DNA of 64,000 nucleotides from contig JAHBUE010000001.1 of assembly GCA_019638235.1 (NCBI GenBank), positions 1-64,000 on the forward strand, in the 5' to 3' direction. The notes beneath the pieces were generated by a model. The model did not search any database. It saw nothing but the letters and a program-made list of their open reading frames with translations, and was not told the origin of the DNA. The DNA is from Cyclobacteriaceae bacterium. GTDB lineage: Bacteria > Bacteroidota > Bacteroidia > Cytophagales > Cyclobacteriaceae. The translations under genes were made by a program, and so were the position numbers. Shown one piece after another: positions 1 to 64,000 of the stretch. How positions within the stretch are numbered: the first letter of the stretch is position 1; each line of letters starts with the position of its first letter.

Positions 1-317
1 ATTAACTCCCGAAATTAAAATCCCGGGCGTCCGCTATCAATTATCATCCATTCAATGAACTCCTATCTGTCTTCATAAACAAGACTGACCGAAACTGAAA
101 ATGTCTCGCAACTATCCCCAGCCTAGCCTCCAAACTCTCCCAGTCCGGACCACCCCTGCACTTCCTCGCGCAAAAGGAGTGCAAAGGTAATGTATTAATA
201 ATCCCTACGCAATATTGCCCCAAATTTTCTTTGGTGCGCGTGCTGTCGCAAAATGCTGATAATTAGCTTTTTATAGTACCGATAGAATTGACTGGTAAAA
301 AAAGTTATCCACAAAAC
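1..317. other. Gene-free left edge
   Basis: No convincing coding region is visible on either strand, and several stops interrupt all leftward frames. The stretch holds a good leftward promoter (listed separately) and, at its left end, a small inverted repeat of CCCG and CGGG around an AT-rich loop. The leftward transcript could be the 5' leader of a gene beyond the edge or a non-coding RNA. I see no match to RNase P RNA, SRP RNA or tmRNA signature motifs. Confidence 0.5.
182..212 (-). promoter_or_regulatory. Bacteroidota-type promoter firing left
   Basis: On the minus strand a TTG is followed after 20 bases by TACCTTTG, matching the Bacteroidota consensus TTG-N19/20-TAnnTTTG. Transcription would begin near base 175 and run off the left edge. 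No open frame of useful length starts in the first 170 bases of that transcript. Confidence 0.55.
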
Positions 318-854
318 TCAACTTTTCTCTGAAGTTTGTTTCGGGGCCTTGTAAAGCGGTATGGTGGAGCACGGCTCACCGAACATAAGGCTGGAAACAA
401 GGGGCTGCAAATGCCGGACGACTTCGAGGTAAACGGAAACCGGAACATCAACCTTGCTGCAACCTTTTACAACAACCTTTTTGTTTTTAAACTGGTTCCA
501 GTCGAGTTGACTTAATCGCTCTTCAAATATTTTTTCTTCCAGGCGTTCAGTCGTTCCGAAAAAAAACATGCGGGCAAACGGACGAATGGCTGTGGCTACC
601 AACATATATGCCCAGGTGGGCACGATTGCCTCGGTTGAGCAAGTTATGGCCACGAACTTATCCTGATATTGTCTCCAATCGTGGGTTTTTACGAAGTCGC
701 GGAAATCTTTTTCTCTTAACACCAATCCCTGAAAGAGCTGGTTCTTGATGTCCAGCAACACACGCTCACCAGGTTGATAAAATGTTTCAAGGTCGAATGT
801 TATCAATCCGCTGGCTGCTACCCGGTTTACTATTTCGTCTTCTTTCCTTTCCAT
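318..854 (-). CDS. DUF2480 family protein
   Basis: A 178-residue soluble protein that I recognise as the Bacteroidota-restricted DUF2480 family; its biochemical function is unknown. The sequence shows an internal duplication. Residues 59-100 and 118-159 are two 42-residue units, each starting DW-x-Q and ending with F-G, with a Thr/Gly-Cys-Ser step (TCS, then GCS) and a V-P near their middle. The protein is therefore probably a pseudo-dimer of an alpha/beta unit. No signal peptide or membrane segment is seen. It is the last gene of the leftward run rpmH-rnpA-S41 peptidase-tsaB, with 44 bp after tsaB, and is probably co-transcribed with it. Confidence 0.85.
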   Translation of the reverse strand: MERKEDEIVNRVAASGLITFDLETFYQPGERVLLDIKNQLFQGLVLREKDFRDFVKTHDWRQYQDKFVAITCSTEAIVPTWAYMLVATAIRPFARMFFFGTTERLEEKIFEERLSQLDWNQFKNKKVVVKGCSKVDVPVSVYLEVVRHLQPLVSSLMFGEPCSTIPLYKAPKQTSEKS

Positions 855-898
855 ACTTCTTTATTACTGCGGACAACAGCAATGCGCGCTAAAAATTT

Positions 899-1576
899 TC
901 AGCTTTGCCTTGCCGGTTTAATCATAAATTCTTTCAGGTAAACGGGTTCAAAACTTTCCAAATCTTCTACCTGACCTGATTCAAATTTTTGATAGGCCAA
1001 CTCGCCCATTTTTGAGGCTTGCGGATATACTTTATCAAGAAACAGTGCATTTGAATGATGAATTACACCCTTACATTTAGGAGCGCCATCGCCAAAAAAC
1101 AAAATCTGGTTCACATCCAAAAAATTACTGAACGATTCTGAATCGATAACTTTTGGCATAATAGGTTGCACTGATTGAAAAGCATTATTCACAACCATGC
1201 AATAAACTTCCATTCTTCGGGCATCAATCATGGGGCAAAGTAAAATGTCTTCTTCGACCTGGTTGCGCACCTGATACGCCAACAGCTCAAGTGTATTAAT
1301 TGCTATGAGCGGAATCTTTAGTGCAAAACACAATCCTTTAGCTAATGATACGCCAATTCTTAACCCTGTGTATGAACCCGGCCCGGCTGAAACCGCCACT
1401 GCCTGCACCTGTGTGAAATCGGTTTTTGAAAGTTTAACTATATCATCAATCAATGGGGCGAGCCGGGTGGCGTGCGATTGCTCAACATGAGCTTCGGCTG
1501 ACGTTATTAACCGGCCGTTGGCATGAAGGGCTACCGAACAAACTTTTGCAGATGTTTCGAGGCAGAGGATAGCCAT
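899..1576 (-). CDS. tsaB: tRNA threonylcarbamoyladenosine biosynthesis protein TsaB
   Basis: TsaB is the non-catalytic ASKHA-fold partner of TsaD. With TsaE it helps transfer threonylcarbamoyl from TC-AMP to A37 of ANN-reading tRNAs in the cytoplasm. The 225 residues are the usual length. The N-terminus (MAILCLETSA) is the family's first beta strand, and the hallmark GPGSYTGLRIG lies at residues 65-75. The ATG overlaps the stop of the upstream peptidase gene by one base (TAATG), which suggests translational coupling. No tsaD or tsaE lies in the window. Confidence 0.95.
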   Translation of the reverse strand: MAILCLETSAKVCSVALHANGRLITSAEAHVEQSHATRLAPLIDDIVKLSKTDFTQVQAVAVSAGPGSYTGLRIGVSLAKGLCFALKIPLIAINTLELLAYQVRNQVEEDILLCPMIDARRMEVYCMVVNNAFQSVQPIMPKVIDSESFSNFLDVNQILFFGDGAPKCKGVIHHSNALFLDKVYPQASKMGELAYQKFESGQVEDLESFEPVYLKEFMIKPARQS

Positions 1577-3225
1577 TAGTGCTTTGCAAGAATTTTATTG
1601 AAGCCCTGCAAATCGTGAAGTGTTTTTACAGCTTCTGCAATGACTGTATCGTGTGCTAATGAAACGGCATACTGCCCTTCGTTGAGTGCGTAGTTAAAGG
1701 CTATCTGACTCACCAACACCGATGAAATTTCATCTTTAAACCGGTTTAGGTCTGACGCTTTGTTGGCTTCAATTTTAGCATTTAAAATTTTTAGCTCCGA
1801 TTCAAGTTCGGAGTAGTAGCGCTCCTTCCTGGCAAGTTCCTGCAATTGCTTCGTTTCTGTTTCCAATGCGGTTGAGTAAGAAAATTTCTTTTCTTTCAGC
1901 CAAGCGAGAAACTTTTCATATTCCTCATCCGCGAAAGCGAACGATTTGAAATCCAATGGCGCTTCATGCTCTGCACAATACGTTGTGGCGTATTCAAACA
2001 ATAACCCGGAAGCATACAGTGAAGCGGTGATTGCGCCAAGGTATTTTTGTTCAATAGAAATATCGGGGTCGAGTCCTCCGCCATCATAAACTGAACGACC
2101 GTTTAACGTTTTAAACTCTGACTTACTTGAATCGGCAAAAGCCAACACCGAACCGTCTTGCTGTCGGTGGGCGTAATCTAATTTTTGAATACACCTGCCG
2201 CTTGGAATGTAGTATTTGGCCGTTGTTATTTTTAGCTGTGCGTTATACGACAATTGACGAGTGGTTTGCACCAGACCTTTACCAAAAGTACGGTCGCCCA
2301 ACAAAACGGCACGGTCGTAATCTTGCAATGCACCGGCAACAATTTCGGATGCGGAAGCGCTGCCTTCATTAATAAGTACGGCAAGGGGCATGTCGGTATC
2401 CAACGGATTGTTAAGTGTTGTGTATGATTTGTTCCACTCTGTTACTTTGCCCCGCGTACTTACCACTTCTTTTCCTTTCGGGATGAACAGGTTTACAATA
2501 TTTATTGCTTCATGAAGCAAGCCTCCGGGGTTATCGCGCAAATCGAGAATGATTTTTTTCGCTCCCTGTGCTTTTAATTTCGTCAAGGCATCAGCAACTT
2601 CTTTTGAAGCCCCGGGAGTAAAATCATCTAACTTTATATAACCAACCTCTGGATTTATTAAACCTATATATGCCAGGTTGCCCAACGTAATTTTTTCGCG
2701 CTTGATTTTAAACACGAGGTCATTCTTCTGGCCGTACCTCCGCACTTTAACTTCTACTTCCGTTCGGGCGGGGCCTTTCAGCAACACACTTGTTTCGGCA
2801 GTTGTTTTTCCTTGCACATTGATTCCGTTAATCTCAATCAATTCATCGCCAACTTTAAGGCCTGATTTATAAGCGGGAAAATTTTTGTAGGGATGTGTTA
2901 CGATAATTTTTTTATTAATGATTCCGATAAGCGCACCAATACCGGCATACTGACCTGTGGTAGTGATGCGGAAATTTTCAAGTTCTTCTTCGGGAATAAA
3001 ATCGGTGTACGGGTCGAGCGACTCCAGCATGGAATCTATACCCTGGCGAATCAGTTTCTTCGGGTCAACCTCATCTACATAATAGGTATTAACTTCCTTA
3101 AACAAGGTGGCGAATATGTCTAAACTCTTAGCTATTTCGAAATAGTTTTCTGCCGGCTTTTTGAAAGCCGCCACTGCAATGGCGATAATAACCAGAGCCG
3201 ATACCCACTTAAAGTTTTTCCGCAT
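1576..3225 (-). CDS. S41 family C-terminal processing peptidase (CtpA/Prc type)
   Basis: A periplasmic serine protease that trims or degrades exported proteins from their C-termini. It has an N-terminal membrane anchor or signal (residues 5-20). A PDZ domain follows at about 95-175, containing the ligand-loop stretch around GIGALIG. The catalytic tail-specific protease core spans about 185-390. The catalytic serine sits in GSASASE (289-294) and the general-base lysine is K316 in TFGKG. The ~150-residue helical tail after the core is common in Bacteroidota members. The start overlaps the end of rnpA by 17 bp and the stop overlaps the tsaB start, so the run is tightly coupled. Confidence 0.92.
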   Translation of the reverse strand: MRKNFKWVSALVIIAIAVAAFKKPAENYFEIAKSLDIFATLFKEVNTYYVDEVDPKKLIRQGIDSMLESLDPYTDFIPEEELENFRITTTGQYAGIGALIGIINKKIIVTHPYKNFPAYKSGLKVGDELIEINGINVQGKTTAETSVLLKGPARTEVEVKVRRYGQKNDLVFKIKREKITLGNLAYIGLINPEVGYIKLDDFTPGASKEVADALTKLKAQGAKKIILDLRDNPGGLLHEAINIVNLFIPKGKEVVSTRGKVTEWNKSYTTLNNPLDTDMPLAVLINEGSASASEIVAGALQDYDRAVLLGDRTFGKGLVQTTRQLSYNAQLKITTAKYYIPSGRCIQKLDYAHRQQDGSVLAFADSSKSEFKTLNGRSVYDGGGLDPDISIEQKYLGAITASLYASGLLFEYATTYCAEHEAPLDFKSFAFADEEYEKFLAWLKEKKFSYSTALETETKQLQELARKERYYSELESELKILNAKIEANKASDLNRFKDEISSVLVSQIAFNYALNEGQYAVSLAHDTVIAEAVKTLHDLQGFNKILAKH

Positions 3226-3574
3226 AATCCGTTAAACGCTTAAAAGTCGCTTTAATTTTTTCCTCAATCCGGTGGTAATCCCAGATTTCTTTGGCCGTAT
3301 AAATATACACTATTCGGAGCGCAGGCAACTGTGGCAAGGCGGCTTTATTGAGCCTGTATGCTTCGCGAAGCCTTCTTTTTACTAAGTTCCGGTCGACCGC
3401 TTTTTTAAAATTACGTTTTGATACCGAAAAAAGCACCTGATGATGTGGCTCGTTACCCTTCAGCACCAACACTTTGAACGGGGCTAAATAAAAAGAGGAA
3501 CCCTTGCTGAAGAGTTCCTGAATGCTGTTTCGACTTGAAAGTCGCTCGGATTTACTAAAACTGAATTTGCCCAT
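3209..3574 (-). CDS. rnpA: Ribonuclease P protein component
   Basis: The protein subunit of RNase P, which binds the RNA subunit and helps it cleave 5' leaders from pre-tRNAs. The 121 residues are normal length. The N-terminal pattern (LSSRNSIQELFSKG) and the basic RNR signature at residues 57-74 (KKAVDRNLVKRRLREAYR) are both present. It follows rpmH with a 54-bp gap, the near-universal rpmH-rnpA order. The gap contains two mutually exclusive hairpins just ahead of the start codon. The RNA partner was not found in the window. Confidence 0.96.
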   Translation of the reverse strand: MGKFSFSKSERLSSRNSIQELFSKGSSFYLAPFKVLVLKGNEPHHQVLFSVSKRNFKKAVDRNLVKRRLREAYRLNKAALPQLPALRIVYIYTAKEIWDYHRIEEKIKATFKRLTDYAEKL

Positions 3575-3580
3575 TGGGAT

Positions 3581-3629
3581 GAGGTTGACATAACCTCTGC
3601 CCTGCCCTTTTGGAAGGCAAAAAGGTTAT
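3581..3629 (-). promoter_or_regulatory. Alternative hairpins between rpmH and rnpA
   Basis: On the minus-strand transcript ATAACCT, overlapping the rpmH stop, can pair with AGGTTAT (3590-3596). The same central segment can instead pair as GAGGTT with AACCTC (3581-3586), forming a hairpin that ends six bases before the rnpA ATG. The two structures exclude each other. The second would bury the only purine-rich GAGG near the rnpA start. A translational or RNA-processing role is inference. Confidence 0.4.
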
Positions 3630-3790
3630 TATTTCTTCTTAAACGTGGTTTCGTCAGAAACGGTCAGTCTTTTTCTGCCCTTTCTTCTGCGAGAAGCAAG
3701 CACCCTGCGGCCATTGGCCGATGCCATTCTTTCACGGAAACCGTGCTTGTTTTTGCGCTTTCTCTTAGATGGTTGATATGTACGTTTCAT
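3629..3790 (-). CDS. rpmH: 50S ribosomal protein L34
   Basis: A 53-residue, extremely basic protein starting [20 protein letters not shown] and containing the L34 core [20 protein letters not shown]. It is a structural protein of the large ribosomal subunit that packs against 23S rRNA. The short C-terminal extension (SDETTFKKK) is slightly longer than the 46-residue enteric form and is typical of Bacteroidota. It lies directly upstream of rnpA, has its own strong promoter, and its 5' leader carries a small hairpin (CCTCA-CTGAA-TGAGG). Confidence 0.96.
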
Positions 3791-3824
3791 GCTCTTAACA
3801 GTTTACCTCACTGAATGAGGGCTG

Positions 3825-3854
3825 CAAAAATAATGAACATTCGGCTATTTACAA
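3825..3854 (-). promoter_or_regulatory. rpmH promoter
   Basis: TTG and TATTTTTG on the minus strand are separated by 19 bases, a near-perfect Bacteroidota sigma-A promoter. It lies about 35 bp before the L34 start codon and probably drives the whole rpmH-rnpA-peptidase-tsaB-DUF2480 run. Confidence 0.7.
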
Positions 3855-3883
3855 CCCATTGGCTAATAAATTACCCTAATCTA

Positions 3884-4885
3884 TCAGGCAATAAGGTCGG
3901 CCAGCACTTTTTTGGCCTGATCGGGTTGTAGCCGGGGGCCAAACTGGGAAACCACTCTGGAAGATGCCAACGAGGCGATTTTACCCGCCTCGGCATAGCT
4001 ATGGCCGTGCGTTATGCCATATAAAAAGGCACCCGAAAACATATCGCCAGCCCCATTTGTATCAATAGCCCGAACTTTATAAGGTTCAATCTGAATAAAG
4101 GTGTCGCCATCATAAATAAGCGCCCCGTTTGCCCCCAGGGTTATCGCAAAACGTTTTGCGGCTTGTTTCAATTTCTCCCGTGCCTCGTTCAGGTTGTCGG
4201 TTCCGGTAAAAATCATGGCTTCTTCTTCATTGCAAAACAGCAAGTCAACGCTTGCGCCTACAATTTCTTCCATTTGTGTGCTAAAGTATTTCACCATGCT
4301 TGGGTCGGAAAACGTAAGCGAGGTTAATACTTTATTTCGTTCGGCAATTTTTTTGGCTTCTTTCAGGGCGTCAAGTCCTTTGGGGCTTGCCACGAGGTAG
4401 CCTTCGAGGTACACGTAGGCAGAATTTTTTATCGCCTCTTCATCTAAGTGCTGGGGCGATAAGAAGGAACTCACTCCCAAAAATGTATTCATGGTGCGCT
4501 GCGCATCGGGGCTGGTCATTACCACACACTTACCGGAATGACCGTCCGGGCACTTATCGTATGTAAGGTTTGTGTCAACGTCATTACGTTTAAGGTCTTC
4601 GAGAAAAAATTTTCCAAGCTCATCTTTCGCCACTAAGCATGAGTAAAATGCTTTTCCGCCAAACTGGCTTAACGCCACCACCGAATTGCCTGCGGAACCT
4701 CCGCCTGACATACGGCTTTTCTTCATATCAATTGCCCTGATTAATTCCAACTGGCGTTTTTCATCTACCAGGGTCATTACTCCTTTTTCAATATTGTGTT
4801 TTTCAAAAAAGTCGTGGTCAACTTCCGTTACAATATCCACAATGGCATTGCCTATGCCGTACACATCATATCTACTTTTACTCAT
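3884..4885 (-). CDS. PfkB-family sugar/nucleoside kinase (adenosine kinase-like)
   Basis: A cytoplasmic ATP-dependent kinase of the ribokinase/PfkB superfamily, 333 residues, full length. The N-terminus (YDVYGIGNAIVDI) and the glycine-rich GGSAGNSVVALSQFGG near 60-78 match signature 1. Signature 2 is DTNGAGDMFSGAFLYG at 275-290, with the anion hole GAG and catalytic Asp281. The closest annotated relatives in this phylum are usually called adenosine kinase, but substrate specificity cannot be read from the sequence; ribose, inosine or fructose are alternatives. The upstream GDPD gene is in the same orientation 54 bp away, with a CCCC-TTTC-GGGG hairpin between them. Confidence 0.85.
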   Translation of the reverse strand: MSKSRYDVYGIGNAIVDIVTEVDHDFFEKHNIEKGVMTLVDEKRQLELIRAIDMKKSRMSGGGSAGNSVVALSQFGGKAFYSCLVAKDELGKFFLEDLKRNDVDTNLTYDKCPDGHSGKCVVMTSPDAQRTMNTFLGVSSFLSPQHLDEEAIKNSAYVYLEGYLVASPKGLDALKEAKKIAERNKVLTSLTFSDPSMVKYFSTQMEEIVGASVDLLFCNEEEAMIFTGTDNLNEAREKLKQAAKRFAITLGANGALIYDGDTFIQIEPYKVRAIDTNGAGDMFSGAFLYGITHGHSYAEAGKIASLASSRVVSQFGPRLQPDQAKKVLADLIA

Positions 4886-4939
4886 ACCGTTGGTTTATAC
4901 TTCCCCGAAAGGGGTATTAAAATTTTTGCAATGATAGGA

Positions 4940-5911
4940 TTATTTTTTGTTAGAACCGTTGCCATTTGTATTGAGGCCCAACCCGATACCGGCCGCACGA
5001 TTGGGATAATCGGTAATCAGCCCGTCAACGCCCATAGCTTTCAATCGTTTCATGTCGTCAACTTCGTTCACCGTCCAGGGAATAACACGAAGTTTGCCGT
5101 TACGGCCATTCTTGCCCGTAGCTACGCGGGTTGGTGTAAGTGTGTGCAGGTAATCAACGTGTTCTTTTTTTAACAATTTGTAATGCGGACTGTAAATGCT
5201 TGGCGTAAAGCCGAGTTCCGCAAGGTTTTTTTCGGGCGATTTTGTATTACCAACGAGCAACGCGAGCCGCACATGGGGGTATTTCTCCTTCCAGTATTTC
5301 AGTATGCGCATATCGAACGACTGCACAACAATTCTTTCCCAGGGCAAATACGCATCAACCACTGCATACACGAGGTCGGAAAATTCTGCCGGGGCCGGAT
5401 GATATATATCGTCACCTTCTTTGCCACTTTTTATCTCAATTTTATAATCAACTTCATAGCGTGAGTAACTTCTGATGTGGTCTTCAACGGCTTTGATTAC
5501 ATCAGCAAGCAAGGGCTTGATTGCTTTTACTTTTTCCTGTTCAGAAAAATGTTCAACTACTTTTGAGCCACAATCGTATTGCTTCACCTCATCGTAGGTG
5601 AGTTTATATATATTGAATGATAATTGCTCGTCTGCCGGAATTTCGCTGCCATTGGGTTGCAGGCATATTGCAGCCGACATCCAGGGTTCGTGCGAAACAA
5701 CTACCTGCCTGTCTTTTGAGATGACCACATCAAGTTCAATGGTAGTAACACCATAGTCGAGTGCTTTGATAAACCCCAATATTGTGTTTTCAGGATAAAC
5801 GCCCTTCGCTCCACGATGCCCCTCCAAGTCGAATTTGGGTATAAATACCTGTGCGTTGCTGCTGCCTGCTGCTAACATCATCGTTACGAATATCGCTACT
5901 GCATATTTCAT
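4940..5911 (-). CDS. Glycerophosphodiester phosphodiesterase family protein
   Basis: A secreted esterase predicted to hydrolyse glycerophosphodiesters to glycerol-3-phosphate and an alcohol, in a Ca-dependent TIM-barrel GDPD domain. A cleavable signal peptide covers residues 1-20 (ending SSNA). The GDPD signature is complete: H32-R33-G, E41-N42-T, E59-x-D61 and the catalytic H74. The C-terminal strand reads VDGLITDYPNRA, as in other family members. The 323 residues fit the periplasmic GlpQ-like branch. No glpF, glpK or glpT genes are nearby, so it may be a general phospholipid-recycling enzyme. Confidence 0.92.
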   Translation of the reverse strand: MKYAVAIFVTMMLAAGSSNAQVFIPKFDLEGHRGAKGVYPENTILGFIKALDYGVTTIELDVVISKDRQVVVSHEPWMSAAICLQPNGSEIPADEQLSFNIYKLTYDEVKQYDCGSKVVEHFSEQEKVKAIKPLLADVIKAVEDHIRSYSRYEVDYKIEIKSGKEGDDIYHPAPAEFSDLVYAVVDAYLPWERIVVQSFDMRILKYWKEKYPHVRLALLVGNTKSPEKNLAELGFTPSIYSPHYKLLKKEHVDYLHTLTPTRVATGKNGRNGKLRVIPWTVNEVDDMKRLKAMGVDGLITDYPNRAAGIGLGLNTNGNGSNKK

Positions 5912-5999
5912 AGCGGCAAGTTAAAGTTTTCCTTGTCCAAAATTCAAGTTTCGGCATAGTCAACTTATGGGCAACGTAACTAAATTCCTGAAAACTTCA

Positions 6000-6043
6000 C
6001 CACAGAGTCCACAGAGGTTACACTGAGTTCACACTGAGTTTAC
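6000..6043. repeat. Short imperfect tandem repeat (CACAGAG / ACACTGAGTT)
   Basis: CACAGAG occurs twice and ACACTGAGTT twice within 44 bases, between the GDPD gene and the stop of the outer-membrane barrel gene. Sequences of this type recur between genes in many Bacteroidota. No function is evident. Confidence 0.4.
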
Positions 6044-6076
6044 AGAATGGCTCTAATCCCGGAAACGGAAAAAAAC

Positions 6077-8872
6077 TTACTGCCGAATCATCATGCGCAT
6101 GCCGCCCCTGCGCCCCCCGCCCATTGGGTTAAGGTGCTTGTTGAGGGCGTACGTGAAGCTAACCATGTAAAACCTGCCGAGGTTATTCATGGTTTGTTGC
6201 TGCACAAAGTTTTCGCCTGCGCTTTGGGTTACGTTGTTGCTCTGGTCTAATATGTTATTCACCCCGATTTTAATTTCACCGGCATTGTTCTTTAGTATAA
6301 ATCGCGATACCGACATATTCCAGAACGGAATGGTTTCTTTGAAATCGGTAGTGGTGCTGGTGTAAATCAGGTAATCGAAACCGGTGTTGTACGCATACTT
6401 TTTGAGAAAGTTCAGGTTAAGCTCACCGCGATAGGTCTGGTTGAAATACTCCTGGTCGGGTGTTGCAAAATCATATTTTACTTTCTGGTTGCTTAATGTT
6501 GCGCTTAAATCCAGGATTAAAATATCCTTGAACGTAAAATTATAGCGTGCCGTGCCGCCTACTGTTTGCTGACGAACGTTATTCTCCTGCTCATTTAATA
6601 TGTTAATGCTTTCAGAAAGTGAAGCGGTAGGGCCAATGTTAAACCGGCTCTTTAATTTGCTGATAGGAAACCCCGCGTTAATATTGGCGCTAAGGCTCAT
6701 GGCTCTGTCAACGTTAACCGGTTTTGTGGTGCGCACCAGGCTATCGTTTACCGATTGCGAATTGGTAATGGCATTGTTGATATAAGAAGCATTCACAAAC
6801 GCGAACAGGTTCATAAACTTTACCGGGTTAAACGCTGTATAGTTAGCCGTAACCCGATGCACATAAGCCGGTTTCAAATCGGGATTACCAACAGAAATAT
6901 TCAGCGGGTCGCTGTTATCCACTATCGGTTGCAGTTGTTGGACTCCCGGCTCCTGCATATTGGTTTCGTAATCGAGGCGTAAATGTTTTACGCTGGAGAA
7001 ATCATAATTAAAACGGGCGACAGGCAACAGGTTTTTAAATGTGCGGTTTATCATTACATCATGCAGCAATAACTCTCCTTTCAGATTCGTCATTTGATAA
7101 CTTGCTCCAACGGTTAGGCTGTATTTTTCCTTGTTCATTCTGAAGTTAATACCAGGCCGGTTGTAGATATAGTTGCTTTTGAATTTGTTGCTAAGTGTGG
7201 TGTTAAATTCTGGCGTGCCCAGGTTCCAATCAAACACGGAACGGTCAACGTCATTTTGATTTGTTGAGAAATTGTAATTCGCCTCTATGTATTTTCTTCC
7301 GCCAAGGGGTTCGGTGTAGGAAATCGCTACGCCATAGGTTTGATTCATTGTTTCCTGGGTGTTGGTTTGGTCAATCTGTTCTTCCGTTCCTTGTGTATTG
7401 TAGATATTAACAGATTGCTGATTGCCTTCGCTTTCGTTAGAGTTCAACCCCACTGTTAGCGTGGTCGTTACATTTCTTCCTTTTTTATTGAACCGGTGTC
7501 GCCACAACACATTCGCATTCAGATTTATGCCTGTTTGTTCCGTGTAAATGCTTCGCTCACTTTCGTTGCGCACTTCGGTATTGCCAATGTTCATGGTCTG
7601 GCTTTCGTTAAACGACCGGAATTCAGAATTGGTGTATGAGGCATTGGCCGTTGCGCGGATTACGTTTGCCGAATCAATGGTGTGATCTAACACCAATGTG
7701 CCGCGATGGTTGTCGCTGGTGCTTACCTGGCGACTGGTTTGTGTGAAATTATAGTTTCCAATATCCGGTAAGGAATTAATGCGGAGCAACGAGCTGTTTA
7801 CATTCCTGTCGAGGTGATTGTAAAAATAGCTTGATGTAATCTTTGTATCCTTACTCAAATCTTTATTAAAATTAATGCCACCGGCATAGTTGGTCATGAT
7901 GCCGCTTTGACGACCGCCCATGTTAATGCCCGGGCCACCCGAAGCTCCACCGGAGCCGCCAATGGTTACACGAGCGCCTCCACCCGACATCATAGCTTGC
8001 GCACCTCCGGAAAAGTTCATGAAATCGCCAATAGAAAATCCCTGCTCATTAATGTTGTTCCCCATACCCAGGAAAGAAAGCTGTTGCCCTTTAGAAAACC
8101 TGTTGATACTGGCACTGGCCTGAAAGCGACTATCGGTACCCGCACCTGCCATTAAGTTTCCGAAGGCGCCATTGCGTTTATCTTCCTTTAGTTCAAGGTT
8201 GATTGTTTTTTCACGCTGGCCGTCATCAATACCAGTAAATTGCGACTGGTCGGATTTGCGGTCGAACACCTGTACTTTTTCAATAGCATCAGCCGGAAGA
8301 TTTCGTGTGGCAAGTTTGGGGTCGCGGCCAAAAAATTCGCGGCCGTCAACCGTAACACGCTGAACCTGCTCGCCTTGTGCACGCACGGTTCCGTCTGTTT
8401 CAACTTCAATGCCTGGCATGGTTTTCAGTAAATCTTCAACATTGGCATTTGTTTTTGTTTTGAATGATGAAGCGTTAAACTCAATAGTATCTTTCTTTAC
8501 CGTAACGGGCGCACGCTCTGCGCGAATGGTAACTTCGTCTAATATCCTGCTCTCCGGTTGCATTTTCAGTAAACCCAACTCAACTACCGCCTCATCGGGT
8601 TTTGGAGTAACCTTTACTATTAGCGGTGCATAGCCCACATAAGTAACCCGAAACAAATATTCGGCACGGTTCAGGTTTTTAACTTCAAAAAATCCCTGGG
8701 TGTTGCTTATGCCAAAATTCACCAGCGATGAATCTTTCGGGCTAAGAATCATTACCGTAGCCGATGGAAGTGCTGTGCCGGTTGAATCGGTCAATTGACC
8801 TTTAACGGAAATTTTTTGGGCATAACTTGCAAAGGCTAAGCATACGCAAGCAAATACTAAACTTGTTCTCAT
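6077..8872 (-). CDS. Outer membrane beta-barrel protein with carboxypeptidase-like and plug domains
   Basis: A 931-residue TonB-receptor-like protein. Residues 1-18 form a signal peptide. A CarboxypepD_reg-like beta-sandwich covers about 20-105 and a plug-like domain about 115-215 (KTNANVEDLLKTMPGIEV, then VTVDGREFFG). A large barrel of the OMP_b-brl_3 type follows. A Gly/Met-rich stretch at about 285-325 and the Gly/Arg/Met-rich C-terminus (GGGRRGGMRMM) are low-complexity and could be loops or metal-rich segments. No TonB box is obvious. It lies 40 bp downstream of a GLPGLI gene, a recurrent pair in this phylum, and next to a divergent two-component system that may control it. The transported substrate, if any, is unknown. 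Confidence 0.85.
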   Translation of the reverse strand: MRTSLVFACVCLAFASYAQKISVKGQLTDSTGTALPSATVMILSPKDSSLVNFGISNTQGFFEVKNLNRAEYLFRVTYVGYAPLIVKVTPKPDEAVVELGLLKMQPESRILDEVTIRAERAPVTVKKDTIEFNASSFKTKTNANVEDLLKTMPGIEVETDGTVRAQGEQVQRVTVDGREFFGRDPKLATRNLPADAIEKVQVFDRKSDQSQFTGIDDGQREKTINLELKEDKRNGAFGNLMAGAGTDSRFQASASINRFSKGQQLSFLGMGNNINEQGFSIGDFMNFSGGAQAMMSGGGARVTIGGSGGASGGPGINMGGRQSGIMTNYAGGINFNKDLSKDTKITSSYFYNHLDRNVNSSLLRINSLPDIGNYNFTQTSRQVSTSDNHRGTLVLDHTIDSANVIRATANASYTNSEFRSFNESQTMNIGNTEVRNESERSIYTEQTGINLNANVLWRHRFNKKGRNVTTTLTVGLNSNESEGNQQSVNIYNTQGTEEQIDQTNTQETMNQTYGVAISYTEPLGGRKYIEANYNFSTNQNDVDRSVFDWNLGTPEFNTTLSNKFKSNYIYNRPGINFRMNKEKYSLTVGASYQMTNLKGELLLHDVMINRTFKNLLPVARFNYDFSSVKHLRLDYETNMQEPGVQQLQPIVDNSDPLNISVGNPDLKPAYVHRVTANYTAFNPVKFMNLFAFVNASYINNAITNSQSVNDSLVRTTKPVNVDRAMSLSANINAGFPISKLKSRFNIGPTASLSESINILNEQENNVRQQTVGGTARYNFTFKDILILDLSATLSNQKVKYDFATPDQEYFNQTYRGELNLNFLKKYAYNTGFDYLIYTSTTTDFKETIPFWNMSVSRFILKNNAGEIKIGVNNILDQSNNVTQSAGENFVQQQTMNNLGRFYMVSFTYALNKHLNPMGGGRRGGMRMMIRQ

Positions 8873-8911
8873 GTTTTCAGTTAATAATTAATCGGGAGAG
8901 GGGGATTAAGG

Positions 8912-9676
8912 TCAACGGATAATAACGTTACCTCCACTTTGGCGCATCTTTTCCATTTGCTCGGCTACTATCTTCCGGTATTCCTCCTGCGTAACTTTTG
9001 TTCCTGATGATGGCGCCTTCAATTCATTTTTCTTCAGTGCACGCTGCTCCACTTTTGTAGCGAGGATAACACGTTCACCCCCGTTAATATCTACGGCAAG
9101 TACAGCGCCCGGCAAGGTGTTAAACCTGTCGGGGCCAAGAAACGGACGTATCTGATCTGTGTACCATGCCGTAACCTCGCTCGTGCGGGTTTGTCGCTCG
9201 GAGCCCATCATAACCTGTACTTCTTCTGTAAAGTAGGCTTGTTTACACACATAGCCTAAAATGGTTTTTGTTTCCGTACCAAATTTCCAGGGCGACATTT
9301 TCAGCGTGTCCTCCACTAGGTATTTCTTACCCATAAACTCCAGGGCCATCGTGCGCATCTGGTTATCGGTATTGATATAGGTTTCAGTTTGAGGCGAACC
9401 AAACCGCATCATACGCATACCCCCGGTGTTCATTTCCTCAACATTATCTTCAATTACAGGTTTATACAAGACTTCATTCTGATTAAAAAACAATTGCTCT
9501 TTTGTTGTTCTGAATTCCGGTATCATGGCTTTCATGCTTTCCCGTTCAGCCGGAATATTCCGGTGCAGGTTCATTTTTGTTTCGTAATGAATTACGCCTT
9601 CCGCCAACTGGCCAAAAACAACATGGGCAGCGGTAAGGCATACCAGCACCCCGATTGCAATCACTATTCGTTTCAT
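8912..9676 (-). CDS. GLPGLI family protein
   Basis: A secreted protein of the Bacteroidota GLPGLI family (function unknown), often encoded beside an OMP_b-brl_3 barrel as here. The naming motif appears as TLPGAVLAVDI in the C-terminal third. The frame extends upstream to an ATG at 9766, but that lies before a promoter-like TACCTTTA at 9717-9724. I chose the ATG at 9676, which gives a clean signal peptide (MKRIVIAIGVLVCLTAAHVVFG); the ATG at 9694 is also possible. The C-terminal half is rich in Lys and Glu (KVEQRALKKNEL). It probably forms an operon with the following barrel gene. Confidence 0.85.
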   Translation of the reverse strand: MKRIVIAIGVLVCLTAAHVVFGQLAEGVIHYETKMNLHRNIPAERESMKAMIPEFRTTKEQLFFNQNEVLYKPVIEDNVEEMNTGGMRMMRFGSPQTETYINTDNQMRTMALEFMGKKYLVEDTLKMSPWKFGTETKTILGYVCKQAYFTEEVQVMMGSERQTRTSEVTAWYTDQIRPFLGPDRFNTLPGAVLAVDINGGERVILATKVEQRALKKNELKAPSSGTKVTQEEYRKIVAEQMEKMRQSGGNVIIR

Positions 9677-9716
9677 GGTTATAGAGTTTTTCATTGAGGA
9701 TAAAACAATTTCCTTG

Positions 9717-9724
9717 TAAAGGTA
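9717..9724 (-). promoter_or_regulatory. Probable -7 element for the GLPGLI/barrel operon
   Basis: TACCTTTA on the minus strand fits TAnnTTTG except for the last base and lies about 40 bp upstream of the chosen GLPGLI start. No clear TTG sits at the expected distance. Confidence 0.35.
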
Positions 9725-9811
9725 CGCTTTAGGATGACGCCCGGTGGTTAATAGTTCTGAAAGCAATGTTAATTAATGTTAATATCCTGGCTGGGGCCAT
9801 GGCTTTGCCGT

Positions 9812-9819
9812 TACCTTTG
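9812..9819 (+). promoter_or_regulatory. -7 element for the two-component operon
   Basis: TACCTTTG is a perfect -7 consensus, followed by C. It lies downstream of the first possible ATG of the kinase frame (9776), so that ATG would not be transcribed from this promoter. The predicted transcription start falls at or within a few bases of the GTG at 9824. No -33 TTG is evident. Confidence 0.5.
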
Positions 9820-9823
9820 CATA

Positions 9824-11353
9824 GTGAAAAGTCGTAAAAACACCGGTACCATTATTCTTATGATTTGCAGCATTGCATTGTTGTTGCTTCTGCAATTATT
9901 GTGGCTGCGCAGTTCTTACAACGAAGAACTGGAGTCGTTCCGGAAAGAAACCAACACCTTGTTTCGGGCTACCATACTTGGGTTGCACGACTCCGTTATT
10001 ATGAAGGGGATTATTCCGTTAGAGCCTGGCGTTGTTATTCCTGGTCGCCAACTTCCAACAGAAGCCGACTGGAAATCGGCAGCACAAGGCAGGTTTTTTA
10101 ATGATACTATTGAGTACAAAAGACCTTACGGCCAGGCGCGATTAAGAATGTTGGGTACCAACATGGTTAGCGATTCGGTTTTAGCCGGCTTATCGCCCGA
10201 TAAAATTTCCAGCATCCATGTGCGCGATTCATCCATTCAAATAGTAATAGCCTCAGCCGGGCCGGGCGACAGTGTGCAGCAAGTATTACGACCGATTGTT
10301 TCCCAATTCAGAAGAAAGCGGGAAACCGGGAACTTTCTTTTCCGGTTTGGCAGTGACTCGCTGCGCATGGAAGACATCCAACACAAGTACAGCGATACGT
10401 TAAAAACTATCGGTATCACGCTTCCTCCTCTTGTTGAAAAAGCTGACATGGAAAAAATCGAAGTCGTTAATGCGAATGTTTTTTTAACCGAACCCTTCTT
10501 TTTACCGCACACTCCGCCCTACCGCGCAAAGTTTGAAAACATACGGCCCATGTTGTTAGCGAGGATAAGTCCGCAGATTGCGTTTTCACTTATTCTCACT
10601 GCACTTATTGTAACAGCGTTTGTACTTATGTACCGAAGCATTGTGTCGCAGCAAAAACTAATGCAACTCAAGAATGACCTCATCAGCAACATTACGCACG
10701 AACTCAAAACACCGGTAGCCACTGTAAGCGTTGCGCTCGAAGCGCTTCAGAATTTTAAGGCGTTGGATAACCCGGCACTAACACAAGAGTACCTGACTAT
10801 TGCACAAAATGAATTAGGCAGGCTTTCGCTGATTACCGATAAAATTTTGAAGACCTCCGTATTCGAGCAAACCGGAGTGGAGCTGAAACACGAACAAGTT
10901 GACCTTGAAAAAATCATCCAGGATGTACTCACCTCCCTCAAACTTGTGTTTGAAAAACACCAGGCAGAGGTTTCGTTTCACAAACAGGGCGAAGATTTTA
11001 CATTGCAGGGAAACGCAGAGCATCTCACCCATGTGGTGTATAACCTGTTAGACAATGCCATTAAATACAGTAAACCGGGTTGTGCAATTTCGGTTTCGTT
11101 GGTTCACAACAAAGAATCCATACAACTAATTGTGGAAGACAATGGCATTGGCATACCGGATGAGTACCGGCAAAAAGTTTTTGAAAAGTTTTTCAGGGTG
11201 CCTACCGGTGATGTGCATGACGCCAAAGGTTACGGGCTTGGATTGAACTATGTAGCCAGCGTAGTTAAAGCTCACAACGGAACCATTGAACTGAAAAGCG
11301 AACCCGGAAAAGGAAGCGCCTTTACCATAACGTTACTAACAGTAAGGCAATGA
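9824..11353 (+). CDS. Sensor histidine kinase
   Basis: An inner-membrane HisKA-type kinase, partner of the response regulator it overlaps by 4 bp (ATGA). From the GTG at 9824, a transmembrane segment lies near residues 10-28 and a second near 248-268. Between them is a ~220-residue periplasmic sensor with no recognised fold. The phosphoacceptor is H292 in NITHELKTP. The HATPase domain has an N box (NLLDNAIKYS), G1 box (EDNGIGIP) and G2 box (GYGLGLNY). There is no HAMP domain, as in many Bacteroidota kinases of this type. An ATG 48 bases upstream is in frame but precedes the likely promoter; the next in-frame ATG (9860) would cut into the first membrane helix. Confidence 0.88.
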   Translation: MKSRKNTGTIILMICSIALLLLLQLLWLRSSYNEELESFRKETNTLFRATILGLHDSVIMKGIIPLEPGVVIPGRQLPTEADWKSAAQGRFFNDTIEYKRPYGQARLRMLGTNMVSDSVLAGLSPDKISSIHVRDSSIQIVIASAGPGDSVQQVLRPIVSQFRRKRETGNFLFRFGSDSLRMEDIQHKYSDTLKTIGITLPPLVEKADMEKIEVVNANVFLTEPFFLPHTPPYRAKFENIRPMLLARISPQIAFSLILTALIVTAFVLMYRSIVSQQKLMQLKNDLISNITHELKTPVATVSVALEALQNFKALDNPALTQEYLTIAQNELGRLSLITDKILKTSVFEQTGVELKHEQVDLEKIIQDVLTSLKLVFEKHQAEVSFHKQGEDFTLQGNAEHLTHVVYNLLDNAIKYSKPGCAISVSLVHNKESIQLIVEDNGIGIPDEYRQKVFEKFFRVPTGDVHDAKGYGLGLNYVASVVKAHNGTIELKSEPGKGSAFTITLLTVRQ

Positions 11354-12036
11354 GTAAAACCAATGTTTTATATGTTGAAGATGAACCCTTTCTGGGCAGG
11401 ATTGTAAAAGAAAGCTTAGAGAGCCGTGACTTTGCGGTACAAATGGCAACAGATGGTAAGCAGGCGCTCACTGTATTCCGTGAAATCAATCCTGATATTT
11501 GTGTGCTGGATATTATGCTTCCCCAAAAAGACGGCTATACGCTCGCGCAGGAAATCCGACAGGTAAACCCGGCAGTGCCTATCATTTTTGTTACTGCCAA
11601 AACACAAACTGAAGATGTGCTGAAAGGTTTTGAATCGGGCGGGAATGATTATTTGCGAAAGCCCTTCAGCATGGAAGAGCTAATCGTTCGCATTACCAAC
11701 TTGCTAAGCATGACGCAGCACAAGAATGCGGTTACACGCGAAGCGCTTGTTATTGGCCAGTACGAATTTCTTGTGTCGCGTTATGAGCTAAAATTTAAAG
11801 ACCGCATAAAAAAACTTTCGCACCGCGAAGCGAGTTTATTGAAACGTTTATGTGAAAACAAAAACGCAACACTTAGCCGTAAAGATATTTTATTAGAACT
11901 GTGGGGCGATGATTCGTTTTTCAATTCCCGCAACTTAGACGTGTACATTACCAGGCTAAGGGATTATTTAAAGGATGACCCTTCGGTGCAGATCATTACC
12001 ATTAAAGGAATCGGGTATCATTTTGCTGTGGGTTAA
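11350..12036 (+). CDS. OmpR/PhoB-family response regulator
   Basis: A cytoplasmic transcription factor. The receiver domain (1-120) has the acidic pocket E10-D11, phosphoacceptor D54, T82 and K104. A winged-helix DNA-binding domain (about 130-228) ends in LDVYITRLRDYLKDDPSVQI-type recognition helix and wing residues, then IKGIGYHF. Its start overlaps the kinase stop, so the two are translated together. The nearest divergent operon (GLPGLI and barrel) is a plausible target, though only by position. Confidence 0.93.
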   Translation: MSKTNVLYVEDEPFLGRIVKESLESRDFAVQMATDGKQALTVFREINPDICVLDIMLPQKDGYTLAQEIRQVNPAVPIIFVTAKTQTEDVLKGFESGGNDYLRKPFSMEELIVRITNLLSMTQHKNAVTREALVIGQYEFLVSRYELKFKDRIKKLSHREASLLKRLCENKNATLSRKDILLELWGDDSFFNSRNLDVYITRLRDYLKDDPSVQIITIKGIGYHFAVG

Positions 12037-12473
12037 TCTTTAAACTCTAAAGACCCAACTACTTTCAATAACAATTTCTGATTATACGAACTTAAATTAT
12101 TGCCGCTCATTTGAAACTTATTGCTTTTAGTTACCTCTAAGCTGTCAAAATATACTCCGGTTGTTCCCTGACCGAAATTTTTTGGTCTTACGCTCTTTGC
12201 TTTCTTGTTATCAATTATCATAAGGTTAATATCATGTTCGGCCGGGTCAACATCTAATCGGTCAGAATACCATCCCAAGTCAAAGGTTATTACCTGATTA
12301 TCCTTTGTTTCGATCTGCCCAACAAACGAATCATACCCCTGTTGTATGGAGGCATTCCAGGTCTTCGGTAGTTGAATCGTGAATTTTTCAACATCAACAA
12401 CTTCAAACCCTGCATTCTCTGTTTCGCAGGAAATCAAACTGATGGCAAGAAAGATGAATATTAATCTTTTCAT
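12033..12473 (-). CDS. Hypothetical lipoprotein
   Basis: A 146-residue protein with a lipoprotein signal peptide, LISC with the lipidated Cys at 16. I chose the ATG giving MKRLIFIFLAISLISC; an upstream in-frame ATG would add eight residues before the signal. The mature part is acidic and mixed alpha/beta, with strands such as FTIQLPKTWNASI that resemble those of PsbP-like or SRPBCC-like surface lipoproteins, though I do not recognise a family. The 3' end overlaps the response regulator gene tail-to-tail by 4 bp. The next gene in the same direction is 44 bp upstream. Confidence 0.7.
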   Translation of the reverse strand: MKRLIFIFLAISLISCETENAGFEVVDVEKFTIQLPKTWNASIQQGYDSFVGQIETKDNQVITFDLGWYSDRLDVDPAEHDINLMIIDNKKAKSVRPKNFGQGTTGVYFDSLEVTKSNKFQMSGNNLSSYNQKLLLKVVGSLEFKD

Positions 12474-12516
12474 GTCTTTTAAAATTTTACTGTCCAATGT
12501 TACAGTTTACAACCTC

Positions 12517-13119
12517 TCAATTATTAAACAACACAATCCCGAACTGCACATTCAACCCGCTGAAGTTACCGATGTTATAATTTTCACTCTTGTTCGTGGC
12601 GTACTCGTAGCCAACAGCCGCTTTAAACCCAAGCGAGCCATACGTTTTAACTCTGTACAGCGCGCCTAACTCGGGCCGGACTACAAAGCCGGTTTTATTC
12701 TCGCTTTCGGAATACGCATTATAAAACAGGGTGTACTCGGTAAACATTACACCGGCATGTAAAGCCGCATACGGAACAAACAACCCGGACTTTTTAAAGT
12801 AATACTGCCCGTTTGCCGTTAACGTATAGTTGTACATATAATTGAATATGTCGGTAGTGATGGCGCTGCCCGGCTGCACATAGGTTTGCCGGGGCACATA
12901 ATCATCCAACACGTTGAAGCCGCCTTCTATACCGGCACCAAATTGTTCGTTAATGAATTTCGTGAAGCCAACCCGCACACCGCGCGAACTGGTTTTGCTC
13001 ACAAAATCAGTAGTAGTGGGTTTTACAATCGTCCAGTTAATATGAAACCCCGACTCGGCAATCTGCGCCTGCGTTACCGCACATATCAACACAAAAAAAC
13101 TTATCGCTAAAATTCTCAT
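12517..13119 (-). CDS. Small outer membrane beta-barrel protein
   Basis: A 200-residue secreted protein with signal peptide MRILAISFFVLICAVTQAQ followed by alternating hydrophobic/polar strands rich in Tyr, Phe and Gly, ending in VQFGIVLFNN. This pattern fits an eight-stranded barrel (OmpW/OprF-barrel size). I placed the start at the ATG one base after the stop of the upstream DUF4136 gene; the frame runs 33 bases further upstream. Its function is unknown. It is probably translated together with the DUF4136 lipoprotein. Confidence 0.75.
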   Translation of the reverse strand: MRILAISFFVLICAVTQAQIAESGFHINWTIVKPTTTDFVSKTSSRGVRVGFTKFINEQFGAGIEGGFNVLDDYVPRQTYVQPGSAITTDIFNYMYNYTLTANGQYYFKKSGLFVPYAALHAGVMFTEYTLFYNAYSESENKTGFVVRPELGALYRVKTYGSLGFKAAVGYEYATNKSENYNIGNFSGLNVQFGIVLFNN

Positions 13120-13120
13120 A

Positions 13121-13762
13121 CTAATCTTTTGAAATGTAAGGTGATTGAACAAATGCCTGGTCGATGGCTTCCAGTGTTTTTCCTTTTAAATCGAAGGTAG
13201 TGTATAAATCACCGATAAAGGCTTTCCAGATAACCTTGTAGTCGGTACCGGTAGCATTTTTAATATCTACGATTTCAATTACCATTGAGGCGTATTGCGA
13301 GTAATAGGTACTCACCACCGGAAAGTAATACCCGTAGTAGCCATAATAACCGCCATAAGAAGGAAGGTAATTTACGGTTTGAAAGAAGCTGAAGTCCTCC
13401 AATATCACAATGTTCACGGCAAAGTCAGGATCATCCTCTTCTGCTACCTGGATAAAACCACGTTCCGAAAGATTTCCTTTCGTTAGCGCGATAATGGGTT
13501 TTACATAACCACCGGCAATGCCTGTAAAGTTGGCGTCCGTTACATAAGCCTCATCGGGATTGACCCCCCGCTTTACATACCCAATGGTGTCTTCGCGGAT
13601 AATAAACGTGTTGTACGTGCTGAAAATATCAGCGGCAACAGAGGGCTGGTCATATTGTGTTTGAACAACCATATCGCGGGCCAGTTCGCCCGATTGCGGT
13701 TGTAACTCGCAAGCGCCCAGCAACAACGCAAGCGGAACGATATAAAGGATTTTGCTTTTCAT
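13121..13762 (-). CDS. DUF4136 domain-containing lipoprotein
   Basis: A 213-residue lipoprotein with lipobox LLGAC (Cys18). The mature chain matches the DUF4136 pattern. It starts with a fixed-length strand pair around YDQPSVAADIFSTYNTFII, contains a later GYYGYYGYYFPVVSTYY segment rich in Tyr and Gly, and ends in an ALRNTL-like helix replaced here by TLEAIDQAFVQSP. DUF4136 proteins are envelope lipoproteins without a defined role. It begins a two- to three-gene run with the small barrel protein and the hypothetical lipoprotein, all leftward. Confidence 0.8.
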   Translation of the reverse strand: MKSKILYIVPLALLLGACELQPQSGELARDMVVQTQYDQPSVAADIFSTYNTFIIREDTIGYVKRGVNPDEAYVTDANFTGIAGGYVKPIIALTKGNLSERGFIQVAEEDDPDFAVNIVILEDFSFFQTVNYLPSYGGYYGYYGYYFPVVSTYYSQYASMVIEIVDIKNATGTDYKVIWKAFIGDLYTTFDLKGKTLEAIDQAFVQSPYISKD

Positions 13763-13935
13763 ATTACTTTAAAAACGTAAAAAGATAATTCTATCGTGTA
13801 TTAGACACAATAAAAACGAAAAAGGTTTGAATCTACTTTGACAATTTCTTTAAAAAGAATGAAAACGTTGCCCAAGTGCGCTGAAAAATAGAATTTCCGA
13901 TAATTAAGGGCATCTCTAAAAACCTTGCTTTCCAT

Positions 13936-15036
13936 CTACGGCAGGCAAAGCGTAAGGCAAGGCTCCGAAAACACCTGTTCATAGCTCTTATCGCGTTCGT
14001 AATAGCGGTTTGCCAGCACAATATATATTATCTCTTTGTCGGGAATCGATACAAAATGACAATAAAACCCGCCCTGCGTACCGGTGTGCGCCACTATTTT
14101 ATTTCCGGTGTTGGTTGCATCAATAAACCACGATATGCCGATAAACGGTTCGTAGTCCGCTTTCCAGTTTTGCGGTTTACTAACCGTCTGCGATTCGGCT
14201 ATTGTTTCGGGCGAGGTGAACACAGCCTTGCGCATGGCTTTTTCAAATAAAATCAGTTCATCAACCGAACTCCACACGCCGCCATTTCCGGCTGCGGCAA
14301 AAGTCGGCTCTTCGCCATAATCTTTCTCCAACCATTCGCTCTTTACTTTTATATAGGCATGCGAAACACCTGTTTCGGGATGAGGGCCGTCCGTGATGGT
14401 ACTCGTTACCATACCAGCCGGTTTAAAAATTCTTTCTTCAATAAATTTCTGCCACTTCATTTCACTCACCTGCTCAATAATCAGCGCCAGCGCATTAAAT
14501 GCGGGGTTGGAATATTGGTATTGTTCACCGGAATTAAACCGAAGGGAATCGGCTTGCATAATGGGCGCCCAGTTTTCTTCATCTTTTGCGGTAAGAAAAA
14601 ACACGGAGTCTTGTTTGGTTTTTCGGATGTCGGGCAAACCCGATGTGTGTGTTAACAAGTGGCGGATGGTTACGGATTCGGCAATGTGCTTGTTCTTAAA
14701 ATCCGGGAAGTATGTACGGATTGGTTCATCCAGCGAAAGTTTGCCCTCATCGCGCAGCATCAAAATTCCGTAGGCAACAAATGGTTTGGATATGGAACCG
14801 AGATTGAAAAGTGTTTTCGATGTAATCGGCTCGCGTGTAACCAAATCGGCAAGCCCATACGATTTCATAAACACTGTTGAATCGCCTTTCATTACCAACA
14901 CACTCGCCCCCGGTTCATCGGGTTTAAAGTATGATGAAAACATCTTATCGAGGTCTTCAGCAAAACCAGTTGAAGGTTCTTCTTTGGGTGTGCAGGCTGC
15001 CAACACCACAAACAGGAAAAGCGAATACTGTTTCAT
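13936..15036 (-). CDS. Serine hydrolase, class C beta-lactamase fold, lipoprotein
   Basis: A 366-residue envelope enzyme of the beta-lactamase/D-alanyl-D-alanine carboxypeptidase superfamily. It has a lipobox at VLAAC (Cys15), the catalytic tetrad S81-I-S-K84, the Y175-S-N177 motif and a late HTG triad. These give a complete serine active site; the natural substrate (peptidoglycan peptides or an ester) cannot be inferred. The last nine residues (EPCLTLCLP) look unlike a normal family C-terminus. They come from a segment with the repeated words CCTTGCTTT and AAGGCAAGG, so the 3' end may have been replaced. Confidence 0.85.
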   Translation of the reverse strand: MKQYSLFLFVVLAACTPKEEPSTGFAEDLDKMFSSYFKPDEPGASVLVMKGDSTVFMKSYGLADLVTREPITSKTLFNLGSISKPFVAYGILMLRDEGKLSLDEPIRTYFPDFKNKHIAESVTIRHLLTHTSGLPDIRKTKQDSVFFLTAKDEENWAPIMQADSLRFNSGEQYQYSNPAFNALALIIEQVSEMKWQKFIEERIFKPAGMVTSTITDGPHPETGVSHAYIKVKSEWLEKDYGEEPTFAAAGNGGVWSSVDELILFEKAMRKAVFTSPETIAESQTVSKPQNWKADYEPFIGISWFIDATNTGNKIVAHTGTQGGFYCHFVSIPDKEIIYIVLANRYYERDKSYEQVFSEPCLTLCLP

Positions 15037-15060
15037 GAGTTAATGTCCTCGTGGCGTTTA

Positions 15061-15528
15061 CTACGACTGCCCATCTTCCGTAGTGGCTTTGGGGCGGGTG
15101 TCTTTCGGCAACCAGCTTCCTTCAAACTTAAATTTCAGTTTTCCGTGATAATCGCTGCTGTAAATTGCTACCCTGTCGAGCGAGGCGTTTACTTCATGGA
15201 GATCAAGGCCGGCTGCTTCGCGCAGAAACATCACATACATCCAGTCGCCTTTTTTGGAAATCCACGAGCCATACAGGTTGTGATTAATCTCTAAACAATT
15301 CTGAAAAAAGCTCTCCACGTTTTTATCCGGCACGGCCAGCAACGGACTCATTACCTGGAAATACCATCGGGTTGGGTTATCCTGAAAATTGAACACGTCA
15401 ATCCACACCGTAGAACCACGATAGGTTAACGACCATTGGCCTTCTTTTTGTCCCCGGCAGGCTACAGGGTCAACTTTCAGTTCGCGTATGCTTTCTTCAA
15501 CTAAAGCTGAGGTTTGTTGTAAGTCCAT
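15061..15528 (-). CDS. YbjN-like (type III secretion chaperone-fold) protein
   Basis: A 155-residue cytoplasmic protein with the alpha/beta architecture of the YbjN sensory-domain family. It has an N-terminal helix, central strands (WSLTYRGSTVWIDVF, WYFQVMSPLLAVP), a long helix (VESFFQNCLEINHNLYGS) and closing strands with a DYHG segment. There is no signal peptide. YbjN proteins have been linked to stress and motility regulation in enterics, but no activity is established for this branch. It lies 24 bp upstream of the serine hydrolase in the same direction. Confidence 0.7.
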   Translation of the reverse strand: MDLQQTSALVEESIRELKVDPVACRGQKEGQWSLTYRGSTVWIDVFNFQDNPTRWYFQVMSPLLAVPDKNVESFFQNCLEINHNLYGSWISKKGDWMYVMFLREAAGLDLHEVNASLDRVAIYSSDYHGKLKFKFEGSWLPKDTRPKATTEDGQS

Positions 15529-15616
15529 AGCTAAAGTTCATTAAGATTTTAACGTTTCGCAACGACTGTGGTAGGAATTTTTTAGAGACTGCGTTTTTGC
15601 GCCCGTTCACCGGAAT

Positions 15617-16273
15617 TTAGCTTATGATTCTAAAGTTAAATGCGCCCGTTTTGGTGACATTCCAAACCCTTAACCAAATGGGAAGCACCGCTTCTGTTGC
15701 CCGTGCATTCGTAATATCGCCAAGATCGAGAATATTATTTTCCTTCCAGCCAAACTCCTTTAATAAGGCCATCACCTTTGATTTAGCCGCTGCATCGTTG
15801 CCACAGATATAATTGACATGATCTCCGCCACCAATCATAGCGGGGTTTACCATCAACCCGCACCACATGGTGTTGAGCGTTTTTACCACCCTGGTTTTTG
15901 GAAATATTTTCTGAATTTCTTCTCCAAGTGAATTTGTATTCGATAAAGAAGGAATCAAAGAAGGCGGCATGCCGTTACTGAAATCCAACGGGTTGGAAAC
16001 ATCAATAACAATTTTTCCATCGAGCGCACTGCCTGCTGCCTTTAGCGCTTCAATGGAGGCATCTCCTTTCGTACAATTAAAAATGATCTCACCAAAATTC
16101 GCAGCATCTTCATAAGTGCCTGCACCTGCACCGGTTTTATGCTTACTTGCAAAGGTCAACGCCTTTTCGTTGTTCGCGGTGCGCGAACCCATCCTTACTT
16201 CATGGCCAAGCTCAATTAATTTTGAACCGATGGTGTCGCCTACCGTGCCGGTTCCGAGTATTGCAATTTTCAT
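15617..16273 (-). CDS. NADP oxidoreductase, F420-dependent type (NAD(P)-binding)
   Basis: A 218-residue Rossmann-fold protein of the F420_oxidored family. The dinucleotide-binding loop is GTGTVG at residues 7-12, and a basic R in MGSRT (about 31-35) fits NADPH preference. Later motifs FNCTKGD, IDVSNP and VKTLNTMW are typical of the short NADPH-dependent reductases often annotated as F420 reductases, although most bacteria carrying them lack F420. It is divergent from an HxlR regulator, a very common arrangement in which the regulator controls the redox enzyme. Confidence 0.8.
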   Translation of the reverse strand: MKIAILGTGTVGDTIGSKLIELGHEVRMGSRTANNEKALTFASKHKTGAGAGTYEDAANFGEIIFNCTKGDASIEALKAAGSALDGKIVIDVSNPLDFSNGMPPSLIPSLSNTNSLGEEIQKIFPKTRVVKTLNTMWCGLMVNPAMIGGGDHVNYICGNDAAAKSKVMALLKEFGWKENNILDLGDITNARATEAVLPIWLRVWNVTKTGAFNFRIIS

Positions 16274-16434
16274 AGTAGTGTTTGTTTATTTATTTAGAAT
16301 TGTTATTTACTTTCAAAAGTATAGCTTTACGGTAATCCAGGTCAAGATCGTGTTGGCAGTAACAGTAACTATCCTGTTTGACGGAATTGGCAATGCAGCC
16401 GTTTTGGCAGGGAATTTTGAGCAACATATTTTTT

Positions 16435-16803
16435 ATGAAAATCAACGATGAGCAATACAAGTTTGTAATTGAAGGACAGAATTACCACTGCGCCTTAGAT
16501 GTAACCTCTTCCTTCATTGGAGGAAAATGGAAAACTGTGGTGCTTTGGTATTTACGAAAAGACAAAAAACGTTTCAGTGAATTAAAGGAAGTGATTCCTG
16601 ACATCACCGATAAAATGCTGTCTGTTCAACTCCGTGCACTGGAAGAGGACGGCCTTGTAAAACGAACTGTTTACCCCGAAGTACCACCACGGGTTGAGTA
16701 TGAACTTACCAAAGAAGGAAAATCGTTGTTGCCTGTTTTGGAGGCTATGGCTGAATGGGGGCGAGCCAAAGCAAAGAAAGCCGGCAGGTTGGTAAAAGTT
16801 TAA
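16435..16803 (+). CDS. HxlR family transcriptional regulator
   Basis: A 122-residue winged-helix repressor/activator. The signature Cys-Ala-Leu-Asp-Val-Thr followed by FIGGKWK is present near the N-terminus. The conserved Cys is the usual redox- or aldehyde-reactive residue of HypR/QorR-like members. Further conserved elements are LRKDKKRFSELKE, ITDKMLSVQLRALEEDGLV and RVEYELTKEGKSL. I chose the ATG giving MKINDEQYKF; an upstream in-frame ATG would add 19 residues not seen in the family. It is divergent from the NADP oxidoreductase. Confidence 0.9.
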   Translation: MKINDEQYKFVIEGQNYHCALDVTSSFIGGKWKTVVLWYLRKDKKRFSELKEVIPDITDKMLSVQLRALEEDGLVKRTVYPEVPPRVEYELTKEGKSLLPVLEAMAEWGRAKAKKAGRLVKV

Positions 16804-16897
16804 CCACTTACTTCAAAGTAAAACCGATTCCTCCATGTCATAAGCATTGCATAATTTTAGTGAAAATACGGTTCGGGAAAACAAAAAATCTGCAATC

Positions 16898-17413
16898 ATG
16901 ATCACATTCACCGCCACCATAGAACGATTTGACAAGAAAGCCGAAAAAAGCGGCTGGAGTTATATTGAGATAAGCGCAAGCCGCGCACAAAAATTAAAGC
17001 CCGGCACCAAAACTTCTTTCCGTGTAAAAGGTGCGTTAGACAGCCACCCGCTAAAGCAAATCTCGCTGATACCTATGGGCGATGGTAAGTTCATTTTGCC
17101 CTTCAACGCGGCCATGCGAAAAGGCACAGGCAAAAAACATGGCGACAAGCTGAAGATTACGCTTGAGCCGGACGAAAGTACATTCATGCTGAATGCCAAT
17201 TTTATGGCGTGCCTGAAAGATGAACCGTTAGCGATGATGTTTTTTAAAACCCTGCCGGCCTCACACCAACGTTATTTCAGCAAGTGGATTGATAGCGCGA
17301 AGACATCCGCTACCAAAACCAAGCGTATTGTAATGGCTGTCAATGCGCTTGCCCGAAAGCTTGGCTACTCTGAAATGATACGGGAAGAGAAGCGGAACAG
17401 GAATACACCTTGA
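16898..17413 (+). CDS. DUF1905 and YdeI/OmpD-associated domain protein
   Basis: A 171-residue cytoplasmic protein. The N-terminal DUF1905 beta-barrel (about 1-85, with GWSYIEI and FRVKGALDSHPLKQISLIPMG) is followed by a helical YdeI-like segment (about 115-165). In that segment AHQRYFSKWIDSAK is replaced by ASHQRYFSKWIDSAKT and TKRIV, the usual bacteriocin-protection-type motif. The role is unknown; related proteins have been linked to antimicrobial peptide resistance. I chose the ATG at MITFTATIERF because the extra 17 upstream residues are not family-like. It precedes tRNA-Val. Confidence 0.8.
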   Translation: MITFTATIERFDKKAEKSGWSYIEISASRAQKLKPGTKTSFRVKGALDSHPLKQISLIPMGDGKFILPFNAAMRKGTGKKHGDKLKITLEPDESTFMLNANFMACLKDEPLAMMFFKTLPASHQRYFSKWIDSAKTSATKTKRIVMAVNALARKLGYSEMIREEKRNRNTP

Positions 17414-17474
17414 CCATACCCCAACAGAGATTTTGAAGGCTTTTACGGAAATACCCCTCGCCCTAAAAGTTTTT

Positions 17475-17504
17475 TTGCCCAATTAAAATTCTGTTTTACA
17501 TTTG
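17475..17504 (+). promoter_or_regulatory. tRNA-Val promoter
   Basis: TTG, 19 bases, TACATTTG: an exact match to the Bacteroidota consensus, with the predicted transcription start about 8 bases before the tRNA. Confidence 0.75.
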
Positions 17505-17518
17505 CAGTCCTAAAACAA

Positions 17519-17593
17519 GGGAGCTTAGCTCAGCTGGTTCAGAGCATCTGCCTTACAAGCAGAGGGTCGGGGGTTCGAATCCCTCAGCTCCCA
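17519..17593 (+). tRNA. tRNA-Val (anticodon TAC)
   Basis: A complete cloverleaf of 75 bases. The 7-bp acceptor stem is GGGAGCT with AGCTCCC, followed by discriminator A. The D arm includes AGCTCAGCTGGTTCAGAGC. The anticodon loop CTTACAA lies between TCTGC and GCAGA, and the T arm includes GGTTCGAATCC. The CCA end is not encoded. It has its own promoter and is followed within seven bases by a terminator hairpin. Confidence 0.97.
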
Positions 17594-17599
17594 CGGAAA

Positions 17600-17630
17600 A
17601 AAAGAGGTTGCTGTTATGGCAACCTCTTTT
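17600..17630 (+). terminator. Intrinsic terminator after tRNA-Val
   Basis: A 12-bp perfect stem, AAAAGAGGTTGC and GCAACCTCTTTT, closes the loop TGTTATG and ends in a T run. It directly follows tRNA-Val. Confidence 0.85.
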
Positions 17631-17675
17631 GCTTTGTACTGAATTGACATCTGGTTTTTATAAAGATTAATCTTC

Positions 17676-17726
17676 GGGTCGGGGGTTCTCCCAAAGGGAT
17701 TCCTTCGGAAGAATCCCTCAGCTCCC
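17676..17726 (+). repeat. Split copy of the tRNA-Val 3' end
   Basis: Thirteen bases (GGGTCGGGGGTTC) and sixteen bases (GAATCCCTCAGCTCCC) repeat the tRNA-Val T-arm and acceptor end exactly. They are interrupted at the T loop by 22 inserted bases. The insert consists of two 11-base perfect mini-hairpins, TCCC-AAA-GGGA and TTCC-TTC-GGAA. A tRNA-tail duplication is what an integrative element using the tRNA gene would leave, but no integrase is present between the copies. Confidence 0.6.
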
Positions 17727-17732
17727 CTCACT

Positions 17733-17754
17733 GGCGCAAGCGTCCGCTTGGGCC
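17733..17754 (+). repeat. REP-like palindrome, copy A
   Basis: GGCGCAAGCG and CGCTTGGGCC around TC form a near-perfect hairpin. It shares the 5' flank CCCTCACT with copy C. Copies A-C lie within 520 bp of intergenic DNA. Stretch 17594-17907 holds no gene: only the terminator, the tRNA-tail copy and two of these palindromes. Confidence 0.65.
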
Positions 17755-17853
17755 ATTTATTAGAAGTGTTTAGCTTTGTAAAGAGCAGCGAATATTATAT
17801 TGAAAGCTATGTTTTTTGAAACATTGTCTTGTTCTGAAATAGGTTTGCAAGGA

Positions 17854-17875
17854 GGCACAAGCGGACGCTTGCGCC
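17854..17875 (-). repeat. REP-like palindrome, copy B
   Basis: The 22-base core is the exact reverse complement of copy C and pairs GGCACAAGCG with CGCTTGCGCC. Its right flank CCATAGCGGGGG is the same as in copy C, so only the palindromic core is inverted. Confidence 0.65.
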
Positions 17876-17907
17876 ATAGCGGGGGTAAATCAAAACAATA
17901 GAAATAA

Positions 17908-18189
17908 ATGATTTTCCTTTTAATAGCCCTTGTAATCCTGTTCCAAGCTAAGAGTTATTTTGCGTATAAATTCTTAGTTGTAGAAAGCAATTTAAATTTT
18001 GACGAGAATTTCTTCTCATTCTCATTTGCATGGAAAAATAATGCTCAAAGGGTACATTCTGTCAATTTGATTCCAATAATAGGAGCAGCTAAGACTGATA
18101 TTGGTAGAAGATCAAAGCAAATATCAAACATATTATTGATAATGGTTTACTTGGTTTTATTGGTTCTTATACTAAAGTATATAGTATAA
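17908..18189 (+). CDS. Small hypothetical membrane protein
   Basis: A 93-residue AT-rich frame with two hydrophobic segments, residues 2-22 and about 74-93, joined by a polar loop rich in Asn and Phe. It lies between REP-like palindromes B and C in a region with other gene fragments, and its base composition is clearly lower in GC than neighbouring core genes. It matches no family I recognise. It may be a real small membrane protein, the intact piece of a decayed gene, or part of a passenger module. Confidence 0.4.
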   Translation: MIFLLIALVILFQAKSYFAYKFLVVESNLNFDENFFSFSFAWKNNAQRVHSVNLIPIIGAAKTDIGRRSKQISNILLIMVYLVLLVLILKYIV

Positions 18190-18230
18190 AAATTGATAGC
18201 CTCAGCCTTTGCAGGTGTTCTTCCCTCACT

Positions 18231-18252
18231 GGCGCAAGCGTCCGCTTGTGCC
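18231..18252 (+). repeat. REP-like palindrome, copy C
   Basis: GGCGCAAGCG and CGCTTGTGCC around TC. This copy carries both the left flank seen at copy A (CCCTCACT) and the right flank seen at copy B (CCATAGCGGGGG), so it shows the full unit. Confidence 0.65.
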
Positions 18253-18281
18253 ATAGCGGGGGCAGGCGTGAACCCATCGTT

Positions 18282-18321
18282 GTTGGTGAGCTTACGCGCA
18301 AGCCTTCGCGCAAACACCAAC
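18282..18321. repeat. Second palindrome type near REP copy C
   Basis: GTTGGTG pairs with CACCAAC at the outside and GCGC with GCGC inside, forming a 40-base imperfect hairpin 30 bp after REP copy C. A frame that reads through both palindromes (18193-18408) is a by-product and not a gene. Confidence 0.5.
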
Positions 18322-18352
18322 GGCAGAGTTATTACTTATATCTTGTTAATAA

Positions 18353-18661
18353 ACCGGGAACTCAAAGCATGCGTGGCTTTGGAACTTATTCAAAACGCCA
18401 AACCATGAAGACAAGCATATACTTGTAACTTTTGGAACTGAGAACGAAGCAAAGGCAATTGATTCAATAGTTTTTGAAATTGAGTATGAAAATGTCTTGA
18501 ATGAAATAAAAAGGCATCGATATGAACTACACCTAAAAGAAATAATAGGTAAAAGTAATATAGTCTCACCGGACACACATATTGGAAATATTAGCTACAG
18601 ACTTGAAAAGATTCAACAATTACTCGAAAAATCGACTAAAAGGAATGACTCTTTAAATTGA
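18353..18661 (+). pseudogene. 5'-truncated gene remnant
   Basis: A 102-codon open frame follows a stop at 18350-18352 and has no ATG, GTG or TTG near its beginning. It encodes a plausible soluble, charged protein. One stretch reads LVTFGTENEAKAIDSIVFE, and the tail reads NISYRLEKIQQLLEKSTK, likely coiled coil. Codon use is AT-rich, like the preceding small membrane protein. The missing start and the palindromes immediately upstream suggest that the 5' part was lost. I do not recognise the family. Confidence 0.45.
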
Positions 18662-18689
18662 GCATTATTAGCGTCAAGTTTGCACCCCC

Positions 18690-20012
18690 TCAATGCCCTG
18701 TTACAATATCCACGCCTTCTACTGAGCCTGTGTATCGGAACTCGTCTATTACTACGTTGGCGGGGTTTACCAGCATAATGGTGTCACCTGTGTTGTTGAG
18801 GCTCATGGGCATGTTGTTGCGCACAATTTTCAGCGATTGGCCGGGTTGTATTTCTTCCAGGCCATCTAGCAGCCATACTTTGTTACCGGCATCACGCAAC
18901 ACCCAACCGGCCAGCGACACGGTATGGGCTGTTTTGTTTTTAATTATCACGTATTCGTAAAGGGCATCGGCACCGGGCGGGTCGGGCATGAGTTTTTCAA
19001 TAACTATACCCTTTGGCTGCACTTCGGTAACAGCCCTGGGCTTTACAGGAAAATTTTTTGTCTGGTCGCGGTAGGTTATGGTGTACGTATTTTGGTGCAG
19101 GTTAACGAGCAGGGTAATCGTTCCCTCATCTCCGGTAGTGTCTAAGTCAGCAATGAACTCATCCGGCACGTTTCCGCCTCCGGCCTTTCTGCCCATATAC
19201 TTATTGGTTTGAAACACAATGGGGGTAGGCGTTAGCCGGTTGAAATTATCTAACGTAACCTGCCGGGGGTGATAGTAGCTGTTGTTGCTGCCATTGGAAA
19301 TAACCACTACGGCAGGCATGAGGTCTTGCAGAAACCCCCACGAAGAACTGGTGTGCGACCCATGATGATTTGCCTGGTACACATCTACATCCAGCACAAG
19401 GTCACGCTCCGCTATCTTCCGTTCGGTGTGTTCTTCTACATCGCCTCCAATAAAATATTTAAAATTACCATACGTAATCAGCAACGAAAGGCTCATATCA
19501 TTTTCGTTCTTCGCGGTGCTTATTTCGGTTTCGCCAAGCACAACGCCCCCATGCGAAATGCACCTGACAGACAAGGCCGGGTCTATCGGTATGTCGGTGC
19601 CGCTTGTTAGCATAATGGCCTTACTGCCAACAGCATCCTGGTAGTCTTTATAGGTTTTTTCTTTCAGCTTTTTAGGCGGAAGAAAATCCTTATCGCCACG
19701 GTCGTAAGCAACGCCCACATACACACCAAGGTTAACCAACTCGTCAATGCCGCCATAGTGGTCTTCATGGTAATGTGTGTTCACGAAATAATCAATACAC
19801 GAAATTCCTTCCTGGTCAAGTATTTTTTTTATTCGCTCGCCATGACCGTTCTTACCTGCATCTACCAGCATGGTAGAGCCGTTGGGTGTTACGAACAGTG
19901 TGGCATCGCCCTGGTCAACATCAATATGAAATATTTTAAGATGCTGCGCATAAACCGGTATAACCGTCAGCAACAGGGCTGCCAATATGAAAAAGCGAAG
20001 CCTTTTAATCAT
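18690..20012 (-). CDS. Secreted MBL-fold hydrolase (ComEC-like) with lamin-tail domain
   Basis: A 440-residue secreted protein. After a signal peptide (KRLRFFILAALLLTVIPVYAQ region) comes a metallo-beta-lactamase domain of the ComEC/Rec2 type, with HVDQGDA-like start IDVDQGDATL, metal motif H-Y-H-E-D-H and later GGDVEEHTE and ANHHGS. The C-terminal ~105 residues form a lamin-tail (LTD) domain, with EYVIIKN, LAGWVLRDA and GDTIMLV. The ComEC C-domain degrades the non-transported DNA strand, so an extracellular nuclease or phosphodiesterase role is plausible but inferred. I chose the ATG at MIKRLRFF; the frame starts 33 bases earlier. Confidence 0.85.
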   Translation of the reverse strand: MIKRLRFFILAALLLTVIPVYAQHLKIFHIDVDQGDATLFVTPNGSTMLVDAGKNGHGERIKKILDQEGISCIDYFVNTHYHEDHYGGIDELVNLGVYVGVAYDRGDKDFLPPKKLKEKTYKDYQDAVGSKAIMLTSGTDIPIDPALSVRCISHGGVVLGETEISTAKNENDMSLSLLITYGNFKYFIGGDVEEHTERKIAERDLVLDVDVYQANHHGSHTSSSWGFLQDLMPAVVVISNGSNNSYYHPRQVTLDNFNRLTPTPIVFQTNKYMGRKAGGGNVPDEFIADLDTTGDEGTITLLVNLHQNTYTITYRDQTKNFPVKPRAVTEVQPKGIVIEKLMPDPPGADALYEYVIIKNKTAHTVSLAGWVLRDAGNKVWLLDGLEEIQPGQSLKIVRNNMPMSLNNTGDTIMLVNPANVVIDEFRYTGSVEGVDIVTGH

Positions 20013-20133
20013 AATGGTTTGGGTATAGGTTGCTAAACTACGCATAAAAACAAAAGTTCGATTGTAGTGAATCTTAAATATCCGGGATTTATGTATCTTC
20101 GGTTATTGTAACCTCAACTAACCCTGAACAGCA

Positions 20134-21243
20134 ATGAACTTACATATTCAATCGCACGATGCCGAAAAAATTGTGTTAAAACGCCAACCGTATGGTTTAG
20201 GCAACAGGGTTTTTCTTGTTGTGGGTGTATGCATGTTGGCCTTGTCGGTGTATTTGTTTTTTACCGGAGAGTTATACCTGCATAATGAAGATGGCGAGCT
20301 CAGGCTTTTCACGGTTAGCGGGATATTTATGCTTGTGCTATTGGGTTTTGGTGTTGTGCTTACGTTGATAGCGGGGTTTATGCTGCCCGCCACATACAAA
20401 CGCACACCCAAGCATATTGTTTTCGATCATCAACGGGCCTGCATGGTTGTGTGCATGACCGATTATTCCGAAGAAGGTATTATTCCATACCAGGATATAA
20501 ATTCCTTTCGCATATACGAGCCGAAAAACATGCTGAATGCCGATGAAAATCAACACCATGTTTTAGCAGAAAAGAAAAGCGGAGGAGAGTGGACGCTTGT
20601 GCCAGGCCACTCAAGAGGAAATGCCAATAAACTTATTCAGTTCTTTACCGAAAATGTGTTGCAGCAAAACAAATCGGCAACGCTACCGGCAGTAAAACTG
20701 CCCGATAAAATTTCAGTAACAAAAAGCGGGAACACTTCGCTCATTACATGGAGCAATCCATACTCGTTTTGGTCTTTCAGTTTTCTACTAATCTCCCTCC
20801 TGCTTGGCACGGGTACTGTACTTGCCTATACAGAAAGTGGACGCGTGTTGTTCCTGCTTGCTGCAATCCTTTTACTTGTCCTTAACATCTGGATTCTTTA
20901 CCTGCATACGCGCAAGATGGCGTTAAGCATAACTGCCGATACATTGGAGTATTACGAGTTTTCAAGGATAACCAAAAAACGCAGCAAGATGCTGAGCATT
21001 CCGTTAGAGGATATTGCGCAGGTAGTGTATAAATACCTGCCTACCGAAGTGAGCACATCGTGCGACATCTGGATAACAACCAAACAGGACGCGAAGAAGA
21101 AACCCACGCTGCTATCGAGCCTAAAACCTATGGCTGCCACCCTGACGCTTAGACTTACAACATTAAACCCGGTTGAGTGCCTGCACCTTGAGGTTTGGCT
21201 GCAACAAGAAATCAACGCGAGGAGAAAGGGAGGAGAGGTATAA
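20134..21243 (+). CDS. Hypothetical membrane protein with PH-like segments
   Basis: A 369-residue protein with four predicted membrane helices in two pairs (about 26-46, 62-86, 211-232 and 238-258). Each pair is followed by a ~100-residue beta-rich soluble segment (HIVFDHQRACMVVCM, then LSITADTLEYYEF and LSIPLEDIAQVVY). The repeated two-helix plus beta-domain layout resembles bPH-domain membrane proteins, but I cannot assign a family. The gene is isolated, divergent from the MBL-LTD gene, and its 3' side borders the degenerate IS region. Confidence 0.7.
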   Translation: MNLHIQSHDAEKIVLKRQPYGLGNRVFLVVGVCMLALSVYLFFTGELYLHNEDGELRLFTVSGIFMLVLLGFGVVLTLIAGFMLPATYKRTPKHIVFDHQRACMVVCMTDYSEEGIIPYQDINSFRIYEPKNMLNADENQHHVLAEKKSGGEWTLVPGHSRGNANKLIQFFTENVLQQNKSATLPAVKLPDKISVTKSGNTSLITWSNPYSFWSFSFLLISLLLGTGTVLAYTESGRVLFLLAAILLLVLNIWILYLHTRKMALSITADTLEYYEFSRITKKRSKMLSIPLEDIAQVVYKYLPTEVSTSCDIWITTKQDAKKKPTLLSSLKPMAATLTLRLTTLNPVECLHLEVWLQQEINARRKGGEV

Positions 21244-21301
21244 GTTTGCGAAAGTCAATCTGCACTCTTTAGTTTAGCAGCAGATGATATTCATGGGTTG
21301 A

Positions 21302-21567
21302 TGTCACCTTATAGCCCAAAACGCAAAAGAAGCAAGTGATTGTTTACAAGAACTATGCACGGCATATCAAAAAACGAAGCATTCTGTTAACAAACTACAC
21401 AATAGACTTGCAAAATGTGTCGCTTATGAAATCCATGGGCTATATCGGTTTGTGCCGAATTACCTACTGTAACACTTTACAACCCCTATCCCGATAAAAA
21501 AGAACTCTACAAAAACACGGGCAAATTCATTGAAGACTTAACTGTAAATGCAATGAAAGTATTGTGA
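21302..21567 (+). pseudogene. Frameshifted gene remnant upstream of the IS
   Basis: Two overlapping open frames look like one broken gene. Frame 1, up to about 21430-21470, reads a helical segment (QNAKEASDCLQELCTAYQK, then SVNKLHNRLAKCVAYE). Frame 2 continues from 21430 to the TGA at 21567 with CAELPTVTLYNPYP and NTGKFIEDLTVNAMKVL. No start codon is seen, and one frame change is needed. The remaining bases of the gap (21244-21652) hold nothing else I can identify. Confidence 0.4.
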
Positions 21568-21668
21568 CAAGAAAGCCACAGCTAACACCAAATCATTACA
21601 ACCGCGCCCTACCCTTGCTCCTTTCATATCGCCAACCGCCCTATAAAGCCAATGACCTCCTCCCATTT

Positions 21669-22487
21669 TTAGGACACAGCTAAAGTAGAGAATTCGGGCT
21701 TAAGGTTATACGTTTTTTCTAATTCATCCGGTGTACAATCATTGATCGAACTGTGTGGCCTGAATGAGTTGTACTCTGTTCTCCAAATATCGATTTTTTT
21801 CTGAGCATCTTCAAGTGATAAGAACCAGTGAACGTTTAAGCACTCATCACGAAAGCTTCCGTTGAACGATTCGATGAATGGATTATCTGTTGGTTTACCG
21901 GGTCTTGAGTAGTCCATGGTTACTTTGTTTTCGTATGCCCATTTGTCGAGGGCTTTAGAGATAAACTCACTTCCATTATCAACCTGAATTCTTTTGGGCA
22001 CAGCTTTTCGTTGTGATTTTATTCTATCCATAATCTCAACAACGTCTGTGCCTTTAATCGATTGCCCTGCTTGAATAGCCAGGCATTTTCGACTAAAATT
22101 ATCCACTACAGTTAATGACCTGAATTTCCGGCCATCAAAGAGCTGATCAAGCACAAAATCCATACTCCAGCACTCGTTTAAATTTGATATATCAACCCGA
22201 TCCAATCGATGGGCTGATGCCCTGCATCTCCTGGGGCGTTTGCTGCGCAAATTCAATCCCTCGCTACAATAAAGCCTGTAAACACGCTTGTGATTATCCA
22301 GCCAACCTTCTCTTCGAAGTAAAATATAAATTCTCCAGAACCCATAACGGACACGGGTTTGTGCAATTTCTTTCATCCTGCTGATTAATGCTGAATCATC
22401 TTTTGTCTTAGGCTTGTAATACCATACTGACCTGTGAAGCGAAAGAACCTGACACACTTTGCGCTGCGATGTCTTGTAATCTTCCAT
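21669..22487 (-). CDS. IS3-family transposase OrfB (DDE domain)
   Basis: The catalytic half of the transposase: 272 residues from the internal ATG, with HTH_21 at about 30-90 and an integrase core (rve) at about 100-260. The DDE triad is D110 (CWSMDF), D170 (IQVDNGSEF) and E206 (NPFIESFNG), with the usual 35-residue D-E spacing. In vivo the active protein is probably the OrfAB fusion, made by frameshifting at the end of orfA. In that frame the chain continues upstream from this Met as ALAPALLRGLAKSL without a stop. Confidence 0.95.
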   Translation of the reverse strand: MEDYKTSQRKVCQVLSLHRSVWYYKPKTKDDSALISRMKEIAQTRVRYGFWRIYILLRREGWLDNHKRVYRLYCSEGLNLRSKRPRRCRASAHRLDRVDISNLNECWSMDFVLDQLFDGRKFRSLTVVDNFSRKCLAIQAGQSIKGTDVVEIMDRIKSQRKAVPKRIQVDNGSEFISKALDKWAYENKVTMDYSRPGKPTDNPFIESFNGSFRDECLNVHWFLSLEDAQKKIDIWRTEYNSFRPHSSINDCTPDELEKTYNLKPEFSTLAVS

Positions 22488-22496
22488 CAGGCTTTT

Positions 22497-22535
22497 CGCC
22501 AGCCCCCTTAAAAGGGCTGGCGCTAAAGCTTTTTT
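22497..22535 (-). promoter_or_regulatory. Programmed -1 frameshift signal of the IS
   Basis: The minus strand carries A-AAA-AAG at the orfA end, a canonical slippery heptamer within a run of eight A. Six bases downstream is a perfect 9-bp stem, CGCCAGCCC with GGGCTGGCG, and an 8-base loop. Slipping back one base joins orfA to the orfB frame without an intervening stop. Confidence 0.88.
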
Positions 22536-22795
22536 TTAAGAACATCCTGAAGCATCTGCTTATCAAGACTAAGGTCCGCAACTAATTTTTTTAGTTGGTG
22601 GTTCTCTTCTTCAAGCTGCCGGAGCTTTCGTAATTCGCTAACCCCAAGGCCGCCAAACTTCTTCTTCCAGTTATAAAAAGTGGCTTGGGTAATACCTAGT
22701 TTACGGCAGACTTCGTCAACCGAAACACCCGTCTCTGACTGCTTTAAGGCAAACACGATCTGGGATTCTGTGAACTTCGATTTTTTCATAAGCAA
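22523..22795 (-). CDS. IS3-family OrfA (helix-turn-helix)
   Basis: A 90-residue DNA-binding protein with an HTH_Tnp_1 domain (KFTESQIVFALKQSETG, then CRKLGITQATFYNWKKKFGG) followed by a leucine-zipper-like coiled coil (LRKLRQLEEENHQLKKLV). It binds the IS ends and, alone, usually represses transposition. The stop lies just past the slippery A run where part of the ribosomes shift into orfB. Confidence 0.95.
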   Translation of the reverse strand: MLMKKSKFTESQIVFALKQSETGVSVDEVCRKLGITQATFYNWKKKFGGLGVSELRKLRQLEEENHQLKKLVADLSLDKQMLQDVLKKKL

Positions 22796-23041
22796 TTATT
22801 GTTTTTAAGTTATTAATAATTGCCCGATTCTCTAACTTACATTGGTCCAGTTTTAAGGGAGGAGGTCACCAATACCTGTCCTAATACCCTGTTATTCGCG
22901 AGTTATGCCCAATGCTATGACGACCGTGCAACAGACGAACATTATAGCTCGACATCAAACTTTTGTCTAAAACTTGGCGACCTGACAGGACAGATTTAAA
23001 CCTTAAAAACATTAACTTAGCGACATATATTTAAGACGAGA

Positions 23042-23719
23042 ATGAAGCAAAAATTAACGCTAAAAACCTTAATAAAAGAAGCCCAAATTTTCTGTGCTGA
23101 ACAATCTAAGTTTCAGCATAAAGAACTGTTTGGAGTTACTGACGGCAAAGCTGTTGGGACACTTATTGAACAGAAATTTCAAAAACACTTAAACGACAAA
23201 TACGAAGTTACAATTGGTTCTTCTGCAAGCGGTGTTGACCTACCTTCTAACGACATTTTAACTGACATCAAAGTAACTTCGATAAAACAGCCCCAATCAT
23301 CTTGTCCTTTCAAAGACGCTAAACAAAAGGTTTTCGGGCTTGGTTATAACTTACTTGTTTTCGTTTACGACAAAGCTGACGACCCGAAAAGTAAAACAGC
23401 AACTTTAAATTTTGTAAGTTGTTCATTTGTTGCAAAAGAGAGAACGGCTGACTATACAACAACTTACCGTTTAAGAGAAATGGTTAAGGATAAGGCTAAT
23501 GAAGCCGACATCATTGCTTACTTGCAAGACAAAAACATCCCAGCAGACGAAATAACATTATCAAAATTAGCGGAGCAAATCTTAAAAACTCCACCTGAAC
23601 AGGGTTACTTGACTATTTCAAATGCTTTGCAGTGGAGATTACAATATCAAAGAATTGTAACCCTTACAGATGAAGTAAAAGGAATAACCAAAATTGTAAG
23701 CTATAACAAACCTCAATGA
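23042..23719 (+). CDS. Probable type II restriction endonuclease (PD-(D/E)XK-like)
   Basis: A 225-residue protein immediately upstream of an adenine methyltransferase, overlapping it by 4 bp (ATGA). A candidate nuclease core is visible: E43 in the helix GTLIEQKFQKHL, D66 in SGVD, and D75-I-K77 in LTDIKVTS. This order fits a PD-(D/E)XK active site. The C-terminal half is helical (TLSKLAEQILKTPPEQGYL). The recognition sequence cannot be inferred. Both RM genes are markedly AT-richer than the flanking core genes. If the active-site guess is wrong, it would still most likely be the restriction partner by position. Confidence 0.75.
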   Translation: MKQKLTLKTLIKEAQIFCAEQSKFQHKELFGVTDGKAVGTLIEQKFQKHLNDKYEVTIGSSASGVDLPSNDILTDIKVTSIKQPQSSCPFKDAKQKVFGLGYNLLVFVYDKADDPKSKTATLNFVSCSFVAKERTADYTTTYRLREMVKDKANEADIIAYLQDKNIPADEITLSKLAEQILKTPPEQGYLTISNALQWRLQYQRIVTLTDEVKGITKIVSYNKPQ

Positions 23720-25488
23720 TGAAAGTATTTGAAGCAAATATTACTCATCAGGTTTCAGATTTCTTAAATGACAATCTGAAAAAGATTACATCTTTTGAAA
23801 AGGCAAATCAAAAAATGTATGATGCCTTCGGCATCATACATTTTTTTGATAATGATGAAGAACTGGAGACGCTTAAAGAAGTTCTTTCAATTACTAATAA
23901 TATTGTTGAAGAACCCGATAGAGCAGAATATGGCGACTTTCAAACCAATTCTGATTTAGCGAATAAAGTAACGTTACACTTAGCTTCCAAAAACGTTTCC
24001 CCCGAAGTTGTAATTGAGCCAACCTGTGGAAAAGGGAATTTTATTATTGCTTCTTTACGCAACTTTAAAAATATCAAAAATGTCTTCGGTGTTGAAATTT
24101 ACAAACCTTACGTTTGGGAAACCAAATTCAGCATTGTTGATTTTTTTCTTTCTAATCAGAATTCAAACAAACCAGAAATTTCAATAGTTCATTGTAATGT
24201 TTTTGATTTCGATTTTAAAGCAATAGCTAAGAAACATTCAACAAAGGATATTTTAGTTATCGGCAATCCACCTTGGGTAACTAATTCAAAATTGGGTAGT
24301 TTAAATTCAACTAACCTTCCGAAAAAAACGAATTTCAAAAACCATAGCGGTTTAGATGCAATGACAGGCAAAGGTAATTTTGACATTGCTGAATATATAA
24401 CGCTTACTATGATTGAAACCTTTCAAAATATGAAAGGAGATTTATTGCTATTGGTAAAAAATTCTGTTATCAAAAACATTGTCTTTGACCAAAACAAAAA
24501 TCGTTACAAGATTTCAGCTATTGAAAAACATTGTATTGACAGCAAAAAGGAGTTTAATGTTTCAGTTGAAGCAGCCTTGTTTTATTGTAAACTAAATTCA
24601 AAACCAACGTTTGATTGCTTAGAATTTGATTTTTACAACAATCAAAAATCTCAACTCAAATTCGGTTGGTTGAACGACAAATTTGTTTCAAACATTGACA
24701 CTTATATTCATACAAAAGAAATAGATGGTGAATGTCCTTTTGTTTGGCGACAAGGTTTAAAACACGATTGTTCTACCGTAATGGAGTTAGACAAAGTGAA
24801 CGGACATTATGTAAACGGACTGAACGAAGAAGTGAAATTGGAAGACGGTTTAGTTTACGGTATTCTCAAAAGTTCTGACCTTAAAAACACCGTAATTAAT
24901 CAAACACGAAAATTTACGATTGTTACGCAAAAGAAAGTTGGACAAGAGACAAAATATATCAAAACTGAATATCCTAAAACGTATCAATACCTGACACAAC
25001 ATCAAGTAAATTTTGATGCAAGAAAATCAAGTATCTACAACAATAAACCTTTGTTTTCCATATTTGGTATTGGTGACTATTCCTTTAAACCTTTTAAAGT
25101 TGCCATATCAGGACTTTACAAGACATTTCATTTTACACTTATTCTGCCACAAGACAACAAGCCTGTAATGCTTGACGACACTTGTTATTTAATAGGTTTT
25201 GACAAAATAGAATTTGCCGTTTACGCTTTAATTCTTTTAAACTCTAACACGACAGTTCAGTTTTTACAATCAGTAACTTTCCCTGACGCTAAAAGGACTT
25301 TTACAAAAGATGTTTTAATGAGAATTGACCTATTAGAATTGGCAAAACAATTTGATAAAGCCAACCTGCAAACAGAACTTGAAACGCTTAACGAAAAGTA
25401 TAAATTCAAATTGACACTTGACTTGTGGGACAGTTTTATTAACGAAATGACACCTGTAAACAATGGACAAATGGCAATGTTTGCATAG
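23716..25488 (+). CDS. N6-adenine DNA methyltransferase of a type II system
   Basis: A 590-residue gamma-type DNA methyltransferase. The SAM-binding motif I is EPTCGKGNF (101-109) and catalytic motif IV is NPPW (184-187), so it methylates adenine N6. The C-terminal ~200 residues (FGIGDYSFKPFKVAISGLYK, then DDTCYLIGF and FLQSVTFPDAKR) resemble the TaqI/Eco57I-type specificity domain. The start is either the ATG overlapping the REase stop or the ATG three bases later. A perfect 16-bp hairpin lies in codons 32-44, near the start. The gene ends 14 bp before the attC-like repeat. Confidence 0.88.
   Translation: MMKVFEANITHQVSDFLNDNLKKITSFEKANQKMYDAFGIIHFFDNDEELETLKEVLSITNNIVEEPDRAEYGDFQTNSDLANKVTLHLASKNVSPEVVIEPTCGKGNFIIASLRNFKNIKNVFGVEIYKPYVWETKFSIVDFFLSNQNSNKPEISIVHCNVFDFDFKAIAKKHSTKDILVIGNPPWVTNSKLGSLNSTNLPKKTNFKNHSGLDAMTGKGNFDIAEYITLTMIETFQNMKGDLLLLVKNSVIKNIVFDQNKNRYKISAIEKHCIDSKKEFNVSVEAALFYCKLNSKPTFDCLEFDFYNNQKSQLKFGWLNDKFVSNIDTYIHTKEIDGECPFVWRQGLKHDCSTVMELDKVNGHYVNGLNEEVKLEDGLVYGILKSSDLKNTVINQTRKFTIVTQKKVGQETKYIKTEYPKTYQYLTQHQVNFDARKSSIYNNKPLFSIFGIGDYSFKPFKVAISGLYKTFHFTLILPQDNKPVMLDDTCYLIGFDKIEFAVYALILLNSNTTVQFLQSVTFPDAKRTFTKDVLMRIDLLELAKQFDKANLQTELETLNEKYKFKLTLDLWDSFINEMTPVNNGQMAMFA
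23811..23847 (+). repeat. Terminator-like perfect hairpin inside the methyltransferase gene
   Basis: AAAAATGTATGATGCC and GGCATCATACATTTTT form a 16-bp perfect stem around TTC, followed by more T to a run of seven. It is in frame and encodes QKMYDAFGIIHFF. It has the shape of an intrinsic terminator 95 bp into the gene. Confidence 0.7.
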
Positions 25489-25501
25489 ACCGAAAAAAGA
25501 A

Positions 25502-25635
25502 GCACTGGGCATAACAGCGGTTTGGCGTAATGGCGGGTGCAGTACTTCGTATGACAGTTTTGTGGTAGGTTCAAGTATAGTTCTTCGATTGAACTTTTGT
25601 GCTAAAAATCCGCCACTACGCCAAGCCCTGAACCG
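25502..25635 (+). repeat. attC-like site of the RM unit
   Basis: The outer arm is GCACTGGGCATAAC, complementary to the start of the same unit. The inner arms GGTTTGGCGTAATGGCGG and CCGCCACTACGCCAAGCC match at 16 of 18 positions when folded, with a ~70-base apical loop. The site ends GAACCG, after which the chromosome reads ATAGACGC without TT. Confidence 0.6.
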
Positions 25636-25677
25636 ATAGACGCAAGAAAAAATCTAAACAATAAATCCTGCGCTATT

Positions 25678-25705
25678 TTGGTTTAAACTTTGTACACTAT
25701 TTTTG
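25678..25705 (+). promoter_or_regulatory. Promoter of the AsmA-like gene
   Basis: TTG, 17 bases, TATTTTTG, directly after the attC-like site and about 19 bp before the TTG start codon. Confidence 0.55.
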
Positions 25706-25723
25706 TAAAACCATTTTTCAGAC

Positions 25724-28195
25724 TTGAAAATCTTTCGCAAAGTCCTTTTCTATGTTTCGCTAACGGTAGCTGTACTGGTAGTGTCGCTGGCGGTTTCGGC
25801 TTTTTTGTTTAAAGACCAAATCATCAAACAGTTTATTCTTAAAGCCAACGAACAACTAAGCACCCCGGTAAAAATCGGAAAAATTAACGTGTCGGTGTTT
25901 CAGCGTTTCCCGCACATTTCCATTGTCTTTAACGATGTGTATGTTGAAGACAGCCATGAGGGGCAATACCCATTGCTTACGGCAAAACAAATTTCGTTTC
26001 ACCTCAACCCGGTTGAAGTTTATCGGGGGCAATACACCATCCGGGGTTTGCAAGTAACGGATAGCGAAACCAATCTGAAAGTAAATGCGAAAGGTGAAAA
26101 CAACTACACCGTAACCAAAGGCAGTGATGGTAGCGGCCCGATAAAATTTGAATTAAAAAACGTTGTGCTGAAAAACACGAAAGTGCGGTACATCGACCTG
26201 CAACGCCCCGATGAAATGGTTTTCGTCAGCGAGCAATTGTACACCACCATTAAATCGCATGATAACCTCTACGCCATTGTTGCCAAAGGCGATATAACTA
26301 CTGAAAAAATGCGCATTGGCAACATAGCGGTGCTGGAAGGCAAAAGCTTTTATGTAAACACCACCCTCGATTACAACGATGCCGAACAGGCCTTGCAAAT
26401 AAAATCGGGCGACCTGATGCTGGGCACATCGCTGTTTAACGTGCAAGGCACGTATAGATGGAAGGAGAAAAACGAAATTAACCTGGTAGCCGAGGGCGAG
26501 AACACCGACATCCAAACGCTGTTATCGTTACTTCCTGAAAAAACTTCAAGCGCCTATCAGCAATACAAAAGCCGGGGCGATGTGTATTTCAGGGCAAGCC
26601 TGCAAGGCGAAATCAGCGCAGAAAAAAGCCCGGCACTTTCGGCCACATTTGGGTTCAACAAGGCCACCTTTTCACACCCGGAGTACTCGTCAAAAATTGA
26701 AGAAGCACACCTTGAGGGCTCGTTCTCCACGCCCAACCTGCGCGATGGCGCTGCCGGAGTGCTCTCACTCAAAAACATAACCGGCAAACTGAACCGGCAA
26801 CCGTTTCAGTCAAACTTAGTGGTGCGTAATTTTATTGACTCTGACATTATTCTTGATTTTAAAGGTGACCTCGATGCGCAGGCGCTTACCGGTTTCTTTC
26901 CGGTTACGGCAATCAGCAACGTGAGCGGAACACTCGCCACCGACATAGCCTTTGAAGGACGATTGTCGTGGCTGAAAAATAAAGCTACCGCACAGCGCAC
27001 CTCCACCCGTGGTTCAATCCAGGCCACCGACCTGAATTTTGTTTATGGCGAAGGTGAGATTCCGGTAAAAAATCTGAACGGAATATTTCAATTCAACAAC
27101 AACGACCTTGCCCTGAGTAACGTACACGGTATGCTGGGCAACAGCGATTTCAGGCTAAATGGTTTTTTCAAAAACATCGTAACGTTTTTACTGTTTGAAG
27201 ACCAGCCCGTAGGCATTGAGGCCGATTTGAAATCAACATCACTTAACGTGGATGAATTGTTTGCGTATGCCTTTGGGGGTGAGTCGGCTCAACAAGGAGA
27301 AGCAGTTGATTACGAATTTAAAATTTCCAAAAACGTAAACCTGAACTTTAATTGCGATGTTCAGCGATTGAATTATAAACGCTTTATCGGGCGCGAACTA
27401 AAAGGCGACCTGTTGGTGAAGAACCAGGTTGCCGTATCGCGCAACATACAGGTAAACGCTATGGGCGGAGCGCTAACGCTATCGGCCATTGTAGATGCCA
27501 ACAATCCAAAAGCTATTGATGTGATGAGCACGTTCAAACTTAACGGGCTTGATGTGGACAGTGTGTTTTATGTATTTGAAAATTTCTACCAGGATTTTAT
27601 CCGCGATAAGCATTTGAAAGGAAAAGCTTTTGCAGATGTTACACTGGATATGACCTTGAATCAAAACCTTAAACTTTTCCAGGAAACCTTAGTGGCCGAC
27701 ATCAGCGCTACCATAAAAAATGGTGAGCTAAATAATTTTGAGCCGTTAAAAAGTTTGAATAAATTTTTAGATGATGAAAGTTTAAGCGCCTTGCGATTTG
27801 CCGATTTGAAAAATGACATTCACATCGAAAACAAAACCGTGTACATCCCGATGATGGAGGTACGAAGCAATGCCACTGTTCTACAAATCAGCGGCACGCA
27901 CAGGTTCGACCAGCGTATTGATTACCGCGTGGTAACGCCCCTGAACAACAGGCGTAAAATCGACATCAACGAGGCGGCCGGGGCTATTGAAGAAATGGAA
28001 GGTCGTGCAAAGCTGTTCCTGAAAATTGTAGGCACTACCGATAACTACCGTGTGCTGTACGATACCGAAGCGGTCAAGAAAAAAATAATATCCGACCTGA
28101 AAAAGGAAGTGCAGGAATTGAAAGATATCTTTAAAAAGAAGAAGAAAAAAGACATTGAACTCTCCACCGAAGAGTTTGACTGGGATAATAATTGA
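25724..28195 (+). CDS. AsmA family protein
   Basis: An 823-residue envelope protein anchored by one N-terminal helix (residues 8-30, KVLFYVSLTVAVLVVSLAV). The N-terminal AsmA domain follows (about 30-160, with TPVKIGKINVSVFQRFPHISI) and a long beta-rich body leads to the AsmA_2-like C-terminal region (about 600-780). Proteins of this superfamily form bridge-like grooves thought to move phospholipid between membranes. The chain ends in a very Lys-rich stretch and an acidic tail (KKKKKKD, then TEEFDWDNN). The start is TTG, supported by the promoter placement and a good anchor; no ATG lies before the anchor. Confidence 0.85.
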   Translation: MKIFRKVLFYVSLTVAVLVVSLAVSAFLFKDQIIKQFILKANEQLSTPVKIGKINVSVFQRFPHISIVFNDVYVEDSHEGQYPLLTAKQISFHLNPVEVYRGQYTIRGLQVTDSETNLKVNAKGENNYTVTKGSDGSGPIKFELKNVVLKNTKVRYIDLQRPDEMVFVSEQLYTTIKSHDNLYAIVAKGDITTEKMRIGNIAVLEGKSFYVNTTLDYNDAEQALQIKSGDLMLGTSLFNVQGTYRWKEKNEINLVAEGENTDIQTLLSLLPEKTSSAYQQYKSRGDVYFRASLQGEISAEKSPALSATFGFNKATFSHPEYSSKIEEAHLEGSFSTPNLRDGAAGVLSLKNITGKLNRQPFQSNLVVRNFIDSDIILDFKGDLDAQALTGFFPVTAISNVSGTLATDIAFEGRLSWLKNKATAQRTSTRGSIQATDLNFVYGEGEIPVKNLNGIFQFNNNDLALSNVHGMLGNSDFRLNGFFKNIVTFLLFEDQPVGIEADLKSTSLNVDELFAYAFGGESAQQGEAVDYEFKISKNVNLNFNCDVQRLNYKRFIGRELKGDLLVKNQVAVSRNIQVNAMGGALTLSAIVDANNPKAIDVMSTFKLNGLDVDSVFYVFENFYQDFIRDKHLKGKAFADVTLDMTLNQNLKLFQETLVADISATIKNGELNNFEPLKSLNKFLDDESLSALRFADLKNDIHIENKTVYIPMMEVRSNATVLQISGTHRFDQRIDYRVVTPLNNRRKIDINEAAGAIEEMEGRAKLFLKIVGTTDNYRVLYDTEAVKKKIISDLKKEVQELKDIFKKKKKKDIELSTEEFDWDNN

Positions 28196-28215
28196 GTTCA
28201 GCCTGGTCTTGTAAT

Positions 28216-28875
28216 TTACTGAATGGCCTCTTTCAAAAAATCATTCAGCGGCTTTACAGCCTTGCACACTTCCGCAACCTGCTTCACAAATTTTTTGTCT
28301 TTCACCTGTGTGTCGCTGAAATAATGCGATGTGACGAAGCTTTTATTTTTCAGCAAATCAATATGCGGATGGTCTTTAGCATATCCTTTAGGCGCGGTTT
28401 TTACCCGGTCAAATTCATCCAATCCTGAAAAATACTTTTTGAATTTCCTGTCCTTTAAAATTTTCAACAGTGCATCAGCATTATAATCAATCTCCTGCCG
28501 CACTTTCGTCAGATTTTCGGGGTTGGGCATATACAATCCGGCTGCAACAAAACTTTTTCCCGGCTCAAGGTGAAGGTAGTAACCGGGCTCCTGCTCCATT
28601 TTTCCGCGAGATGAAAACCCAGCGCCCATGTTAACCTTATAAGGTCGCTTGTCTTTACTAAACCGCACATCGCGATAAATCCGGAAGGCCAGCTTTCGCG
28701 GGTTTATTCCACCAAGGCTGTCATCAAATTTCAGCAACTCTTTATGTAAGGCTTCAAGAAAATCATCGAATAAATTTTTCGCCTCTACATAACGGGGTTT
28801 ATTCTTCTCAAACCACTCGCGGTTGTTGTTTTTGTTAATGTCTTTGAGAAATTTCAGGATGATGTCAAATTTCAT
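28216..28875 (-). CDS. DUF2461 domain-containing protein
   Basis: A 219-residue cytoplasmic protein matching DUF2461 throughout. Conserved elements are the N-terminal LKDINKNNNREWFEKNKPRY, the central FRIYRDVRFSKDKRPYK, and the GYYLHLEPGKSFVAAGLYMP motif. Function is unknown. It lies 15 bp downstream of murF in the same direction, so it is probably co-transcribed with it. Confidence 0.92.
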   Translation of the reverse strand: MKFDIILKFLKDINKNNNREWFEKNKPRYVEAKNLFDDFLEALHKELLKFDDSLGGINPRKLAFRIYRDVRFSKDKRPYKVNMGAGFSSRGKMEQEPGYYLHLEPGKSFVAAGLYMPNPENLTKVRQEIDYNADALLKILKDRKFKKYFSGLDEFDRVKTAPKGYAKDHPHIDLLKNKSFVTSHYFSDTQVKDKKFVKQVAEVCKAVKPLNDFLKEAIQ

Positions 28876-28890
28876 AGTGTTTCATTTTCG

Positions 28891-30174
28891 TTATAAGTAC
28901 TCAAGAGTTACTTCTAACCCAATACCCCGCGAAGCCTTAACCAATATTGTAGCATTTGAAACAGGTGTTTGCTTCAAGGCTTCCAATAATTCTTCCTTCG
29001 TATAAAAATGCCGTGCTCTCGGAAATTCTTTTAACGCAGCACTCATCAGTTTTCCGCACAACAACACATTGGTAAAACCCAAATCACGAATCAGCTTACC
29101 AACGTTGCGATGTTCTGCTTCTGCCTCTTCTTCCAACTCAAACATATCGCCAAGAATGAGTACCTTCTGCTTTGCTTTCATCCCGGCCAGGTTTTTAATG
29201 GCGGCTTCCATTGAACTCGGATTTGCATTATACGCATCAAGAATAATGGTGTTAGTTCCTTTTTTAATTACCTGCGAGCGCATATTGGCAGGCTCATATT
29301 CGGCTACAGCCTGCAACGCCAGCTTTGCATCAACGCCAAAAAATTTACCAATGCACAAGGCAGTGGCCATGTTCTCAAAGTTGTAAGCGCCAATCAGTTT
29401 TGTCTGAGTTTCTTCTCCATCTTCCGAACGTATTTTTACATACGGGTCAGCGCTTACTAATTCGCAATGAAAATAATCGCCTTTGGCAGGATAACATATC
29501 GGGTTGCTGAACCGCTTTGCCATGTTGAACAAAACCGGGTTTTGTGAGTTAATGAACACCGTGCCGTTACGGTTAATCAGGTGCAGATACAATTCCGATT
29601 TTCCGCGAATAATATTATCAAACCCGCCAAATGTACCGATATGCGCTTTGCCAATATTGGTAATAAATCCATGAGTAGGGTTGGCGATGCCACATAGTTC
29701 AGCAATTTCACCTACGTGATTGGCGCCCATTTCAATCACGGCAATTTCAATTGTGCTGTCGATTGAAAGAACAGAAAGCGGCACACCAATATGATTATTC
29801 AGATTTCCTTTCGTGGCAAAAGTTTTAAACTTTTTACTAAGCACAGCATTCAGCAATTCCTTTGATGTGGTTTTACCATTCGACCCCGTAAGCCCGATTA
29901 CCGGAATAGTAAACTGCTCACGATGATACTGCGCCAGGCGTTGTAGTGCCTTCAGCACATCCTCAACCACTACATACCGTTCATCTTTGGCATAGTGCGC
30001 CTCATCAATAACCGCCAGGTGCGCGCCTTTGGCCAATGCCTCTTCTGCAAACTGGTTAGCATTAAATTTCTCGCCTTTCAAGGCAAAAAAAATCGAGCCG
30101 GGTATAATCTGCCGGGTGTCAGTAGAAACTTTACCGCTCTTGAGGTAGTTTTGGTATAAATTCTGAATGTCCAT
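28891..30174 (-). CDS. murF: UDP-N-acetylmuramoyl-tripeptide--D-alanyl-D-alanine ligase
   Basis: The last cytoplasmic step of peptidoglycan precursor synthesis: ATP-dependent addition of D-Ala-D-Ala to UDP-MurNAc-tripeptide. The three Mur ligase domains are complete: N-terminal STDTRQIIPGSIFFALKGEKF, the P-loop GLTGSNGKTT near residue 100, central EMGANHVGEI, and C-terminal ILDAYNANPSSMEAAI. I use the ATG at MDIQNLYQ; the frame opens 15 bases earlier. It is divergent from the FG-GAP gene and away from any dcw cluster, as is usual for murF in this phylum. Confidence 0.95.
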   Translation of the reverse strand: MDIQNLYQNYLKSGKVSTDTRQIIPGSIFFALKGEKFNANQFAEEALAKGAHLAVIDEAHYAKDERYVVVEDVLKALQRLAQYHREQFTIPVIGLTGSNGKTTSKELLNAVLSKKFKTFATKGNLNNHIGVPLSVLSIDSTIEIAVIEMGANHVGEIAELCGIANPTHGFITNIGKAHIGTFGGFDNIIRGKSELYLHLINRNGTVFINSQNPVLFNMAKRFSNPICYPAKGDYFHCELVSADPYVKIRSEDGEETQTKLIGAYNFENMATALCIGKFFGVDAKLALQAVAEYEPANMRSQVIKKGTNTIILDAYNANPSSMEAAIKNLAGMKAKQKVLILGDMFELEEEAEAEHRNVGKLIRDLGFTNVLLCGKLMSAALKEFPRARHFYTKEELLEALKQTPVSNATILVKASRGIGLEVTLEYL

Positions 30175-30239
30175 GATTATCTTACCCACCCGGATAACAG
30201 GAGTATAAACGTAAGCGTTAAATCTATATAAAAAAATTC

Positions 30240-32432
30240 ATGCGCCTTACAGCGGTTTTCATATTTATAACACACCTCGCCCTGGCGCAATTTACCTATG
30301 TGCTCCATCAGCAGGTTCCGGTAATTATAGACCAGGATACGCTTACCATGCCCTGGGCCGGGGGGTTGAATACTGCACAATTCAATACTATCGACCTTGA
30401 TTTTGATGGCGATGATGACCTGGCGCTGTTCGACCGGATGGCCAACCGCGTAATTACGTTTTTAAATGTAGATGGCCGATACGTGCCCGCTCCCGAATAT
30501 GAAGCTTTCTTTCCGGCAGAAATAGAAGGTTTTATGATTTTGCGCGACTTTGATTGCGATGGCCGTAAAGACCTGTTCACCAAAGATGTGCAGGGTATAA
30601 AGGTTTTCAAAAATATAATCGAACCGGGGCAGCCACCAGCCTGGCAACTGCTTACTTTTTATACCGGGTTTCCCGGCCCGCGAAGCCCGGTGTTGCTTAC
30701 CAAAGGTTTTTCAGGAAAAATAAATCTCCAGCTCCAGGCAGATGATATGCCTGCCCTTGTAGATGTGGACGGTGATGGCGACTTAGACATCATGAACATA
30801 AAATTTGTCGGCAACAGCACCATTGAATTTCACAAGAATTTCAGCATGGAACGTTATGGCACGTGCGACTCGTTGGATTTTGAACGCATCACGCAAACCT
30901 GGGGCGGTGTTGAAGAATGCGAGTGTGACGTGTTCGCGTATAATAACGAACCCTGCTCAACCGGGGGACGGCAAAAGCACGCGGGCGGAAAAAGCCTGCT
31001 GGTATTGGATGTGGATAACGATGGCGACATGGACGTACTCTTCTCGGAAGCAGAATGTACCCGTATTTATAAATTCACCAATGTGGGCAATAACGAAGCG
31101 CCCCTCATCACCAGTGCCGAAACGTTCCCAGCCAATATGCCGGTTAACATTTTGCTGTACCCCATACCCTATCTTGAAGATGTTGACTTCGATGGAGTAA
31201 AAGACCTTATAGCCACACCGGGTATTTATGCGCGCGAGTACCTGAACACCAACCTTAAACACTCTACCTGGTTTTATAAAAATACCGGAACAAACGAACA
31301 GCCGCAGTTCACCTTTCAACGGCAGGATTTTTTGCAGCACGATATGATTGACGTTGGCGATAATTCCGTGCCCGCATTTTTTGATGCCGATGCAGATGGC
31401 GACCTGGATATGTTTATCGGCACATTTGTGAATGGGCTGCGCGCTTCTATTTATTATTATGAAAATGTCGGAACCCGCACAGAACCCGTGTTTAAATTTA
31501 TTACCGATGACCTCCTTGGGTTGTCGTTCCACAACTTTACCAATATCAAACCCCAGTTTGCCGATATGAACGGGGATGCCAAAACCGACCTGGTTTTTAC
31601 AGCCTCCAACCAGTTTGGCGTAAATACAAACCTGTATTACATAGCCAATACCAACGCAGCCGGGCTTAATTTTTCGGGGCAACAGGTTCAATCGCTCAAC
31701 TTCCCTATCAACTCCTCCGAAAACATTCTCGTTACCGATGTTAACAACGATTTCCTCCCCGACCTGCTTGTGGGCAGGCTGAACGGTTCAGTAGAATATT
31801 GGCAAAATACCGGCACCTCCTCCTCCCCTAATTTTACACTTTTCAACAGCACATACCTCGGCTTAGGCCCAAGCATTTTGCGGCAAAATATTTCTATGGC
31901 TGTAGCCGATTTGAATGCCGATGGCAAATTTGACCTGGTATTAGGCGACCAGAACGGACGGCTAACCATTATTGCCGATTTTAAAAACCAGGAAGACGCT
32001 GCCTCGGGCACAACCAACATCCTGTTCAACCCGCTATCTGCCACATTTACCAATCAAAACCTGGGCGGACGGGTTTGGCCAACCGTTGCCAACCTGTTCA
32101 ACACAACCAAACCCGCCATTGTAGTTGGCAATACCCTGGGCGGGCTACACCTTTTACAGCACGATGAAAGCCAGGCCCTGCCGGATGCCCCGCAAATCAG
32201 CCTGTACCCAAACCCCGTAATATTAGAAAATACCGCCATTCTTAATATAAGTGTTGACCGGCCCGCTTTTGCATACATAGTGGGCATAACCGGGCAGCAA
32301 ATAGGTCAACCCATGCCCTTGCAGGGCAACCAGGTTTACCAGTTTAGGGTAGATGGGCTTTCGGCAGGCATTTATATCATGCACTTCTACATTAACGGGA
32401 AATATTTTGCACGCAGATTCATCATACAATAG
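30240..32432 (+). CDS. Secreted FG-GAP/VCBS repeat protein with T9SS sorting domain
   Basis: A 730-residue extracellular protein. A signal peptide (1-16) is followed by at least six Ca-binding-like repeats with Asp-rich loops (LDFDGDDDLALFD, DFDCDGRKDLF, VDGDGDLDIMN, LDVDNDGDMDVLF, DADADGDLDMFIG, DLNADGKFDLVLG). They probably build an integrin-like beta-propeller. The last ~75 residues, starting ISLYPNPV and ending ARRFIIQ, are a type A T9SS C-terminal sorting domain, so the protein is exported by the Por machinery to the cell surface. One central stretch is Cys-rich (EECECDVF). The ligand is unknown. Confidence 0.92.
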   Translation: MRLTAVFIFITHLALAQFTYVLHQQVPVIIDQDTLTMPWAGGLNTAQFNTIDLDFDGDDDLALFDRMANRVITFLNVDGRYVPAPEYEAFFPAEIEGFMILRDFDCDGRKDLFTKDVQGIKVFKNIIEPGQPPAWQLLTFYTGFPGPRSPVLLTKGFSGKINLQLQADDMPALVDVDGDGDLDIMNIKFVGNSTIEFHKNFSMERYGTCDSLDFERITQTWGGVEECECDVFAYNNEPCSTGGRQKHAGGKSLLVLDVDNDGDMDVLFSEAECTRIYKFTNVGNNEAPLITSAETFPANMPVNILLYPIPYLEDVDFDGVKDLIATPGIYAREYLNTNLKHSTWFYKNTGTNEQPQFTFQRQDFLQHDMIDVGDNSVPAFFDADADGDLDMFIGTFVNGLRASIYYYENVGTRTEPVFKFITDDLLGLSFHNFTNIKPQFADMNGDAKTDLVFTASNQFGVNTNLYYIANTNAAGLNFSGQQVQSLNFPINSSENILVTDVNNDFLPDLLVGRLNGSVEYWQNTGTSSSPNFTLFNSTYLGLGPSILRQNISMAVADLNADGKFDLVLGDQNGRLTIIADFKNQEDAASGTTNILFNPLSATFTNQNLGGRVWPTVANLFNTTKPAIVVGNTLGGLHLLQHDESQALPDAPQISLYPNPVILENTAILNISVDRPAFAYIVGITGQQIGQPMPLQGNQVYQFRVDGLSAGIYIMHFYINGKYFARRFIIQ

Positions 32433-32489
32433 GGAAAAACGCCTGATTTTCAGCTATTCTAATCATTTCGCGGTAATTTTAGCTTAAAC

Positions 32490-32521
32490 TTGGATAATTG
32501 GGGTCGTTTTCCCGATATTTG
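32490..32521 (+). promoter_or_regulatory. Promoter of the L28-L33-DUF4295 operon
   Basis: TTG, 21 bases, GATATTTG (one mismatch to TAnnTTTG), 35 bp before rpmB. Confidence 0.45.
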
Positions 32522-32556
32522 CAGTCCCTTTTTCAGGGGTAAAACAATTTAAAGAC

Positions 32557-32793
32557 ATGGCGAGAGTTTGTCAAATTACAGGAAAGCGTCCGCAGGTTGG
32601 AAATAACGTATCGCACGCAAACAACAAAACCAAGCGCAGGTTCTACCCGAACCTTCAAAAGAAGCGCTTTTTCATTCCGGAAGAGGGAAAATGGATTACG
32701 TTGAAACTTTCAACCAAGGCAATTAAAACGATTAATAAGTTGGGTATTTCTGCTGTGCTGAAAGAAGCGAAAGCAAAAGGACACCTTGCTTAA
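32557..32793 (+). CDS. rpmB: 50S ribosomal protein L28
   Basis: A 78-residue large-subunit protein. The start [20 protein letters not shown] and the central [17 protein letters not shown] are diagnostic. Only one Cys remains and the zinc-ribbon pattern is absent, so this is the zinc-free form. It heads a three-gene ribosomal operon with 21 bp to rpmG. Confidence 0.97.
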
Positions 32794-32814
32794 ATCAATA
32801 AACAGTAAAGAATC

Positions 32815-32997
32815 ATGGCAAAGAAAGGCAATAGGATTCAGGTGATTTTAGAGTGCACAGAGCATAAGGCTACCGGTATGCCGGGCATGAGCCGCTACAT
32901 CACCACCAAGAACCGCAAAAACACAACAGAACGCTTAGAGTTGAAGAAATACAACCCCGTTCTGAAAAAAGTAACTGTTCACAAAGAAATTAAGTAA
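32815..32997 (+). CDS. rpmG: 50S ribosomal protein L33
   Basis: A 60-residue large-subunit protein starting [19 protein letters not shown], with the family core [19 protein letters not shown]. The CxxC pairs of the zinc-binding form are missing, so it is the C-minus type. It is followed after 2 bp by a DUF4295 gene. Confidence 0.97.
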
Positions 32998-32999
32998 TC

Positions 33000-33155
33000 A
33001 TGGCAAAGAAGGTTGTTGCTACATTGAAAAAAGGTGACGGAAAAAACTTCGCGAAAGTAATCCGTGCCGTGAAGTCTGAAAAAACAGGCGCTTACACGTT
33101 CAAGGAAGAGATTGTTCCTGCCGAACTGGTAAAAGAAGTATTGGCCAAGAAATAA
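33000..33155 (+). CDS. DUF4295 family protein
   Basis: A 51-residue basic protein, MAKKVVATLKKGDGKNFAKV and onward to VKEVLAKK, that always accompanies rpmB-rpmG in Bacteroidota. It is probably a ribosome-associated protein; recent structural work on Bacteroidota ribosomes describes small extra proteins, but I do not assign this one to a position. Its start overlaps nothing and lies 2 bp after rpmG. A strong terminator follows. Confidence 0.9.
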   Translation: MAKKVVATLKKGDGKNFAKVIRAVKSEKTGAYTFKEEIVPAELVKEVLAKK

Positions 33156-33177
33156 GTTTCAGCGAAAACGCATTGTG

Positions 33178-33202
33178 AAAAGTCCCAAATGGGACTTTTT
33201 TT
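33178..33202 (+). terminator. Terminator of the ribosomal protein operon
   Basis: AAAAGTCCCA and TGGGACTTTT form a 10-bp arm pair with a tight loop, followed by further T. It separates the operon from ftsY. Confidence 0.85.
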
Positions 33203-33261
33203 ATACCCGATAATTAACCCTTCCGGCATGGAGCGGGAATTTATTTTTACTAAGTTGTGCC

Positions 33262-34221
33262 ATGGCATTTTTAGGCGGATTATTCTCAAAAGAAAAAAAA
33301 GAATCACTGAACAAGGGGCTTGAAAAAACCTCCGGCAATATTTTCAGCCGGTTGGGTAAGGCCCTCGCGGGCAAATCTACGGTTGATGATGATGTACTCG
33401 ACAACCTGGAAGAAATTCTGGTTTCGTCTGATGTGGGCATTAACACCACACTGAAAATTATTGAACGAATTCAACAGCGCGTAACGCGCGATAAATATTT
33501 AGGCACTGCCGAATTAGACAGGATATTAAAAGAAGAAATCGCAGCCCTGCTTACCGAAAACCAATCGGACGATGTTCAGAATTTTGAAATTCCGGAAGGC
33601 AAAAAGCCTTATGTGATTATGGTAGTGGGTGTGAACGGTGTTGGCAAAACAACAACTATCGGCAAACTGTCAGCACAGTTTAAAGAGCGGGGAAAATCGG
33701 TTGTATTGGGCGCTGCCGATACATTTCGTGCCGCAGCGGTTGACCAGCTAAAACTTTGGGGAGAGCGTGTTGGCGTACCCGTCATCAGCAAGGGCATGAA
33801 CACCGACCCTTCGGCAGTAGCATTTGATACCGTACAGGAAGGTGTAAAGCTTGGCGCAGATATTATTATTATAGACACGGCCGGGCGTCTGCACACCAAG
33901 GTAAACCTGATGAACGAACTATCGAAAATCAAACGGGTCATGCAAAAGGTAATACCCGATGCACCACACGAAGTAATGCTGGTGTTAGACGGAAGCACCG
34001 GACAGAATGCCGTTATCCAGGCACGCGAATTTACCAAAGTAACAGAGGTTACCGCATTAGCCATTACCAAATTAGACGGCACAGCAAAAGGCGGTGTAGT
34101 AATCGGCATCTCCGATGAATTTAAAATACCGGTAAAATATATTGGTGTAGGCGAAAAAATTGGCGACCTGCAAGTGTTTAACAAAGCGGAGTTTGTTGAT
34201 TCACTCTTTAAAAAGCAATAA
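33262..34221 (+). CDS. ftsY: Signal recognition particle receptor FtsY
   Basis: The SRP receptor GTPase that delivers ribosome-nascent-chain complexes to SecYEG. The 319 residues comprise a short N-terminal region without the long acidic A domain of enterics, an NG helical bundle (about 10-110), and the G domain. In the G domain G1 is GVNGVGKTTT (123-132), G2 is DTFRAAAVDQL, G3 is DTAGR, and G4 is TKLDG. The AMPHIPATHIC-type N-terminus (MAFLGGLFSKEKKESL) is the likely membrane-targeting element. Confidence 0.97.
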   Translation: MAFLGGLFSKEKKESLNKGLEKTSGNIFSRLGKALAGKSTVDDDVLDNLEEILVSSDVGINTTLKIIERIQQRVTRDKYLGTAELDRILKEEIAALLTENQSDDVQNFEIPEGKKPYVIMVVGVNGVGKTTTIGKLSAQFKERGKSVVLGAADTFRAAAVDQLKLWGERVGVPVISKGMNTDPSAVAFDTVQEGVKLGADIIIIDTAGRLHTKVNLMNELSKIKRVMQKVIPDAPHEVMLVLDGSTGQNAVIQAREFTKVTEVTALAITKLDGTAKGGVVIGISDEFKIPVKYIGVGEKIGDLQVFNKAEFVDSLFKKQ

Positions 34222-34268
34222 CCTGTTTGCCTGAAAGTTTGTAATTTAGCGCGAACTCATCATTTGCT

Positions 34269-35141
34269 ATGCCAAAAATGACTAATAAGGGAAAGATTGT
34301 GTACCTGCTCTCCATGATGGCTATGGTGTTCATTGTGCTGGGCTATATTTCCATCACTCAACTAAAAAAATCAGAAATCACCCGGATTACTGATGAAACG
34401 ATTGAGAGCATCCACACTACAAGCCTTGACCTTTTCAAAAATGATGTTGACTTCTTTAACCGCGAGCTGCACAAGCCCGAATATTATCAAACCGGTAAAA
34501 GCATTTACCTCGACCGGCACGACAGGTTAATCGGGCAACTGCACAACCTCATTGAAGAAGCCACACAAACTGAAAATATTAATATTGACAATGACCTGCT
34601 GGAAATTGACAGCATTGCCCAACGATACGATAAAGCGTTTAAAGACCTTTCTGCAAAAATTACAGAGAAAGGATTTTATAAATTTGGATTGGAAGGAAAA
34701 TTGCTGAAAGCCGGTGAGGAACTGGAAGACGAAAAGCTGGTTGATCCTGAAGAATTGATGCTGTTGGAAAAGCATGAAAAAAATTACCTCCTTCGCGGAG
34801 ATTCTGCTTCTATTCTTGCCTTGCATACCTTAGCAAACCGGCTGATTGAAAAATATAAGACACACTCTGCTAAAAAACAGGGCATCGAAAATTATGTAAA
34901 CGCCTTTAATGATTTTGTAGCTGTTTCAAATGAAATCGGATTCTCTAAACAGACCGGCCTGAAAAACGAACTTAACAACAGAACTGATGAATTGTTGGAA
35001 GCGATTGGTTCGTTGAGTACCAAGGCCGAGGAATATACCATCCGCGCTTTTGCACGGGGACACAATATGTTTATGATTGCCATTATCACAGCCGTGACAT
35101 TCTGCTTTGTGCTTATTATTCTCATCGCCAGGAAACTGTAA
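34269..35141 (+). CDS. Membrane sensor-like protein without output domain
   Basis: A 290-residue protein with membrane helices at about 9-29 and 267-287. Between them is a ~235-residue extracytoplasmic, all-helical region. Its layout, TM - long helical bundle - TM, is that of a four-helix or HBM ligand-binding domain of chemoreceptors and kinases. The chain stops three residues after the second helix, so HAMP, signalling or kinase domains are absent. It might act through a partner protein. I do not recognise a named family. It lies 47 bp after ftsY in the same direction. Confidence 0.7.
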   Translation: MPKMTNKGKIVYLLSMMAMVFIVLGYISITQLKKSEITRITDETIESIHTTSLDLFKNDVDFFNRELHKPEYYQTGKSIYLDRHDRLIGQLHNLIEEATQTENINIDNDLLEIDSIAQRYDKAFKDLSAKITEKGFYKFGLEGKLLKAGEELEDEKLVDPEELMLLEKHEKNYLLRGDSASILALHTLANRLIEKYKTHSAKKQGIENYVNAFNDFVAVSNEIGFSKQTGLKNELNNRTDELLEAIGSLSTKAEEYTIRAFARGHNMFMIAIITAVTFCFVLIILIARKL

Positions 35142-35143
35142 TG

Positions 35144-35800
35144 TTATTTCGCTTCCCTGAACGGAACACGAAATAACACGTAATAGGTAAAACCCCACGT
35201 AGAATTTTTATCCGTGCGCCCGTAGCCAGGCACATCGTAGGGAAGCATTCCGCCAGGCTCTTTTGTGTTTAGCCCAATCTTATACCGAATGGTGTAGCCC
35301 ATCCAAAACACGCTAAACATGCGAACACGCAAACCGGTTGTCAGTTCAGCCCACGAGGCGCGCACATCATTGTTTTCATTTCGCAACACGCTCATTCCAA
35401 AAACAGGGTCGTAAATATTGGTTGTTAGTTGTTCAGAAAATGTTCCGCGTGCGTAACGTAAGCCTAAGAAAAAATTATTTCGCTCCGGGTCGTTTGTCAG
35501 AAAATTTATATCGGCACCAATACGCCAGAAATTTCCGCTGTTGAAATATGAGTCATTTGCTGAGGCAAGGTCGCGCGACCAACGGCCGGCCTCAAGCACA
35601 AGATAGTACCGGTCGAAATCAATATCGGCAACACCCTCCCAGCCACTAAATTTCGGTTCAATAGGCGTGCGGATTAGGCTAATCATATCCACACCAAAAC
35701 GAACACCCGTAGGCATATAGCTCTTCTTTACCGTATCTGCCTTTTGTGCCGATGCGGTAACAAGCAAAAAACAGAAAAATATGCTAATTAAATATCTCAA
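35144..35800 (-). CDS. DUF6048 family protein (outer membrane barrel)
   Basis: A 218-residue protein with signal peptide (1-18) and barrel-like alternating strands, ending YYVLFRVPFREAK. It matches DUF6048 of Bacteroidota. It overlaps the upstream DUF6452 gene by 17 bp; the two families are habitually paired, which suggests a lipoprotein/barrel complex in the outer membrane. Its function is unknown. The gene ends two bases after the convergent sensor-like gene. Confidence 0.8.
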   Translation of the reverse strand: MRYLISIFFCFLLVTASAQKADTVKKSYMPTGVRFGVDMISLIRTPIEPKFSGWEGVADIDFDRYYLVLEAGRWSRDLASANDSYFNSGNFWRIGADINFLTNDPERNNFFLGLRYARGTFSEQLTTNIYDPVFGMSVLRNENNDVRASWAELTTGLRVRMFSVFWMGYTIRYKIGLNTKEPGGMLPYDVPGYGRTDKNSTWGFTYYVLFRVPFREAK

Positions 35801-36236
35801 TGTTGACTACCCGGCTTTTAGTAAGTTGATGATTAACTACACGAACGGAATCGAACGTTGTATTTAAAATTTCCAATGATGAAAGGAATACCTCACTGCC
35901 ACACTCATCCGAAACAAAACGCACCTGACGGTTATATCCTACATGAAGTTCCTTTTCACTTTCATGAAAATAAAAAGTAAACAACGTTTCCGTGTTAAAC
36001 GGATTTACAGCCAGCAGCGCATTAACGCCCTTCAGCGTATCGGGCACATTTGCCGGACTGTAAAAAACACTATCAGCGCCAGCGGCAGCAACCTGGTAAA
36101 GCACTACCGTATCTCTTGCCCCCCCCTCAAGTTTGCGAAACGAAATCACCAGAGCCGTATCGGCCGTGCGCAGGCAATCGGGCTGGTCGAGGCACGAAAA
36201 CAGGGGCAAAAGAAGTAACCAGAAAGCGTTTTTCAC
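35784..36236 (-). CDS. DUF6452 family lipoprotein
   Basis: A 150-residue lipoprotein (LFSC, Cys15) with the DUF6452 pattern: CLDQPDC near the mature N-terminus, a central FYSPANVPDTLKGVNALLAVNP, then FVSDECG. The three Cys after the lipidation site could form a disulfide. It is translationally coupled to DUF6048 and divergent from rimO. Confidence 0.8.
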   Translation of the reverse strand: MKNAFWLLLLPLFSCLDQPDCLRTADTALVISFRKLEGGARDTVVLYQVAAAGADSVFYSPANVPDTLKGVNALLAVNPFNTETLFTFYFHESEKELHVGYNRQVRFVSDECGSEVFLSSLEILNTTFDSVRVVNHQLTKSRVVNIEIFN

Positions 36237-36293
36237 GGGTGTAAAGATAGTTTTTGGTACTCAAGCCCAAACTCCGGGGCAGTTTATTTTTAT

Positions 36294-36301
36294 TACTTTT
36301 G
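36294..36301 (+). promoter_or_regulatory. -7 element for rimO
   Basis: TACTTTTG followed by C, 20 bp before the GTG start of rimO. No TTG is seen at the ideal distance. Confidence 0.4.
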
Positions 36302-36321
36302 CAGATTCTTAGCCAGCATAC

Positions 36322-37635
36322 GTGAAAACAAAAGGAAACAGAAAAACAAAGGTAAACATCGTAACACTGGGGTGTTCTAAAAACGTGGTAGATTCGGAAG
36401 TATTGTTAACCCAGCTTCGCGGAAACGGTATTGATGCCGAACACGAATCTAAAACTGATGATGCAAGCGTGGTAGTGATTAACACCTGTGGGTTTATTGA
36501 TAACGCCAAACAGGAGTCGGTAGATACGATTTTACGGTATGTGGACGCCAAAGAAGAAGGACTTGTTGACAAAGTTTATGTTACGGGCTGCCTTTCGCAG
36601 CGATACAAGAACGACCTCGAAAAAGAAATTCCTGACGTAGATGCCTGGTTTGGAACCCGCGACCTCTCCCGCCTTCTCAAACAATTCAAGGCAGATTACA
36701 AACAGGAGTTAGTTGGCGAGCGCATCCTCACCAACCCGGCACACTATGCCTACATGAAAATTTCTGAGGGCTGCGACCGCCCCTGTTCGTTTTGCGCTAT
36801 TCCGCTTATGCGCGGCAAACACATCTCACGACCTATTGAAGAATTAGTGCTGGAAGCAAAAAATCTTGCCAAAGGCGGAACAAAAGAATTACTCCTTATC
36901 GCGCAAGATTCTACTTACTATGGGTTGGATTTGTATAAAAAAAGAAACCTGCCCGACTTGCTGAAACATCTTTCTGATGTAGAAGGTATTGAGTGGATTC
37001 GGTTGCACTATGCGTTTCCGTCCGGCTTTCCGTTAGATGTGTTGGATGTAATGGCCGAACGAAGCAACATCTGTAAGTATCTTGATATTCCGCTTCAACA
37101 CGGGTCGAGCCGTGTGCTGCAACTCATGCGCAGAGGCACTACCCGCGAAAAAACCGAAGAGCTGTTGCAAACCATTCGTGCTAAAGTTCCGGGCATTGCC
37201 ATTCGCACTACGTTAATTGCCGGGCATCCGGGAGAAACCGAAGAAGACTTCCGCGAAATGATGGGCTTTGTTGAGCGTTCACGCTTCGACAGGCTTGGTG
37301 TGTTCACCTATTCGCATGAAGAAAACACACACGCTTATTCTATGAACGATGACGTGCCTGACGAAATTAAACAACAGCGTGCCGATGAGGTTATGGACTT
37401 GCAACAGGGCATTTCGTTAGAGCTTAACCAGGATAAAGTTGGCAAGACCATGAAGGTGTTGATTGACCGTAAAGAAGGCGGTGAGTTTATCGGGCGAACC
37501 GAATTTGACTCGCCCGAAGTGGACAATGAAGTGATTATTGATGCCAGCGAAGAATATTTGCGCATTGGCGATTTTGCACAGGTAAAAATTACATCGGCAA
37601 CCGAGTTTGATTTATACGGGAAACCGGTAAACTAA
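36322..37635 (+). CDS. rimO: Ribosomal protein S12 methylthiotransferase RimO
   Basis: A radical-SAM enzyme that methylthiolates the conserved Asp of ribosomal protein S12. The N-terminal UPF0004 domain provides three cluster ligands, C18, C56 and C90. The radical-SAM CxxxCxxC is C151, C155 and C158 in EGCDRPCSFCAIPLMRG. The C-terminal TRAM domain includes GKTMKVLIDRKEGGEFIGRT. RimO rather than MiaB is indicated by ISEGCDRPCSFCAIP and the chain start. Translation starts at GTG. Confidence 0.95.
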   Translation: MKTKGNRKTKVNIVTLGCSKNVVDSEVLLTQLRGNGIDAEHESKTDDASVVVINTCGFIDNAKQESVDTILRYVDAKEEGLVDKVYVTGCLSQRYKNDLEKEIPDVDAWFGTRDLSRLLKQFKADYKQELVGERILTNPAHYAYMKISEGCDRPCSFCAIPLMRGKHISRPIEELVLEAKNLAKGGTKELLLIAQDSTYYGLDLYKKRNLPDLLKHLSDVEGIEWIRLHYAFPSGFPLDVLDVMAERSNICKYLDIPLQHGSSRVLQLMRRGTTREKTEELLQTIRAKVPGIAIRTTLIAGHPGETEEDFREMMGFVERSRFDRLGVFTYSHEENTHAYSMNDDVPDEIKQQRADEVMDLQQGISLELNQDKVGKTMKVLIDRKEGGEFIGRTEFDSPEVDNEVIIDASEEYLRIGDFAQVKITSATEFDLYGKPVN

Positions 37636-37721
37636 TCTTTGTGTAATTTTTCTGGAACCAGACCCGTAAATAAACGTTATTTCGGTATGTTTTTACTCAT
37701 CACCCGTTGTTGTTAAAGTCC

Positions 37722-39281
37722 ATGCAAATCCAGAAGATTCCATTCGGGGCTACCCACTCATTTTCGCCATTCTTCCTGGATTACATCCAACAGAAGGAGT
37801 CATTAAAACCGTTTTATAACCGGTTTCCTACACCGGAAAATTTCAGCAACCAGATAGCCGATAAAACTTCCTTTCCGGCACATAACCGCGAAGTGTTGAC
37901 CGCTTCGCTTCATGAACAATACAAACATATTACACTGCCCGAACCGGTAAAGGCTAATCTCGAAAAACTTAACCTACCCAAAACGTTTACAATCACCACC
38001 GGGCATCAACTCAATATTTTTACCGGCCCGCTTTATTTTATTTATAAGATTGTTACCGTAATCAATACCTGTAAACAACTTAAACAGGCTTACCCTCAAT
38101 ATAATTTTGTGCCCGTTTACTGGATGGCGTCTGAAGACCACGACTACGATGAGATAAAAAGTTTCCGGTTATACGGTAAGAAATACACATGGGGAACCAA
38201 TCAGCAAGGCGCTGTTGGCAGGTTTCATACAAACGATTTTAAAAACCTGTTAACTGAAATTCCGGGCGATATAAATCTCTTCAAAGAAGCCTACACTAAA
38301 CACAAAAAGTTAAGCGAGGCTGTACGCTATTATATAACTGCATTGTTTGGGTACGAAGGGTTGGTTGTTGTGGATGGCGATGACCAATCGTTGAAAAAAA
38401 TATTTACACCCGTTATTGAGCAAGATATTTTTGAGCAACGTCATAAACCATTGGTTGATGCTGCCGATAAAGCATTGGGGGAGCTTGGATATAAAACACA
38501 AATTCATTGCCGCGATATAAATTTCTTTTACTTAGAAGACGGGTTGCGTAACCGCATAGAAAAAAACGGTGAACAGTTTACGGTTGTCGATACCGCTATT
38601 TCATTTACTGAAACTGACCTGCGGAAAGCAATACAGCAATCGCCTGAAAAATTCAGCCCGAATGTAGTGTTGCGCCCGCTTTACCAGGAAATGATTTTAC
38701 CAAACTTAGCCTACATTGGCGGCCCAGCCGAAGTAGTTTACTGGCTTCAGTTAAAGGGCATTTTCAATCACCACAAAATTCCCTTCCCTATACTGATGCC
38801 CCGGAATTTTGCCATGATAATGGATGCGCCTGTCGTACGGAAATTTGAAAAAACAGGATTAACAACCGAAGACCTGTTTCTGCCGAAAGACAACCTCTTC
38901 AATCAAATTATACATAAAATATCCACAGAGAGGCTTACACTAAATGGTGAAAAAAAAGTGATAGAAGATTATTTCACGCTCATCAGGGAAAATATTTCAA
39001 AAATCGACAACACACTTGGCCCGCTTGTTGGCGCGGAACAACAACGTGTTGCCAAAAGATTAGAAAGAATTGAACAAAAAATTTTGCGAGCCGAAAAACG
39101 AAAACACAGCGATTTGCTCCGGCAGGTTGAAGCCGTGAAAGACACCTTGTTTCCAAACGGAGGCCTGCAGGAACGAACTGATAATTTTCTAAATTTCTAC
39201 CAGCAAGACCCGCAATTCATTAACAAACTGATGCAGCAGGTTGACCCGTTTGATTTCAGGTTTAATGTGCTGGTTTATTGA
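37722..39281 (+). CDS. bshC: Bacillithiol biosynthesis cysteine-adding enzyme BshC
   Basis: The last step of bacillithiol synthesis, joining cysteine to GlcN-malate. The ~519-residue protein shows the family landmarks TITTGHQLNIFTGPLYFIYK near 90-110 and PVYWMASEDHDYDEI near 130. The C-terminal coiled coil KRLERIEQKILRAEKRKHSD lies at 440-465. I use the ATG giving MQIQKIPFG; a TTG 15 bases earlier is also in frame. The bshA and bshB genes are not in the window, as is usual outside Firmicutes operons. Confidence 0.95.
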   Translation: MQIQKIPFGATHSFSPFFLDYIQQKESLKPFYNRFPTPENFSNQIADKTSFPAHNREVLTASLHEQYKHITLPEPVKANLEKLNLPKTFTITTGHQLNIFTGPLYFIYKIVTVINTCKQLKQAYPQYNFVPVYWMASEDHDYDEIKSFRLYGKKYTWGTNQQGAVGRFHTNDFKNLLTEIPGDINLFKEAYTKHKKLSEAVRYYITALFGYEGLVVVDGDDQSLKKIFTPVIEQDIFEQRHKPLVDAADKALGELGYKTQIHCRDINFFYLEDGLRNRIEKNGEQFTVVDTAISFTETDLRKAIQQSPEKFSPNVVLRPLYQEMILPNLAYIGGPAEVVYWLQLKGIFNHHKIPFPILMPRNFAMIMDAPVVRKFEKTGLTTEDLFLPKDNLFNQIIHKISTERLTLNGEKKVIEDYFTLIRENISKIDNTLGPLVGAEQQRVAKRLERIEQKILRAEKRKHSDLLRQVEAVKDTLFPNGGLQERTDNFLNFYQQDPQFINKLMQQVDPFDFRFNVLVY

Positions 39282-39405
39282 TACCCTTGTTGTTCAAAAA
39301 TACCGGGGTTAAGCTGTTTTCAGGGATTTTATCGTTAAAAATTGCCCTGTTGATATAAAAGGAATATATTCACCAGTGCATATAGCCAAATGTTGGCAGC
39401 AATTT

Positions 39406-40074
39406 ATGAAGAGCTACGAGATCAATATTAACTCTAACAAAAGAGCTATTCCTATTGCTATTTTTTGCTTTGGACTTTCAATTTATTTTATGGCATTAAT
39501 TCCAAGAGACTGGAATGATATCGCAAGCTTCATAACAATTGCTATTCTATTTTTTGCCCCAATAATTCCCATAACAATCTTCTCCCGTGGTAAGATTAGG
39601 ATCGAGTTAACGGAAGAAGGTTTCCGAACTATTTGGGTTAAACGATTCTTTCTTAGTAGTGAGCCAAACATAGAACTCAATTGGAATCGTATCATAGATT
39701 ATGTAAACCAAGAAGATCGTGGGATAGGCTCTTTCCGGCTAACTCTTACAGACAGCCAGCAATTCAAGTTTTACCGGTACACCTACTTTCCTCAGAATGA
39801 CGATTTCGATAAGTTTCTAACTCAATTCCCCAAATTTATTAAGACCGTAAATTTTAGTAACCAAAAATCAATTAAAGAAGGACGAACTGAATTCCAGACA
39901 CGATCTTTCAAGTGGATTTTAAGTGGACTAACAATTCTGGCTATTGGACTGCTTGTAAACACTCTGATGAACCCAGATTCAGGAACTCGTTGGGCAACTC
40001 TTGGAGTAATATTCTCAGGAATCATCTTTTACTGGATTCAGGCAACACGTAAGACTAATGCTAACAGACACTGA
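39406..40074 (+). CDS. Hypothetical membrane protein (STM3941-like)
   Basis: A 222-residue protein with four predicted membrane helices, two at the N-terminus (about 15-35 and 42-62) and two at the C-terminus (about 170-190 and 197-215). They flank a beta-rich soluble domain (RIELTEEGFRTIWVKRFF, then FRLTLTDSQQFKFYRY) that resembles a PH-like fold. The layout suggests the STM3941 family, with moderate confidence. The ATG is chosen over a GTG 30 bases upstream. The gene is AT-richer than bshC and MTHFS around it and may have been acquired. Confidence 0.6.
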   Translation: MKSYEININSNKRAIPIAIFCFGLSIYFMALIPRDWNDIASFITIAILFFAPIIPITIFSRGKIRIELTEEGFRTIWVKRFFLSSEPNIELNWNRIIDYVNQEDRGIGSFRLTLTDSQQFKFYRYTYFPQNDDFDKFLTQFPKFIKTVNFSNQKSIKEGRTEFQTRSFKWILSGLTILAIGLLVNTLMNPDSGTRWATLGVIFSGIIFYWIQATRKTNANRH

Positions 40075-40149
40075 TGTTCTTAAATCGACAGACCTGGAAA
40101 GAGGACTGAAACTGCTAACAATACCGGGTTTGTTTACACTCCAGCAACC

Positions 40150-40722
40150 ATGACCAAAAAAGAACTACGAAAAAAGTATTTACAGCAAAGACAGTCCCTT
40201 ACCGAGAATGAGTACCTTTCCCTGAACCGGCAATTGTGCGAGCAGTTTTTTGCCAACATTGACCTGTCGTTTGTTAAAGTGGTGCACACGTTTATCCCGG
40301 TAATTGAAAAGCGTGAGGTTGATACCTGGTTGATTATTGACCGCATCAGAAGAGAATTTCCGCACATCCGGTTGAGTATTCCTAAAGTAAATCCACAAAC
40401 CAATCAACTTGACAATTACTTTTTTGAAGGCTTGCATCAGCTTAAAAAAAACAATTGGGGGATTTTGGAGCCGCAACAGGGCACACCCACCCCACCCGAA
40501 AAAATAGATTTGGTGCTGGTTCCGTTACTGGCGTTTGATAAACAGGGTAACAGAGTTGGGTATGGGAAAGGGTATTATGATAAATTTCTTTCTGCTTGCC
40601 GGCCAGGTTGTAAAAAAACAGGCCTCTCACTTTTTGAGGCAGTAAATAAAATTGATGATGTGCATGAATGGGATGTGCCGCTTGATCATTGTGTTTCTCC
40701 TTCAGGTATTCAGATGTTCTGA
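40150..40722 (+). CDS. 5-formyltetrahydrofolate cyclo-ligase
   Basis: Converts 5-formyl-THF to 5,10-methenyl-THF with ATP, preventing accumulation of the inhibitory folate. The 190 residues show the family landmarks: basic N-terminus KKELRKKYLQQRQSL, EKREVDTW, VPLLAFDKQGNRVGYGKGYYDKFL (the phosphate-binding and catalytic region) and the C-terminal DHCVSPSGI. A standalone housekeeping gene. Confidence 0.93.
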   Translation: MTKKELRKKYLQQRQSLTENEYLSLNRQLCEQFFANIDLSFVKVVHTFIPVIEKREVDTWLIIDRIRREFPHIRLSIPKVNPQTNQLDNYFFEGLHQLKKNNWGILEPQQGTPTPPEKIDLVLVPLLAFDKQGNRVGYGKGYYDKFLSACRPGCKKTGLSLFEAVNKIDDVHEWDVPLDHCVSPSGIQMF

Positions 40723-40768
40723 AATCACCTATACCTCCAACCCCCAATTCATTACCAGAGCACCGGGC

Positions 40769-42424
40769 TTAGTCTGGCACAACCTGAAAGGTAGCAGAAG
40801 CTACATGAAGTATATCATTTATATCAATGACATAAGCCTGAATAATGTATTCTCCCACATCATCACTTGTAACGAAATCCAGCATTAGATTTCCATCAGT
40901 ATGCGATGCTGAATGCCAGAATAACACAGGTCGTAAATCTGGTATCCGTTTCTCATAATCCGAAAATTGCAAAAACCGGGTTGATCTCGTGGTTCTAAAG
41001 GGTGAGATACCTGTTGCAAAAAAAGTTTGTGATGTTCGGGGAATTATTCCGGCATGATCAGGAATGGATGTATTAATCAGGACAATGCCATGTGCACCCA
41101 AATCGCCATAACGGACAAGGCTTCTCTCTGATCTAAGAACACCTATACGTTTAAGCAAAGCAGGGTTCAGACTCATCACATAGTCAATGTTATTCGTCAT
41201 AATTCCGTCAACAATAAACAACGGATTTTCTGTGGCAAGCATAGCTTCTTTTTGCAAAAACACCCTGAGATTTCCATCTGCCTTTTCCTTCTTGTACCTT
41301 ACCATTGGAACGACATTGATAAAAACTTCAGCCATTGACTTAAACGGTTCGTACTTCTCCATTTTAACATCCACATCTGCGCTCCAATCTGTTTCTTCAC
41401 GGTGAGCAGGCTTACCCCTCATTTGTTTGGCTAAATAATGCTTGTAGGAATCAAGAATAATTTCGCGTTCATACATGTATTTGCCGTACGAGTCATCATC
41501 TGAAGCAATTGCTGCTTTTGCCTGTGCTGTTACAGGAAGTAGATAATCAATTAATGACACATTTGTCTCATTAAGGAGAGTGCCGTTATGCGTAATGGTG
41601 TAGAAAATTTCTTCGCTGTCAAAATCTTTAAAAAGCGGAAACGTAAAATAACCTTCTGCAGTAGTGTTTATACTGTATATAAAATCATTCTGATGCAGGT
41701 AAAATGTAATTGTGCTTGCCGGGGGTACAGGTTTTCCTGAACTCAACAGTGCCCTTCCCTGAAAATAGCAGGCATCGGCTTGTTTGTCTATGTATACTTT
41801 GCGTACCGGTTCTGAATGCGGCAACAATTGAATAATATTCCGTTCATTGTGTTCTCGTCCAAAAATTTCCTTATTCCAGATGGCTACCGCAACAGATTTA
41901 ATTTGTGGGGCCTCTGGTGGGATAATCATATCAACAGCCACATGATTTCTGGTACTGTAAGAAGAATCCAGTCCTTTAAAATCTAAAGTAATTCCTTCAG
42001 GTTTAAAACCAGGACTTTGATCAGTATACGTGTGTTTCTTGTCATGCACAACAAACTCACCCGATAACCATTGGATATCCGGATCAGCCGACTCCACAAA
42101 CATACCTATTGTGTATGTGTCGGCCTTAACTGATTTCGGGATTGTAAAATATCCTGTTGCACGGCCCGAATGCTGAATAATGCGCTTATATACAAAAACG
42201 GTATCGGCATTGCCCACCTTGAGCATAACAATTTGTCGTTTAGCATTAGCGGGCCTGGCATGTACAGAAAAATATACGGTATCGCCAGGAATATACGTGG
42301 GTTGATGGCACACCATAATGATCTCTATAGGATAAAGTCGATTACTCTGACGAGCATGGCTATCCAACGTAACCGATGTTATCAGAAAAACAAGAATTAA
42401 TATTCGGGAAATCAATGGATTCAT
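40769..42424 (-). CDS. Secreted MG2-like protein with TonB-plug-like segment
   Basis: A 551-residue secreted protein, third gene of a receptor operon. After the signal peptide, residues 35-130 look like an alpha-2-macroglobulin MG2 domain (HQPTYIPGDTVYFSVHARPA). Further beta-sandwich segments follow. Residues 395-445 resemble the plug of SusC/TonB-type receptors (PLFIVDGIMTNN, then LLKRIGVLRSERSLVRYGDLG and GIVLINT) although no barrel follows. It could bind the receptor or substrate in the periplasm. I use the ATG two bases after the DUF4249 stop; the frame also opens at a TTG nine bases earlier. Confidence 0.7.
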   Translation of the reverse strand: MNPLISRILILVFLITSVTLDSHARQSNRLYPIEIIMVCHQPTYIPGDTVYFSVHARPANAKRQIVMLKVGNADTVFVYKRIIQHSGRATGYFTIPKSVKADTYTIGMFVESADPDIQWLSGEFVVHDKKHTYTDQSPGFKPEGITLDFKGLDSSYSTRNHVAVDMIIPPEAPQIKSVAVAIWNKEIFGREHNERNIIQLLPHSEPVRKVYIDKQADACYFQGRALLSSGKPVPPASTITFYLHQNDFIYSINTTAEGYFTFPLFKDFDSEEIFYTITHNGTLLNETNVSLIDYLLPVTAQAKAAIASDDDSYGKYMYEREIILDSYKHYLAKQMRGKPAHREETDWSADVDVKMEKYEPFKSMAEVFINVVPMVRYKKEKADGNLRVFLQKEAMLATENPLFIVDGIMTNNIDYVMSLNPALLKRIGVLRSERSLVRYGDLGAHGIVLINTSIPDHAGIIPRTSQTFFATGISPFRTTRSTRFLQFSDYEKRIPDLRPVLFWHSASHTDGNLMLDFVTSDDVGEYIIQAYVIDINDILHVASATFQVVPD

Positions 42425-42426
42425 TA

Positions 42427-43530
42427 TTACCAAAATACAGGCTGTTGAGTGGTTGAATTCTTAAAATAGGCCAGACAGGAGTATGGTACGATTTCGATAT
42501 CACCAAACGCATAAGGAACTTCATCTACAGGTATAAACATTGATATTGAAGCAACGCCCGATACGCCAAAAAAACCTAATACCTCTTCGTCAGGATTATC
42601 AACACAGTACATATTGCCCCTGATTTTTATTGCATTGGGTTGAAATAAGTCAGCATTTCCGTTTTGTTGCTTCTCAACAAGATCCCAGAAATCATAAGCT
42701 TCTTCAGACAAGCTCAATTGTTGCACTTCCAAATGATATTTATCGAAAAAGTGCATTGAGGTTACAGGTATCAACCCGATACTTTGATTTAAAAAAGTAT
42801 TGGCATTAACAAATTGATTTTTTGACACACGTGCCTTTTCACTGTAATCATACGACCAGCAATAACAGCAGGTGCAGTCACCAACCTGTACGGTTCCTGA
42901 ACCTCTTCTGATATGGCCACTACATGGCTCAGGATTTGGAACTGGCCCCCCAGGCGTTAAGATAACTTCCAATTCAGGATACGCCCGAACCTTGTGAATT
43001 GTTTTCCATCTCCACCGGAACAAATTGTTATCTCCGGTAACTCCTTTTGAATCAATAAAAATCTCTAATGCATCAGTAATTGTTGCATTATAACTGGGTA
43101 ACGCTGAGGGTGCAAATACCAGATCCACGTCTGTTATCTCGCCCGGGTTGGTAAGCAATTGTGGTGCAGATTGATAAGTCTTTTCGTCAGGGGTTTGAAT
43201 TACCACCTGATAGCTTCTGCCTATTTCGCCTGTTAATGTATTCGGGTCAGACTCATACAATCCAGCTTTTATTTCAGTAAGCACATACGTCTGTCCTGCA
43301 TCATTTTTAATTGCAACCAGCGCGCCTGTTACCGGCTCGAAGGGTTGAAGTCGGGAGGTGCTGATTTTATTAGTATAGAATAATTTTACCTGATACGGGC
43401 CGGGCGTGTTCGTAATCATACCGTCAACTACAATTCTTTTATCCTCATCCGGAATCGGAATTTGCAACGGATCAACACACGCGGAAAAGATGACCAATAT
43501 CCAGAACAAAAATCTTCGAAACATGCGCAT
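42427..43530 (-). CDS. DUF4249 domain-containing lipoprotein
   Basis: A 367-residue lipoprotein (FSAC, Cys18) of the DUF4249 family. These surface lipoproteins are encoded with TonB-dependent receptors, much as SusD accompanies SusC. The N-terminal IVVDGMITNTPGPYQVKLFYT is the family's start. The central Cys cluster (CSGHIRRGSGTVQVGDCTCC) could bind metal or form disulfides. The ATG overlaps the receptor's stop by one base. It probably assists uptake of an unknown ligand. Confidence 0.88.
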   Translation of the reverse strand: MRMFRRFLFWILVIFSACVDPLQIPIPDEDKRIVVDGMITNTPGPYQVKLFYTNKISTSRLQPFEPVTGALVAIKNDAGQTYVLTEIKAGLYESDPNTLTGEIGRSYQVVIQTPDEKTYQSAPQLLTNPGEITDVDLVFAPSALPSYNATITDALEIFIDSKGVTGDNNLFRWRWKTIHKVRAYPELEVILTPGGPVPNPEPCSGHIRRGSGTVQVGDCTCCYCWSYDYSEKARVSKNQFVNANTFLNQSIGLIPVTSMHFFDKYHLEVQQLSLSEEAYDFWDLVEKQQNGNADLFQPNAIKIRGNMYCVDNPDEEVLGFFGVSGVASISMFIPVDEVPYAFGDIEIVPYSCLAYFKNSTTQQPVFW

Positions 43531-46265
43531 TAAAATTTAATACTGTAACTAATAGATGGAACTGGAACCCCAATAATAGATAATTGATATGGCTTAATAG
43601 CACCGGCAACATTGTAAGAATAGAAAGCAGAGTATGGATTTCTTCTTCCGTAAACATTGTAAACCGAAATAATCCACTGGCTGTTTACTCGCTTAGGTTT
43701 GCGGTTCCCTCCCTCTACCACCAGAGCCAAATCCAACCGATGATAATCGGGCAAACGATAGTTGTTGCGTTCAGAGAAATCAATAATCGGGGCGTTATTA
43801 ATTTCGTACGCGGCAACAGGTAAGGAAACCGGCCGGCCTGTATGATAGGTGAATGAACCGGAGAAAAATATCTTTCTGCGAAGTGCGTATTGCCAGTTTA
43901 AATTGACAATATTGGGCTGATCGATATTTGAGGAATAATATTCCCCTCGGTTAATCTTTTCGCTATCAAATCTTCCGTTAACGCGCCTGAAAGAACGAGA
44001 ATACGAATAGTTAATACTACCTACCAACCTTCCACTGGTTTTTTCAACTGAAAGTTCGGCACCATAAGCTACGCCCCTTCCCAACAACAAGTCGGTTTCA
44101 AGCTTATGATTTAAAATGAGGTTAGCGCCATCTTTGAAATCCAGAATGTTTTGAATGTGCTTGGCATACACCTCAACAAACCCTTCAACTTTATTATTTT
44201 TTGAAACCCTGAAATATCCGAGAGAGATCTGGTCACCTATTTGCGGCCTGAAATACGCATTGCTTGATTGCCAAATGTCAACCGGTGTAATGGTTGCTGT
44301 ATTGGACACCAGGTGAACGTATTGATAAATTCTGTTGTAGCCCAGCTTTAGCGAAGACTGAGGGTTTAACTTGAACTGAAGAGAAAGCCTGGGTTCAGGT
44401 CCGAAGTAAGTCTTCATTATCTCACCTGAACCATACTGAACAGAATCAACAACATTTCTTGGTTCCAGCGGTTCATTTTCCTCATAGATATACTTAATTC
44501 CTGAGCCTATTCTGTTAAAAACAGACAAGCGAAATCCTGCGTCAACCTGAAGTCTTTCTCCTAAGAAAAAATTATTGCTAAAATAAATCGCACTTTCTAT
44601 GGCGTTTTCATGGGGCATAACAATGTTAGCCACATTTGATTCGGGTGAGGAGGCCTGTAACCGGCCGGGCTGGAAATTGTAGAATGTAGTGTGAAATCCG
44701 AAAGATTGTTTACTTATTCCATCCCGGTTAAAGTCGACCGTCAGTGATGGATACACAATTTTATATGTCAGATCAAATGCATTTTCCAGTTCAACTTCAC
44801 TTACCTGATAAGCGTATCGTCCGAAATTGAGCCCCACACTGTAATAGAGGTTTTGCTTTTGGTTATCATAACGCAATGCAAGAGCAGTATTTTGCCAGGC
44901 ATTCGTTGTGTCATTGGATAATCTGAATTTATCATAGCTTTGGTAAGCCGAGATAAAAAACTTTCCTCCGTTTTTCAGCTTTTGTGTATACTTTGCTGAA
45001 ACATCAAAGAAAAAAACCGCGCTCTCTTCAATATCGCTGTAATTTGATTGAAGAACATCCAGTAGCCAATCCGAATAAGTGGATCGTACAGAAAGAGCAA
45101 TTGAACTGGTGTCATTTTTTATCGGGCCATCTAACGCAAGATTACTGGACACAAGCCCGATACCGGCTTTTCCTTGCCACTTGTGATAACCGCCTTCGCG
45201 CGAAACCATATTTAAGACGGAAGAAACCCGGCCTCCAAACTCAGCTGGTATTCCTCCCTTATAAAACGAAGCCTCTTTAATGGCGTCCGAATTGAACGCG
45301 GTAAAAAAACCGAAGGCATGACCGGTGTTGAAGATTGGAACACCATCATACAGAACCAGATTTTGGTCAACTCCTCCACCCCGAACGTTATAGCCCGTAC
45401 TGGCCTCACTCACAGCCGTTACACCAGTTTGAACCTGAAGCAGCTTAATAATATCCTTCTCTCCTAAAAAAGATGGTGAACGTGCGAGTTCGTTCATTTT
45501 TATAGAAGTTAAACCAACGCGCTTTGTGGTTATCCGTTGATCTGACACCACTACCTCTTCCAATGTAGTCGGGGTTTCTTCCATAAAGGTAGCCACTTCT
45601 CCATCAACATAAATATTCAAGCTCAACAACTTTGGTTCATAATTAATATGCCTGAAGGTGAGGATGTATTCCCCTCCCGGTAGTGCCAATTGATAAATTC
45701 CTCTTGTATCCGTTTGAACACCAATTTCAAGATCACTAACCTGTATTGTCGCGCCAATAACCGGTGCATTTGTTTCTTTATCACGCAATGAGCCCATCAG
45801 CTTTACTTGCGTACCCGGAACATAAGATCGGGAAGATCCTACAGTTACCTCTTCTACTGATATTTTCCTCAATAGTGCTTCGTTCTTTATCGCATCCCGT
45901 TCAATTTCCCTTAATGGGTCCTTATAAAAGATAACGGCATAGTCATATAAAAAAACATACCGGACATCTGAGCCCATCAACACATACTCAAGAATCCCCT
46001 CAAGTGTCTGATTGCTTTCAGACGGCTTTACAGCAAAGGGTTCCAGCCATTCTTCCAGGTAAAAGAACCTGATTTTGCCACTACGCTCCACTTCGTGTAA
46101 AAACTCTATTACCGGCTTTTGCGACTGAATCGTAAACGATTGATGGTAAAACTTATCCTGGCCTTGTGCTGAATAAAACAGAACAATAAAGAGGCAAGTC
46201 AGAAACCTGGAGTACACAAACAAATGATTTGATTTTGGCAAAGTACGTTTTATTAAACGGAACAT
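43530..46265 (-). CDS. TonB-dependent receptor with STN and carboxypeptidase-like domains
   Basis: A 911-residue outer-membrane receptor. Signal peptide to about residue 35; STN (secretin/TonB short N-terminus) domain about 38-115 (FLHEVERSGKIRFFYLEEW, then LEGILEYVLMGSDVRYVF); CarboxypepD_reg beta-sandwich about 155-240; plug about 240-350 (GYNVRGGGVDQNLVLYDGVP); then a 22-strand barrel ending in ISYSIKF. An STN domain often signals to an anti-sigma factor, but no FecR/sigma pair is adjacent. It is operonic with DUF4249 and the MG2-like protein. The start codon lies two bases after a terminator-like T run. Confidence 0.92.
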   Translation of the reverse strand: MFRLIKRTLPKSNHLFVYSRFLTCLFIVLFYSAQGQDKFYHQSFTIQSQKPVIEFLHEVERSGKIRFFYLEEWLEPFAVKPSESNQTLEGILEYVLMGSDVRYVFLYDYAVIFYKDPLREIERDAIKNEALLRKISVEEVTVGSSRSYVPGTQVKLMGSLRDKETNAPVIGATIQVSDLEIGVQTDTRGIYQLALPGGEYILTFRHINYEPKLLSLNIYVDGEVATFMEETPTTLEEVVVSDQRITTKRVGLTSIKMNELARSPSFLGEKDIIKLLQVQTGVTAVSEASTGYNVRGGGVDQNLVLYDGVPIFNTGHAFGFFTAFNSDAIKEASFYKGGIPAEFGGRVSSVLNMVSREGGYHKWQGKAGIGLVSSNLALDGPIKNDTSSIALSVRSTYSDWLLDVLQSNYSDIEESAVFFFDVSAKYTQKLKNGGKFFISAYQSYDKFRLSNDTTNAWQNTALALRYDNQKQNLYYSVGLNFGRYAYQVSEVELENAFDLTYKIVYPSLTVDFNRDGISKQSFGFHTTFYNFQPGRLQASSPESNVANIVMPHENAIESAIYFSNNFFLGERLQVDAGFRLSVFNRIGSGIKYIYEENEPLEPRNVVDSVQYGSGEIMKTYFGPEPRLSLQFKLNPQSSLKLGYNRIYQYVHLVSNTATITPVDIWQSSNAYFRPQIGDQISLGYFRVSKNNKVEGFVEVYAKHIQNILDFKDGANLILNHKLETDLLLGRGVAYGAELSVEKTSGRLVGSINYSYSRSFRRVNGRFDSEKINRGEYYSSNIDQPNIVNLNWQYALRRKIFFSGSFTYHTGRPVSLPVAAYEINNAPIIDFSERNNYRLPDYHRLDLALVVEGGNRKPKRVNSQWIISVYNVYGRRNPYSAFYSYNVAGAIKPYQLSIIGVPVPSISYSIKF

Positions 46266-46267
46266 TG

Positions 46268-46296
46268 AAAAAAAATTACCATTGTGGTAAATTTTT
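46268..46296 (-). terminator. Terminator/attenuator-like hairpin before the receptor gene
   Basis: On the minus strand TTACCA and TGGTAA form a stem around CAA, extended outward by A/T pairs and followed by eight T, two bases before the receptor ATG. It could end the aguA transcript or attenuate the receptor operon. Confidence 0.5.
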
Positions 46297-46361
46297 GTTG
46301 CAGGAGGTTACAGCAATTGTTGGTGTAAGCCTAATGCATTTTCAATGACATATTGGAACAC

Positions 46362-47465
46362 CTACACTGCCGGCTCCTGCTGGCTCAGGCAATGGAACGA
46401 ACCCAATCCCCAGATAATATCCGTTGAATCAAGGTCAATGACGTTGCGGTCAGGAAAACACTTTTCGAGAATATCTATCGCACGGTCGTCATTTTTATCG
46501 CGAAAGGTTGGCACGACTACATATTTATTTGCAATGTAAAAATTGGCGTAGGATGCAGGAAGTCTTTGCCCTTCGTATATCACCGGGGCGGGCATCGGCA
46601 ATTCGATAATGTTCATTTGTTTGCCGCTCTCCAGCCGTAAGGTTTTTAACTCTTTCAGGTTATCCTGAAGTATCTGATAGTTCTCATCAGCTTTGTTTTC
46701 TTCCACAATGGTTACTACGGTGTCTTCATTTACAAAACGAGTCAGGTCGTCAATGTGGCCGTCTGTATCATCGCCCACAATGCCATCGCCCAGCCAAAGA
46801 ATGTGGTCAACGCCATAGTAGTTAATTAAATATTCTTCAATTTGTTTTTGGTTAAGTTGTGGATTGCGATTGGGGTTTAACAAACATGCGCGCGTAGTGA
46901 GCAATGTTCCTTTCCCGTTAAACTCTACCGAACCCCCTTCCATTACAATGCCGGGATGAGCCACCGGAATGTTATAATGCTTTGCAATCAAAGTTGGAAT
47001 CACGTCATCCAAATCATAAGGCGGATACTTTCCGCCCCAGGCGTTATAGCCCCAGTCCACAATCATTTTTTTATTTTCTGTTTTATGGACAAGAAATGCC
47101 GGGCCATGGTCGCGGCACCACGCATCATTAGTAGGATGAAAGAAAAATTTAATGTTCGATAAATCTGCGTTTACGTTTTCCAACTGTTGAACGGCAAAAG
47201 CTTTCATCGCTTCATCCGCAACATTGATATGCACACTTTCGCCTTCGGCTACACGTTTCACAAATTCGGCATACACAGGATAGATAGTCTGAATTTTCCC
47301 GGGCCATGAGGCTTCTTTGTGCGGCCAGCTTAGCCAGGTAGCGGAGTGTTTGGCGAATTCGGCAGGGAAGTGGTATCCGAGTTGTTTTGGAGTTGGAAAG
47401 TCCGGAAGTCCGGAAGTTGGGAAGTCCGGAAGTCCGGAAGTCGGGAAGTCGGGAAGTTTAGTCAC
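46362..47465 (-). CDS. aguA: Agmatine deiminase with repeat-derived N-terminus
   Basis: Hydrolyses agmatine to N-carbamoylputrescine and ammonia (guanidino-modifying enzyme superfamily). Catalytic residues are recognisable: EGGSVEFN, DGHIDDL with the His, and the nucleophile C359 in GLGSFHC. The family normally starts just before QLGYHFPAEF. Here the first ~25 residues are instead three LPDFPTSG-type units, encoded by the 8-bp repeat array, and the start codon is a GTG at the array edge. No other start lies between the array and the conserved domain. The pathway partner aguB is upstream beyond the inserted four-helix-bundle gene. Confidence 0.88.
   Translation of the reverse strand: MTKLPDFPTSGLPDFPTSGLPDFPTPKQLGYHFPAEFAKHSATWLSWPHKEASWPGKIQTIYPVYAEFVKRVAEGESVHINVADEAMKAFAVQQLENVNADLSNIKFFFHPTNDAWCRDHGPAFLVHKTENKKMIVDWGYNAWGGKYPPYDLDDVIPTLIAKHYNIPVAHPGIVMEGGSVEFNGKGTLLTTRACLLNPNRNPQLNQKQIEEYLINYYGVDHILWLGDGIVGDDTDGHIDDLTRFVNEDTVVTIVEENKADENYQILQDNLKELKTLRLESGKQMNIIELPMPAPVIYEGQRLPASYANFYIANKYVVVPTFRDKNDDRAIDILEKCFPDRNVIDLDSTDIIWGLGSFHCLSQQEPAV
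47390..47460 (+). repeat. 8-bp tandem array, left (in aguA 5' end)
   Basis: About eight units of period 8 (TCCGGAAG, TTGGGAAG, TCGGGAAG variants). The array lies within the first codons of aguA, and because eight is not a multiple of three, gain or loss of one unit shifts the aguA frame. It is in inverted orientation to the right-hand array. Confidence 0.85.
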
Positions 47466-47472
47466 AACAAAC

Positions 47473-47826
47473 TTAGTTTAAGGATTTACGGAGAGAAGCA
47501 ATCATCACTAAAATCTCCTCACACATTTTATATATCATTTTAAAATCATCCTCGTGGATAATATTTCTTCGTTGGGCAATATAAATACACCCGACCACTT
47601 CGATATCAGATCGCATAGCGATAGATAAAAAACGCCTGAATTCCGCATTTGACTGACCGGTTGAACCCTCTGCAATATTCAGAGAAACAGAGTCGGCTGC
47701 ACGCTTAATTTGTGAAGTTAAAATGTATAACTCCTCCTTGGGAAATTTTTTACTAACCTCATGCACCACTGCTGTAAGGTCTAACGACTTTTGCCATACA
47801 AGTAACTTTTCAAATTTAAAAGCCAT
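47473..47826 (-). CDS. Four-helix-bundle protein (23S rRNA intervening-sequence type)
   Basis: A 117-residue all-helical protein of the IVP/S23 family. Its signatures are FEKLLVWQKSLDLTAVVHEV at the start, ILTSQIKRAADSVSLNIAEG in the middle, and RRFLSIAMRSDIEVVGCIYIA. Homologues in Leptospira sit in 23S rRNA intervening sequences. In Bacteroidota they are scattered as solitary genes of unknown function. This copy lies between inverted 8-bp repeat arrays and separates aguB from aguA, which suggests insertion as a unit. Confidence 0.9.
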   Translation of the reverse strand: MAFKFEKLLVWQKSLDLTAVVHEVSKKFPKEELYILTSQIKRAADSVSLNIAEGSTGQSNAEFRRFLSIAMRSDIEVVGCIYIAQRRNIIHEDDFKMIYKMCEEILVMIASLRKSLN

Positions 47827-47863
47827 CGTTTATGATTTTAGAGTTGATACTCTCCATCTAACC

Positions 47864-47945
47864 CCGGACTTTACGGACTTCCGGACTTTCCAACTTCCCG
47901 ACTTCCGGACTTCCTGACTTCCCGACTTCCTGACTTCCCGACTTA
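47864..47945 (-). repeat. 8-bp tandem array, right (after aguB stop)
   Basis: About ten units of AAGTCGGG/AAGTCAGG/AAGTCCGG, period 8, in inverted orientation to the left array. The first unit begins right at the aguB stop codon. Confidence 0.85.
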
Positions 47946-48821
47946 CTCATCAATAAAACGTTTCGTAATCGGCTGGTATGAATCAATACGCCTGTCGCGC
48001 AGAAAGGGCCAGTGTGTACGGTAGCTGTCGGTTTTGCTTAAATCTATTTCCTGCACATGCACTTCTTCATTTTCATGCGGAGCTTTATATAAAACGCTGC
48101 CGAATGGATTTGAGATAAATGAGCCTCCCCAGAATTTCATTTTTCCCTCCTGCTCAAACCCAACACGATTTACACTAACTACATGGACACCATTGGCTAC
48201 GGCATGGCTCCGTTGTATGGTTTGCCAGGCATTGTACTGTTCCGTGTTGGTCGCTTCGTCCTGCGAAGTAGCCCAACCAATGGCTGTCGGATAAAACAGG
48301 ATTTCCGCTCCCATCAAAGAAGTTATGCGTGCCGCTTCAGGATACCATTGATCCCAGCAGATCAGCACACCAATTGTGGCAAATTTTGTTTTGAATACTT
48401 TATAGCCAAGATCGCCCGGGGTGAAATAAAATTTTTCGTAGTAAGCCGGGTCGTCTGGTATGTGCATTTTGCGGTACTTTCCTAAATAGCTGCCATCGGC
48501 ATCAAGCACAGCCGTAGTGTTGTGGTACAGCCCTTCTGCACGTTTCTCAAACAACGATGCGATAATCACCACACCCAGTTCTTTGGCTACATTGGAAAGC
48601 GCATCGGTTGACGGCCCGGGAATGGGTTCGGCTAATTTAAAGTTTTCGTAATCCTCCACATCGCAGAAATACAGCGAGGTGAACAACTCCTGCAGGCACA
48701 CAATCTGGGCGCCTTTAGCGGCTGCCTCACGAACACCCTTAATCGCATTCTGAAGGTTTTCTTCTTTGTTCCCCGTACACGACATTTGTACGGTCCCAAT
48801 CTTTACAAGTTTATTAGGCAC
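47943..48821 (-). CDS. aguB: N-carbamoylputrescine amidohydrolase
   Basis: A nitrilase-superfamily enzyme that converts N-carbamoylputrescine to putrescine, CO2 and ammonia, completing the agmatine route to putrescine with aguA. The catalytic triad is E45 (LQELF), K118 (KYRKMH) and C155 (LICWDQWYPE). The 292 residues are full length and end FIDE, directly before the repeat array. It is divergent from the cassette-like units. Confidence 0.94.
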   Translation of the reverse strand: MPNKLVKIGTVQMSCTGNKEENLQNAIKGVREAAAKGAQIVCLQELFTSLYFCDVEDYENFKLAEPIPGPSTDALSNVAKELGVVIIASLFEKRAEGLYHNTTAVLDADGSYLGKYRKMHIPDDPAYYEKFYFTPGDLGYKVFKTKFATIGVLICWDQWYPEAARITSLMGAEILFYPTAIGWATSQDEATNTEQYNAWQTIQRSHAVANGVHVVSVNRVGFEQEGKMKFWGGSFISNPFGSVLYKAPHENEEVHVQEIDLSKTDSYRTHWPFLRDRRIDSYQPITKRFIDE

Positions 48822-48942
48822 AGTTGTTAGTTTAAGGTCGTAAAATTAGTGCGATTGCCCGTAAATAGAAAATCTTATTGAATTCTAAATAATGGTACAG
48901 CAAACAATCATACCAATACAACAGGCAGTTGAGATATTTGTG

Positions 48943-48950
48943 TAGTTTTG
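48943..48950 (+). promoter_or_regulatory. -7 element upstream of the cassette pair
   Basis: TAGTTTTG fits the -7 consensus and ends 17 bases before the cassette boundary at 48968. No TTG lies at the ideal distance. It could serve both cassette genes, as a Pc promoter does in integrons. Confidence 0.4.
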
Positions 48951-48985
48951 TTACATATATAAACAAGTTGTGGCGCATATCTAAA

Positions 48986-49732
48986 ATGAGACAGGTTTCA
49001 ATAATAATATTTCTTTTGACAGTTGGTTGTACGAATCAAAAAACGACAACTGAACAAATTGTTAGCGACACTGTGAGACAATCAAGTGAACTAACTAAAA
49101 TCAAACCGACTGACAAGCACGAAACTCAAATTACACTAACGGACACATCGTTAAATGGACATTCGGTCAAATTTTACCAATTGACAGCAACGATATTTGA
49201 CTCATTACAAAGACAAACAAAACAAACAGAAATAAATCTTAAATCGGCTGACAGCCAAATCAAGAAACTGGATAGTTGTGTTGTTCTCAAATTTCAAAAT
49301 CAAAAAATAGACTCGCTTTGCAACATGGACGATGGTGAGTATTTTGAAAAATACTTAATAAAAGGACTTTGGGAAGAGAATAAATTACTTTTGGTACACT
49401 TTGAGAATTGGGAAGAGAGTCACGACTTCTTTATCAATCTCAAAGACGGGAGTTACTACATTCTGACACCCTTCTATGAAGTGAATCCAAAACGTGACAT
49501 GATATTAACCTATGTTGACATTGCAGCCGCACCGATATATTCAAGTGAATTGATGATAAGCCAAATTCAAAAAGGTGTTTTCAAAACACTATACAAAAAA
49601 GACTTGGGACAGACGACTATAACTGATGCCAAATGGATTTCAAATTCGGACTGTTTACTAACAACAGGGTTCGTTGACATTGGAACTAATGACGTCAAGG
49701 ACAAAAAATGGTATCGAATGACGATTGAGTAA
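48986..49732 (+). CDS. Hypothetical lipoprotein of cassette-like unit 1
   Basis: A 248-residue AT-rich gene. The start MRQVSIIIFLLTVGC gives a lipoprotein signal with Cys15; an upstream in-frame ATG lies outside the unit and before the likely promoter. The mature protein is polar, Thr/Lys-rich at first (TNQKTTTEQ), then beta-rich (LLLVHFENWEESHDFFINL, FKTLYKKDLGQTTITDAKW). No family is recognised. The gene ends one base before the attC-like repeat, as cassette genes do. Confidence 0.7.
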   Translation: MRQVSIIIFLLTVGCTNQKTTTEQIVSDTVRQSSELTKIKPTDKHETQITLTDTSLNGHSVKFYQLTATIFDSLQRQTKQTEINLKSADSQIKKLDSCVVLKFQNQKIDSLCNMDDGEYFEKYLIKGLWEENKLLLVHFENWEESHDFFINLKDGSYYILTPFYEVNPKRDMILTYVDIAAAPIYSSELMISQIQKGVFKTLYKKDLGQTTITDAKWISNSDCLLTTGFVDIGTNDVKDKKWYRMTIE

Positions 49733-49864
49733 GATACGCGCCACAACAAAAGCTATAAAACATGGCGGGTGAAGTGTAGTAGAAAGTTTTTATCTTCGTC
49801 AATTCGTTTGGTCACGTGGGAGAATTTTACGTTTCAAAATCCCGCCACGTTTTATAGCCAGACG
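49733..49864 (+). repeat. attC-like site 1
   Basis: Outer arm GATACGCGCCACAAC, spacer AAAA, inner arm GCTATAAAACATGGCGGG. After a ~71-base loop the second inner arm CCCGCCACGTTTTATAGC follows, with 17 of 18 positions pairing, then CAGACG and the crossover point. Confidence 0.65.
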
Positions 49865-49887
49865 TTGTATGCAATGCCTTTAAAGAA

Positions 49888-50307
49888 ATGAGAGTTTATA
49901 TACTTATAGGTTTTCTACTGGTGCTTGGGACAAATAATGCTCAGGGACAGAACAAGTCTATTAAGAAGTTTCCATGCAAAACCTTACGACAGACGGACAG
50001 TTTGACTGTTAATGTTTCAGGTCTAATGGACCATAATGACTTACAAATCAATTGGATTAAAGAAGAAATTAAAAGTGATGGAATTTCAACATGGTTTACA
50101 CGCTGGATTAAAGATTCGAATTTGGATAATGAATCAGAATATTTTAGTAACATGTCCAGAGACATGGAGTTGAGCCTGCAACCTGGGGACAGAATATTCT
50201 ATTATTCAACACCTGACAATTACTGGAGTTCATTTGCAGGTCAAGAAGGAATACTGATTATTCGGGATTGTATTATTGTTGGAAAATATATCTTAATGCA
50301 AAGTTAG
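49888..50307 (+). CDS. Hypothetical secreted protein of cassette-like unit 2
   Basis: A 139-residue protein with signal peptide MRVYILIGFLLVLGTNNAQG. The mature part begins with charged residues (NKSIKKFPCK) and continues beta-rich. It ends with a DRIFYYSTPDNYWSSFAGQ segment and an IIRDCIIVGKYIL strand, giving two Cys. No family is recognised. The gene is AT-rich and has no promoter of its own in the 23-base leader, so it likely depends on unit 1 transcription. Confidence 0.65.
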   Translation: MRVYILIGFLLVLGTNNAQGQNKSIKKFPCKTLRQTDSLTVNVSGLMDHNDLQINWIKEEIKSDGISTWFTRWIKDSNLDNESEYFSNMSRDMELSLQPGDRIFYYSTPDNYWSSFAGQEGILIIRDCIIVGKYILMQS

Positions 50308-50313
50308 CACCAA

Positions 50314-50400
50314 GGCACTGCATACAACAAGGTGTTTATGCCATTGTGTTATCGGTCTCACGTTTATAATTTTCGCAACACAACGTCATAAACACGAACG
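50314..50400 (+). repeat. attC-like site 2
   Basis: Outer arm GGCACTGCATACAAC; inner arms GTGTTTATGCCATTGTGTT and AACACAACGTCATAAACAC pair at 17 of 19 positions around a 26-base loop. The site ends GAACG, then TT. Confidence 0.65.
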
Positions 50401-50422
50401 TTAAAACTCATACCACACAACA

Positions 50423-51163
50423 ATGCTCAGACCTGCCTGGCAAAATATTTTCAGATTCAACTGGCTGTTCGGCTTGCTGTTGATATTGTTGTTAGGGATA
50501 CCCCGGTTTATCCTTGTGCTTCAGGCAAATGTTACGGGAAATTACAACTTCATCCCGGTGATTTTCATACTTATGATGATAGCCCCTGTTGTTTTTCTTA
50601 CAAAAGAAGGGAGAAGAACCATCGGCATAAAAAAGCCGGCAAATTATCACTGGCTGCTCTATTCTTTCTTAGCCGGAATCGCAGCCTGCGCTGTTATGTT
50701 CCTGACTGCCGAATTACTTTTTAATGAAACAATCAGTAACTGGTTTGTTTATATATCCAAATCATACGCAGTTTCCCAGACCGGCCTTACAGAATCCGAC
50801 AGGCTGATATTCTTTGTGATTTACAGCATAATCGGGATGACCTTCAGCCCAATTGGGGAAGAGGTTTTTTACAGGGGCATAGTTCATGGCAGCTTTGCTG
50901 TGCAATACGGAAATCAAAAAGCATCCGTAATTGACAGCCTTGCCTTTGCCCTTACTCACCTGGCTCATTTTGGCATCATTTATATTTCCGGCAGGTGGAG
51001 TTTCCTGCTTCTTCCATCTTTATTATGGGTATTTTTTATGTTCATGGCAAGCAGGCTATTCTTTGTTTGCAAACAAAAAACAGGTTCAATACTTGGTGCT
51101 GTTGTCAGCCATGCGGGGTATAACTTAGCCATGATGTATTTTATATTTTACCATATTTTGTAA
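50423..51163 (+). CDS. CPBP family intramembrane metalloprotease
   Basis: A 246-residue, seven-helix membrane protein of the ABI/CPBP (Rce1-like) family. The glutamate pair and arginine are E146-E147 and R151 (GEEVFYRG). Two histidines lie in LTHLAHFG (179 and 182), and the third motif is SHAGYN near 234. These form the intramembrane metal site. Roles range from bacteriocin immunity to prenyl-protein processing, and the substrate is unknown here. It starts 22 bp after the last attC-like crossover point, but no matching repeat follows, so it is probably resident chromosome. Confidence 0.9.
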   Translation: MLRPAWQNIFRFNWLFGLLLILLLGIPRFILVLQANVTGNYNFIPVIFILMMIAPVVFLTKEGRRTIGIKKPANYHWLLYSFLAGIAACAVMFLTAELLFNETISNWFVYISKSYAVSQTGLTESDRLIFFVIYSIIGMTFSPIGEEVFYRGIVHGSFAVQYGNQKASVIDSLAFALTHLAHFGIIYISGRWSFLLLPSLLWVFFMFMASRLFFVCKQKTGSILGAVVSHAGYNLAMMYFIFYHIL

Positions 51164-51180
51164 CGAACGGATTGTCGTTA

Positions 51181-52650
51181 TCAGTAGGCAACCTTAACCA
51201 AGGAAGCATCCTTCGATTCAAGCCGGGATTCTCCCATCAGCCATTCATCCGCTGCTTTTGCCGCTTCACGCCCTTCCGAAATAGCCCACACCACCAGCGA
51301 TTGCCCCCTGCGTATATCACCTGCGGCAAAAATTCCTTCGCGGTTGGTTTGGTAGTTGGTTGTTTTTATGTTTCCGCGTTCGTCAATATCAAGGCTTAGT
51401 TCTTCCACAAGGCCGCCTCTTTCTGCACCGGTAAAGCCAATAGCCAACAAAGCAAGTTCGCATGGCAATATGCGTTCGGTTCCCGGTATCTCTTTAAATC
51501 CTGTCTTGCCATTCTCAAACATGCTCCACTTAATATCCACAACTTTTAAACCGGTTAAACGATTTTTGCTATCGCCTGTAAATTCTTTTGTAAGAATTGC
51601 CCATCTGCGGTCTGCACCTTCTTCATGCGATGACGAGGTGTTCAGCACCATCGGCCACAACGGCCAGGGATTTGTTTCCGGGTTTCTTGAAAGAGGCGGC
51701 TTTGCCAACAATTCAATTTGCGTAACAGATTTTGCTCCCTGCCGGTTTGAAGTGCCCACACAATCAGAACCTGTATCGCCACCGCCAATTACCAACACAT
51801 TTTTACCTTGTGCGATAATATCACCAGAAAAAATCCTGTCGCCCGCTACGCGCTTATTCTGTTGCGTAAGGAAATTCATAGCCAGATGGACACCCTCCAG
51901 GTTCCTTCCGGGAATGGGCAAATCGCGCGGAGCCGAAGCGCCACCGCAAATCACAACGGCATCAAACTCGTCTTCTAAAAAACGGGCGCTTACATTTACG
52001 CCAACATGCGAGTTTGTGCGAAAGATGATGCCCTCCTGCTCCATTATCTTCAACCTTCTATCCACAATCTTTTTCTCCAATTTAAAATCAGGAATACCAT
52101 AGCGAAGCAAACCACCAATTCTGTCGCTGCGCTCAAACACCGTAACCCAATGCCCGGCTTTGTTTAGTTGAACTGCCGCAGCTAAGCCCGAAGGGCCTGA
52201 CCCTACAACAGCCACACGCTTACCGGTACGCACTTTTGGCGGTTGTGCCTTGATGTAGCCTTTCTCAAAAGCCGTTTCGGCAATCGATTTTTCAATGTAC
52301 TCTATCGTAACCGGTTTGTTGTTGATGCTCAACACGCAACTTGCTTCGCACGGTGCGGGGCATATTCTTCCGGTAAACTCCGGAAAATTATTTGTTGTAC
52401 TTAAAATTTTAATCGCTTCTTCCCACCTGCCCGCATAAACGGCATCGTTAAAATCAGGAATGTTGTTGCCTAACGGGCAACCATTATGACAAAACGGAAC
52501 GCCACAATCCATACAACGTGCCGACTGCTGTTGCACATGGTGTACCTCTACTGGCGGATAAATTTCTTTGTAATCCTGTATCCGTTCTTTCGTATCGCGG
52601 GTGTTCGGCATCGCGCGATTGAATTTTATAAAACCGTCCGTCTGTCCCAT
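51181..52650 (-). CDS. gltD: Glutamate synthase small subunit
   Basis: The NADPH-oxidising beta subunit of GOGAT; it passes electrons through FAD and 4Fe-4S clusters to the alpha subunit. N-terminal cluster cysteines appear in CMDCGVPFCHNGCPLGN and CPAPCEASCVL. The FAD loop is VVGSGPSGLAAA and the NADPH loop VIGGGDTGSDC. I chose the ATG at MGQTDGFIKF; the frame extends 60 bases upstream into the palindromic intergenic repeat. It follows gltB after about 80 bp. Confidence 0.95.
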   Translation of the reverse strand: MGQTDGFIKFNRAMPNTRDTKERIQDYKEIYPPVEVHHVQQQSARCMDCGVPFCHNGCPLGNNIPDFNDAVYAGRWEEAIKILSTTNNFPEFTGRICPAPCEASCVLSINNKPVTIEYIEKSIAETAFEKGYIKAQPPKVRTGKRVAVVGSGPSGLAAAVQLNKAGHWVTVFERSDRIGGLLRYGIPDFKLEKKIVDRRLKIMEQEGIIFRTNSHVGVNVSARFLEDEFDAVVICGGASAPRDLPIPGRNLEGVHLAMNFLTQQNKRVAGDRIFSGDIIAQGKNVLVIGGGDTGSDCVGTSNRQGAKSVTQIELLAKPPLSRNPETNPWPLWPMVLNTSSSHEEGADRRWAILTKEFTGDSKNRLTGLKVVDIKWSMFENGKTGFKEIPGTERILPCELALLAIGFTGAERGGLVEELSLDIDERGNIKTTNYQTNREGIFAAGDIRRGQSLVVWAISEGREAAKAADEWLMGESRLESKDASLVKVAY

Positions 52651-52670
52651 GTTCTTAAGCTGATTTAATA

Positions 52671-52734
52671 GTTGACAATTGACAATAAGCAGTTGACAAA
52701 ATTTTGTCAACTGTCAATGGATTTTGTTGTCAAC
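52671..52734. repeat. Nested palindrome between gltB and gltD
   Basis: A 24-base perfect palindrome (arms CAGTTGACAAAA and TTTTGTCAACTG) sits inside larger inverted copies of GTTGACA/TGTCAAC. Extra TTGACAATTGACAA lies on the left. It overlaps the gltB stop. Confidence 0.8.
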
Positions 52735-55700
52735 TTATTATTGCTGTTGACTTTTTATTCTGTTGAGCTTTCTGTTTCTCAAGCACCGCTTTATAATCTA
52801 CCGGCATTACCTTCACAAATAAACCGACAGCCCGGCTCCAGTTTTCCAGTATCCAATCGGCCGGGTCGCTTTTTGTATAGTGAAAATGTTTTTCAATCAT
52901 TTTCAGAACTTCTTGCTTATCAGTTTCATCCAGTTGCTCCAGGTTTACCATTTCAGGATTATATAATTCGTTGAGCGATTGTTCAGGATCAAACACATAC
53001 GCGATACCTCCACTCATGCCGGCTGCAAAATTTTTACCGGTCTTGCCAAGAATAACAACGCGACCGCCCGTCATGTATTCACAACCATGATCGCCAACAC
53101 CTTCTACTACTGCCTTAACGCCAGAGTTGCGCACGCAGAAACGTTCACCGGCTCTGCCGCGTATGTAGGCTTCGCCTGACGTAGCGCCATAAAAAGCAAC
53201 GTTACCAATTATAATATTATCTTCAGGTTTAAACGTTGCTTCGTTGCCGGGATAAACAATGAGCTTGCCACCCGAAAGACCTTTTCCGAAATAGTCGTTA
53301 GCCTCGCCTTCAAGTTCAAACGTGATACCGGGCGCTGTAAAAACACCAAAACTTTGCCCGGCTGATCCTTTAAAACGAAATTGAATGGTGTCTTCAGGAA
53401 GCCCTTTGCTTTTATAAATCTTCGATACCTCATTAGAGAGCAACGCACCAACCGAACGGTTTGTGTTTCCAATGCAGAAAGATGCCGAAACACGTTCGCC
53501 CTGATCAAGTGCGCCTTGTGCCCTGTTCACTAATGTATGGTCAAGCACTTTTTCCAATTCAAAATCCTGATCGATTTGTTTATAATGACCTCCACCGTCT
53601 GCTGTAACTTCACGATACAGGATTGGCGAGAAATCAAGTTTTTTTAATTTCCAGTGATCAGCATCCTGACGTACACGAAGCAAGTCGGTGCGGCCAACCA
53701 TTTCGTTAATGGTGCGGAAGCCAAGTTCGGCCATTACTTCGCGCAAGTCTTCGGCTAAAAAGCTAAAGAAGTTTACTACATGATCGGGATCACCGGTGAA
53801 GAGCCTGCGAAGTTCAGGGTCTTGCGTAGCTATTCCTACCGGGCACGTATTCAAATGACACTTGCGCATCATAATACAACCCTCCACCACCAACGCGGCT
53901 GTGGCCACGCCCCACTCTTCTGCGCCAAGCAATGTGGCAATGGCTATATCCCTACCTGTTCTTATCTGTCCGTCAGTTTGAAGCGTTACCCTGCTACGAA
54001 GATTATTTTTTACCAATGTCTGATGCGCTTCCGACAGGCCAAGTTCCCAGGGCAACCCCGCATGACGCACCGAGCTGATTGGCGAAGCACCCGTGCCTCC
54101 GTCTGCACCCGAAATCAAAATAGCATCGGCTTTTGCTTTAGCTACACCGGCAGCAACTGTTCCTACACCGGCCTGCGAAACTAACTTCACATTAATACGT
54201 GCGCTGCGGTTGGCATTTTTCAAATCAAAAATGAGCTGCGCTAAATCTTCAATAGAATAAATATCGTGATGCGGGGGCGGTGAAATTAATCCGACACCGG
54301 GCGTAGCGTGCCTCACCCGCCCTATCCACTCATCAACTTTATCACCAGGCAACTGCCCCCCTTCTCCGGGCTTGGCGCCTTGCGCCATTTTTATTTGAAT
54401 TTCATCGGCATTGGTAAGGTAATAGCTGGTAACACCAAACCTGCCTGAAGCAACTTGCCTGATAGCCGAGCGTTGCCAATCGCCATTGGGTTTCTTTTCG
54501 TAACGTATTTCATCTTCACCGCCCTCGCCACTGTTGCTCTTGCCGCCAATGCGGTTCATGGCAATGGCCAACGTGGTGTGCGCTTCAAACGAGATTGACC
54601 CGAACGACATGGCTCCCGTTGCAAAGCGTTTGAATATTTCTTCTGCCGGCTCAACTTCATCTATCGGTACGGGGTTTCGTTTTTTAAATTCCAATAATCC
54701 GCGTAGCGTAAGCTGATCGTTAAACTGGTCGTTTATTTTTTGTGCATACTTTCTATATAGTTCGTAATTGTTTGTGCGGGTAGCGTGCTGTAACAGGTGA
54801 ATGACATCGGGGCTAAACAAATGTTTTTCGCCTTTCCGTTTCCACTGATAGATACCGCCCACCGGAAGGGAACTGTCGTTCATCATAAACGCATGACGAT
54901 GACGCACCAACACTTCGGCAGCAAGGTCGTCAAAACTCAACCCTTCTATGCGGCTAATCGTTCCGCAAAAACCGGTGTCAATTACTTCCGAACTTAACCC
55001 GATAGCCTCAAATATCTGTGCCGATTGATACGACTGCAATGTGCTGATACCCATCTTCGACATAACCTTGAGCAAACCGTTGCCAATTGCCTTTTGATAG
55101 TTTGCGAACACCTGGTTAGCGGTGAGTTTTTTACTCAGGGCTTCCTGCTGATTGAGTGTATGAATTGTTTCGAGTGCCATGTACGGATTTACAGAACTTG
55201 CTCCATACCCGATTATCGTGGCAACGTGATGCACCTCCCACACGTCACCGGCCTCAACTACAAGGCCTATTTGTGTGCGGTTTCTTTTTCCTACTAAGTG
55301 ATGATGAATAGTGCCCGTTGATAATAAAGAGGGAATGGGCGCATAATCTTTACTGATTTTTCTATCAGATAAAATAATAATTCGTTTGCCCGACTCAACA
55401 GCTTGTTGTGCTTCAGTACAAATCTTCTTCAACGCTTCTTTCAGCCGACCCGGCTTGCCATCGGCTTTAAACACGCAATTGATAACGGAATATGGATAAC
55501 CCCTGTCGGTAAAGTTCTTCAATTTAGCCAAATCAGAATTCAACAACACCGGCTGCGAAATGTGAATCTGTGCTGTATGCTCCGGGCTTTCTTCCAACAC
55601 ATTTAAACTTGCACCTACCCGTGTAAACAACGACATCACCAATCGCTCACGAATGGGGTCAATAGGCGGGTTACTAACTTGTGCAAAATGCTGTTTGAAA

Positions 55701-57256
55701 TAATTGGAGATATGACGGCTTTCTTTTGAAAGAACTGCAAGCGGTGTGTCATCGCCCATCGAGCCGATTGGTTCATACCCTTTTTCGGCCATCGGGGTAA
55801 GAATTGTTTTTATATCCTCGCCAGTAAATCCATAAGCCTGCTGACGCTTCGTTAATGTTTCAGCATCAAACAACTCAACAAAATCTTCGGGTACAGGCTC
55901 CAGTCTCAACTTAATTCGTTTCTCAACAATCCATTGATAGTAAGGCTTGCCTTCGTAAACCGAGCGTTTTACTTTTTCATCATCAAAAACTTTTCCTTTC
56001 TCCAGGTCAATCATCAGCATCTTACCCGGAGTGATGCGACCCTTCTCCAGTATATCTTTCTGGTCAATACTTAACGCGCCCGCTTCCGATGCCGCCACTA
56101 CCCTACCCGACCGGGTGATGCAATACCGCAACGGGCGCAAGCCATTCCTATCAAGTGTTGCGCCTATTCGACAGCCGTCAGTAAATACTAAGGCAGCCGG
56201 GCCGTCCCACGGTTCCATCATGGAAGCGTGATACTTATAGAACGCTTTGCGATGCGTATCCATAAGTTTGTTATCCTGCCAGGCTTCGGGCACCAGCATC
56301 ATTAACACGTGCGGCAACGTTCTGCCCGATAGCACCAGCATTTCTACCAGCGCATCAAGATTTGCCGAATCGGAATTTTCCGGATTAGTTATCGGTAACA
56401 ACATATCCAGCTCTTCGCGTGTGAAGTGTGATGACTCAAACAATGCTTCTTTCGATTTCATCTTATTCACGTTGCCACGAATGGTGTTGATTTCACCATT
56501 GTGAGCAATGTAGCGGAAAGGTTGAGCCAGTTTCCAGTTAGGAAATGTATTGGTAGAAAAACGCGAATGAATTAATGCAAGCGCTGTTGTTACGCGCTCA
56601 TCTTGCAAGTCGTTATAATATGTGCGTAGCTGGTCGGTGCGTAGTTGTCCTTTATAAATAATAGTGCGACTGGAAAAACTTGCGATATAAAAATCTTTTC
56701 CGGCTCCTTTAACTTTTTTCGCGATAGTGTGCGAAACGAAATTCCTAAAAACGAAAAGTTTCCGCTCAAAGATTTGATTATCCCACGATGTATCTAACGG
56801 TTTAACAAACAACTGTTCGATTTTAGGCTCCACTTCAGAAGCGCCCGGGCCGGGAACACTGTTGTCCACCGGCACCGGGCGATAACCGATTAAAGTCAAC
56901 TGAAGTGTATGTGCAATGTTTTGGAGAATATCTTTACAAGCGTGCCTGAGTTTTTTATCGCGCGGGAAAAAAATCATACCAACGCCATACCCGCCAGGTT
57001 CGGGCAACGTAAGTCTGCATTGTTTTGCTTCTGCAACAAAAAATTCGTGTGGAAGCTGAAACAACACACCTGCTCCGTCACCTGTTTTGGGGCTGCTTCC
57101 TCTTCCGCCACGGTGCTCCATGTTTTCCAACATGAACAGCGCATCGGTTAATACGTTATTGGTTCGGTTTCCATTAATGTTTGCGATAAACCCGATGCCG
57201 CAGGCATCATGCTCAAGAGTGGGCGTATAAAGCCCTTTTTTGACCGTTTTTTTCAT
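52730..57256 (-). CDS. gltB: Glutamate synthase large subunit
   Basis: The alpha subunit of NADPH-GOGAT (1508 residues, full length). It combines glutamine amidotransferase (class II, nucleophile Cys19 after a short propeptide ending EHDA), a central domain, the FMN/3Fe-4S synthase domain (KPGEGGQLPGDKVDEWIGRV, then GADGGTGASPISS; cluster Cys in CIMMRKCHLNTCPVG) and the C-terminal GXGXG beta-helix. With gltD it makes two glutamates from glutamine and 2-oxoglutarate. No regulator is adjacent. The 170-bp region upstream of the start contains a CAAACGTTTG palindrome. Confidence 0.97.
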   Translation of the reverse strand: MKKTVKKGLYTPTLEHDACGIGFIANINGNRTNNVLTDALFMLENMEHRGGRGSSPKTGDGAGVLFQLPHEFFVAEAKQCRLTLPEPGGYGVGMIFFPRDKKLRHACKDILQNIAHTLQLTLIGYRPVPVDNSVPGPGASEVEPKIEQLFVKPLDTSWDNQIFERKLFVFRNFVSHTIAKKVKGAGKDFYIASFSSRTIIYKGQLRTDQLRTYYNDLQDERVTTALALIHSRFSTNTFPNWKLAQPFRYIAHNGEINTIRGNVNKMKSKEALFESSHFTREELDMLLPITNPENSDSANLDALVEMLVLSGRTLPHVLMMLVPEAWQDNKLMDTHRKAFYKYHASMMEPWDGPAALVFTDGCRIGATLDRNGLRPLRYCITRSGRVVAASEAGALSIDQKDILEKGRITPGKMLMIDLEKGKVFDDEKVKRSVYEGKPYYQWIVEKRIKLRLEPVPEDFVELFDAETLTKRQQAYGFTGEDIKTILTPMAEKGYEPIGSMGDDTPLAVLSKESRHISNYFKQHFAQVSNPPIDPIRERLVMSLFTRVGASLNVLEESPEHTAQIHISQPVLLNSDLAKLKNFTDRGYPYSVINCVFKADGKPGRLKEALKKICTEAQQAVESGKRIIILSDRKISKDYAPIPSLLSTGTIHHHLVGKRNRTQIGLVVEAGDVWEVHHVATIIGYGASSVNPYMALETIHTLNQQEALSKKLTANQVFANYQKAIGNGLLKVMSKMGISTLQSYQSAQIFEAIGLSSEVIDTGFCGTISRIEGLSFDDLAAEVLVRHRHAFMMNDSSLPVGGIYQWKRKGEKHLFSPDVIHLLQHATRTNNYELYRKYAQKINDQFNDQLTLRGLLEFKKRNPVPIDEVEPAEEIFKRFATGAMSFGSISFEAHTTLAIAMNRIGGKSNSGEGGEDEIRYEKKPNGDWQRSAIRQVASGRFGVTSYYLTNADEIQIKMAQGAKPGEGGQLPGDKVDEWIGRVRHATPGVGLISPPPHHDIYSIEDLAQLIFDLKNANRSARINVKLVSQAGVGTVAAGVAKAKADAILISGADGGTGASPISSVRHAGLPWELGLSEAHQTLVKNNLRSRVTLQTDGQIRTGRDIAIATLLGAEEWGVATAALVVEGCIMMRKCHLNTCPVGIATQDPELRRLFTGDPDHVVNFFSFLAEDLREVMAELGFRTINEMVGRTDLLRVRQDADHWKLKKLDFSPILYREVTADGGGHYKQIDQDFELEKVLDHTLVNRAQGALDQGERVSASFCIGNTNRSVGALLSNEVSKIYKSKGLPEDTIQFRFKGSAGQSFGVFTAPGITFELEGEANDYFGKGLSGGKLIVYPGNEATFKPEDNIIIGNVAFYGATSGEAYIRGRAGERFCVRNSGVKAVVEGVGDHGCEYMTGGRVVILGKTGKNFAAGMSGGIAYVFDPEQSLNELYNPEMVNLEQLDETDKQEVLKMIEKHFHYTKSDPADWILENWSRAVGLFVKVMPVDYKAVLEKQKAQQNKKSTAIIS

Positions 57257-57425
57257 TATCCGTGGTTGGAGATAATTTTGCGGAGTATGCTTAACTCAAA
57301 ATATTATTTTGAATTAAAGTCTATATCCACAATAAAAACAGCGTTTACACAAAAAAATTACAACAAACGTTTGCTGCAAACGTGTTCGGAAAAACCGTAA
57401 CGGGAATTATACATTTTTGTGGTAG

Positions 57426-58091
57426 CTAAGGATACTTTTTTGCACGAATCATCTCGCGTTTGCCGGGAGGGCCGGGCAGTGCTTCAACAGTTAATCCAAG
57501 ACTTTTTAAATCGCGTTTCAATTGCCCTTTGGCGCAGTAGGTAACAAGTATTGCCCCCGGCTTCATAGATGAAATCACTTTCTCCAAAACCGGCAGCGCC
57601 CACATCTCCGGTTGTTTCTCCGGGGCGAAAGCATCAAAATAAACCAGGTCGAATGCAGACGGATGCAGGCTGACTTGTTGAAGCGTATTGTGAATTTTAA
57701 AAAGGGTGAACTCCGGTGTAACGGAAACACTTTTGCTCCAACCTGCCTGATGAAGTTTCGTGAACAATTCAATGCCCTGTTCATTAGCGGCATAATTCAA
57801 CTTCGACCAGATAGTCTCCTCCAATGGAAAGGATTCCAACGTGGTGTACTGAATCTGTACGGGCAAACCAATTGCACGCGTTGCCGTGAGCCAGGCATTA
57901 AGGCCCGTACCAAAACCAATTTCCAGTATTGATAACTGTTTGGGAAAGGTTTCCTGAAAAAAATCAAACCCGTTCTTTATAAAAACATGAAGCGACTCCT
58001 GCACCGCGCCATGTATGGAATGATAGGTTTCATTTAATTCGCTGTTTCGTAGTGTATGCGACCCGTCTTTTGTAGAGATAATCTCAATCAT
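57426..58091 (-). CDS. mnmD: tRNA 5-methylaminomethyl-2-thiouridine methyltransferase domain protein (MnmD/MnmC2)
   Basis: A SAM-dependent methyltransferase for the last step of mnm5s2U34 modification, as a standalone version of the MnmC N-terminal domain. It has motif I LEIGFGTGLNAWL near 55-67, LVYFDAFAPEKQPEMW near 150, VTYCAKGQLKRDL and GPPGKREMIRA. There is no oxidase (MnmC1) domain; other enzymes must supply the nm5 group. It sits 33 bp downstream of ispF in the same direction. Confidence 0.92.
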   Translation of the reverse strand: MIEIISTKDGSHTLRNSELNETYHSIHGAVQESLHVFIKNGFDFFQETFPKQLSILEIGFGTGLNAWLTATRAIGLPVQIQYTTLESFPLEETIWSKLNYAANEQGIELFTKLHQAGWSKSVSVTPEFTLFKIHNTLQQVSLHPSAFDLVYFDAFAPEKQPEMWALPVLEKVISSMKPGAILVTYCAKGQLKRDLKSLGLTVEALPGPPGKREMIRAKKYP

Positions 58092-58124
58092 GTTTTAACT
58101 TGAATCGATACGTTTAAAACAATC

Positions 58125-58610
58125 TCAGGATTTCTGTTTAATAATCAGTGCCACTGCATAAGCATTTACACCTTCATCGCGACCAACATACCCGAGTTTT
58201 TCGTTAGTAGTGGCCTTAATGGAAACATCGTCTTCTTCAATATTCATCAAAGGCGCCAACACTTTTTTCATATCATCAATATGCGGATTGATTTTCGGAT
58301 GCTCTAAACAAATGGTGCAATCCACATTCCCGATTTTCCAATCTTTCTCCTCCAACATGCGTGTTACTTCCTTCAGGAAAAATTTGCTATCCATACCGCT
58401 CCAGCGCTCATCTTTATTTGAAAAATGAAAACCAATATCGCGCAGATTTGCCGCGCCTAACAACGCATCGCAAATAGCATGAATCAGCACATCGGCATCG
58501 GAGTGGCCGGTGGCGCCTTTTGAAGCCGGCAGTTTTATTCCGCCTAACCAAAAGTCGCGACCTTCTTCCAACTGGTGCACATCAAAACCTAAGCCTACAC
58601 GTATTTTCAT
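58125..58610 (-). CDS. ispF: 2-C-methyl-D-erythritol 2,4-cyclodiphosphate synthase
   Basis: Fifth step of the MEP isoprenoid pathway, forming MEcPP with release of CMP. The metal site is D10-x-H12 (GFDVHQL) and the histidine near 44 (GHSDADVLIH). Further conserved segments are FHFSNKDERW, NVDCTICLE and IKATTNEKLGY. The 161 residues are full length. Two ATGs, at 58616 and 58610, are possible; the first overlaps the stop of the M16 peptidase (TGATG). Confidence 0.95.
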   Translation of the reverse strand: MKIRVGLGFDVHQLEEGRDFWLGGIKLPASKGATGHSDADVLIHAICDALLGAANLRDIGFHFSNKDERWSGMDSKFFLKEVTRMLEEKDWKIGNVDCTICLEHPKINPHIDDMKKVLAPLMNIEEDDVSIKATTNEKLGYVGRDEGVNAYAVALIIKQKS

Positions 58611-58615
58611 ACTCA

Positions 58616-59857
58616 TCAATTCATTGAAGATTTATAATACATCACACTCGCATTCTCTTCCTTCAAAATTTCTTCAGCCGCACGCATCATATCATCTGTT
58701 GAAACTTCATCAATCAGCACACGCTCACGATTCACCCGTTCGGTATCACCAGATAGCGAAGCAAACGCGAGGTTCATAGCGCGGTTCATCACTTCTGTTT
58801 CATCAAATTCGTATGTAGTCCGGGCCTGATTCTTCACTTTTTCAAGTTCTTGGTTATTAATTCCGTTTTTCAAAACCTGCTGAACAACCTGTTGCACTTC
58901 AGCCTCTGCCTGTTGCAGTCCAATGCCGTCTTTTACACGACCACTAATAGTAAGTAACCCCGGGTCAATTGTGCCCATTACAAAAGACGATAACGAAGTG
59001 AATATTTCCTTTTCCTTAACCAACGTATTGTACAACCTGCTGGACTGCCCCCTGCCAAGCACATCGCTTAACAAATCGGCAGCGAAATAATCCTGGTGAA
59101 AACGCCCCGGCATGTGATACACTTTATAAAAAGCATTTGCCGGAACATCCGCTTCAACGTCAAGATGCCGGGCAGATAGTTGAGTTGGTTCAGCGGGTAG
59201 TGCCCGGAGTTTTTTCTTTCCTGCCGGAATAGGGCCAAACCATTTTTCTGCAAGTCTGCGCACCTGGTTTACTGTAACATTTCCGGCCACAACTAATATG
59301 GCGTTATTCGGAACGTAATGCGAAAAGAAAAAATCTTTTACATCGTTCATGGTAGCGTTTTCAATATGACTGATTTCCTTGCCAATGGTAGCCCATTTGT
59401 ATGGATGCACCTGATACGCCAACGGACGAAGCTTTAACCAAACATCACCGTAAGGTTGATTGAGATAGCGTTGCTTAAACTCCTCAATCACCACCTTGCG
59501 CTGAACTTCAAGAACAGTGGGGTCGAAAGATAAACTTAACATGCGGTCGCTTTCAAGCCAAAAGCCTGTTTCAATATTAGAAGCCGGAACAGTGAGGTAG
59601 TAATTGGTGATGTCCGTATTGGTAAAGGCGTTGTTCTCGCCACCCACCCGTTGCAGGGGTTCATCAAAATTGGGTATGTTCACCGAGCCGCCAAACATCA
59701 GGTGCTCGAACAGGTGCGCAAACCCGGTTTTACTTTCAAGTTCATCGCGCGAGCCAACATCATACAGTATATTCAGTACAGCTATTTGCACGGTTGGGTC
59801 TTCGTGCACAATTACACGCAGGCCGTTGTCTAACGTAAACCCGGAATAAGAAATCAT
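58616..59857 (-). CDS. M16 family zinc metallopeptidase
   Basis: A 413-residue processing-peptidase-like protein with the inverted zinc motif H48-LF-E51-H52 (AHLFEHLMFGG), followed by the conserved ENNAFT-NTDITNYYLTVP and the third ligand in VIEEFKQRYLNQPYGD. The C-terminal half is a second, inactive M16 repeat. No signal peptide is seen, so it may be cytoplasmic. A TTG nine bases before the ATG is in frame. It is divergent from the E1 gene. Confidence 0.9.
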   Translation of the reverse strand: MISYSGFTLDNGLRVIVHEDPTVQIAVLNILYDVGSRDELESKTGFAHLFEHLMFGGSVNIPNFDEPLQRVGGENNAFTNTDITNYYLTVPASNIETGFWLESDRMLSLSFDPTVLEVQRKVVIEEFKQRYLNQPYGDVWLKLRPLAYQVHPYKWATIGKEISHIENATMNDVKDFFFSHYVPNNAILVVAGNVTVNQVRRLAEKWFGPIPAGKKKLRALPAEPTQLSARHLDVEADVPANAFYKVYHMPGRFHQDYFAADLLSDVLGRGQSSRLYNTLVKEKEIFTSLSSFVMGTIDPGLLTISGRVKDGIGLQQAEAEVQQVVQQVLKNGINNQELEKVKNQARTTYEFDETEVMNRAMNLAFASLSGDTERVNRERVLIDEVSTDDMMRAAEEILKEENASVMYYKSSMN

Positions 59858-59922
59858 AGGAGCCAAAAGTACAGAAAACTAAATTGTTATTCAGGCGATA
59901 GCAAACAGCTCAAAAACTCCTT

Positions 59923-59930
59923 TAACTTTG
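59923..59930 (+). promoter_or_regulatory. -7 element for the E1 gene
   Basis: TAACTTTG, followed by A, 16 bp before the ATG. No -33 TTG is seen at the ideal distance. Confidence 0.45.
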
Positions 59931-59946
59931 ACAGATTTTCACGACT

Positions 59947-61926
59947 ATGCAATTCAACAGGAACACCCTTTCCGACAAAGAGCTCCGGCACCTCTACGAA
60001 GCCATTGTTTACCCCCGGCTGATTGAAGAAAAAATGCTGATTTTGCTGCGGCAGAATAAAATCAGCAAATGGTTTAGCGGCATCGGGCAGGAAGCCATTG
60101 CCGTTGGCGTAACCGAGGCGCTTAACGCAGATGAGTATATACTGCCCATGCACCGCAACCTCGGTGTTTTCACTTCGCGCAATATGCCGTTCGACAGGCT
60201 TTTTGCGCAGTGGCAGGGAACCCTGATGGGCTACACAAAAGGCCGCGACCGCTCCTTTCACTTCGGCACAAACGAGCACCATATTGTCGGTATGATTTCG
60301 CACCTCGGCCCGCAAAACGGAGTAGCCGATGGTATTGCATTAGCCACGAAACTGAAAAAAGAAAACAGGGTAACCGTTGTTTTTAATGGCGATGGCGGAA
60401 CCAGCGAAGGCGACTTTCACGAAGCGGTTAACGTAGCTGCCGTATGGGATTTGCCCGTAATTTTTATTGTTGAAAACAATGGCTACGGATTGTCCACACC
60501 AAGCAATGAACAATTCCGGTGTAAAAGTTTTGTCGATAAAGCCATTGGGTATGGTATTGAAGGTGTACAAGTTGATGGAAACAACATATTAGACGTTTAC
60601 AGCACCGTAAAAAAACTTACTGAAGACATTCGTAAAAACCCCCGGCCGATACTGTTAGAGTGCATCACGTTCCGTATGCGAGGACACGAAGAAGCCTCCG
60701 GCACTAAATACGTTCCGAAAGAACTTATGGACACCTGGGCAAAAAAAGACCCGGTAGAGAATTACGAAAAGTTTTTATCAGCAGAAGGTGTATTGGGTGA
60801 AAAAGACATTGAGAGCATTCGTAAGAAAATCAAAAAAGAAATTGAGGCAGGGCTGAAAACAGCCTTTGAAGAAACACATCCTCAACCCGATACACAACTT
60901 GAATTACAAGATGTTTACGCTCCTTACTCCTTTAACCTGACAGAACCCGCAACAAATTCAACTTCTGAAAAAAGATTTATTGACGCTATAAGCGATGGAC
61001 TCCGGCAAAGCATGGAACATTTCCCTAACCTTGTTTTGATGGGACAAGATATTGCCGATTACGGGGGTGTGTTCAAAATCACTGACGGCTTTGTAAAACA
61101 ATTTGGAAAAGAACGTGTACGCAATACGCCTATCTGCGAATCGGCCATATTGGGTGCCGGGCTTGGCCTGTCTGTTAAAGGCATGAAAGCAATGGTAGAA
61201 ATGCAGTTTGCCGATTTTGTTTCTGAGGGCATCACGCAACTTGTTAACAACCTCGCAAAAGCGCATTGGCGCTGGGGGCAAACCGCAGACGTAGTGGTGC
61301 GTATGCCAACCGGTGCGGGTACGGCAGCCGGCCCGTTTCATTCGCAAAGCAACGAAGCCTGGTTCTTTCATACCCCCGGTTTAAAAATTGTTTATCCTTC
61401 TAATCCGTATGATGCAAAAGGATTGTTGTGCGCTTCGATAGAAGACCCAAACCCCGTAATGTATTTTGAACACAAACTGTTGTACCGTTCCATTAAAGAA
61501 ATGGTACCCGATGATTACTATACTGTTGAAATCGGCAAAGCAAAACTTGTTCGCGAGGGTTCAGACCTTTCCGTTATTACTTACGGCATGGGTGTTCATT
61601 GGGCTGCTGAAATTCTTGATTCGATGGAAAACGTTCAGGCCGATATACTTGACTTGCGAACGTTGCTTCCCTGGGATAAAGATGCGGTTGAAAAAACCGT
61701 GAAGAAAACAAACCGCGTGCTCGTGCTGCATGAAGACACCCTCACCGGGGGCATTGGCGCAGAAATCAGCGCGTGGATAAACGAACATTGTTTTCAATAT
61801 TTAGATGCCCCCGTTATGCGTGTAGCCAGTTTGGATACCGCCATTCCGTTTGCGCCAACGTTAGAACGCAACTTCTTACCGAAAGGGAGAATTAAAGCCG
61901 TCATTGAAAAAGTAATAACATATTAA
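59947..61926 (+). CDS. Fused 2-oxo acid dehydrogenase E1 alpha-beta
   Basis: A 659-residue fusion of both E1 subunits of a 2-oxo acid dehydrogenase complex, decarboxylating pyruvate or branched-chain 2-oxo acids. The alpha part (about 1-320) carries the TPP/Mg motif GDGGTSEGDFHEA...N (148-178). The beta part (about 335-659) carries GQDIADYGG, a transketolase pyrimidine domain and a C-terminal domain (VLHEDTLTGGIGAEISAW). Such fusions are typical of Bacteroidota and are most often annotated as branched-chain or pyruvate E1. No E2 or E3 gene is in the window. Confidence 0.93.
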   Translation: MQFNRNTLSDKELRHLYEAIVYPRLIEEKMLILLRQNKISKWFSGIGQEAIAVGVTEALNADEYILPMHRNLGVFTSRNMPFDRLFAQWQGTLMGYTKGRDRSFHFGTNEHHIVGMISHLGPQNGVADGIALATKLKKENRVTVVFNGDGGTSEGDFHEAVNVAAVWDLPVIFIVENNGYGLSTPSNEQFRCKSFVDKAIGYGIEGVQVDGNNILDVYSTVKKLTEDIRKNPRPILLECITFRMRGHEEASGTKYVPKELMDTWAKKDPVENYEKFLSAEGVLGEKDIESIRKKIKKEIEAGLKTAFEETHPQPDTQLELQDVYAPYSFNLTEPATNSTSEKRFIDAISDGLRQSMEHFPNLVLMGQDIADYGGVFKITDGFVKQFGKERVRNTPICESAILGAGLGLSVKGMKAMVEMQFADFVSEGITQLVNNLAKAHWRWGQTADVVVRMPTGAGTAAGPFHSQSNEAWFFHTPGLKIVYPSNPYDAKGLLCASIEDPNPVMYFEHKLLYRSIKEMVPDDYYTVEIGKAKLVREGSDLSVITYGMGVHWAAEILDSMENVQADILDLRTLLPWDKDAVEKTVKKTNRVLVLHEDTLTGGIGAEISAWINEHCFQYLDAPVMRVASLDTAIPFAPTLERNFLPKGRIKAVIEKVITY

Positions 61927-61968
61927 CTCCTGAGGCCTCAAACTTGTATTTTACAACAAAGGGTCTTT

Positions 61969-62667
61969 TCACTCCCCCTTTTTTCTAAAAAAGGAAGTCC
62001 CCGTTTCGTGCTTTAGTATCAAATTATTATCCTTTATCTCATAATCATATTCCGAATTCATGGAACTACTAACTAGAATTAACCTGGACTTATTTGTTAT
62101 CCAACTATTTTTAAGGCTCGAAAAATCAAAATTAGGCTTTATCTTTAGTAGAGAAGGGAAACGTAAAAAATATGTTCCATCAGATATTATTACATACGAC
62201 ATGCCTTCCATATCACCCTTAATAGGGAGGGTGGACCCATTCTTATCATTCATTTTCCACAGAACCCACTCCCCGACTAGTCTTAAATCAAGTGTAGCCT
62301 TTCCCAAAAACTTAACAGGGTTTTTAGAAGGATTTGGTGACACTCTTTTCAACTTACTTTCTTTTACATGGTCGTTAAATTTTAATGAAAGGATTAAGGA
62401 ATCTTCAAATAGACTCCCATTAAAAACCCAGCCCTCCTGATCAATTATCATTGTGCCACTAATTGTGTCTTTTGATACGTTACCAAAAAAAACAACCCTT
62501 TCCTGTGCATTAAGAAAAATAGTGCCAGCTATCAAACTACCCGTTGCACGTATGCTTACCGCATTTTTTTCTGTGAAAAGTGTGCCAACATAAAGCCCAT
62601 CAAAATTTTGAGTAAAAGCCTGTGTATAACACAGCATTAAGAGGTAAAAAACTCTGGCGCATTGCAT
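61969..62667 (-). CDS. Hypothetical secreted protein
   Basis: A 232-residue protein with signal peptide (CARVFYLLMLCYTQAFTQ). The mature half consists of repeated short beta strands with small loops (LYVGTLFTEKN, GSLIAGTIFLNAQ, VVFFGNVSKD, SGTMIIDQEG), followed by a lipocalin-like closing half (GEWVLWKMNDKNG, DGTYFLRFPS). I do not recognise a family. The gene is convergent with the E1 gene and AT-rich. Confidence 0.65.
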   Translation of the reverse strand: MQCARVFYLLMLCYTQAFTQNFDGLYVGTLFTEKNAVSIRATGSLIAGTIFLNAQERVVFFGNVSKDTISGTMIIDQEGWVFNGSLFEDSLILSLKFNDHVKESKLKRVSPNPSKNPVKFLGKATLDLRLVGEWVLWKMNDKNGSTLPIKGDMEGMSYVIISDGTYFLRFPSLLKIKPNFDFSSLKNSWITNKSRLILVSSSMNSEYDYEIKDNNLILKHETGTSFFRKKGE

Positions 62668-62753
62668 TTGGAAATGAGTGGAAACTTACCCCAAACAAAA
62701 ACTTAAAAAATGAGTTTTATTAAAAGTCATACTCAATCTCATTCAAAAAAACT

Positions 62754-63029
62754 TTAAGAGTCACACTCAGTCATAAGGAGGTAATCGTAAATCAACATCA
62801 GTGAGTAATATACCGCTTGTTGAGGAGAACCCTCAGGAGAGTTCATCCATCCGTTAAAAGCATCACCCCAAGCTGCAAAATAAGCAAGGCAATTATCAGT
62901 AGGGGCGGCATTCTGAAAATGTTTCGATTTAGAAATTTCTACTGATCTAATTTCACGAGCATCAGTACTGTTCATCATGGAACAGAGAACAATGAATGTA
63001 ATGACGATTAAACTAATGGTTTTTTTCAT
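62754..63029 (-). CDS. Small secreted protein, two Cys
   Basis: A 91-residue protein with a clear signal peptide (KKTISLIVITFIVLCSMMNS, cleavage after TDA). The mature ~60 residues are aromatic-rich (YFAAWGDAFNGWMNS) and contain two Cys that could form a disulfide. It has an excellent promoter 38 bp upstream. I use the ATG at MKKTISLIV; the frame opens 18 bases earlier. No family is recognised; roles as diverse as a toxin, an inhibitor or a cell-wall peptide are possible. Confidence 0.65.
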   Translation of the reverse strand: MKKTISLIVITFIVLCSMMNSTDAREIRSVEISKSKHFQNAAPTDNCLAYFAAWGDAFNGWMNSPEGSPQQAVYYSLMLIYDYLLMTECDS

Positions 63030-63066
63030 TGGCATCGCTTTTAACATTAGTAAAATTTACTACAAA

Positions 63067-63096
63067 CAAAAGTAGATGATTTTATAGGAACTTCAA
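63067..63096 (-). promoter_or_regulatory. Promoter of the small secreted protein
   Basis: TTG, 19 bases, TACTTTTG on the minus strand: an exact consensus match. Confidence 0.65.
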
Positions 63097-63244
63097 AATC
63101 ACCTTCTATCCCCTGTTGCAAAGTGCTTTGTGAGCTGCCCTACTTATTCCACTATTTCCTTATTAGGCATGTCACTTTGTCAAATCTATTGAGATATGTC
63201 TATCGTAAAGAATTCAAAATTTTCTCGCATTTAATTGCCTTGCC

Positions 63245-63451
63245 ATGAAAGGGAAATACCAAAGAATATTTAAAATTAGCGCTTCCATTCTTTGGATTAT
63301 TTTTGGCGTAACCTTCATAATCAGGTTTTATAAAACCGAAGATCGTTTTTTACTGTGGGCCGGTTTATTCATTGCCATAGCACATACAATCTCGCTACTT
63401 CTTTTCCTGTTCCGCAAACCTGCTGCTGAAAACGATTCGTCCGATACTTAA
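63245..63451 (+). CDS. Small two-helix membrane protein
   Basis: A 68-residue protein with membrane helices at about 10-26 and 35-55, a basic N-terminus (MKGKYQRIFK) and a polar acidic tail (AAENDSSDT). It matches no family I recognise. The upstream 190 bp contain no other gene. Confidence 0.55.
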   Translation: MKGKYQRIFKISASILWIIFGVTFIIRFYKTEDRFLLWAGLFIAIAHTISLLLFLFRKPAAENDSSDT

Positions 63452-63554
63452 TCATCATTCCAGGCGTTTAACAAAACGGGCTTTGATCGAAAACCATTAA
63501 AACCGCAACAATGCCCAAAAATTGCTATCTTTCCCTGTTTTCTTAACAAGAAGG

Positions 63555-64000
63555 TTGACACACGCTACCCCATACTCACGGTTTTCTGGCAAGGCTCTGC
63601 TATACGCATGTCTGGTGATTTTCCTATTGGGTATTGGTGCGATGCCAGCCCTGGCGCAAAACACCAAAGGCGACCAGCCTGCAAAACCTTCGCGCGAGGC
63701 ACGGTTCAAATCGAAATCGTCATCAGCAAAATCGAAAGGCGCTGGCAAACGCATTGGCTCCGGCAAGAAAGTAAGGGCTGCAACGGCCACACAAAAAGGC
63801 GAAAAAGCCGGTAAGCCGGTTAATCCGCTTTATCGTACAAAACCTGCACAAGGAAAAGAAAAGGAGCGCGCATGGAAAGGCGACATTACCGGCAGAAGAA
63901 TTCCTGCTACCCGGTCGCAATCTGAAAAGGCACGCAACGTATATCCGCAAAGCGGAAGGTACATGGGGCAGAGAGGCCCGTCAGAAAAAGATCCGCAGCA
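63555..64000 (+). CDS. Secreted basic protein, cut by the right edge
   Basis: An open frame from a TTG preceded by AAGAAGG, continuing past the window. The first 35 residues form a signal peptide (LLYACLVIFLLGIGAMPALA, then QNT). The mature chain is unusually rich in Lys, Arg, Gly and Ser (KSSSAKSKGAGKRIGSGKK) with scattered NPLYRTKP and ARNVYPQSG. No ATG is available before the signal peptide. A TATCTTTC resembling a -7 element lies 22 bp upstream of the TTG. Family unknown. Confidence 0.6.
   Translation, partial: MTHATPYSRFSGKALLYACLVIFLLGIGAMPALAQNTKGDQPAKPSREARFKSKSSSAKSKGAGKRIGSGKKVRAATATQKGEKAGKPVNPLYRTKPAQGKEKERAWKGDITGRRIPATRSQSEKARNVYPQSGRYMGQRGPSEKDPQ

Follow-up and report, generated by a model that had tools for sequence, protein, structure and literature searches.

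Tandem gene cassettes in a Cyclobacteriaceae genome point to an integron-like system in Bacteroidota

A 64,000-nucleotide stretch of DNA from a Cyclobacteriaceae bacterium (assembly GCA_019638235.1, contig JAHBUE010000001.1, positions 1 to 64,000; hereafter, the window) carries two tandem single-gene units that lack a neighbouring integrase gene, raising the question of what these units are and what moved them, in a phylum for which integrons have been reported to be almost lacking (one complete case of Bacteroidetes in a RefSeq-wide scan; PMC9024848). The initial annotation of the window, made from the sequence alone, took the units for an integron cassette array resembling a CALIN (a cluster of attC sites without an integrase), or for an analogous system. 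Both halves of this proposal hold: cassette structure, attC sites, and G|TT boundaries are found in this genome and in its relatives. We conclude with high confidence that both units are gene cassettes belonging to an integron-like Bacteroidota system, with a recombinase that likely belongs to the family of the integrase encoded at C1:1755565 of the same genome.

Unit 1 (cassette 1; 48968-49864, plus strand, 897 bp) and unit 2 (cassette 2; 49865-50400, plus strand, 536 bp) agree with the initial annotation in all letters and lengths, and each starts directly 3′ of a G. Computed repeats reproduce the annotated complementarity, in which each unit start matches an arm of the terminal repeat of that same unit with one mismatch: in unit 1, GTTGTGGCGCATATCT (48967-48982) pairs with AGATACGCGCCACAAC (49732-49747) with 1 mismatch; and in unit 2, GTTGTATGCAATGCCTT (49864-49880) pairs with AAGGCACTGCATACAAC (50312-50328) with 1 mismatch. 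The anchored start/arm score of this arrangement is 15, compared with a maximum of 14 in 60 dinucleotide shuffles. Cassette 1 is located unaided by an array walk, and cassette 2 by start/arm complementarity and the array walk. The leaders are 18 bp in unit 1 and 23 bp in unit 2, as annotated. The ORF of cassette 1 (48986-49732, plus strand) encodes 248 aa with a lipoprotein-like N terminus and matches no Pfam family; non-cassette homologues of the protein are present in two congeners (45% and 31% identical), and none was found on viral contigs. The ORF of cassette 2 (49888-50307, plus strand) encodes 139 aa with a signal-peptide-like N terminus, and no homologue was found in 295 other Bacteroidota genomes.

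The terminal repeat of unit 1, termed attC 1, has three more full copies and two partial copies in the window genome that are detectable by BLASTN and are 83-87% related. Because BLASTN with attC 1 alone recovered only type-1 sites in this genome, we built a wider attC model; naive hairpin regexes were also tried as a detector and were dropped, having missed sites. The resulting covariance model, R1, is based on an alignment of 36 attC sites, none of which comes from the window genome. In this alignment the AAC and CGTT frame is invariant, all 18 of the 18 stem pairs covary with changes on both sides, and 94.3% of stem cells are paired, versus 55.7% in shuffles and 31-42% with the partners slid. 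As in canonical integrons, boxes of the form R′′..AAC and GTT..R′ close the conserved stem. The lengths of the attC sites, as delimited by the array walk, have quartiles of 131, 132, and 133 bp. Single-base bulges are typical of canonical attC sites; here, 82 of 107 predicted folds lack them, and there are fixed mismatched columns at 12/125, 19/118, and 22/115 instead. The bottom strand is the more stable one in 88 of the 107 folds, and we infer from these predictions that it is probably the substrate.

Model R1, which contains sites from other species only, detects attC 1 (49741-49870, plus strand, 130 bp, from R′′ CCACAAC to R′ GTTGTAT) with 52.5 bits (E 4.2e-11) and with ends exactly as predicted. 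The terminal hairpin of attC 1 has z-scores versus shuffles of -4.4 for the top strand and -4.9 for the bottom strand. The site at the end of unit 2, attC 2 (50322-50406, plus strand, from R′′ ATACAAC to R′ GTTAAAA), is of a short type, 85 bp in length, and was missed by the 132-position model in the search of the window. Its hairpin has z-scores of -1.6 for the top strand and -3.35 for the bottom strand, better than shuffles on the bottom strand only, and the evidence that it is an attC consists of this hairpin and the arm complementarity. Of 296 Bacteroidota genomes searched with model R1, 139 hold one or more sites at E<=1e-6. A search of the locus against Rfam gave no match. Of the sites that would make the locus a CALIN (at least two attC and no nearby integrase), attC 1 is identified by the model and attC 2 by hairpin and arms only.

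A further cassette in the window (22903-25636, plus strand) contains a DNA methyltransferase-like gene pair. It has the start GTTATGCCCAATGC (22902), the reverse complement of its arm, GTTATGCCCAGTGC, at 25502-25515, and an attC (25509-25641, plus strand) that scores 82.6 bits (E 1e-18) and has a degenerate R′, reading CCGATAG instead of CGTTAG. The right end of this 22903-25641 cassette may have decayed, with R′ GATAG instead of GTTAG. Elsewhere in the window, inverted arrays of 8-bp repeats of the AAGTCCGG type (47384-47463 and 47863-47952) lie on either side of a gene for a 117-aa protein.

The DNA to the left of unit 1 contains a putative landing site. An attI-like site (about 48901-48967, plus strand) has the end TATAAACAAG^TT, with a cut G^TT after 48967. 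Window positions 48901-48970 align end to end, over about 70 bp, with the region 3′ of the stop codon of an integrase gene in a related metagenome genome (L109), the product of which is 85% identical to the integrase of the window genome. From this alignment, we interpret the locus as a solo attI with two cassettes, its own integrase missing at the locus. The locus is like a CALIN (PMC9024848) in that its two cassettes lie in tandem with no integrase gene beside them, and unlike one in beginning with an attI-like site and in having a second attC that the model does not find; it is more than a CALIN because the attI-like site stands at its start. The block 48.87-51.18 kb is missing in four congeners, in which the amidase gene on its left and gltD on its right adjoin, implying that the attI, the cassettes, and the following CPBP protease gene arrived together or stepwise. 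The congener comparison shows that the block was inserted as a whole; it does not show insertion of the individual units. An empty site exact to the base was looked for in the congeners and not found, and they have no orthologue of the gene next to the block on the right. The comparison with close relatives that the initial annotation had called for gives absence of the block as a whole, not precise absence of the 897-bp and 536-bp units.

The initial annotation described the units as lacking an integrase, which is true of the window locus but not of the genome, which encodes a related 344-aa tyrosine recombinase at C1:1755565-1756596, 1.7 Mb from the locus. Several fragments of the 3′ end of the integrase gene are present elsewhere in the genome. 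The integrase scores 204.2 bits against the IntI model TIGR02249, and two relatives score 206.7 and 209.8, all below the cut-off of 265 (a control IntI, L037, scores 302 bits); against the XerA model NF040815 it scores 223.9 bits, above the curated cut-off of 220 by a narrow margin. The insertion specific to IntI, which is held essential for integron function (PMC8138268), is absent: the spacing from the KGxKDR motif to the LRH motif is 70-71 residues here, versus 111-113 in IntI, and the alignment with IntI4 (2a3v) falls into two segments that flank the IntI insertion. The probable driver is thus analogous and not a canonical IntI, being below the IntI threshold and without the IntI insertion. 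The best solved folds are XerA 5hxy and 4a8e (Z 22.9 and 20.9), followed by IntI4 (Z 19.2), a difference that does not discriminate between XerA and IntI ancestry. A tree of 42 proteins with a small outgroup set places the integrase of the window genome in a clade (clade A, support 97/99) separate from IntI (100/99), and clade A, IntI, a second Bacteroidota subfamily, and plasmid fragments stand apart from Xer proteins (98/92); sisterhood of clade A with IntI is suggested by this tree, with its few outgroups. XerA-type recombinases (NF040815; PDB 5hxy, 4a8e) are closest to the integrase by profile and fold, but differ from it in that the integrase is linked to attI and cassette arrays and groups in the tree with IntI rather than with Xer. 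The second subfamily (L039-L047) comprises integrases of about 400 aa from the same genus and family, with G^TT sites and cassette-like starts after the stop codon; attC sites fitting model R1 occur at some loci of this subfamily.

About 30 genomes from the family of the window bacterium encode integrase homologues with 53-70% identity, and a search of the species collection returned more than 570 loci, of which we kept 80 further ones. Nearly all are from Bacteroidota, including Flavobacterium (F. psychrophilum among them), Pedobacter, Kaistella, Pelobium, and many metagenome bins. Across Bacteroidota, a common layout is observed in a single direction: integrase, attI (70-125 bp after the stop codon), cassettes, and attC sites. 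Of 117 arrays, 109 have an attI R box 3′ of the integrase, nearly always 70-125 bp from the stop codon, such that the attI adjoins the integrase gene as in canonical integrons; the consensus is TATAWACAAG^TT, and the commonest forms are TATATACAAG and TATAAACAAG, then TT. The array walk yields 140 cassettes in 55 arrays, with up to 11 in tandem and a median cassette length of 856 bp, and the longest ORF of the walked cassettes is forward in 122 and reverse in 6. The start of the first cassette matches the downstream attC arm in 39 of 47 arrays, compared with 8 of 141 swapped-start controls. The start/arm relation thus extends to other copies of the repeats, as the initial annotation required, with at least one exception in the window genome itself, where the type-1 copy at C1:914565 has no matching start upstream. 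Cassettes common to several species begin at an identical base, exactly at the cassette boundary. For example, an ArsR cassette is shared by Flavobacterium denitrificans, the window genome, and two further hosts; it leads some of the arrays and has an internal position in the rest.

The linkage of this integrase to attI bears on the strongest alternative, an ordinary integron in which the cassettes were moved by a canonical IntI, either one formerly present or one supplied in trans, and in which the XerA-like recombinase lies near attI by coincidence. A true IntI is indeed encoded in two genomes of this family (L037 in G041 and L038 in G133), and blaVEB cassettes occur also in class 1 integrons, so that some of the attC sites are likely IntI1 substrates. 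However, an IntI above the cut-off is found nowhere in the window genome and in only 2 of 391 relatives, whereas attC sites are found in 139 of 296 Bacteroidota genomes, and attI follows the XerA-like integrase in the 109 arrays. We consider this alternative improbable, and the IntI proteins of L037 and L038 were set aside as the driver after the IntI scan and the tree. No attC candidate was found beside the IntI gene of L037; the L038 contig has hairpin candidates.

Within the window genome, the attI-like and attC-like sites recur at many loci. The covariance model finds 60 attC-like sites at E<=0.1. The attC 1 copy at C2:398483 belongs to a unit that starts behind the same left flank as in the window, TTTTGTTACATATATAAACRAG^TT, and this 24-bp attI-like core occurs at 5 places in the window genome and at none in 58 relatives (0 for a reversed-pattern control in the own genome). 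A different attI-like element of about 107 bp, ending in GGGGTATAAACGAG^TT, lies directly 3′ of the integrase stop codon and has 10 copies in the genome, which are followed after G^TT by different genes or sequences and in most cases by cassettes and attC sites. In total, the genome has about 15 attI-like sites. The ten copies (C1:1988708, C4:24, C2:536889, C2:261975, C2:19068, C1:1755457, C1:1657841, C3:1694, C2:236719, and C2:306122) bring 80-390 bp of upstream DNA, which in several of them includes the 3′ end of the integrase gene; some copies have an upstream breakpoint in common, and several sit at contig ends. Two window-type attI-like sites (L057 and L058, at C1:461455 and C1:2017901) are followed by short units that end in a hairpin GTTG..GGTGTTCTTCACC..CAAC, which is not an attC. 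One cassette is duplicated, with one copy following the attI at C2:236719 and the other following an attC of the C2:261975 array: the copies are identical in 1205 of 1205 bases, and their flanks diverge exactly at G|TT on both sides. The duplicate and the cross-species cassettes are evidence, at the level of sequence, of movement as G^TT-cut units, whichever enzyme acted.

These exact junctions also argue against the units being end products of Y1/HUH-type or MITE-like transposition with hairpin ends, a reading that would account for long terminal hairpins, dispersed copies, and the lack of a local recombinase. Head-to-tail arrays of up to 11 units with a different gene in each, a separate landing site with a conserved R box, the linkage to a tyrosine recombinase, and G|TT junctions exact on both sides make it very improbable. 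A reading of the hairpins as terminators that end the transcription of ordinary genes, with arm complementarity by chance, has next to no likelihood: the hairpins do lie 3′ of genes, and the cassette-1 gene has homologues in congeners without such flanks, but the covariation with an invariant AAC/CGTT frame, the start/arm statistics, and the identical cassette in two contexts already contradict it.

An integron-like cassette system would work as follows. Each unit once was, or could become, a circle with one gene and one attC. The terminal boxes of the attC, R′′ ..AAC and R′ GTT.., would pair within the folded single strand, a tyrosine recombinase would cut between G and TT, and the circle would enter attI or a position beside another attC. 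Cutting at G/TT and insertion of the circle would yield a cassette start TT.. that is complementary to the cassette's own attC arm. The recombinase is most likely of the C1:1755565 family, XerA/IntI-like, without the IntI insertion, and encoded codirectionally with the cassettes; linkage to the arrays suggests that an integrase of this family catalyses recombination of these sites.

Integrons with an inverted IntI, whose gene points the same way as the cassettes, are known from a few phyla. The Bacteroidota system is like them in having an integrase, attI, attC, single-gene cassettes in one direction, and the G^TT cut position. Unlike theirs, the integrase here is below the IntI cut-off, has no IntI insertion, and falls into a clade of its own; the extended start/arm complementarity and the dispersal of about 15 attI-like copies in one genome are further differences. 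The system is integron-like, a new variant, and widely overlooked. We found no description of it in the literature, with preprints and most subscription papers outside the scope of the search, and priority is not established. We consider it likely that Bacteroidota have a second, separate integron lineage, in about half of the species, whose integrases share ancestry with IntI, either never had or lost the insertion, and have genes oriented like the cassettes; that this lineage was missed as tools require IntI; and that it is the native source of the tet(X) and blaVEB genes later found in Acinetobacter, Enterobacterales, and class 1 integrons. If true, the presence of such a system in about one half of the surveyed Bacteroidota genomes would change where integrons are sought, and a recombinase without the insertion would change the view of what an integron integrase needs.

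The contexts of the resistance genes bear on a native source of tet(X) and blaVEB in this lineage. C-terminal fragments of integrases of this type lie upstream of tet(X3) on Acinetobacter plasmids and upstream of blaVEB-3 on a Klebsiella plasmid. The left boundary of blaVEB is identical in three contexts, namely, the integrase fragment, the attI1 of a class 1 integron, and the attC of aadA1, and the blaVEB attC matches model R1 (E 4.8e-7). In Empedobacter and Bacteroides, tet(X) starts with GTTATG-GCCATTTT, ends in the arm AAAACGGCACATAAC, and forms a complete cassette with a 133-bp attC that scores 69.6-72.3 bits. The same tet(X) attC is intact on a Riemerella plasmid (74.8 bits), with a different left end, and the Acinetobacter copy of tet(X) ends prematurely. 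The corresponding loci are L230, L231, and L232: plasmids of Empedobacter and Bacteroides fragilis with the full tet(X) cassette, and the Riemerella plasmid on which the attC is kept. In the published description, the gene upstream of tet(X3) is named xerD, and a cassette is unmentioned (PMC7530245). The tpnF/xerD-tet(X3) and integrase fragment-blaVEB-3 contexts are like the Bacteroidota loci in having a C-terminal integrase fragment, an attI-like site, and a G^TT cassette start; they are unlike them in that the fragment is incomplete and sits beside ISCR elements in Gammaproteobacteria. By sequence comparison, the Bacteroidota system appears to have carried tet(X) and blaVEB, and we infer that the two genes came from it and were not merely passing through. 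If true, the system would be both a natural source of and a vehicle for tet(X) and blaVEB, and exchange with class 1 integrons would be directly testable.

A published case of gene uptake has a similar outline. In an independent experiment, aph(3′)-IVb, preceded by 27 bp of leader and followed by 140 bp of DNA, was integrated by Riemerella anatipestifer although no homologous flanks were supplied; the DNA on the 3′ side has an attC-like fold, and the mechanism was left open by the authors (PMC13148043). Compared by description, the likeness lies in a short leader, a gene, and an attC-like 3′ end of about 140 bp that enter a chromosomal site, and the difference in that the enzyme was not identified there. 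Homology-free uptake in Riemerella fits the Bacteroidota cassette system, as judged by the published description, and the system, if true, would provide a mechanism for this mode of resistance-gene uptake (PMC13148043). Clade-A integrases are present also in two bins named outside Bacteroidota, an Azoarcus bin (L150) and an Ignavibacteria bin (L110), through either misbinning or transfer.
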